From Acholeplasmataceae bacterium (GTDB lineage: Bacteria > Bacillota_I > Bacilli_A > Acholeplasmatales > Acholeplasmataceae): a DNA stretch of 32,200 bases. The stretch lies in the NCBI GenBank assembly GCA_007692425.1, contig RECG01000028.1:1-32200 (forward strand), read 5' to 3'. The number at the start of each line of letters is the position of its first letter. The first letter of the stretch is position 1. Below, piece by piece: positions 1-32,200 of the stretch. Below the pieces are notes generated by a model. That model saw nothing but the letters and a program-made list of their open reading frames with translations, had not been told where the DNA came from and did no database searches. The translations under genes were made by a program, and so were the position numbers.

Positions 1-187
1 GCATGCGGATGACCTGACGCTGGTAATCTTCAAAATCTTGTGTCGTCGGCAAATCAATATTGACGACATTCGAGACCCACCAGGCCCGAAATGGCTTTGG
101 CGTATAACGGTCAGGCATCACGACAGGCGCCGTGGTATCAAAGTAAGTCACAGGTTTGTTGGTTTCAACATGAATGACATGCTTCAT
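1..187 (-). CDS. GHL10/DigH-like glycosyl hydrolase, N-terminal fragment (partial)
   Basis: The gene begins at the ATG at 187 and runs off the left edge, leaving 62 codons. An AGGAGG site lies 7 bases before the ATG, and the start overlaps the stop of the upstream GH4 gene as ATGA, so translation is probably coupled. Residues 33-48 (FRAWWVSNVVNIDLP) resemble the N-terminal R-x-W-V...NIDWP signature of the GHL10 (DUF187) family, which includes B. subtilis YngK and E. coli DigH/YddW. DigH cleaves peptide-free glycan strands of peptidoglycan. No signal peptide is visible at this start, so the protein may act in the cytoplasm on imported oligosaccharides. The family call rests on a short segment. 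The operon context of anmK and an amino-sugar kinase supports it. Confidence 0.5.
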   Translation of the reverse strand, partial: MKHVIHVETNKPVTYFDTTAPVVMPDRYTPKPFRAWWVSNVVNIDLPTTQDFEDYQRQVIRM

Positions 188-1503
188 GATGTTGCCTCCT
201 CATAATAACCGAGATGACGCCGATGCGCCTCGACGAGCTCATCAAAGACTTTTTCCGCCACCGTCACAGAAGTGGTCAAAGGATGAATCTTGAGCGCCAG
301 CAGGGCTTTGTCAAGATCACGTTCCTCGACGGCGTCCACCACCAGTTCCTCATAAGCCTTCATGTGCTGGACCAGTCCCCGGATGGCAACCGGCAGACGA
401 CCGATATGCACCGGCATCGGACCGTCCTTCGTGATGCGGGCCGTAATCTCCACCGCACAGCCGTCAGGCAGGTCGGTGATGTGTCCTTGGTTCATCGTGT
501 TGACCACCTGGTAGTCACGCTTGTCCCGCACGATCGAGGTGATGATGTTGCAGGCGACATCACTATAATAGGCACCGCCGCGTTGTTCAAGTTCCTTGGG
601 TTTGACCGCCAAGGCCGGATCAGCATATTGTTTGAACAAGGCTTCCTCGATGGTCTTGACGACTTCCGCCCGGGTCTTGCCCTGTCGGCATTGTTCAAGG
701 TTCGAGGCCAGCATCTCCTCTTGAAAATAGTAGTATTTGTGATAGGGGTTCGGATAAGCCCCGAGTTGTCTGATGAAGGTGGGCGAGAAAGCAAGCGGAT
801 CGATGTTTGCCATCGTCTGCTGCTTCGCACCGATCTTATCGATGACCGCCGGCAGACAATTCTTGTTTTGATGGTAAAGATGCAAAACATAAGACATGTG
901 GTTGAGTCCGGCAACCTCGGAAACGAGTTCTTTCGGTTTGACCTTCAAGACCTCGCTGAAATGATGCAGTTGATGAATCGGCACATTGCACAATCCGATG
1001 TAGCGATGCCAATCAGTCAGTCTGAAAACCGCTTCGCTCACGACACCGGCCGGATTGGTGAAATTGATCAACCAGGCCGAAGGACAACACACTTTCATGT
1101 CATCGATGATATCCAAGATGACAGGAATGGTACGTAGTGCCTTGAAAAGACCGCCGGCACCGTTCGTCTCTTGTCCCAACATGCCGTGACTGGCCGGAAT
1201 CCGTTCATCTAGAATGCGAGCTTCCATCAAACCGGCCCTGAACTGGGTGCAGACAAAATCAGCCCCTCGCAAGGCGGTTTTTCGATCTAGTGTCGCACTG
1301 ATCGTGATGGGAACACCAGCCTTTGCCACCATTCTTTCAGCCAATGCGGCGATGATATGGAGTTTGTCCCTGCCTTCTTCGATGTCGACCAGACGGATGC
1401 TTTTGACAGGCACTTCCGTGTAGCGCTTGATGAACCCTTCGATCAATTCAGGCGTGTAGGAAGAACCCCCGCCGATGACGACGATGTCAATCGCTTTTTT
1501 CAT
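184..1503 (-). CDS. GH4 family 6-phospho-glycosidase
   Basis: This 439-residue protein has the usual length and layout of glycoside hydrolase family 4. Residues 8-19 (VVIGGGSSYTPE) form the N-terminal NAD-binding loop, GQET occurs at 110-113, and the metal-binding signature CNVP starts at Cys172. A second metal ligand is expected at His202 in GLNH. Family members of this type (LicH, CelF/ChbF) cleave 6-phospho-beta-glucosides such as cellobiose-6-P or chitobiose-6-P by an NAD+- and Mn2+-dependent redox mechanism in the cytoplasm. The gene overlaps the upstream kinase by 17 bases and the downstream hydrolase by 4, so it sits inside a tight operon. No PTS gene is visible in the window. The phosphorylated substrate may instead come from the neighbouring kinase, which is an inference. 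The exact sugar cannot be read from the sequence. Confidence 0.88.
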   Translation of the reverse strand: MKKAIDIVVIGGGSSYTPELIEGFIKRYTEVPVKSIRLVDIEEGRDKLHIIAALAERMVAKAGVPITISATLDRKTALRGADFVCTQFRAGLMEARILDERIPASHGMLGQETNGAGGLFKALRTIPVILDIIDDMKVCCPSAWLINFTNPAGVVSEAVFRLTDWHRYIGLCNVPIHQLHHFSEVLKVKPKELVSEVAGLNHMSYVLHLYHQNKNCLPAVIDKIGAKQQTMANIDPLAFSPTFIRQLGAYPNPYHKYYYFQEEMLASNLEQCRQGKTRAEVVKTIEEALFKQYADPALAVKPKELEQRGGAYYSDVACNIITSIVRDKRDYQVVNTMNQGHITDLPDGCAVEITARITKDGPMPVHIGRLPVAIRGLVQHMKAYEELVVDAVEERDLDKALLALKIHPLTTSVTVAEKVFDELVEAHRRHLGYYEEATS

Positions 1504-2479
1504 GATTGTGCCAACTTTCTTTCAATGTTTGATCCAGCTTTTCATCCTGGGCGATGCCTAGATGGTCCAATGCAAACAGGTAGGCCCCGACCACCGGCGG
1601 GTAGACGGGATGAATGATATAAGCTTTCGGAACGATGGTTTTCAATTGCTGTTCGAAAGCCTCCAAGAAACAAGGGCTCTCGCTTTGAAACACCCTGCCA
1701 CCGACGACCACAGGCACCGTTTCATGCTCGCTGCCGACCTGTCGGATCACACCGGCGGTCTGCCAACCGACATGGAACCCCGCTTCACGCAAAATATCTT
1801 GTGAGACGACATCGCCAGCCAACGCCAGACGGTTGACCAAAGCGGTGATCGATCCCATGACGTCACGTGGCAGACGGTATGTCGGATAAAAGAAGGGCAC
1901 GACCTCGGCCATGGTCCGGCAGTCCAACAACAAGGGAATCTCCGTTTTCAACAAGGTGTCGTGATAAGTCAGTTCATCGGCCCTGAAGGCATGATGCAAG
2001 GCCGCTCTGGCGATGTCAAGTCCGCCGCCATAAATGCCTAACACAAACCCCAAAGAACGCAAAATGGCTTTCTTGCCATCATGACCGATGGCGGCGGCAT
2101 TGGTGCCGGTCCCTGATATGGCGACCGCGCCAAAAGCTGATTTAAGACCGCTACGCATCACGATCCAAGCATCATTGGTGACGACAAACGGTGTTTGGTT
2201 GAACATGGATCGGCAAGCTGCTTCCAGTTTTTCATAATCCTCGGGCAGGTCGGCACCGGAAATGCCGAGATAAACCATTGCGATTTGACGATGTTGCACA
2301 TCAAGTTCAACAAGGGCATCCTGATACAAGGTGCCGATCACCTTCTTAAAATGGTTGATGCCGATCGATTGGTGGTTGCAACCAAGGCCCAGTTTCTGAT
2401 ACAAGACATGGCCCTGGTCGTCGAAGACGGCAAGATGGGTCTTGGTGCCCCCGCCGTCAAAGGCGAAAATCAATCTCAT
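1487..2479 (-). CDS. BadF/BadG-type N-acetylglucosamine (or MurNAc) kinase
   Basis: This 330-residue protein belongs to the BadF/BadG/BcrA/BcrD ATPase family of the ASKHA superfamily. The phosphate-1 loop is DGGGTKT at residues 8-14. GISGAD near residue 72 and ISGTGTNAA near 121 match the phosphate-2 region of eukaryotic NAGK and bacterial MurK-like kinases. Such enzymes phosphorylate GlcNAc, MurNAc or glucosamine at O6 or O1 with ATP in the cytoplasm. The gene begins 21 bases after anmK ends and overlaps the GH4 gene by 17 bases, which indicates a single transcript. The partnership with AnmK makes a role in using cell-wall amino sugars likely. GlcNAc versus MurNAc specificity is not readable from the sequence. 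Confidence 0.8.
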   Translation of the reverse strand: MRLIFAFDGGGTKTHLAVFDDQGHVLYQKLGLGCNHQSIGINHFKKVIGTLYQDALVELDVQHRQIAMVYLGISGADLPEDYEKLEAACRSMFNQTPFVVTNDAWIVMRSGLKSAFGAVAISGTGTNAAAIGHDGKKAILRSLGFVLGIYGGGLDIARAALHHAFRADELTYHDTLLKTEIPLLLDCRTMAEVVPFFYPTYRLPRDVMGSITALVNRLALAGDVVSQDILREAGFHVGWQTAGVIRQVGSEHETVPVVVGGRVFQSESPCFLEAFEQQLKTIVPKAYIIHPVYPPVVGAYLFALDHLGIAQDEKLDQTLKESWHNHEKSD

Positions 2480-2500
2480 GATGTCTCCTTAGGATTAACG

Positions 2501-3658
2501 CTAATCCGATGTGAATGGTTTTGGATGAATCTGGCCGAGCACGACGGCGCTTTTCGCCCCCGTCGCACCTGGCACGTTGGCCGGGTGCCCCGACAACGTC
2601 GCGTGACCTAAAATGATGAAGGCCAGCGCTTCCTTGGCGGCGCTGTCAAAGCCCGTTTGTTCCAAGGTCATGACCTTGACTTCAGGCAAATGGTCCGTAA
2701 TCAGGCTCACCAGCAAGGGATGGAAGGCACCGCCGCCGCCGATCAACAACTCGTCAAGCGGCACCCGGTTCATGACAAAATCCCGGCATGCCTGGACAAT
2801 CGACAAGGCGGTCCAATGGACCAACGTGGTCAGCACATCGTGCTTGTCCATGTCTTGGCAGAGATCAATGAGATGGCTGATTATCGGCTCACCGAACCGT
2901 TCGCGACCCGTTGATTTCGGGGGTGTCAAAACGAAAAAAGGGTGTTCCATCAAGTATTTAAGCAAATCGGGCAGGAGCCGGCCTTTCGAAGCCAGCAAAC
3001 CATCCTTGTCATAAGGCAAGTCGAACGCATGGTCACACCAGCCATCCATGACCATCACACCAGGTCCGGTATCAAACGCGAACACCTGGTCAAGACCGCC
3101 ACCTTTGGGCAACACGGTCAGATTGGCGATGCCGCCGATATTCAAGACTGCCCGGTGTCTGTCTTCACGGCTGAAAAGCACATGGTCAGCGTAAGGGACC
3201 AACGGTGCACCCTGTCCGCCCGCGGCCATGTCAGCCGGCCGGAAATTACTGACCACAGTGGTCTGACATGTCGCGGCGATGACGGCACCCTCACCCAATT
3301 GCAGGGTTGACGCCACCTGTCCATCTTCAGGATCAGGCATGTGCCAGACGGTCTGGCCGTGCGAGGCGATGAAATCCAATGCTGAAAGGGCGACATGATG
3401 ATGAGCACAAACCGTTTTGACTGCTTGGGCATACGCCATGCCCAGTTCGACATTCAGACTACAGACCAAGGCGGTGGTGACATGTTGGTTGTTGATGACC
3501 TGGCGGATTCTCGACAGCAAGCCAGGTTCATAGGAAATGGTCATGAAGCCGACCGTTTCTAGACGGATATGCGGAAAATCACCCTCGATCCGGGCGATTG
3601 CGACATCAATGCCATCAAGCGAGGTACCGCTCATGATGCCTACTGCCAGTTTGTTCAT
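2501..3658 (-). CDS. anmK: anhydro-N-acetylmuramic acid kinase
   Basis: AnmK opens the 1,6-anhydro ring of anhydro-MurNAc and phosphorylates it to MurNAc-6-phosphate in peptidoglycan recycling. The 385-residue protein starts GIMSGTSLDGIDVA (residues 7-20), the diagnostic ATP-binding signature. It also carries LNIGGIANLT and DTGPGVMVMDG, as the family does. I chose the ATG at 3658 because an upstream ATG at 3682 lies inside the probable -10 box. The Shine-Dalgarno site before 3658 is weak. The next step in the known pathway, the MurQ etherase, is not in this window. The gene heads the operon anmK-kinase-GH4-GHL10. Confidence 0.95.
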   Translation of the reverse strand: MNKLAVGIMSGTSLDGIDVAIARIEGDFPHIRLETVGFMTISYEPGLLSRIRQVINNQHVTTALVCSLNVELGMAYAQAVKTVCAHHHVALSALDFIASHGQTVWHMPDPEDGQVASTLQLGEGAVIAATCQTTVVSNFRPADMAAGGQGAPLVPYADHVLFSREDRHRAVLNIGGIANLTVLPKGGGLDQVFAFDTGPGVMVMDGWCDHAFDLPYDKDGLLASKGRLLPDLLKYLMEHPFFVLTPPKSTGRERFGEPIISHLIDLCQDMDKHDVLTTLVHWTALSIVQACRDFVMNRVPLDELLIGGGGAFHPLLVSLITDHLPEVKVMTLEQTGFDSAAKEALAFIILGHATLSGHPANVPGATGAKSAVVLGQIHPKPFTSD

Positions 3659-3680
3659 GGGATCACATCCATCTGTCTTC

Positions 3681-3710
3681 ATTATATAATTCATCCTTGT
3701 GTGAAAACAA
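3681..3710 (-). promoter_or_regulatory. probable promoter of the anmK operon
   Basis: Reading the minus strand, a TTGTTT -35 (3705-3710) is followed after 18 bases by TATAAT (3681-3686). Transcription would begin about 15 bases before the anmK ATG at 3658, leaving a very short leader. This also argues against the upstream ATG at 3682. Confidence 0.55.
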
Positions 3711-3738
3711 TGCGCGAGTGGTGTTTCGGTCGTTTTTT

Positions 3739-3781
3739 TCAAAAATAAAAAAAAGAGAGCCAGGCAGAAAGATGCCGGCTC
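3739..3781 (-). terminator. intrinsic terminator of lgt
   Basis: On the minus strand a GAGCC...GGCTC stem (arms 3777-3781 and 3757-3761), extended by GGCA/TGCC with one bulge, is followed by a run of eight Ts and further T-rich sequence (3739-3756). It lies 33 bases past the lgt stop. Confidence 0.8.
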
Positions 3782-3813
3782 ATCTGATTGACAAACACTC
3801 ATGTTCCATCACG

Positions 3814-4620
3814 TCAGGCGATGGTCGGCTGACCCTTGTCAGCCATCTTGGCCCCATCACGATTGAAACGGTAAACCAAAATCCCGATCGTGACGAGAAT
3901 CAAGCTGATCCATTGCGAGGTCGACAACAGCCAGAGACCACCACGGATCTCGTCACCTCTTAAAAACTCATTGAAAAACCGGAAGGTGCCATAAGCGACC
4001 AGGTAAAGGGAAACAAAGATGTAAGGGCGATGACGTTTCCGGTATTTGAAAAACAGAAAGAGCATGGTCAGAAACAAGGTGATATTGAACAAGGCTTCAT
4101 ACAACTGGGTGGGGTGCACCCGCACACCGGCATAAGGATAAGAAGCCTCGAACGGAAAGACGACACCGAAGATGCTTTCAGTCGGTTTGCCATGACAACA
4201 ACCTGCCAGGAAGCAGCCGATACGGCCGCACCCATGACCAAGTGGCAACGCCACGATGAACAAATTCACATACTTCAACGGATCAAGCCGATATCGGCGG
4301 ATATAAAAGAAAGCGATACCGATGGCACCGATCAACCCGCCATAAAAGACGAGACCGCCACTGAACACAACCGGCAAAATCATCGAGGGATCCTGGATCA
4401 TCGTGCCGATATGTGTCAAGACAAAGAGAATACGTGCGCCCAACAGGGCGCCGATGATGATGAAAGCTGACAAAAACAAAATCTCTTTCGGGGGTAAATG
4501 ATAAAGCGGATGACGCTTGTTGATGATCAACACCGCAGCAATCGCGATCAAGAAACCGATGACCATCAAGATATGGTAAGTCTGAATGCGTAAATCACCT
4601 AGTTCCAAGTACGGATACAT
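3814..4620 (-). CDS. lgt: prolipoprotein diacylglyceryl transferase
   Basis: Lgt moves a diacylglyceryl group from phosphatidylglycerol to the lipobox cysteine of prelipoproteins in the cytoplasmic membrane. The 268-residue protein is strongly hydrophobic with about seven membrane segments. It carries the Lgt signature around residues 129-144 (HGCGRIGCFLAGCCHG, with His129 and Arg133). The cysteine-rich GCFLAGCCHG version replaces the more usual GNFINGE, and I recall this form from other Bacillota. Later segments such as HPTQLYEAL (near 168-176) and RFFNEFLRGDE (near 213-223) also match the family. An AGGAGG-like site lies 10 bases before the ATG. Its substrates in this window would include the lipoproteins at 7627 and 20384. 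It has its own promoter and terminator and is not part of the anmK operon. Confidence 0.93.
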   Translation of the reverse strand: MYPYLELGDLRIQTYHILMVIGFLIAIAAVLIINKRHPLYHLPPKEILFLSAFIIIGALLGARILFVLTHIGTMIQDPSMILPVVFSGGLVFYGGLIGAIGIAFFYIRRYRLDPLKYVNLFIVALPLGHGCGRIGCFLAGCCHGKPTESIFGVVFPFEASYPYAGVRVHPTQLYEALFNITLFLTMLFLFFKYRKRHRPYIFVSLYLVAYGTFRFFNEFLRGDEIRGGLWLLSTSQWISLILVTIGILVYRFNRDGAKMADKGQPTIA

Positions 4621-4671
4621 GCAAGTCTTTCCTCCTGGGTGTACAAGATGATGATCAAGTTTGGTGAAACC

Positions 4672-4700
4672 ATGATAGCATGAATCGTTGACGACATCAA
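4672..4700 (-). promoter_or_regulatory. probable lgt promoter
   Basis: On the minus strand TTGATG (4695-4700) is separated by 17 bases from TATCAT (4672-4677), which is preceded by TGC and so forms an extended -10. It lies about 50 bases upstream of the lgt start. Confidence 0.6.
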
Positions 4701-4726
4701 GACCTGCTCATCATTCCATGAATGAA

Positions 4727-4748
4727 AAACGCATATCCCTATGCGTTT
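4727..4748 (-). terminator. intrinsic terminator of the RpiR-type regulator gene
   Basis: A perfect 9-bp stem AAACGCATA/TATGCGTTT (arms 4727-4735 and 4740-4748) has a 4-base loop and ends in a short T stretch on the minus strand. It overlaps the stop codon of the regulator gene at 4747-4749. Confidence 0.7.
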
Positions 4749-5598
4749 AACGTTTATAGCGTTTGAAGGTTTCAAAGGTCATTTCCAAGGTCTTGACCGA
4801 TCGTTCGATGTCAATATAGGCACAATTGGCAAACAAGGCATCGACGACACACAATTGTGACATACGGGAAGTGGTGGCCGCACTTCTGAACTCGCTTTCC
4901 AATGATGACGTATATAAAACGATGTCGGACAAATCGGCCAGCAACGAGGACCCGAACTTGACAATGCTGATGATGTTGGCCTTTTTCTCACGCGCCAACA
5001 AAGCCGCGCTGATGATTTCTTTCGTCTTCCCTGAATTGGACACAAAGATGACGACATCCTTTGGATTGATGAATGTTGCATCAACCAACTGCTCATGCGA
5101 TTCGCCCTGGGCGATGGCGAATTTGTTGATGCGTCTGAGTTTCATTTCAAGGTCCTTGCAAACCAGGTAGGATGAACCTTTGCCGAAAATCAGGATCTTA
5201 CGTGCCTCCATGATGGTCTTCGCCGCTGTTTGCAGGGCTTTTTCATCATATAGACGCAAGGTATCCTCAAGCACGCGGATGTTGTTTTCCATGGTCATCC
5301 GACCGAAATTGGCGTCCTTGGAAAGAATCACGTCTTCGTGGTCACGTTGTTCGGGGATTTCGACCTTCGCGTTGGCCAGGATGAAATCAATCTTGAAATC
5401 CTTGAAACCGCGATAACCGAGTTTTTTACACATGCGGACCACCGAAGCAGGTGACGTGTAAGCCGCCTCAGCGATTTTTTCCACACTAAAATCCTTGAGA
5501 ACAGCCTTGTTCTCAATCAAATAGTCCAAGACAGCACGTTCAGTCATGCTCAGATCTTCCTTGTTCTTGAGCATATTCAACATGACGCTGATGGCCAT
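4747..5598 (-). CDS. RpiR/MurR-type transcriptional regulator with SIS domain
   Basis: The protein has an N-terminal RpiR helix-turn-helix (about residues 15-75, including AEAAYTSPASVVRMCKKLGY). A C-terminal SIS sugar-phosphate-binding domain follows (about 125-255), with FGKGSSY and FVSNSGKTKE as the phosphate-binding loops. Regulators of this family sense phosphosugars; MurR, for example, responds to MurNAc-6-P. The gene is divergent from the GPH sugar transporter and lies next to the amino-sugar operon, so these are its likely targets. The start is uncertain. A GGAG lies only 2 bases before the ATG at 5598 and overlaps a GTG at 5601, while the internal ATG at 5583 would give the N-terminus MLNMLKNKEDLSMTER, more typical of the family. 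Confidence 0.88.
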   Translation of the reverse strand: MAISVMLNMLKNKEDLSMTERAVLDYLIENKAVLKDFSVEKIAEAAYTSPASVVRMCKKLGYRGFKDFKIDFILANAKVEIPEQRDHEDVILSKDANFGRMTMENNIRVLEDTLRLYDEKALQTAAKTIMEARKILIFGKGSSYLVCKDLEMKLRRINKFAIAQGESHEQLVDATFINPKDVVIFVSNSGKTKEIISAALLAREKKANIISIVKFGSSLLADLSDIVLYTSSLESEFRSAATTSRMSQLCVVDALFANCAYIDIERSVKTLEMTFETFKRYKR

Positions 5599-5650
5599 CA
5601 CTCCGTTTCATTATGACAATCGTTTTGAAATGTTGCAAGCTTGTGTCTCT

Positions 5651-5659
5651 ATTATAACA
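5651..5659 (-). promoter_or_regulatory. extended -10 promoter element of the RpiR-type regulator gene
   Basis: The minus strand reads TGTTATAAT, a perfect extended -10. A consensus TTGACA lies farther upstream at 5684-5689, but at 30 bases it is too far to be its -35. The promoter would therefore depend on the extended -10, or is only approximate. Confidence 0.45.
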
Positions 5660-5713
5660 TATAACGCGCACGAAGATGCAGGACATTGTCAACCCTTCTT
5701 TATGCCGGGAATG

Positions 5714-5757
5714 ATTGATATTTCATTGATACAAATGTCATGATTACATGTTACAAT
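5714..5757 (+). promoter_or_regulatory. probable GPH transporter promoter with upstream direct repeats
   Basis: TGTTACAAT (5749-5757) is an extended -10. Just upstream, ATTGATA occurs twice with an 11-bp period (5714-5720 and 5725-5731), on the same face of the helix and across the expected -35. In the space between two divergent genes this is a natural place for the RpiR-type regulator to bind. The operator role is inference. Confidence 0.4.
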
Positions 5758-5871
5758 AATGCCAACAAGCCGCTTGTCCAAACGGTGTGAATCAACCCAC
5801 CTTCAACACGATGTTTACCTCAACCATCACACGGACAAATGACACACCATCCATGAAAGGGAATTGAATCC

Positions 5872-7314
5872 ATGAACGTAAACGAACGAAGCATCAGAGG
5901 AAAACTGGGATACGGTATCGCCGACATCTATGGCGGTGGCGCCTTCCTCATCATCAGCATTCTTTTTTTGGTCTTCATGACCGACATCGTCGGCATGAAT
6001 CCTTTTTGGGCAGGCTCGATCCCGTTGATCGGCCGCATCTGGGATGCGGTCACCGATCCGCTCATGGGCGCGATTGTCGACAAGACCCGCTCCCGTTTCG
6101 GCTCAAAGCGTCTCTATCTCTTGGTCGGTAGCTTTGTCGCCGCGGTGACCTTCGCCTTGCTCTGGTTCAGTTTCAACGGATCGGCAGGCGCCCAATATGT
6201 CTTTTATCTGGCCGCCTTCATCTTGTTCTCCACCGGTTTCACGATTGTCATGGTGCCTTACAACGCCTTGTTGCCCGACATGGTGAGCGACTATCATTTG
6301 CGTGGGCAATACACCGGCTTCCGCATGATTTTCTCAGCCTTGTCCGCCATCCTGGCCGGACTCCTGCCTGACATCATCATCCGCGGTGCGGGTGGCGGAG
6401 GTCAGGGCTTCATGATCATGGGCATCGTTTTTGGTCTGATTTTCTTTGTCAGCCTGTTGCTATGCTTTCTCAACACATGGGAACTTGAAAAGACCGACAA
6501 ACAAGTGGAACGTCACGGGATCCGCTACGCCGTCTCAGTTTTCAAAAACCGTTCTTTCCGCATCTATCTGGGCATTTTCCTGTTTGCACAAGGATCCGCT
6601 GATTTCATGATGGCCCTTGTCATCTATTTCCTGGCGGTTGTCTTACGTCAATCCGACCAATACGTGTTTGTCATGTCCGGTGTCCTGAGCGCACAGCTGA
6701 TCGCCATGGTGCTCTATCAATTCCTGCTCAAGAAACATGCCAAGACCCTCCCGGTCATGATCGGATTCCCCCTGCAGATCGCCGCCAGCCTGGCCATGCT
6801 CTTTTTCGCCTACGCAGGCGCACCCATCCTGCCCATCGTCTTCCTCTCGTTCCTGGCTGGATTCGGAACAGCCGGAGGCACGGTCACCTCATTCGCGATT
6901 CTGGCTGACATGGCCGATGTCGATGAATTGATTACTTCCGAACGACGCGCAGGCACCTACTCAGGCATGGCGACCTTCACCCGCAAGATCGCCAATGGCA
7001 TGGCGCTGGGTCTCGTCGGTGCGCTGTTGTTTTTGATCGGTTACGACGGCAGCCTCGCTGTCCAGAGCGCCACGGCCGTCATGGGCATCCGTCTGATGTT
7101 CGTGTTGTTGCCAATCTTGTTCTTGTTGCTCACTTTTGTCTTCATCCGGATTTATCCGGTCACACAGGATGCCTTCAAGGTGTTGAGCGCACAAATTGAA
7201 GCCAGAAGAAAACAGGAACCGATTGAAGCGACCGCAGCCGAAATCGCCCTTTGTGAACAAATGACCGGATATGCATATGATCAACTATGGAAAAAAGACA
7301 ACGCAAGTCTCTAA
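5872..7314 (+). CDS. GPH-family (MelB-like) sugar:cation symporter
   Basis: This 480-residue integral membrane protein has about twelve hydrophobic segments. The N-terminal GPH signature is present: YGIADIYGGGAF (about residues 14-25) and WDAVTDPLMGAIVDKTRSRFG (about 57-77), the cation/sugar-binding and loop 2-3 region of the MelB/XylP/UidB family. Members import glycosides with Na+ or H+ in unphosphorylated form. The gene is single, divergent from the RpiR regulator, and reads away from the amino-sugar operon. It could supply a wall-derived or plant-derived disaccharide to the kinase and GH4 enzyme. The substrate is unknown. The GAAAGGG ribosome site is 10 bases before the ATG. Confidence 0.88.
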   Translation: MNVNERSIRGKLGYGIADIYGGGAFLIISILFLVFMTDIVGMNPFWAGSIPLIGRIWDAVTDPLMGAIVDKTRSRFGSKRLYLLVGSFVAAVTFALLWFSFNGSAGAQYVFYLAAFILFSTGFTIVMVPYNALLPDMVSDYHLRGQYTGFRMIFSALSAILAGLLPDIIIRGAGGGGQGFMIMGIVFGLIFFVSLLLCFLNTWELEKTDKQVERHGIRYAVSVFKNRSFRIYLGIFLFAQGSADFMMALVIYFLAVVLRQSDQYVFVMSGVLSAQLIAMVLYQFLLKKHAKTLPVMIGFPLQIAASLAMLFFAYAGAPILPIVFLSFLAGFGTAGGTVTSFAILADMADVDELITSERRAGTYSGMATFTRKIANGMALGLVGALLFLIGYDGSLAVQSATAVMGIRLMFVLLPILFLLLTFVFIRIYPVTQDAFKVLSAQIEARRKQEPIEATAAEIALCEQMTGYAYDQLWKKDNASL

Positions 7315-7400
7315 GACTTTTTTCCCAGGTTGCAATGTTTTCAATCGACCTATGTCACCATACCGAAAGGATGATGAAGAGGTTGCCAATCAAAACAAGT

Positions 7401-7429
7401 TTGCAATTTCATGTTAAATAAGATAAACT
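7401..7429 (+). promoter_or_regulatory. candidate promoter between the GPH transporter and lipoprotein genes
   Basis: TTGCAA (7401-7406) and TAAACT (7424-7429) are spaced by 17 bases. The inverted repeat at 7457-7489 follows, so a transcript from here would meet that hairpin before reaching the lipoprotein gene at 7627. Confidence 0.35.
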
Positions 7430-7456
7430 ATGAATAAGAGCAACGATTAACCAACA

Positions 7457-7489
7457 ACATGCAGCGGGAGCCGGCTCTCCGCTGCATGT
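7457..7489. terminator. long GC-rich inverted repeat, likely terminator after the GPH transporter gene
   Basis: Arms starting ACATGCAGCGG and ending CCGCTGCATGT pair perfectly for 11 bp and continue through GAGCC/GGCTC with one bulged base. The T-run after it is poor (TTTG), so it may be a weak terminator or an RNA-stabilising hairpin. Apart from this and the candidate promoter, I see nothing else in the roughly 310-base gap 7315-7626. Confidence 0.5.
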
Positions 7490-7626
7490 TTGATTCATAG
7501 AAATCCTTTTTTGCCGTTCATCTTGTTCAAGTCATTGGATACCTCATAGGCTTGCGTCGATGACAAACGCCAACAGGCAACAGCCGGTCATGCCGGTCAA
7601 ACATAAAAATAGAAAGAGGGGATTCG

Positions 7627-8238
7627 ATGTTTAAAAGACTAGCGGTATTTATTTTGATGCTGACGCTTTTGTTGGCTGTTTCAGCATGTCGGGGCCGAGG
7701 TGGCACGGGTGATTTGGAGGATTGGTTTGCAGGCATCTTCGGCGAAGAACTGAATCTGACCATCGAAATCACGGGTGTGTTTGAAGTCGGTGAAGACACA
7801 ACGCTCATTCAAATGATTGATGGCAATGTCATGTACATGTTTATGTCATCCGATGAGTACGAGTATACAGAGTATGTCATCGAAGAAGACGGCGAATGGT
7901 TTTCATACATGCTTTATGGTGATGATGAATGGATACGTTTTCCGGACGACTACGGCATCACAACCATTTTTGATGAAATGTTTGAAACAGCACTTGAAAC
8001 CGGATGGTTTGATGTCGATGGTAACACGTATACCTTGAGACCCGAACATTATGTTGACGTCTTTGATGACACTGAAGACGTTGGAAGCATGGTCATCACG
8101 TTGACCGATGACGAGATGACGATGGTGCTTACCGGTGCTGGTGACCAGGAAGGTATTGTTGTGACCATCGTGATCAAAGACGTCGGTTCAACCGTCATCG
8201 AACTGCCGGATTTTGGTGAAATCGAAGATTGGTCCTAG
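7627..8238 (+). CDS. acidic lipoprotein of unknown function
   Basis: I do not recognise this 203-residue protein. The first 21 residues are a lipoprotein signal peptide: a KR charge, a hydrophobic stretch, then the lipobox SAC with Cys21. Lgt encoded at 3814 would modify it, and it should sit on the outer face of the membrane. The mature part is strongly acidic, rich in Asp, Glu, Tyr and Thr, with alternating polar and hydrophobic residues that suggest beta strands. Examples are VITLTDDEMTMVLTG and IVVTIVIKDVGSTVIELP near the C-terminus. No cysteines follow the lipobox. GAGGGG precedes the ATG by 6 bases. It is monocistronic, ended by a terminator shared with the convergent GH31 gene. Sensing or ion binding would be guesses. 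Confidence 0.8.
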   Translation: MFKRLAVFILMLTLLLAVSACRGRGGTGDLEDWFAGIFGEELNLTIEITGVFEVGEDTTLIQMIDGNVMYMFMSSDEYEYTEYVIEEDGEWFSYMLYGDDEWIRFPDDYGITTIFDEMFETALETGWFDVDGNTYTLRPEHYVDVFDDTEDVGSMVITLTDDEMTMVLTGAGDQEGIVVTIVIKDVGSTVIELPDFGEIEDWS

Positions 8239-8263
8239 ATGACTTGAAAGATTGACGATTGAT

Positions 8264-8294
8264 AAAAGCAGCCCCTTGAAAGAGGCTGCTTTTT
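8264..8294. terminator. bidirectional intrinsic terminator
   Basis: AAAAGCAGCC (8264-8273) pairs with GGCTGCTTTT (8284-8293) around a 10-base loop. There is a T-run on the plus strand and, by symmetry, on the minus strand. It sits between the convergent lipoprotein and GH31 genes and can serve both. Confidence 0.85.
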
Positions 8295-8317
8295 GTTCGA
8301 AAGGACATAGAACAATC

Positions 8318-10690
8318 TTAACGTTTTTTCATCATGCCAAGATAAGCCAGAAGAATGGCGCGATGATCCTCACCGATGTCTTCAAGCAACTTTTTGATCG
8401 CAGTTTGACTGTGTTGTTGCTCAAAAGCCTCGTATATCCTGGTTTTAACAGAGGGGTCCAAGGCCATGCCGATCAAACATTGTTCGATGTTGGCCAACAC
8501 GGGAAGATTCACATCCAAAACCTGTTTTTCATACAAATCGATGACGATGGTTTCAGTTGATTTGACAGTTCCAAGCGACACGATTGTCCCGGTGTCGGCA
8601 TGCCGGATGTCATGGATATCAGAATCAGCCTGAATCCCGTGAAAGACGATTTCGACCTGCCGTCTTGCCGGGATATAAGGCCTTCTTGGCGTGTCAGGCG
8701 CCATGACAAAACGAAGCGTATCCTCTGTTTCACTAAGTGTATAAGTCGTCATGAAGGCGTCTCTCCCCAAATAACGCTGGGACTTGCCGTCGTCCTCATA
8801 CAAGACATAAGTGTTGTCCGCCCCCGGGTAGACCAGGATGGTCAGCTGTCTGGGATTGTCGGTCTGGTTTTGGTAGGGGCCGCCGTCCAGGGGAACAATC
8901 GCGCCTGCTTTGGCGAATACACCGGTCTCATCAAGCGCAAAGACCATGGCATGGGTCTTGCCGCCTTCATAAGTGATGCCCGAAAAGATGTTCGTCCATG
9001 ATCCTTTTGGAAGATAAATGCGTTCAAGCACGCGCCGGGTCGATGCCTGCATCGGTTTCGTCACTGGGTGCACCAGCAACTCAGAACCAAAAAGGTAGGT
9101 GTTCGGCTGACGATATGCCTTGTCATTTTCCGGTTCCATGTAATACAAAGGCAGGATCATCGGCACATGACGGGCATGATTGAGATAAGCAGCAGTATAC
9201 ATATAAGGAATCAGTTTGAACCTTAGACGCATGAAGTCACCGAGAATGGAACGATAAGGTTCTTCATGACGCCACGGTTCACGCACCGACATCCTGTTGG
9301 CGGTCGAATGGATTCTTAAAATCGGGCTGAAACACCCGAACTGCAGCCAACGTACATAGAGTTCCGGCTCCTCGGCACCGGCCATGTGGCCACCAATGTC
9401 ATGACTCCAGAAACTGAAACCGATATTCGCTGCCGAAGCTGTGAAAAACGGTTGGAAATGCAAACTTTTCCAATCGATGTGGGCATCACCGGAAAAGCCG
9501 ATGGGATAGCGTTGTGCCCCTTTGCCCGACCATCTTGAGAAGGTGACAGGACGTTTGCGGGGCAGACGTCCGTGATGATGAAAGTGGAGATGGTTCAACA
9601 TCCATAAAGGATCGAGACCTGTCATCTTGGAAGTCTTACCCTGTTGCCAGTCAATCCACCAGAAGTCGATGCCCATCCGTTCAAAAGGTTCGAGCAAGAC
9701 TTGAAAATAGGCTTTCATATGAACAGGGTCAGTGCTGTCAAAAGGGATGGTCTCCTTGCGTTCATGATCAACATCGACCGCTTCAGCGAAAGCCTTGTAG
9801 CGCTGTTCATAAGGTTTGACACCACCTGCCGGATGCAAGTTCAAGGCGGTCTTGACACCACGCTTGTGAAGCGCGCCGATAAACGATCGAAACTTCGGGA
9901 AAAGTGTTTTATTGACGGTATAACCGGTCCACCCTTGATGGTAATCCTGCACACCGGGAATCGCCGTGATATGCCAATCCATGTCGACGATCGCGACCGA
10001 CAAGGGAATGTTTTCATCCGCGAAACCATCGACCACGTCAAGGAGTTCCCGGTCGGTATAAGGATGATAACGGCTCCACCAGTTGCCCAGCATGAAACGG
10101 GGAATCAGGGGGACCGGACCGGAAAGCTGATAATAAGCCGACAAGGCCCCCAGGTAATCATGGCCATAGACAAACGCATAAAGGTCGGTGGTCCGGCGTG
10201 GCCGGGGATACGGCCAACCGTTTTGATCCAGCAAAAGGCTGTCGCCGTCATCCAAGATGGCGATGCCGTCACGACTGACCACGCCTGTCCCAAGCGGAAT
10301 CGGACCCGAGACATCATCAAGGGTGCGCCCTGTGCCGGGCAACATGTTGATGTCATCGCCATGTTCATGGACATGGCCTGTCTGTTTGCACATGATGGAA
10401 AAAGCGCCCCGTGTGTTCGAAGCCCCGTCATGACAGGTCAGGACAAACCGTCCGGTTTCAATGGCAAGCACATCCTTGGTCAGCCTTTTTTCATAAGGGA
10501 TGTTGCCTTGGTTGCGATGCAAGATGGCCTGGGTGGGTTCATCGACAAAGCGGCGACTCCGGTCGAATTCGATCCGGATCACCCCGTCTAGCAAGATACT
10601 GAAGCGATAATCGCCATGTATAATGATTTGACCGGCCGCGACCTTTCCTTTGGTTTTGACCTTGACCGGAAACATGCTGGTATCATGCAT
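8318..10690 (-). CDS. glycoside hydrolase family 31 (alpha-glycosidase)
   Basis: This is a GH31 enzyme of 790 residues. An N-terminal beta-sandwich and galactose-mutarotase-like region leads to the (beta/alpha)8 barrel from about residue 200 (PRFMLGNWWSRYHPYTD). The predicted nucleophile is Asp347 in WWIDWQQG, and the acid/base is in GFSGDAHIDW. FWSHDIGGHM and the RWLQFGCFSPILRIHS strand are further family hallmarks. The IDWQQG form differs from the classical WxDMNE of alpha-glucosidases and is seen in other GH31 subgroups, so the substrate should not be assumed to be maltose. There is no signal peptide, so it is cytoplasmic. I chose the ATG at 10690, 10 bases after AAAGGA, over upstream starts that would read through the promoter. 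An extra C-terminal tail of about 60 residues, helical and rich in Glu, Gln and Lys, follows the beta domains. Confidence 0.88.
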   Translation of the reverse strand: MHDTSMFPVKVKTKGKVAAGQIIIHGDYRFSILLDGVIRIEFDRSRRFVDEPTQAILHRNQGNIPYEKRLTKDVLAIETGRFVLTCHDGASNTRGAFSIMCKQTGHVHEHGDDINMLPGTGRTLDDVSGPIPLGTGVVSRDGIAILDDGDSLLLDQNGWPYPRPRRTTDLYAFVYGHDYLGALSAYYQLSGPVPLIPRFMLGNWWSRYHPYTDRELLDVVDGFADENIPLSVAIVDMDWHITAIPGVQDYHQGWTGYTVNKTLFPKFRSFIGALHKRGVKTALNLHPAGGVKPYEQRYKAFAEAVDVDHERKETIPFDSTDPVHMKAYFQVLLEPFERMGIDFWWIDWQQGKTSKMTGLDPLWMLNHLHFHHHGRLPRKRPVTFSRWSGKGAQRYPIGFSGDAHIDWKSLHFQPFFTASAANIGFSFWSHDIGGHMAGAEEPELYVRWLQFGCFSPILRIHSTANRMSVREPWRHEEPYRSILGDFMRLRFKLIPYMYTAAYLNHARHVPMILPLYYMEPENDKAYRQPNTYLFGSELLVHPVTKPMQASTRRVLERIYLPKGSWTNIFSGITYEGGKTHAMVFALDETGVFAKAGAIVPLDGGPYQNQTDNPRQLTILVYPGADNTYVLYEDDGKSQRYLGRDAFMTTYTLSETEDTLRFVMAPDTPRRPYIPARRQVEIVFHGIQADSDIHDIRHADTGTIVSLGTVKSTETIVIDLYEKQVLDVNLPVLANIEQCLIGMALDPSVKTRIYEAFEQQHSQTAIKKLLEDIGEDHRAILLAYLGMMKKR

Positions 10691-10730
10691 GTCGACACAT
10701 CCTTTCCTTGACCATGAAGACTTCCCTTTC

Positions 10731-10759
10731 ATTTTATCGCATCTCGAGCCATGACACAA
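10731..10759 (-). promoter_or_regulatory. probable GH31 promoter
   Basis: On the minus strand TTGTGT (10754-10759) and TAAAAT (10731-10736) are spaced by 17 bases, about 40 bases upstream of the chosen start. Confidence 0.55.
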
Positions 10760-10883
10760 ACCAAAGCTCAATTTTCATCAAGCTGTTGACTTGCCAAAAA
10801 CCATCATTGGCGATGCGAAAGACCCATACTTTACCATAATACGAAGCCATCATGCCGGTTTATCCGCCCAAAAGGGTCAGCGT

Positions 10884-10912
10884 TTGACAATGACGCGCAT
10901 TCATAATACAAT
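10884..10912 (+). promoter_or_regulatory. promoter of the tandem ABC transporter operon
   Basis: Consensus TTGACA (10884-10889), a 17-base spacer and TACAAT (10907-10912). Transcription would start about 18 bases before the ATG at 10937. Confidence 0.75.
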
Positions 10913-10936
10913 AGTCCTTGCTGGAGAGGGTTGCAT

Positions 10937-13140
<2,204 letters not shown>

Positions 13141-13144
<4 letters not shown>

Positions 13145-15564
13145 TCAAAGCAACCGGTATCCATAAATTCTTTCATCGCAACCAACGCCATGAAGTCCAT
13201 GCCCTGAATGACATCACCCTCCAGTTGCCCGACAAGGGTCTGGTGGTGCTTTCAGGTGTTTCAGGGTCTGGGAAAACCACCTTACTCAATGTTTTGAGCG
13301 GCCTGGATGTCGCCCAGTCGGGCCGTATCAAACTTGCCGACAAGACCATTTCCACCGATGATGCCAAAACATGGGACAAGGTCCGTACCGAACGGATCGG
13401 CTTCATCTTCCAAGACTATTACCTGCTGCCCGAAATGAGCGTCTATGACAATGTCGCGATGCCGCTCAGGATGCTTGGCATCCATGATGAGCAAGCCATC
13501 GAGACACGTGTCCATTACATGTTGTCCATGGTCGGCATGTACATCTATCGCAAACGCAAGGCCTCCCAACTTTCCGGTGGCCAGCGTCAACGGGTCGCCA
13601 TCGCCAGAGCGTTGGTCAAGAACCCGCGTGTCATCTTCGCGGATGAACCGACCGGCAATCTTGATTCCAAAACAACCATCGACATTCTGAAAATCATCAA
13701 GAAGATTTCCCGGGAACGTCTGGTCGTGCTCGTCACCCATGAGCATGAGATGGCGCGCTATTACGGTGACCGCATCATCGAACTCAAAGATGGGAAAATC
13801 ATCAATGATCAACCCAACATTCCGGAACGGACCTTTGAGATTGAAGAAGAAGACACGCTCTTTCTGAAAGAGTTCAAACATGTTCAAAAACAAGACAACA
13901 TCACCTTCTATTCCAATCGTGATGACATCGATCTGACCAAGGATATCCAGGTGGCATTGATTTACAAAAATGACACACTTTATCTTGATGTCCAAGGTGT
14001 CATCCGTAAAATGAAACTGATCATGCCCGGTAACGGCATCGAGGTCAAGGATGAGACATACGGCAACCATTTGGAAAACCGGTTGATCGATACACCGTTC
14101 AATCTGGACACGCTTGACCATGAACAGCTCGACAAGAAAAAACAAGGTCTCGTATTCTCCATCAAAGACAGCATCCAGGCAGCACTCAAGCGTATCGCCC
14201 GGATGCGCTACACCGGTAAAATCATGTTGTTGGGATTCATCCTGTCCGGCATGATCATCGCCTTCTCAGCTTCGATCCTTGGCAACTATCTCTTCAACCG
14301 GGAAGTTTTTGTCGAAGAGTTAGAAGCCAATGTCACGGTCGTCAAACAGACTTATAGTCTTCCTTATGAAACCATCGCGCAGTTTGGTGAAGGTGATGAC
14401 ACGTTTTTCATCAATCCTTACCAAGGTGAGACCATCCGGATCACGATACCTTCCATCACCGGTCAGCAGACGACCTATGATCTGAAAGGCCGGATCGACC
14501 TGATTGATCATATCAGACCGGACCAGATCATCGCGGGTCGCATGCCGGAACACGATTACGAGTTCGTCATCGATAAACTGGTCTACGAGAAAACCAACGG
14601 TCAATACAACGTCTTGACCCGTCAGGGCATCTGGCATATGCGGCAGCTTTTAGGCGAAAAGGTCCACTTGTATGACAAGACCTTCACGATCGTCGGCATC
14701 ACCGATACCAGGGCCCAACGTATTTATGCCACCAGAAGCGGCGCCACTTTATTGGCACACGGTCCCTTCCAGGTCGCTTCCTCTTATGTCTCCTATGAAT
14801 TGTTTAATGAACGTGTGGTCCTGACCCACGGACGCATGCCTGTTGAAGGCCAGCGCGAACTACTCGCGCCCAGCTCATGGTTCGGCATCGTCATCCCTCC
14901 GTTTGCCTTTCACGAAGGGTCAACCCACCGTTACCGCGTCTACACGCTTTCAGGCTTATACGATGAAAGCGTATTGGATTTGCCTGGCGTCCAGCCCTTT
15001 GTCGGTTATAATACCGATATCGAGTATTACATCTTCATGCAGTCCATCGGCCAGGTCTATGTCCATACCGCCGAACCGGGCCGGCTGGTCGGCCAGCTCA
15101 GAAGCGAAGGCATTGTCGCCCAATGGGATTTCGGTGACAGCGTACTGATTGCCAGAAATACCGCCGCCAAGATGTTGCCCATCCTCTTTGTTTCCCTATT
15201 CATTGTCTTTTTATCCGGCATGGGCATCTTCTTCATGATGCGTTCCTCGATGCTTTCCCGGATTTATGAGATCAGCGTCTATCGGGCTCTTGGCATTTCC
15301 AATGAACGATTGAAACGGGCGTTCTACATCGAAGTCGCGGTATTGACCACGGTCAGCGCCTTGTTTGGCTACCTGGTCGGGGTCGCCCTTGTCATCCGTA
15401 CATACAACATCACCATCTTGTCATACATGTTTTACATGAATGTCATCACGGCTGTCTTCGGCGCCCTGTTCATTTATGTCTCCAACATGCTTTTCGGTGT
15501 GTTGTCCGTCCAAGGCATCTTGAAGAAGACACCGGCACAACTCCTGAGCCAATATGATTTATAA
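13141..15564 (+). CDS. ABC transporter, fused ATPase-FtsX/MacB-type permease (second partner)
   Basis: The 807-residue protein has the same architecture as its upstream partner. The ATPase has Walker A GVSGSGKTT at 39-47, signature LSGGQRQR and Walker B VIFADEPTGNLDS. A linker of about 115 residues (roughly 230-345), with beta-strand-like stretches such as VALIYKNDTLYLDVQGVIRK, precedes the first membrane segment near 357-380. A large external domain follows, then three membrane helices from about residue 675, with SRIYEISVYRALGISNERL as the FtsX motif. The linker is longer than in the partner and is probably cytoplasmic. It starts in the ATGA overlap, with GGAGG just before. Together with the previous gene it would provide two ATP sites and eight membrane helices. 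Confidence 0.85.
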
Positions 15565-15631
15565 GACTTGATTCACATGCGTTGATCACCTTTGGTTTTC
15601 ACATCACATCATCATACAAAGGAGCATCTTG

Positions 15632-16489
15632 ATGCGCGTTTCTGATCATGACAAAGCATTGGTCGCGTTCAACATCATCCTGCTTGTTTTCATGTTATTC
15701 ATGACAATCTTGTTTTGGACGACCAGCCTCGATCTGACCGTCAGTCGGTATTTTCAGAATGCCGAGGGGTTATGGATCGGACCAGACATCCCGTATCTCG
15801 CTTTCTATTACTTTCCGATGAACGCCATCTTGTTCGCCTTGCCTTTGATGATTGCGTTCCCGCTTTTCTTGTTGTCTTTTTCCACCAGACCTTATTTCGA
15901 CCGGATCAGGCATTATCGTCGTCACAGCCTGCTTTTGGTCGTGTCGACCGCCTTGGGTGCAGGCTTCTTCAACAGTGTCGTTTTGAAAGCCTTGTTTGCC
16001 AGACCCAGGCCAATGGCCTACTTCAATGGCGACGGCATCTATTACCGTCCTTTTGAAATCGCCTTTTCACACTGGGGTCTGCTTGATGCCAGTTTCCCGA
16101 GCGGACACGCCAGTGTCGCCTTTGCCTCGGTCGGTTTCTTTTTTGCGTTTCGCCACGCACCCGGTTTTTGGCGTAAAACCGCCAAATGGGGGCTTGGCAT
16201 GACGCTGCCGGTCGTGGCGGGATCATCAATGATGGTATCCAGGGTTTCTTATGGTGAGCATTATGTGTCTGACACCTTGTGGGCGGGGGCCTTCACCTAT
16301 GCTTTTGTCTTGGCGATGTATCAACTCTTGAAGATTCCCGAACATGACGCCATCATCGCCGCCAGCAGACCTGCTGATCAGGTTCCAGCCACATGGCGTG
16401 ATGTCGGCATCATTGCCGCAAGCATCCTGGTGCCCATCTTGTTTGCCGGTTACCTGATCCTTCGTTTCAACGGACTGACCAGCATTTGA
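15632..16489 (+). CDS. PAP2 superfamily membrane phosphatase
   Basis: A 285-residue membrane protein with all three type 2 phosphatidic acid phosphatase motifs. KX6RP is Lys119 to Arg126-Pro127, PSGH is at 156-159, and SRX5HX3D is Ser203-Arg204, His210, Asp214. His159 and His210 are the expected catalytic pair. Members dephosphorylate phosphatidic acid, phosphatidylglycerol-phosphate or undecaprenyl pyrophosphate at the membrane. The exact lipid is not readable. About six hydrophobic segments are visible. AAAGGAG lies 7 bases before the ATG. It follows the ABC pair by 67 bases with no clear terminator between, so it may be co-transcribed. If the ABC pair confers resistance to wall-targeting peptides, an undecaprenyl-PP phosphatase would be a sensible companion, but this is speculative. 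Confidence 0.85.
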   Translation: MRVSDHDKALVAFNIILLVFMLFMTILFWTTSLDLTVSRYFQNAEGLWIGPDIPYLAFYYFPMNAILFALPLMIAFPLFLLSFSTRPYFDRIRHYRRHSLLLVVSTALGAGFFNSVVLKALFARPRPMAYFNGDGIYYRPFEIAFSHWGLLDASFPSGHASVAFASVGFFFAFRHAPGFWRKTAKWGLGMTLPVVAGSSMMVSRVSYGEHYVSDTLWAGAFTYAFVLAMYQLLKIPEHDAIIAASRPADQVPATWRDVGIIAASILVPILFAGYLILRFNGLTSI

Positions 16490-16540
16490 GACGAATCCCT
16501 GGTCCATCTCAAGCTTTCAGTCGAAGCCATTCATTCGGGG

Positions 16541-16570
16541 TTGTCGTGGATGCTTGAAGCATGATAGAAT
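16541..16570 (+). promoter_or_regulatory. probable rocD promoter
   Basis: TTGTCG (16541-16546), an 18-base spacer and TAGAAT (16565-16570), the latter preceded by TGA as an extended -10. This leaves a leader of about 110 bases before the rocD ATG. Confidence 0.5.
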
Positions 16571-16607
16571 AGACATGAAGAGAAACAACCGATCATGACA
16601 AACCACG

Positions 16608-16668
16608 TTTTTTTGCAAGGTGTCTGTTTTTTGGCGGACCGCCTGCAAAGAGACGGCATCGCAAAAAA
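16608..16668 (+). promoter_or_regulatory. structured rocD leader, function unknown
   Basis: The leader holds competing inverted repeats. TTTTTTGC (16609-16616) can pair with GCAAAAAA (16661-16668), enclosing GTCT/AGAC (16622-16625 with 16651-16654). Alternatively TTTGCA (16612-16617) pairs with TGCAAA (16644-16649) next to GGC/GCC. The two outer pairings cannot both form. The ribosome site GGGAGG follows at 16676-16681. I know of no riboswitch that matches. Confidence 0.3.
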
Positions 16669-16690
16669 CCATCCAGGGAGGATGAAACAC

Positions 16691-17896
16691 ATGTTGAACT
16701 CACAAGACTGCATGATGCTTGAAGACCGGTACGGCGCTAAAAACTACAAGCCCATCCCGGTCGTCATCAGTAAGGCCAAAGGCATCTGGGTATGGGACCC
16801 CGAAGGCCGGAAATACATGGACTGCCTGTCTGCTTATTCAGCGGTCAACCAAGGTCATCGCCACCCCCGTATCATCAAGGCGATGAAAAAACAGCTCAAA
16901 TCGTTAACACTGACCTCACGTGCTTTCCATAACGACAGGTTGGGACCATTTCTCAAGAAGTTGTGCGATTTGTCCGGATTTGAAGTCGCCTTGCCGATGA
17001 ACACCGGTGCCGAAGCGGTTGAAACCGGCATCAAGATCGCCCGCCGCTGGGGCTACCAGGTCAAGAAGGTTCCTGCCAACAAAGCGCAAATCATCACCTG
17101 TACGGAAAATTTCCACGGCCGGACGACCACGATCGTCGGCTTTTCCACCGATGACATCGCCAGAACCGATTATGGTCCGTTCACACCGGGTTTCGTCACC
17201 ATTCCTTTTAATGATCCCAAAGCACTTGAGAAAGCCATCACACCCGACACGGTCGCTTTTTTGGTCGAACCGATCCAAGGTGAGGCCGGCGTCATCATTC
17301 CCGCTGAAGGGTACTTGAAACAAGTACGGGACATTTGTACCAAACACAATGTCCTGCTCATGACCGATGAGATCCAGACCGGGTTTTGCCGTACCGGCAA
17401 AATGTTTTGCTTCATGCATGATGACATCAAGCCTGACATCCTTTTGGTCGGCAAGGCGCTTGGTGGCGGCGTGATGCCGGTTTCAGCCGCGATCACCCGC
17501 AAAGACATCATGGATGTCATCACGCCAGGGTCACATGGCAGTACCTTTGGTGGCAATCCTCTGGCCTGCGTCGTCGCCGAGGCCGCCATCGACGTGCTCG
17601 TCGATGAACAACTCGATGCGCGTTCCACCGAACTGGGCCGGTATTTCCTGGAAGGCATCAAGGCCATCGATTCACCGTTCTTCAAGGAAGTCAGAGGCAA
17701 AGGCTTGATGATCGCCATCCAGCTGACCGATGAAGCCGGCGAGGCCAGAAAATATACCGAAGCACTGAAGGAAAAGGGCATTCTGGCAAAAGAAACCCAT
17801 GTCCATACCATCCGTTTCGCCCCACCTTTGGTCATTACCAAGCCTGATATCGATTGGGCGCTGGCCATTCTCAGAGAGGTATTCACCTTGTCGTGA
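16691..17896 (+). CDS. rocD: ornithine aminotransferase (ornithine-oxo-acid transaminase)
   Basis: RocD transfers the delta-amino group of ornithine to 2-oxoglutarate, giving glutamate-5-semialdehyde, with PLP. The 401-residue length is that of bacterial RocD. Motifs include YSAVNQGHRHPRI near the N-terminus, MNTGAEAVETGIKIAR, and MTDEIQTGFCRTGKMF with the PLP-contacting Asp. The Schiff-base lysine is Lys255 in LLVGKALGGG, and GSHGSTFGGNPLA binds phosphate. The N-terminus MLEDRYGAKNYKPIPVVI is typical of ornithine rather than acetylornithine aminotransferase. I chose the ATG at 16691 because GGGAGG lies 9 bases before it. An in-frame ATG at 16595 has no ribosome site and would read through the leader. 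The gene is single, with its own promoter and terminator, so the pathway partners lie elsewhere. Confidence 0.9.
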   Translation: MLNSQDCMMLEDRYGAKNYKPIPVVISKAKGIWVWDPEGRKYMDCLSAYSAVNQGHRHPRIIKAMKKQLKSLTLTSRAFHNDRLGPFLKKLCDLSGFEVALPMNTGAEAVETGIKIARRWGYQVKKVPANKAQIITCTENFHGRTTTIVGFSTDDIARTDYGPFTPGFVTIPFNDPKALEKAITPDTVAFLVEPIQGEAGVIIPAEGYLKQVRDICTKHNVLLMTDEIQTGFCRTGKMFCFMHDDIKPDILLVGKALGGGVMPVSAAITRKDIMDVITPGSHGSTFGGNPLACVVAEAAIDVLVDEQLDARSTELGRYFLEGIKAIDSPFFKEVRGKGLMIAIQLTDEAGEARKYTEALKEKGILAKETHVHTIRFAPPLVITKPDIDWALAILREVFTLS

Positions 17897-17922
17897 ATCG
17901 CAAATCGTATCGACAACCAATG

Positions 17923-17947
17923 AAACAGGAGCGCACCTCCTGTTTTT
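17923..17947 (+). terminator. intrinsic terminator of rocD
   Basis: AAACAGGAG (17923-17931) pairs with CTCCTGTTT (17937-17945) around a 5-base loop and is followed by TT. It lies 26 bases after the rocD stop. Confidence 0.85.
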
Positions 17948-17950
17948 CAT

Positions 17951-17979
17951 TTGCTTGAAGTAAGCAAGAAGACTATAAT
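17951..17979 (+). promoter_or_regulatory. promoter of the small membrane protein gene
   Basis: TTGCTT (17951-17956), a 17-base spacer and TATAAT (17974-17979). The -35 is itself one arm of the small inverted repeat TTGCTT-gaagt-AAGCAA (17951-17967), which could be an operator. Confidence 0.7.
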
Positions 17980-17999
17980 GAAAGAAAAAGGAGTCTTGT

Positions 18000-18362
18000 A
18001 TGGAAGGTCAAGAAGGCTTGCAGACATATGAAAAACGGCAACGTCTCTACCTCATCATCACCTTGTCCATGATCGGACTCAATGGTGTCCTAATCGGATT
18101 GGGTTACTTGTTGATCCGGCTCGGTGAAAGAGCCCCGGAAGCCTTGCTTAATGTCATGATGGGTTTCATGATTTATCACGGTATCCACTTCCTGTATGGC
18201 ATCATCGCCATCATCCATTTTTTCAAACGTGTCAAGCATCGTTTCGCGCAAGCGCGCATCTTCAAAACCATATTGGGTGTCGTGCTTTCACCCGTCAGTT
18301 TCATCCTCTGTTACGCAGCCGTCTTCCTGCTTGCATTGACACGTTGCAGCATCTCGGTTTAA
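18000..18362 (+). CDS. small three-helix membrane protein of unknown function
   Basis: A 120-residue protein that I do not assign to a family. Three hydrophobic segments are visible at about residues 16-40, 50-75 and 90-114, with a basic stretch (FKRVKHRFAQARIFK) between the second and third. The N-terminus is polar and lacks a signal peptide. AAAAGGAG is 7 bases before the ATG, and a strong promoter lies directly upstream, so the gene is very likely real. It is followed by the separately promoted ABC-2 exporter genes. Nothing in it indicates catalysis. Confidence 0.75.
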   Translation: MEGQEGLQTYEKRQRLYLIITLSMIGLNGVLIGLGYLLIRLGERAPEALLNVMMGFMIYHGIHFLYGIIAIIHFFKRVKHRFAQARIFKTILGVVLSPVSFILCYAAVFLLALTRCSISV

Positions 18363-18403
18363 ACATCAATGACGGGTTTTTGTATCAATTCTTAAAAAAA
18401 GTC

Positions 18404-18432
18404 TTGTCCTGAAAATGTCATTGTGTTATCAT
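18404..18432 (+). promoter_or_regulatory. probable promoter of the ABC-2 exporter operon
   Basis: TTGTCC (18404-18409), a 17-base spacer and TATCAT (18427-18432), 36 bases upstream of the ATPase ATG. Confidence 0.6.
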
Positions 18433-18467
18433 TAAAGTACTACGACAGACATAGTAAGGAGACAATC

Positions 18468-19373
18468 ATGGACGCCATCATACGTGTTGAAAACCTGGTC
18501 AAGCATTATGGCGCGATCAAGGCGGTCAATGATGTGTCATTTGCCGTGAAGAGAGGCAGTCTCTTTGCCTTTCTCGGTCCCAATGGGGCAGGTAAATCGA
18601 CGACCATCAATGTCATGACGACCGTGCTTCAAGCCAACAGCGGCCAGGTGTTTCTCAATGACCAGACAGATGCCGGTTATATACGCAACAAAATCGGTGT
18701 CGTCTTCCAGGGCAATGTTTTAGATGAGGACCTGACGGTCAAGGAAAACCTCATCTTGCGAGGTGCGCTTTATCTGCCTGACAAAGCAAAGGTCAAAGCC
18801 CGTTACGAGGAGCTTGCCGATTTTTTGAATCTGCATGATTTTGCCAACCAACGCTTTAGAACCTTGTCGGGCGGACAAAAAAGAAGAGCGGAAATCGCCA
18901 GAGCGCTGTTTTCCAATCCTGAAGTATTGCTTTTAGACGAACCAACGACCGGTCTTGATCCGGAAACCAGACAAATTGTCTGGCAAGTGATTGAGACACT
19001 CAGGCAACGAGAACATCTGACCATCTTCCTGACCACACATTACATGGAAGAAGCGGCCAACGCCGACCACGTGGTCATCATCAACAAGGGCCGGATCGTG
19101 ACCCAAGGCACCCCGGCATCATTAAAAGCCCAATATAGCCATGACCGTTTGAAGGTTGTTCCGAAAGACAAAGGCCTTCTTGTCGAGTCATTGGTAAAGT
19201 TGAAACGCGATCATCAAAAAGTCGCTGATCAATACATCATAATGGTCAAGGATGCCGATGACGCGATTGACCTGATTGAAACCTTTAAAGACAACATCAG
19301 ACAGTTCGAAGTCATCAAAGGCACGATGGATGATGTTTTCATCAACGTGATTGGTGGTGAGCATCATGTTTGA
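18468..19373 (+). CDS. ABC-2 type exporter ATPase (DrrA-like)
   Basis: A 301-residue ATP-binding subunit with Walker A GPNGAGKST at residues 37-45, the Q-loop in VVFQGNVLDEDLTV, signature LSGGQKRR, Walker B VLLLDEPTTGLDP and a switch His in LTTHYMEEA. The C-terminal extension of about 80 residues after residue 220 is typical of the DrrA/CcmA group that powers ABC-2 exporters of drugs, lipids or polysaccharides. TAAGGAG precedes the chosen ATG. It overlaps the permease gene by 8 bases. No substrate can be named from the sequence. Confidence 0.9.
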   Translation: MDAIIRVENLVKHYGAIKAVNDVSFAVKRGSLFAFLGPNGAGKSTTINVMTTVLQANSGQVFLNDQTDAGYIRNKIGVVFQGNVLDEDLTVKENLILRGALYLPDKAKVKARYEELADFLNLHDFANQRFRTLSGGQKRRAEIARALFSNPEVLLLDEPTTGLDPETRQIVWQVIETLRQREHLTIFLTTHYMEEAANADHVVIINKGRIVTQGTPASLKAQYSHDRLKVVPKDKGLLVESLVKLKRDHQKVADQYIIMVKDADDAIDLIETFKDNIRQFEVIKGTMDDVFINVIGGEHHV

Positions 19374-20247
19374 AATCACCGCCTTGACCAAACGTCACAT
19401 GCTCCGCTTCCTGCGAGACCGCTCCGCCGTCTTCACCTCGCTCTTGAGCGTGTTAATCCTGTTGACGCTTTATTTCTTGTTCATCGGGCGCTCATACATC
19501 AGCGACCCGAGCATGGATGCCTTCACCGATGGTTTTAAAACCTATCTGGTCGTCGGTGTCCTGATGGGTGGTGTGTTGGTCGTCAACACCTTGTCTTTGT
19601 CGCTCGGCATGATGGGCAACATCGTCCTTGACCTCGAACAAGACCGGTTGGATGCGTTTCTAGTCACGCCTGTCAAGCGCTACAAGATCATCGTCAGTTA
19701 TTTTTTGGCTGCCATCCTGGTCTCAGCCGTCCTGACCCTTGTCATGTGGGGATTGACCATTCTTTACGTCGGCATCTTCGCCGGTTATTGGTATGCATTC
19801 AGAACGATTGTGGTGACATCGCTTTTGGTCGTGTTCTTCACCTTCATTTCCTGTTCGTTCATGATTTTACTGACCACGGTGCTCAAATCAGTCAATGCCT
19901 ATGGTACCCTGGCTGGCGTGCTCGGCACCTTGGTAGGCTTCATTGCCGGTATTTACATGCCCTTGTACGTACTTGGCACGGCCATGACACAGGTGTCTTC
20001 ATTGTTACCTTTCACACACATGACCATTCTTTTGCGAGGCGTGTTGCTCGAACATCCTTATGAACTTTTGAACACGATGTTACCACCGGAGGCGGTCGCC
20101 AGCATCCAGCTCTTTTATGGCACCAACGAGATCGGCCTGATGGGGATGAATTTGTCGATGTTCTGGATGATGGTGATTGCGGCCGTGCTTGCCTTGCTTA
20201 GCTTGTTTGTCAGTTATCGACGGATGACACGGAAGGTCAATCGCTAA
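19366..20247 (+). CDS. ABC-2 type exporter permease (DrrB-like)
   Basis: A 293-residue integral membrane protein with about six hydrophobic segments: one near residues 25-45, four between about 55 and 210, and the last near 262-285. This is the ABC-2 membrane family layout. LDLEQDRLDAFLVTPVKRYKI in the second cytoplasmic region is the coupling-helix motif of DrrB/NodJ-type permeases. The ATG at 19366 overlaps the end of the ATPase gene by 8 bases, with GGTGGTGAG as ribosome site. The pair forms a homodimeric or 2+2 exporter. A strong terminator follows 20 bases after the stop. Confidence 0.88.
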   Translation: MFEITALTKRHMLRFLRDRSAVFTSLLSVLILLTLYFLFIGRSYISDPSMDAFTDGFKTYLVVGVLMGGVLVVNTLSLSLGMMGNIVLDLEQDRLDAFLVTPVKRYKIIVSYFLAAILVSAVLTLVMWGLTILYVGIFAGYWYAFRTIVVTSLLVVFFTFISCSFMILLTTVLKSVNAYGTLAGVLGTLVGFIAGIYMPLYVLGTAMTQVSSLLPFTHMTILLRGVLLEHPYELLNTMLPPEAVASIQLFYGTNEIGLMGMNLSMFWMMVIAAVLALLSLFVSYRRMTRKVNR

Positions 20248-20267
20248 GTCATGAGTTCATCATCAGG

Positions 20268-20291
20268 ACACTCGCTTCGGCGGGTGTTTTT
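20268..20291 (+). terminator. intrinsic terminator after the ABC-2 exporter genes
   Basis: ACACTCGC (20268-20275) and GCGGGTGT (20280-20287) form a stem with a TTCG tetraloop, followed by TTTT. It separates the exporter from the pst operon. Confidence 0.88.
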
Positions 20292-20295
20292 GCTA

Positions 20296-20350
20296 TTTAC
20301 AAAGTCTTTACCTCTTGTTGCTTTTTTCATTACGCGTCATCCGTTACAAT
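20296..20350 (+). promoter_or_regulatory. candidate Pho box and pst promoter
   Basis: Four hexamers recur exactly every 11 bases: TTTACA (20296), TTTACC (20307), TTGCTT (20318) and ATTACG (20329). The -10 TACAAT is at 20345-20350. Direct repeats of TT(A/C/T)ACA-like hexamers with about 11-bp period are the PhoP-binding arrangement known in Bacillus. The third and fourth copies are degenerate. The -35 position is poor (TTTTTT), which fits a promoter that needs an activator. Confidence 0.5.
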
Positions 20351-20383
20351 GAGCGTGGACAAAACAAAGAAGGAGATTTTAAA

Positions 20384-22210
20384 ATGTTAAAGAAAATAGG
20401 TTTGATCATGTTGTTGATCATGATGTTCACGCTTGTCGCCTGTGTAGGCGGCGATGATGCAAATGGTGACGATTTTGACCGTAACGCCACCATCAAGGTT
20501 TACACCCGTGATACCTCCTCCGGTACCCGGGACGGCTTCATGAACGGTATCGGCTTTCCCGAAGCACGTAATAATGATGCCGTCCTGGCACCGGGCTTTG
20601 TCGTGGCCGGCAATCTTGAACAGGTCGGTGCGGTTCAAAACGATCCATACGCCATTGGTTATGTCTCGCTTTCAACCTTGAACACAGCCTTGTTTAACGG
20701 TCTGTCGTATGATACGGTCGAACCGACAGAAGCGAATGTGTTGAGCGGAGATTACAAGTTGTCGCGCCGTTTCAACTATATGTTACGCGATGATTACAGT
20801 GTCTATGGTGCTGATGCAGACGCGTACGAAGCCATCTCACTGGCCTTTGTCGCCTACATGAATTCGACCGAAGGTCTTGCCCAGATCGCCCAGGCAGGCG
20901 GCATTGTCGATGTCAACGCCGGTCAGCCTTGGGAAGACATCCGGGTCGAGCATCCGGTTTGCCAGCTTGACAATTCCGGCCTGACCTTCAAAATCGGTGG
21001 CTCGGACTCGGTTGAAAGGATTGCGACCACGATCTCACCTGATTTCTCCGCCAAGTGCGGTAACGTCGTGCCCGAACACAACCACACCGGTTCAAGCAAC
21101 GCCTTCCGTGGTACGAACGGTGATGCCAGCGGGATCGGCGACGCGCTTTCCATCATGGTCGGCTTCTCCTCACGCGAATTCACACCAAGCGAATTGTCAC
21201 CGAACCGGATCACCGGTATCGTTGCGATTGACGCGATCGTGGCAATCACTCACAAGGACAATCCCTTGAGAAGTGTCTCCGGTTATGATCTCAGACAGAT
21301 ATACAGTGGCGCGATCACCCGTTGGGGCGACCTGGTCTCCAGACAGGATTTCAATGGCGCCATCAAGGTTTATACCCGTGACACCTCTTCAGGCACCCGT
21401 GACGGATTCTTCAATGGCATTGGCTTCTCCGCCGCCCGCAACAACGACGCCGTTCTGGCCCCAGGCTTTATCGTAGCCGGTAATCTTGAACAGGTCGGTG
21501 CGGTCCAAAATGATCCATATGCCATCGGTTATGTCTCACTTTCAACTTTGAATACAGCCTTGTTCAAAGGTCTTTACTTCGAAGGTGTCGCACCAACTGA
21601 AGAAAACGTCTTAAGCGGTGCTTACCAGCTCTCCCGTCGTTTCAATTACATGCTTCGTGACGACTACAGTGTCTATGGGGCGGATGCCGCCGCATACGAA
21701 GCCATCTCGCTCGCTTTCGTGGCCTATATGAATTCAACCGAAGGGCTTGCCCAGATCGCCCAGGCGGGCGGCATCGTTGATTTGACATCCGGCCAACCTT
21801 GGGAAACTGTCCGTCTTGATCATCCGATCTGCCAGCTGGACAACTCAAGTCTGACCTTCAAGATCGGCGGCTCGGACTCGGTTGAAAAGATCGCGACCAC
21901 GATCTCACCTGATTTTTCCGCCAAGTGCGGTAACGTCGTGCCCGAACACAACCACACCGGTTCGAGCAACGCTTTCCGTGGCACGAACGGTGATGCCAGT
22001 GGCATTGGCGACGCGCTTTCGATCATGGTCGGTTTCTCCTCACGCGAATTCACACCAAGCGAACTCACGCCTGACCGGATCACCGGTGTTGTCGCGATTG
22101 ACGCGATTGTCGCCATCGTCCACAAGGACAATCCTTACATCAGTGTGACTGCTTATGTCCTGACCCGCATCTACAAAGGTGAAGTCACCAATTGGAGCGA
22201 CTTGTCCTAA
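20384..22210 (+). CDS. pstS: phosphate-binding lipoprotein PstS, double-length with permuted tandem halves
   Basis: PstS is the extracellular phosphate receptor of the PstSCAB importer. The lipobox is LVAC with Cys20. The mature protein is 608 residues in precursor length, about twice the usual PstS. It consists of two units of about 285 residues, starting at residues 36 and 326, that are about 85% identical. Each unit begins with the half that is normally C-terminal (IKVYTRDTSSGTRDGF, later DPYAIGYVSLSTL). It ends with the half that is normally N-terminal (KIGGSDSVE, HTGSSNAF, FSSREFTPSEL, IDAIVAI.HKDNP). The order is therefore C-N-C-N. Only residues about 200-488 form a canonical N-then-C PstS. 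Both phosphate-contact motifs, GSDSV and SSGTR, occur twice. I chose the ATG at 20384 because AGAAGGAG precedes it and it gives a clean signal peptide. Confidence 0.93.
   Translation: MLKKIGLIMLLIMMFTLVACVGGDDANGDDFDRNATIKVYTRDTSSGTRDGFMNGIGFPEARNNDAVLAPGFVVAGNLEQVGAVQNDPYAIGYVSLSTLNTALFNGLSYDTVEPTEANVLSGDYKLSRRFNYMLRDDYSVYGADADAYEAISLAFVAYMNSTEGLAQIAQAGGIVDVNAGQPWEDIRVEHPVCQLDNSGLTFKIGGSDSVERIATTISPDFSAKCGNVVPEHNHTGSSNAFRGTNGDASGIGDALSIMVGFSSREFTPSELSPNRITGIVAIDAIVAITHKDNPLRSVSGYDLRQIYSGAITRWGDLVSRQDFNGAIKVYTRDTSSGTRDGFFNGIGFSAARNNDAVLAPGFIVAGNLEQVGAVQNDPYAIGYVSLSTLNTALFKGLYFEGVAPTEENVLSGAYQLSRRFNYMLRDDYSVYGADAAAYEAISLAFVAYMNSTEGLAQIAQAGGIVDLTSGQPWETVRLDHPICQLDNSSLTFKIGGSDSVEKIATTISPDFSAKCGNVVPEHNHTGSSNAFRGTNGDASGIGDALSIMVGFSSREFTPSELTPDRITGVVAIDAIVAIVHKDNPYISVTAYVLTRIYKGEVTNWSDLS
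20489..22207 (+). repeat. tandem duplication inside pstS (two units of about 870 bases)
   Basis: Unit 1 runs from 20489 to 21358 and unit 2 from 21359 to 22207, in the same frame. The first halves differ at about one base in five over the 165 bases I compared, mostly at third codon positions. The second halves are more than nine-tenths identical over their first 220 bases (20981 onward against 21851 onward). The many silent differences show an old duplication kept by selection, not a recent copy. Confidence 0.9.
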
Positions 22211-22255
22211 AAGAGGTTCACATGATTCATGGTTTGATGAGATTCATATCACAGG

Positions 22256-22289
22256 GTGGAAACACTAGTCATCTGATTAGTGTTTTCAC
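22256..22289 (+). promoter_or_regulatory. stable intercistronic hairpin between pstS and pstC
   Basis: GTGGAAACACTA (22256-22267) pairs with TAGTGTTTTCAC (22278-22289) and the stem continues three more pairs to a 4-base loop. No T-run follows. It is more likely a stability or processing element, or a weak attenuator, keeping receptor mRNA above permease mRNA as is common in pst operons. Confidence 0.6.
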
Positions 22290-22309
22290 TGTCAAGAAAG
22301 GATAGGCCC

Positions 22310-23293
22310 ATGAACAGCATCCGAACGTATGTCACCCCGGCCAACATTCGACATAAAAACCGCACCGACAAGCTATTCAAAGCCGCCTTTTTGTCGAGTT
22401 CGCTGTTATCGGCATCGTTCATTGTCATGATTGTGCTGTTCATCGCTTTCAAAGGCGTCAGTCCGTTCATCCGTCAGTACGAAGGATATAATAACTTGTT
22501 CGGAACCGTGATTTTGCCACCGGTCAATCCGATCCGTTTTCTGACAGGCATGCAATGGTTGGACGGACCTCTCCTCAATACATCAGGTTACGCAATCGGC
22601 TATGCAATCGTCAATACGCTGATCGCGGTTTTCCTTGCCATCATGCTGGTAGTGCCGATTGCAGTGCTGACAGCCCTTTTTATCGCCAAGGTCGCTCCCA
22701 AGCCGGTGTCGAAAGTGATGCGGACGGTTGTCGAATTGTTGGCGGCCATCCCATCGATTGTCTATGGTGTCTTCGGCCTGGGCATCATCACGAAAATCAC
22801 CATCGCCACCGCCGGTGTCTTCAATGTCCAGACAGCAGCAGGCTTGTCGCTGATGAGCACGGTGCTGGTCCTTGCCATCATGATCCTGCCGACGATTACC
22901 GCGATTTCAGAAACATCCATCCGTTCGGTCGATTCCACCATCATCGAGGGCTCGCTCGCCCTGGGCGCATCCGAGATGCAAACGTACTACAAGGTCGTGC
23001 TCACATCAGCCAAAAGCGGCATATTTGCCGGAATCATCCTTGGTGTGGGACGCGCCCTTGGCGAGGCCACCGCGGTTGCCATGGTCTCAGGCAATGCCTT
23101 TTCAGGTATCCAGACCAGTCTCTTCGGCACGACCGCGACCCTGACATCACGCATGCTGCTTGGTCTCAAGGATACGACCGGACTGGATTATGATATCCGC
23201 TTTTCGGTCGGCTTGGTCTTGATGGCTGTCATCTTGATCACCAATTTCACCTTGCGGGCAATCATGCGAAAGGTAGGGAATCTCGATGCGTAA
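22310..23293 (+). CDS. pstC: phosphate ABC transporter permease PstC
   Basis: One of the two membrane subunits of the high-affinity phosphate importer. The 327-residue protein has a hydrophobic helix at about 25-48, an external loop with NPIRFLTGMQW, and five further helices. The PstC motifs VELLAAIPSIVYGVFGLG and the coupling loop EGSLALGASEMQTYYKVVLTSA are clear, followed by GIILGVGRALGEATAVAMVSGN, which includes the conserved RALGE. The ATG at 22310 is preceded by AAAGGA. An upstream in-frame ATG at 22280 lies in the hairpin region and is rejected. The gene overlaps pstA by 8 bases. Confidence 0.95.
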   Translation: MNSIRTYVTPANIRHKNRTDKLFKAAFLSSSLLSASFIVMIVLFIAFKGVSPFIRQYEGYNNLFGTVILPPVNPIRFLTGMQWLDGPLLNTSGYAIGYAIVNTLIAVFLAIMLVVPIAVLTALFIAKVAPKPVSKVMRTVVELLAAIPSIVYGVFGLGIITKITIATAGVFNVQTAAGLSLMSTVLVLAIMILPTITAISETSIRSVDSTIIEGSLALGASEMQTYYKVVLTSAKSGIFAGIILGVGRALGEATAVAMVSGNAFSGIQTSLFGTTATLTSRMLLGLKDTTGLDYDIRFSVGLVLMAVILITNFTLRAIMRKVGNLDA

Positions 23294-24494
23294 GAGACGA
23301 AGCATCTGGCGTGAACGCATCGCCAAAGGATGGGTCTATGCCCTGGGCAGCATCGGCATCTTCATCCTTGGTGCCATCATCTATTATGTCACGACGACCG
23401 GCTTGCATCTGGTCTCGTGGGATATGATTACAGGCGATTCAAGGTCGCTGAACACCGATGTGTCGGTCTTAGTGGAACCTGGTTATTACGAGCCATCATC
23501 ATTGGATGAAGATTGGTATTACTCATATGCCTGGGGCATCGCCATCAAGGACGATGTCGACCGTGAAGGCAATCCGGTTGTCCGTGTCGTTTACATCCAT
23601 CCGGATTCACCGTTGCTGGCCGCCAATGACAACAACAACCGTGATGAGGAAGGCAATCCGATGATTGTCGCAGTCAGGACCGGAACGGTCATCCAGAAAG
23701 TCTTTTTCGAAGGTGGCAAATTATCCCTCATGCGCTCCGGCGCTGAGTCGATGCATGACAGTTTTGAAAATGCCGTCCAGATCAGGGAAATGACCGTCCA
23801 GATCCGAGGCGGAGGCATCAGGGGATCGTTGATCACGACCTTGTGGATGATCGCCCTGACTTTGATGATGGCCATTCCGATCGGTGTCTCGACCGCGGTC
23901 TATCTCAATGAGTTCGCCAAGAAAAACAAAATCACCAACACCATCCGTACCATGGTTGACCTCTTGACCGGTGTGCCCTCCATCATTTATGGCATGCTCG
24001 GTGCCGCGGTCTTCATCCCCCTTCTGAACAACACGGTCAACACCTCGGGAGGATCCGTGCTCTCAGGCGCACTCACCCTGACCGTCATCTTGTTGCCGGT
24101 CATCATCAAAAACACGGAAGAAGCGCTCAAGGTCATCAGTGACGATCTCAGAAAAGGATCACTTGCACTCGGTGCGAACCAAACCCAGACCTTGTTCAAA
24201 GTCGTGCTCCCTAATGCCATTCCGGGGGTGTTGACCGGTGTGTTGCTGGGCATCGGACGCATCATCGGTGAATCAGCGGCCCTCATCTTCGCCGTCGGTG
24301 CCGCCATCAAGGACCAGATCATCCTGACCGAAAGGTCGACCACGCTGGCGGTCCATATTTGGACCGTGATGGGCGGCGAGAAACCCAATTTCGAACTGGC
24401 TGCCGCCATTTCCATCATCATTCTCATCGTTGTCTTTATCATCAACTTCATCGTCAAGCTCATTGCTAGAAATCTCAACAAGGTATGGATTTAG
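23286..24494 (+). CDS. pstA: phosphate ABC transporter permease PstA with extra extracytoplasmic domain
   Basis: The second Pst membrane subunit has 402 residues, against about 280-300 in the usual family. After the first membrane helix (about 16-38) comes an inserted region at about residues 50-177, which should lie outside the membrane. Within it, residues 83-175 look PDZ-like: WGIAIKDD, VVRVVYIHPDSPL, then VIQKVFFEGG and MTVQIRGGG. The standard PstA core follows, with LTGVPSIIYGMLGAAVF, KGSLALGANQTQTLFKVVLPNA and GIGRIIGESAALIFAVGAA. The gene starts 8 bases inside pstC. Its stop overlaps the AGGAGG of pstB, so expression of the three is tightly linked. The PDZ assignment is by eye from the pattern and is not certain. 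Confidence 0.93.
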   Translation: MRKRRSIWRERIAKGWVYALGSIGIFILGAIIYYVTTTGLHLVSWDMITGDSRSLNTDVSVLVEPGYYEPSSLDEDWYYSYAWGIAIKDDVDREGNPVVRVVYIHPDSPLLAANDNNNRDEEGNPMIVAVRTGTVIQKVFFEGGKLSLMRSGAESMHDSFENAVQIREMTVQIRGGGIRGSLITTLWMIALTLMMAIPIGVSTAVYLNEFAKKNKITNTIRTMVDLLTGVPSIIYGMLGAAVFIPLLNNTVNTSGGSVLSGALTLTVILLPVIIKNTEEALKVISDDLRKGSLALGANQTQTLFKVVLPNAIPGVLTGVLLGIGRIIGESAALIFAVGAAIKDQIILTERSTTLAVHIWTVMGGEKPNFELAAAISIIILIVVFIINFIVKLIARNLNKVWI

Positions 24495-24503
24495 GAGGTC
24501 ATG

Positions 24504-25271
24504 ATGAACACAAAAAACAACGCCATCTTCAAAATGGATGATATCAACCTGCATTACGGCTCGTTTCAAGCCATCAAGAACATCAATATGTGCATCGAAC
24601 GCAACAAGGTGACTGCCTTCATCGGACCTTCGGGCTGTGGCAAGTCTACCTTTTTACGGATCATGAACCGCATGAATGACCTGATTGACGATTGTAAGAT
24701 CAACGGGAAAGTCTGTTTCGAAGGCAAGGACGCCTACGCACCCGATTATGATGTCATCGAACTCAGGACAAAGGTCGGCATGGTCTTTCAAAAACCGAAT
24801 CCGTTTCCAATGAGCATTTATGACAATGTGGCCTATGGTCCCCGTTGTCAAGGCGTCAAAAATAAGACAGTGCTCGACCCTCTGGTCGAAAACGCCCTGC
24901 GTCAAGCCGCCCTTTGGGAAGAGGTCAAAGACCGGCTTAAAAGTTCGGCCATGGCACTCAGCGGCGGTCAGCAACAACGCCTCTGCATCGCCCGTACGAT
25001 CGCCATGGAACCGGAAGTCATCCTCATGGATGAACCTACGTCATCGCTCGATCCGATCGCCACGCAGAAGATTGAAGACCTGATTGTCGAACTCAAACGT
25101 GATTTCACGATCGTCATTGTCACCCACAACATGCAACAAGCCGCCCGTGTCTCTGACATGACCGCCTTTTTCCTGCTTGGCGAACTGGTGGAATTCGGCG
25201 ACACGCGTCTCATGTTTTCCAATCCGAACAATAAAAAGACCGAGGAATATGTGACTGGACGGTTCGGATGA
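24504..25271 (+). CDS. pstB: phosphate ABC transporter ATPase PstB
   Basis: The ATPase of the Pst importer, 255 residues, the normal length. Walker A is GPSGCGKST at residues 41-49. The PstB-specific [22 protein letters not shown] is the Q-loop region, the signature is LSGGQQQR, Walker B is [13 protein letters not shown] and the switch is [13 protein letters not shown]. Two ATGs lie side by side at 24501 and 24504. The second is better spaced (5 bases) from AGGAGG at 24493-24498. It ends the transporter part of the operon, 102 bases before phoU. Confidence 0.97.
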
Positions 25272-25313
25272 TGACCGATTAAACCCGAGGCCTGCTGATT
25301 TTCAAGCATTTGA

Positions 25314-25322
25314 TGATAAAAT
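25314..25322 (+). promoter_or_regulatory. candidate internal promoter before phoU
   Basis: TGATAAAAT is an extended -10 about 50 bases before phoU, with no strong -35. It could provide basal expression of phoU-phoP-phoR, independent of the phosphate-controlled promoter. Confidence 0.35.
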
Positions 25323-25373
25323 GAAAGCAACAAGCACAACCACGAGCAAACCCTGATATCCGGAGATGATTCC

Positions 25374-26036
25374 ATGACATTAAGACAAGCGCTTGAACAA
25401 GCGGTTGAAGCACTCAAGACGGCAGTCGTCGCCATGGCTGATATGGCGCTGGCAAATCTTAGAGAAGGTCTCAAGGCATTCAAGACTAACGACCTGGAAC
25501 TGGCACGAAGGGTCATCCAACTCGATGACGAGGTCGACCGCATGGAAGAAGAAATCGCCCGTGATGCATTACGCATCATCTGGCGTGAACAACCCTTGGC
25601 CGGTGATCTGCGCCTGGTGACTGGCATTTTGAAACTGATCACCGATCTGGAACGCATCGGCGATCATGCCAGCGACATCGCCGAGATGACCTTGCATCTT
25701 GAGGACTTGCATAATCCCCGCCTGATGCCGATCACCACCCGCATGGCGGAAGGTGTCGAGGCGATGGTTTTAAAAAGCATCCAGGCACTCATCAAAGTCG
25801 ATCAGACCATCGCCCAATCAGTGATTGATGCCGATGACGAGATCGATCAATTATTCCAAAAGGCGGTCAACAAGATCGCACTTGAATTGAAACAGGACAA
25901 GATTGATCCCAACGAGGCCATCTATGTCCTGATGGTCGCCAAGTATTTCGAACGTGTCGGCGACCATGCCGTCAACATTGCCGAGTGGGTCGTGTTCATG
26001 GTGACGGGCGAGCATAAGCAGACCCCGTTGTTTTAA
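25374..26036 (+). CDS. phoU: phosphate signalling protein PhoU
   Basis: PhoU is a cytoplasmic helical protein that links the state of the Pst transporter to the PhoR kinase and represses the regulon when phosphate is ample. The 220-residue protein shows the two related three-helix bundles of the family. Each carries the metal-binding motif: ERIGDHASDIAE near residues 93-104 and ERVGDHAVNIAEW near 190-202. Both copies of E-R-x-G-D-H are intact. The gene follows pstB and precedes the two-component genes, 11 bases before phoP. Confidence 0.95.
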   Translation: MTLRQALEQAVEALKTAVVAMADMALANLREGLKAFKTNDLELARRVIQLDDEVDRMEEEIARDALRIIWREQPLAGDLRLVTGILKLITDLERIGDHASDIAEMTLHLEDLHNPRLMPITTRMAEGVEAMVLKSIQALIKVDQTIAQSVIDADDEIDQLFQKAVNKIALELKQDKIDPNEAIYVLMVAKYFERVGDHAVNIAEWVVFMVTGEHKQTPLF

Positions 26037-26047
26037 GGAGGATTCAG

Positions 26048-26710
26048 ATGCCACTGATTTATTTTGTCGAAGATGACCAGGCGATCGCCTATATCATTGA
26101 AAAGACCATCGCCAATGCGAACATGACAGGATTGGCTTTTTCCACGGGCGAAGCCTTTTTGGAAACATTCAAGAAAACGAGGCCGGACATGGTCTTGCTT
26201 GACGTCATGCTTCCCGACATGTCCGGCATCGACCTTCTTAAAATCATCAGACGTCGCGATCAAGACATTCCCATCATGATGATTTCTGCTTTGCAAAACG
26301 AGATGGACAAGGTCATTGCCCTGGATGCCGGAGCTGATGACTACATGACGAAACCCTTTGGTGTCCTCGAGCTGACGTCCCGCATTCAAACCAAATTACG
26401 CAAACAAAAAGATGAAAACGTTCATGAACTCGACAACATCATCCTTGACGACCGTAAACACCAATTGCTTGTCGATGGTCGTGAGGTCTACCTGACCAAC
26501 AAGGAGTACGCCATTCTTAGACTGTTGCTCAAACAACAAGGCACCGTGGTGTCAAAAGAAGACATCTTCAAGCATGTCTGGGAAACGGATTTCATCGGCG
26601 AGACCCGGACCCTTGACATGCATATCAAATCACTGAGGGAGAAACTGAACACGCACGCAGCCCATCCGGTCATCAAGACCATCCGCGGTGTCGGTTATCA
26701 AATCGGATGA
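26048..26710 (+). CDS. phoP: OmpR-family response regulator, PhoP/PhoB-like
   Basis: This regulator is expected to bind Pho boxes, probably including the repeats at 20296-20334. The 220-residue protein has a receiver domain with acidic pair Asp9-Asp10, phosphoacceptor Asp52 (LLDVMLPDMSG), Ser80 and Lys102. A winged-helix DNA-binding domain follows from about residue 125 (LTNKEYAILRLLL, GETRTLDMHIKSLREKL, IKTIRGVGYQI). AAGGAGG lies 6 bases before the ATG. The stop overlaps phoR as ATGA. The name rests on position in the pst operon; the sequence alone would only say OmpR family. Confidence 0.9.
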   Translation: MPLIYFVEDDQAIAYIIEKTIANANMTGLAFSTGEAFLETFKKTRPDMVLLDVMLPDMSGIDLLKIIRRRDQDIPIMMISALQNEMDKVIALDAGADDYMTKPFGVLELTSRIQTKLRKQKDENVHELDNIILDDRKHQLLVDGREVYLTNKEYAILRLLLKQQGTVVSKEDIFKHVWETDFIGETRTLDMHIKSLREKLNTHAAHPVIKTIRGVGYQIG

Positions 26711-28398
26711 AAAAAGCACTGATCCGCAACAACATCATGCTGGTGATCCTGGCGTTTCTGCTTTTTCTGGCGGTCGCCCTTTTCGTCTTGTATCGCTTTC
26801 AATGGAAACAACAAGACACCTTCATGCGCATGATCATGGCGGAAGTCGAGCTGGCTTACAACAACCACGATGATGATGCCGCGGTGTTCGTTTTGGATTA
26901 TGCCGGTGAACATGACCGTCGTATCACGGTGCTGGATCCCCAGTTCAGGGTGATTGCGGACAGTCATGATGACCGAGTGGGCACAGACAAGAGCAGTCGT
27001 CCCGAACTGGTTGAACCAGACACCGTCAAAGCCCGTTACTCCACCACCGTCAATCTGACCATGCTTTACATCGCCAGAGAAATGGAAGATGGCAATTATT
27101 TGCGGATCAGCGTCCCTGCAGCCACCCAGACGGCCGCCTACAATCAATTGATTTTATGGTTCTCCTTGACCGGGCTGGCCTTTGTCTTGATTTATGCAGG
27201 CGGGTTGTTCAAACTCAATCAAAACCTGCTTGCCCCATGGGAACAAGCCAAAAAAGGCATGAAGGCCCTCAAAGAGGGACGATACCAGGTGATGACCACG
27301 TTTCATCCTTATCCCGAAATCAATGAGATCATCCATGAAATGAACGACATCAGTCTTGACATCGCGCGTCATGTCCGTAATGTCGAACGCTATCAGGAAC
27401 AACTCAGCCGCGTCTTGAACGAAATCAAGCAAGCCGTCATGCTCTTCAATCATCAAAACATCCTGCTTTATGCCAACAAGGATGCGCGGACACTCTTTGA
27501 CCTGGACGATGAGGCCATCGGCAACCCCGCTTATCACGGCATCCGTTCGACGGAGATCAAGCAGGCGGTCACCGATGTCAACCAAAACCGCAAGGAAAGC
27601 GCCTTTGATTATAAGAAAGACGGCAGCGTTTATGAAATCCGCGCTTTTGCCGTTGCCGACAAAGGATCCGCGCATGAGGATGCCACCGTCTTGTTGTTGT
27701 GTCGTGATGTCACCCAGTCAAGGGCGGTCGAGCAAATGAAACGCGATTTCTTCTCGCATGCCTCGCATGAACTGAAATCACCGCTTACCGCCATCAGGGG
27801 ATATGCTGAATTGATTGAACACAAACTGGTCAAACAAGAAGAAGTCGAAGACACAGCCAGGCAAATCGTCAGACAGAGTGAAACGATGACCACCTTGGTC
27901 GAAGACATGCTCATGCTCTCGAGACTTGAGAACATCAAGGAAACCACCTATACGAGACAACGGCTTGACCATCTGCTCGAAGAGGTGGTCATCACGCTCA
28001 AACCGATATCAGACCATAAGAACATGACACTATCCATCCAAGCCTCAGACATCGAGATGATGTGTGATCCGTTGGATTTACAGAAGCTTTTTAAAAACCT
28101 GATTGAAAATGCCATTAAATACAGCCCGGCTGACACGTTGATTGACATTCAACTTCATTTGGACAACGATCACATCATCTTCAAAGTCGCTGATCAGGGT
28201 CTTGGCATCGAACCCGTCCATCAGCAGCGTGTGTTCGAGCGATTCTATCGCGTTGACAAGGGACGCAAGGAAGGTGGAACCGGTCTTGGACTCGCCATTG
28301 TGAAACATGTCGTTCTCAAGTATCAAGGTAAAATCGACCTCCAATCCAAGGTTAATGAAGGAACCACCGTCACCATCAAAATGAAAAAAAACATGTAA
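26707..28398 (+). CDS. phoR: PhoR-like sensor histidine kinase
   Basis: A 563-residue membrane kinase paired with the upstream regulator. Helices at about residues 9-30 and 147-170 flank an external domain of about 115 residues. After a HAMP-like stretch comes a PAS-like domain (about 230-335, EIKQAVMLFNHQNILLYANKDA). The dimerisation domain has phosphoacceptor His354 in HASHELKSPL. The ATPase shows N box NLIENAIKYSP, G1 DQGLGI, F box FERFYRVD and G2 GGTGLGLAIVKH. TM-external-TM-HAMP-PAS-kinase is the B. subtilis PhoR layout, unlike E. coli PhoR, which lacks the large external domain. Translation is coupled to phoP by ATGA. No terminator is seen directly after the stop; the next one lies in the nrd leader. 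Confidence 0.9.
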   Translation: MKKALIRNNIMLVILAFLLFLAVALFVLYRFQWKQQDTFMRMIMAEVELAYNNHDDDAAVFVLDYAGEHDRRITVLDPQFRVIADSHDDRVGTDKSSRPELVEPDTVKARYSTTVNLTMLYIAREMEDGNYLRISVPAATQTAAYNQLILWFSLTGLAFVLIYAGGLFKLNQNLLAPWEQAKKGMKALKEGRYQVMTTFHPYPEINEIIHEMNDISLDIARHVRNVERYQEQLSRVLNEIKQAVMLFNHQNILLYANKDARTLFDLDDEAIGNPAYHGIRSTEIKQAVTDVNQNRKESAFDYKKDGSVYEIRAFAVADKGSAHEDATVLLLCRDVTQSRAVEQMKRDFFSHASHELKSPLTAIRGYAELIEHKLVKQEEVEDTARQIVRQSETMTTLVEDMLMLSRLENIKETTYTRQRLDHLLEEVVITLKPISDHKNMTLSIQASDIEMMCDPLDLQKLFKNLIENAIKYSPADTLIDIQLHLDNDHIIFKVADQGLGIEPVHQQRVFERFYRVDKGRKEGGTGLGLAIVKHVVLKYQGKIDLQSKVNEGTTVTIKMKKNM

Positions 28399-28420
28399 GC
28401 GATTTTCATTAAAAAAGCCC

Positions 28421-28449
28421 TTGCCATATGGTTGCAAATCCACTATAAT
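28421..28449 (+). promoter_or_regulatory. nrd operon promoter
   Basis: TTGCCA (28421-28426), a 17-base spacer and a perfect TATAAT (28444-28449). Transcription should start near 28456, about 148 bases before nrdI. Confidence 0.8.
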
Positions 28450-28455
28450 GGGTAT

Positions 28456-28602
28456 ACAGCAAAACGGGTCATCCCCGTTGGGCTTTAATAGGGGATAAGT
28501 AAATGATTGTCATTTCGCACACAAGTGTTCTTTTGCCGTCACTTGTCCCACTGTTAAAGCATACGCCGTATGCTTTTTATTTTTCATTCAAAGGAGTACG
28601 CT
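28456..28602 (+). promoter_or_regulatory. structured nrd leader RNA, possible attenuator or riboswitch
   Basis: The leader between the promoter and nrdI can form several helices that exclude one another. H1 is AACGGG/CCCGTT (28463-28468 with 28474-28479). H2 is ATCCCC/GGGGAT (28471-28476 with 28491-28496). H3 pairs 28492-28500 with 28541-28549, nine pairs including one G-U, and encloses the small stem AAATGA/TCATTT (28501-28506 with 28510-28515). H4 is ACAAGTG/CACTTGT (28521-28527 with 28540-28546). An intrinsic terminator follows at 28556-28578. H2 and H3 both hide the same GGGGAT, which is also a ribosome site for a short ORF at 28503. I could not match this to a riboswitch class I know, including purine and 2'-deoxyguanosine types. 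Confidence 0.55.
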
Positions 28603-28607
28603 CATGA
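28503..28607 (+). CDS. 34-codon leader ORF overlapping the nrdI start
   Basis: An ATG at 28503 follows AGGGG by 8 bases and opens a 34-residue frame ending in TGA at 28605-28607. That stop overlaps the nrdI ATG at 28604 as ATGA. The peptide starts MIVISHTSVLLPSLVPLLK and is mostly hydrophobic with a basic end. The frame runs straight through the terminator hairpin at 28556-28576, so a translating ribosome would prevent termination. It may be a regulatory leader peptide rather than a functional protein. It may also be chance, since short frames are common; the ribosome site and exact junction argue against that. Confidence 0.4.
   Translation: MIVISHTSVLLPSLVPLLKHTPYAFYFSFKGVRS
28556..28580 (+). 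terminator. intrinsic terminator inside the nrd leader
   Basis: A perfect 9-bp stem AAAGCATAC/GTATGCTTT (28556-28564 with 28568-28576) with a GCC loop is followed by TTATTTTT. It lies after the nrd promoter and before nrdI, so it must be overcome for the operon to be expressed. It would also stop transcripts reading through from phoR. Confidence 0.8.
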
Positions 28608-29014
28608 TCGTCGTTTATGACAGTCTGACCGGCCAAGGGAAGCGGTTCGCCGACAAACTAGGCTATCCGGTCGAAGACATCCGGACATTTGAAACGAAGG
28701 CAGACACCCCGCTCTTGCTTATCACGAGATCCTTCAATTTTGGTGAAGTCACCAGGGAGGCTGCCGCCTTTCTGGATTGCTATCATCACCTTGTCATCGG
28801 TGTCGCTGTCACAGGAAATCGGAACTGGGGGGCGAATTTCGGCGCGGCCGGAGACAAGATCGCCGTGACATACGGCATCCCGCTTGTCTTGAAATTCGAA
28901 GCTTCAGGCATGCCTGAGGACGTCACAAAGGTCAAGCAATGGCTTGATCGCCATCACCATTCCAACACCCATCAAAGGAGCGACCATCATGGCCATGTTC
29001 AAAACCACGGATGA
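28604..29014 (+). CDS. nrdI: ribonucleotide reductase flavodoxin NrdI
   Basis: NrdI is a small flavodoxin that supplies an oxidant to assemble the Mn(III)2-tyrosyl radical cofactor of class Ib NrdF. The 136-residue protein has YDSLTGQGKRFADKLG as the FMN phosphate loop, then RSFNFGEV and the diagnostic GVAVTGNRNWGANFGAAGDKIA. FEASGMPEDVTKVKQWL matches the family C-terminus. AAAGGAG is 7 bases before the ATG. The last 20 or so residues go beyond the family core, are rich in histidine (eight His), and are encoded partly over the ribosome site and first codons of nrdD, a 26-base overlap. NrdF is expected downstream of the window. Confidence 0.9.
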   Translation: MIVVYDSLTGQGKRFADKLGYPVEDIRTFETKADTPLLLITRSFNFGEVTREAAAFLDCYHHLVIGVAVTGNRNWGANFGAAGDKIAVTYGIPLVLKFEASGMPEDVTKVKQWLDRHHHSNTHQRSDHHGHVQNHG

Positions 29015-30926
29015 ACTGATCAACAAGTTCATTGGTAACGAAGAAGATAAACGATCGGATTATTTGAAACGGGAAAACAGCAATTTTGTCTTTTCCCTGC
29101 CACTGTTAAGAAAAAACATCTCCAACAAGGCGGAAGAGGAGTATTTGATGAAATACATCCTGCCCCGTCGTCTGGTGGAGCTTTATGACGAGGGCGTGAT
29201 CTACATCCATGACAAACAGCTGTCCTCATACTGTCAGTCGGTCTCCTGCAAGGATATCGCGACCAAGGGTATTCCCAGTATCGCCAAAAACATGCTTCAA
29301 TCCGAAGCGGCCTCATCCTTGCCGACGGTGGTCCGCCACTTCAGCAACGTCGTGACGCTGATGAGCCAGCAGGTGTCCGGTGCCGTCATGCTTTCACAGA
29401 TGACGACCATTTTGGCGTCTTATCTTTATGAAGAAGAGAAGAACCGCCAGTTTTACACCGACCGCACCTTGACCAAACTGATGTATCAACTGATCTATGA
29501 ACTCAACCTGCCGCTTCGTTCCGGGTCCGAATCAGCCTTCTCGAACTGCACGCTCGAGTTTGGCAAGCCTTCTGAAGAAATCAAGGATGAATATGTCGTC
29601 ATCGGCGGCGAAGGCATGGACTATACTTATTCGGAAATTCCGTCCGAGTATTTCGACCGCATCAACATGGCTTTCATCAACGCCATGGCCAAAGGCACCA
29701 AGGACGGCATTCCCCTGACGTTCCCGCTCATCACGGTCCAGATTGATGATGATTTTAATTATGACAATGAGGTTTTCCTGCATCTCTTGGAGAAAATGTA
29801 TCAATGGGGTGGCGTCTATTTCGAAAACTTCCGCACCCGCCCCTTCACCGATCCTTATTACACGAAAATCAACCCTTACATCAAACCCAAGGACCCTGGT
29901 GTCTCAAGAAGTTTGTGCTGCCGCCTCAATATCGACCTGAGCGTGTTGTCACGTGCTGGTGGCGGCATCTTCGGTTCATCGGTCGGCAATGTTGGCGCCA
30001 TCCAGGTTTTGAACCTTAACATGAACCGGGTCTTGATTGAGTTCGGACACGATGACGATCTGCTTAAAACCAAGATTCGTGAATATTTCGAAATCATGGA
30101 AGAAGGACATCTGGCCAAACGGGCCTGGGTCGAAGAACACAAGGAACTCTATCCCACCTTCTTTGCCTTCAATGAGAATTTGAACAACTATTTCAATGTC
30201 TTCGCGGTGACCGGCATGCACGAAGGACTCATCAACATCGGCTACAAGCAAGGCATGAATGATCCGGCCGGCAAGGTCTATGCCCATGAGCTGATGCAGT
30301 ACATGTCTTCGATCATCAACGAGTTCATCGTCCGTGACCATGTTGCCTGCGGCATCGAATATGCCCCCGCCGAAAATGCCGGCATCAAGCTGGCCAGAAG
30401 CGATGTCAAATGGGCCCGTGCCCACGGTCGTGAAATCTTTGTCCAGGGTGAAGGCGAGAGTGTCTATCTGACATCCGGATGCATGTTACCTTTCTCGGAA
30501 GAAGACTTCACCAGACAAATTGAAAACGCCTCTGAATTCCAGGGTTACGCGACCTCGGGGTCGATCCTGCATCACTTCCTGGAATCAAAAGTCCGTCCTG
30601 AAGTCTTATCCAGATACTTGCAGAACTTGTTCAAGAAACCGATCAATTACATCACCTTGACACCGACCATCACCAGCTGTCTCGACTGTGGTCAGAAGAT
30701 TGTCGCCAGCGATGCCAGGGACATCCATCATTGTCCGGTCTGCAACAGCGATGACATCGCCACCTACAGCCGCGTCATCGGTTATGTCCGCATGATCGCC
30801 CGCAAGAATATCCGTATCAACGACAAGGGTTATTACGAAGGGCAATACAATTTCTGGAGTAAGGCGAGACGCCTGGATTGGGCCCAGCGAAGACGTTTCA
30901 AGGAAGAAGACACCAATCATGATTAG
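28989..30926 (+). CDS. nrdD: anaerobic (class III) ribonucleoside-triphosphate reductase
   Basis: A glycyl-radical enzyme that reduces ribonucleotides without oxygen. The 645-residue protein lacks the N-terminal ATP-cone found in many NrdD proteins. IYIHDKQLSSYC holds the active-site cysteine region. SLCCRLNIDL and RAGGGIFGSSVGNVGAIQVLNLN match the NrdD barrel. A zinc site is formed by Cys564, Cys567, Cys582 and Cys585. The radical is expected on Gly598 in SRVIGYVRM, where the usual motif is R-V-T-G-Y. The 47-residue tail after the glycine is longer than I expect. I chose the ATG at 28989 because AAAGGAG lies 8 bases before it. It overlaps nrdI by 26 bases and nrdG by 8. Confidence 0.92.
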   Translation: MAMFKTTDELINKFIGNEEDKRSDYLKRENSNFVFSLPLLRKNISNKAEEEYLMKYILPRRLVELYDEGVIYIHDKQLSSYCQSVSCKDIATKGIPSIAKNMLQSEAASSLPTVVRHFSNVVTLMSQQVSGAVMLSQMTTILASYLYEEEKNRQFYTDRTLTKLMYQLIYELNLPLRSGSESAFSNCTLEFGKPSEEIKDEYVVIGGEGMDYTYSEIPSEYFDRINMAFINAMAKGTKDGIPLTFPLITVQIDDDFNYDNEVFLHLLEKMYQWGGVYFENFRTRPFTDPYYTKINPYIKPKDPGVSRSLCCRLNIDLSVLSRAGGGIFGSSVGNVGAIQVLNLNMNRVLIEFGHDDDLLKTKIREYFEIMEEGHLAKRAWVEEHKELYPTFFAFNENLNNYFNVFAVTGMHEGLINIGYKQGMNDPAGKVYAHELMQYMSSIINEFIVRDHVACGIEYAPAENAGIKLARSDVKWARAHGREIFVQGEGESVYLTSGCMLPFSEEDFTRQIENASEFQGYATSGSILHHFLESKVRPEVLSRYLQNLFKKPINYITLTPTITSCLDCGQKIVASDARDIHHCPVCNSDDIATYSRVIGYVRMIARKNIRINDKGYYEGQYNFWSKARRLDWAQRRRFKEEDTNHD

Positions 30927-31590
30927 GTATCTCCCCAAGCTGATGTTGACGCTTGATGAGATCAAGGACGAACCGTCCCTACTCATCCATGCGCTCACCG
31001 GCTGCATGTTCCATTGTTTCCGTTGCTTCAATTATGAAGAACTGGTTGAGAAGGTGCATGACGAGGTTTATGAAATCGACGATGTCGTCGCTTACATCCA
31101 AAAACAAGACCATCTTTTTGATAACATCATTCTAAGTGGCGGAGAGCTCATGCTCGCGCCACTTGAATCTTTAATCAGCGATCTTGGACTGATCAGGAAG
31201 ACCACCCAAAAACCGGTCATCATCTACACCACCGGACTTGAACTGGCCAAAATGAAAAACCTTCATGACCGCGGCCTGGTCGATGGTTATCACATTGATA
31301 TGAAACTGCCCTATCATCTTTTGACGGATGACGACTATGACCTGATCGAGATGACCATGGGCATCAGGCTCCGCTCGCTGGACCTGGTCAAAAGACTTGA
31401 AGAAGCGCTGGCTTTCGTGGTTGAAACCGATGCCGGCAAGAGCCAGATCCGCAGTGTCCGTTATCCTTTTTTGGACGAAACAGCCTTTGCCGAGTGCAAA
31501 TTCCATGTCGATGCACTCAACCATCGGTATAATAAGAGTACACCTTATTTCATCAATGCCTTTATTGATCCGGAAGCAACCAAAAAATAA
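30919..31590 (+). CDS. nrdG: class III ribonucleotide reductase activating enzyme (radical SAM)
   Basis: NrdG uses S-adenosylmethionine and a [4Fe-4S] cluster to create the glycyl radical on NrdD. The 223-residue protein has the radical-SAM CX3CX2C motif at Cys29, Cys33 and Cys36 (GCMFHCFRC). The SAM-binding GGE follows in ILSGGELML near residue 76. Its length and N-terminal placement of the cluster fit NrdG. The 8-base overlap with nrdD, its substrate, makes the assignment firm. The C-terminal 70 residues are less conserved with classical NrdG. The next gene, nrdE, follows after 20 bases. Confidence 0.88.
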   Translation: MIRYLPKLMLTLDEIKDEPSLLIHALTGCMFHCFRCFNYEELVEKVHDEVYEIDDVVAYIQKQDHLFDNIILSGGELMLAPLESLISDLGLIRKTTQKPVIIYTTGLELAKMKNLHDRGLVDGYHIDMKLPYHLLTDDDYDLIEMTMGIRLRSLDLVKRLEEALAFVVETDAGKSQIRSVRYPFLDETAFAECKFHVDALNHRYNKSTPYFINAFIDPEATKK

Positions 31591-31610
31591 GTGTGAAAAG
31601 GGGATAAGAC

Positions 31611-32200
31611 ATGGAACAAAACTACATACCTGAGTGGGTTCTGCTCAACAACCAGATCATTGATGGAAACGGGGCCATCAAGGATCTGGACAAAGACAAA
31701 GAAGCTGTGAAATCTTATTTTTTGAATGAAATCAATAAGAAGACACAGTTTTTCCATTCTCTCAAGGAGAAGTTGGATTATCTGGTTGAAAACGACTATT
31801 ACGAAGAGGCTTTCTTGAAACGTTACACGCTTGAAGAGATCCAGGCCGTCTATGACATCGCCTACAAGGCCAAGTTCCGTTTTCCGACCTATATGGGGGC
31901 CTTCAAGTTTTATAACGACTATGCCCTCAAGTCCCGTGATAACAAAGTATTCTTGGAACGCTATGAAGACCGTCTGGCCATCAACGCGCTCTATCATGCC
32001 AACGGCGACATCGACCTTGCCAAACGATTGATCACGTCGTTGATCGCCCAAGACTTCACGCCGGCGACACCGACGCTGCTCAATACCGGCAAAAAGAAAC
32101 GAGGCGAGTTCGTCTCGTGTTTCCTCTTGGAGATGGGCGATTCCTTGAATGACATCGCCCGTATCAGCGAGTTTTCGATGCAACTGTCCAAAATCGGTGG
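31611..32200 (+). CDS. nrdE: class Ib ribonucleotide reductase alpha subunit, N-terminal part (cut by window edge)
   Basis: NrdE is the large, catalytic subunit of the aerobic class Ib reductase, working with NrdF and NrdI. Only 196 codons are present before the right edge, out of about 700. There is no stop, consistent with truncation by the window only. PEWVLLNNQI at the start, FPTYMGAFKFYNDYALK near 91-107 and FTPATPTLLNTG near 149-160 are typical NrdE. RGEFVSCFLLEMGDSLNDI carries Cys170, the expected first redox cysteine. There is no ATP-cone, as is normal for class Ib. AAAAGGGGA precedes the ATG by 7 bases. Confidence 0.95.
   Translation, partial: MEQNYIPEWVLLNNQIIDGNGAIKDLDKDKEAVKSYFLNEINKKTQFFHSLKEKLDYLVENDYYEEAFLKRYTLEEIQAVYDIAYKAKFRFPTYMGAFKFYNDYALKSRDNKVFLERYEDRLAINALYHANGDIDLAKRLITSLIAQDFTPATPTLLNTGKKKRGEFVSCFLLEMGDSLNDIARISEFSMQLSKIG

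Follow-up and report, generated by a model that had tools for sequence, protein, structure and literature searches.

The pst locus

The window, i.e., the whole stretch of 32,200 nucleotides that was analysed, is an entire contig of the 1.45-Mb draft genome (29 contigs) of an Acholeplasmataceae bacterium. Its forward strand harbors a pst operon with the gene order pstS-pstC-pstA-pstB-phoU-phoB-phoR, in which a tandem pstS comes first; in relatives, pstS is likewise followed by pstC-A-B-phoU. The products of pstC (22280-23293; TIGR02138, 212 bits for a cutoff of 196), pstA (23286-24494; TIGR00974, 225 bits for 193), pstB (24501-25271; TIGR00972, 412 bits for 343), and phoU (25374-26036; TIGR02135, 192 bits for 130) all exceed the cutoffs of their models. 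The phoB-type response regulator (26048-26710) and the phoR/pnpS-type histidine kinase (26707-28398) are named after their best matches, TIGR02154 and NF046044, both of which score under the cutoff. PstA possesses ~165 residues N-terminal to the portion matched by the PstA model. Positions 28604-31590 encode an NrdI-type flavodoxin, immediately followed by the anaerobic ribonucleotide reductase gene nrdD and by an nrdG-like gene for a radical SAM protein. The usual partner of NrdI is the class Ib nrdEF.

The pstS gene encodes a 608-residue lipoprotein, from an ATG at 20384 to its stop at 22210. The TTG start called by the program at 20315 is probably wrong, and the ATG the better start, since the latter is preceded by a Shine-Dalgarno AAGGAG (20370-20375; 20370-20383 with its spacer) and opens a lipoprotein signal peptide (20384-20443, MLKKIGLIMLLIMMFTLVAC) whose last residue is the lipobox Cys20. 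The tether VGGDDANGDDFDRN (20444-20485) leads from the lipid anchor to the first unit of the protein, and relatives share an F[DN] tether like this one. An lgt-like gene is found elsewhere in the window (3814-4620). The tandem protein matches PF12849 (PBP_like_2) with 130 bits for a cutoff of 27 (2e-37), while its TIGR02136 (PstS) score of 184.4 bits falls below the curated cutoff of 206.6. The best stretch for the latter model covers residues 201-456 only, the portion in canonical order, and we read the low score as an effect of domain order, not of kinship. Several features of the PstS family are present: a PstS-type domain, adjacent pstC, pstA, and pstB, and the phosphate-site motifs of both halves.

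Two units in one chain

Half-domain profiles cover the window protein in a single frame as C[1-161] N[1-116] C[2-161] N[1-116], C and N being the halves that come last and first in canonical PstS. Unit 1 is made of C1 (20486-20977), with the phosphate loop RDTSSGTR at 20507, and N1 (20981-21334), with GGSDSV at 20996, HNHTGSS at 21077, and SSRE at 21167. A linker (21335-21358) connects it to unit 2, which comprises C2 (21359-21847), with RDTSSGTR at 21377, and N2 (21851-22204), with GGSDSV at 21866. The units (20483-21337 and 21353-22207) align in register and without gaps, at 85% protein and 80.7% DNA identity. At the protein level, RDTSSGTR (residues 42 and 332), GGSDSV (205 and 495), HNHTGSS (232 and 522), and SSRE (262 and 552) each occur once per unit. 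These phosphate-site motifs are mostly invariant among 60 homologues, and their key residues are invariant in the alignment of the family, termed A4. The C-N-C-N order, the two 85%-identical units, and the retention of the phosphate motifs, all read by the initial annotation from the letters alone, are thus borne out.

The two units differ by 91 silent and 43 residue-changing codons, and their overall Ka/Ks of 0.10 indicates strong purifying selection on both. Together with the PBP_like_2 match, this value excludes a chance ORF. Divergence is uneven along the unit, with a Ks of 1.45 in the C-halves (Ka/Ks 0.06), 0.38 in most of the N-half, and 0.9 overall, a pattern expected from patchy gene conversion. 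Residue changes are concentrated in the 30 C-terminal residues of N1 and N2 (Ka 0.37, versus 0.025 in the remaining N-half), and the same end-divergence is found in every tandem. It might betray a specialised pair, in which one unit differs in specificity or role instead of doubling the receptor. Such specialisation is unlikely, as all nameable site motifs are identical in both units, and the divergent stretch adjoins the linker and the C-terminus, distant from these motifs in sequence.

The junction between the units is informative. Measured from the W to the next strand, the linker is 12-16 residues long in all tandems, compared to 9 in the canonical structure 4q8r. It starts with the unit end (the W and a few residues) and continues with an F[DN] tether, as before single units. 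We take this composition as the mark of two complete permuted receptors fused end to end.

Permuted PstS in relatives and in solved structures

The C-N order is not unusual in PstS, being common in this part of Bacilli. Nearly all matching genomes of Acholeplasmatales carry a single C-N lipoprotein, mostly 300-350 residues long (the norm is ~310 amino acids), including Acholeplasma laidlawii, a member of the family to which the window genome belongs. In a class-level sample, ~100 of 144 matching genomes cover the C-N unit and ~35 are canonical or partial, as tallied manually from the ranges of the matches, with a permuted query that favours permuted matches.

Structural data lead to the same unit. 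The A4 profile, built from 60 units, aligns collinearly and in a single piece with the whole chain of PDB entry 4h1x (S. pneumoniae PstS2), its positions 2-278 corresponding to 11-264 of the chain (E 2e-37); the canonical 4q8r, 4gd5, and 1twy are matched as two separate pieces. Unit 1 alone, modelled by AlphaFold2 with 59 single-unit homologues, is predicted as a complete two-lobed receptor (pLDDT 95.6, pTM 0.90). The best PDB match of this model is again 4h1x (E 1.2e-20), the next one being fifteen orders behind (4e-5). On this predicted fold, a C-N unit constitutes a whole receptor in permuted form, for which a solved structure provides the precedent. A normal N-C placement of the halves, envisaged at the outset as a possible outcome of structural alignment, was not obtained: the window units are collinear with the C-N chain of 4h1x. 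The statement that no PstS of such order had been described does not hold for the C-N unit, 4h1x having been released in 2012. For the tandem, no description was found; a literature search, largely without subscription journals, returned no paper on permuted or tandem PstS.

Folding and function of the tandem

These observations favour, with a probability of roughly 0.83, a single lipid-anchored Pst receptor formed by two complete, circularly permuted PstS domains in succession, (C1N1)-linker-(C2N2). Both units would fold independently, each into a two-lobed receptor, as in single-unit relatives and PstS2. As each unit keeps the full phosphate-motif set, one lipid anchor would hold a chain binding two phosphate ions. 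Both would be passed, one after the other, to the one PstCA pore, near which the number of receptor sites would be doubled. The protein would have originated by fusion of two C-N genes, and its copies may have been kept alike since by gene conversion or unequal crossing-over. We infer the pairing within units, the two working phosphate sites, the benefit for transport, and the route of origin from these comparisons.

Among the three folding alternatives proposed initially, that of two permuted receptors is the best supported, by the C-N singles, by 4h1x, and by the unit 1 model. The depiction of a central canonical receptor flanked by orphan halves was not retained: C-N is the order of the normal single gene of relatives and of 4h1x, so that no half of the tandem is an orphan. 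Structure prediction of the monomer, suggested as a check, was successful for unit 1 and failed for the full-length chain, for which AlphaFold2 from five tandem sequences yielded a poor model (pLDDT 48.5) that is not usable and gives no pairing of the halves. For a deeper full-length model, a MAFFT local alignment placed every single-unit sequence on unit 2 only; as this would bias the pairing, unit 1 was modelled alone.

The halves could also be swapped within the chain, N1 and C2 forming a central canonical receptor while C1 closes on N2 to give a second one. The N1-C2 middle does follow the canonical PstS order, and single relatives in N-C (L150, genome G123) or c-N-C order (L028, genome G018) suggest that a core of this kind can make up an entire gene product and serve as a receptor, which goes against pairing within units. 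However, C1N1 corresponds to the ancestral single unit and should leave the Sec pore first, hence should fold before C2 exists. Furthermore, the N1-C2 linker is longer than the canonical one and contains a relic of the tether, and the prediction for unit 1 by itself is a complete receptor. Ancestry, export order, linker length, and predicted fold thus all favour pairing within units, and the swapped monomer is quite improbable. Pairing of halves between molecules, yielding dimers or chains on the membrane, is very unlikely: the near-identity of the units makes their halves interchangeable in principle, but partners within a unit should meet at a much higher effective concentration, and no sequence feature favouring oligomers was found.

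Tandems in other genomes

The search of related genomes for the same domain order, also advised at the start, revealed, besides the common C-N singles, C-N-C-N in one gene in six genomes other than that of the window: WOFB19 (L035), zrk7 (L036), G005 (L006), and three members of another family (L103, L105, and L109). The genomes of G005 and zrk7 (L036/L148, CP076021) are single contigs; one frameshift in C1, which may be genuine or a sequencing error, interrupts the tandem pstS of zrk7. Long frames in G270, G440, and G072 were also considered and turned out to be singles or a run-on ORF.

This recurrence bears on whether the window locus could result from a misjoined or collapsed repeat, which the initial annotation had named as its possible refutation. 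The 29-contig draft status of the genome leaves some room for such an artefact, and the 725-798 bp exact repeats of three related tandems make short-read copy number uncertain there. At the window locus, however, exact repeats extend over 47 bp at most, which makes a short-read collapse unlikely, and the synonymous divergence is high (Ks 0.9). With six other genomes carrying the tandem, two of them as single contigs (one with the frameshift), an assembly artefact is extremely improbable.

A tree built from individual units pairs those of the same protein as sisters in six of the seven tandems (support 97-100), single-unit proteins branching in between; the exception is zrk7, both units of which adjoin L035. 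The unit cores of L035, L103, and L105 are identical over 725-798 bp, while their last 100 bp are only 57-81% identical. Since the ends would also be alike after a recent duplication, these cores have been homogenised, and we read the sister pairs as reflecting concerted evolution as much as repeated fusion. A count of six independent changes taken from the tree was not adopted, since gene conversion would yield the same tree. An ancient duplication with the unit 1s of the window, L035, and L036 as one clade is rejected for whole units (AU p 3e-5). The ends retain another signal. Over the last 30 residues, L035 and L036 share 25 matches between their N1 and 27 between their N2, compared to 17-20 across positions; for the window, the same-position matches are 16-18 and the cross-position matches 12-15. 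This similarity by position points to an older duplication followed by gene conversion; it argues for a shared origin of the tandems of L035 and L036 and, less strongly, of that of the window. The linkers, for their part, suggest two or three tandem origins.

On the chromosome CP017948 (MO-XQ), two pstS loci ~99 kb apart (L080 and L099) exhibit the same match statistics, suggesting a recent duplication of the region.

Paired and apparently trimmed forms

Other arrangements surround the tandems. In G183 (L141, G183:C134), two separate adjacent C-N pstS genes precede pstC and pstA, the arrangement expected ahead of fusion. Within the C-N clade, L150 (G123:C44; ORF 284-1279, reverse strand) is a single PstS in N-C order. 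It is placed in the f3 tandem clade and its N-C junction keeps a tether-like AFDTSKQ, as expected from a tandem middle after trimming; on these sequence traits, L150 likely descends from a tandem by trimming. L028/L146 (G018; ORF 1402-2346 of L028, reverse strand) starts inside a C-half and displays a third order, c-N-C, with an intact pst operon. It belongs to the same genus as the tandem-bearing G005, although its grouping with G005 on the tree is not clear.

The single C-N, tandem C-N-C-N, N-C, and c-N-C forms are all found in one family and together look like stages of permutation by duplication. Tentatively, and at somewhat below even odds, Acholeplasmatales may present this process as living stages (single, concerted tandem, and trimmed), the tandem being able to fold with either pairing and to act as a functional bridge between topologies.

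Comparison with known systems

Among the closest systems are the single-unit PstS of Acholeplasmatales (e.g., A. laidlawii, L082), which share with the window protein the C-N order, the lipobox, the tether, and the operon, but possess one unit instead of two, at ~40-77% identity to a window unit. PstS2 of S. pneumoniae (SP_2084, PDB ID 4h1x) is, like a window unit, C-N permuted over its whole chain; in contrast to the window protein, it is a single unit of ~265 residues, with 22% identity to a window unit in structural alignment. Canonical PstS (4q8r/4gd5 and V. cholerae 1twy) share the halves and the phosphate motifs, but in N-C order, and match the window type only as two swapped pieces. The C-N order is already known; the novelty lies in the fusion of two units and in the set of forms that accompany it.

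Natural circular permutation of a lipid-tethered binding protein of an ABC transporter is also exemplified by Treponema MglB-2 (PMC4990184) which, unlike the window protein, is a type I sugar-binding protein and a single unit. Doubled binding domains are found in Lactococcus GlnPQ, where two substrate-binding domains (SBDs) per chain, separated by a 14-residue linker, act independently and feed one pore (PMC8025302). The window tandem likewise assembles two binding domains with a short linker, of similar length, and one pore. The SBDs of GlnPQ are, however, fused to the transmembrane domain and differ in their specificities, whereas the tandem is a separate lipoprotein of near-identical permuted units, pstC and pstA being separate genes.

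Finally, permutation by duplication predicts a functional tandem and half-trimmed intermediates, and few families show these stages in close relatives. Tandem and trimmed intermediates have been documented for DNA methyltransferases and for saposin/swaposin (PMC3320104). These proteins are unrelated to PstS, for which one bacterial order contains the single form, the tandem, and two apparently trimmed forms. With the steps lying in one order and one operon, and ligand binding and its stoichiometry being easily measured, the model becomes testable on natural proteins.
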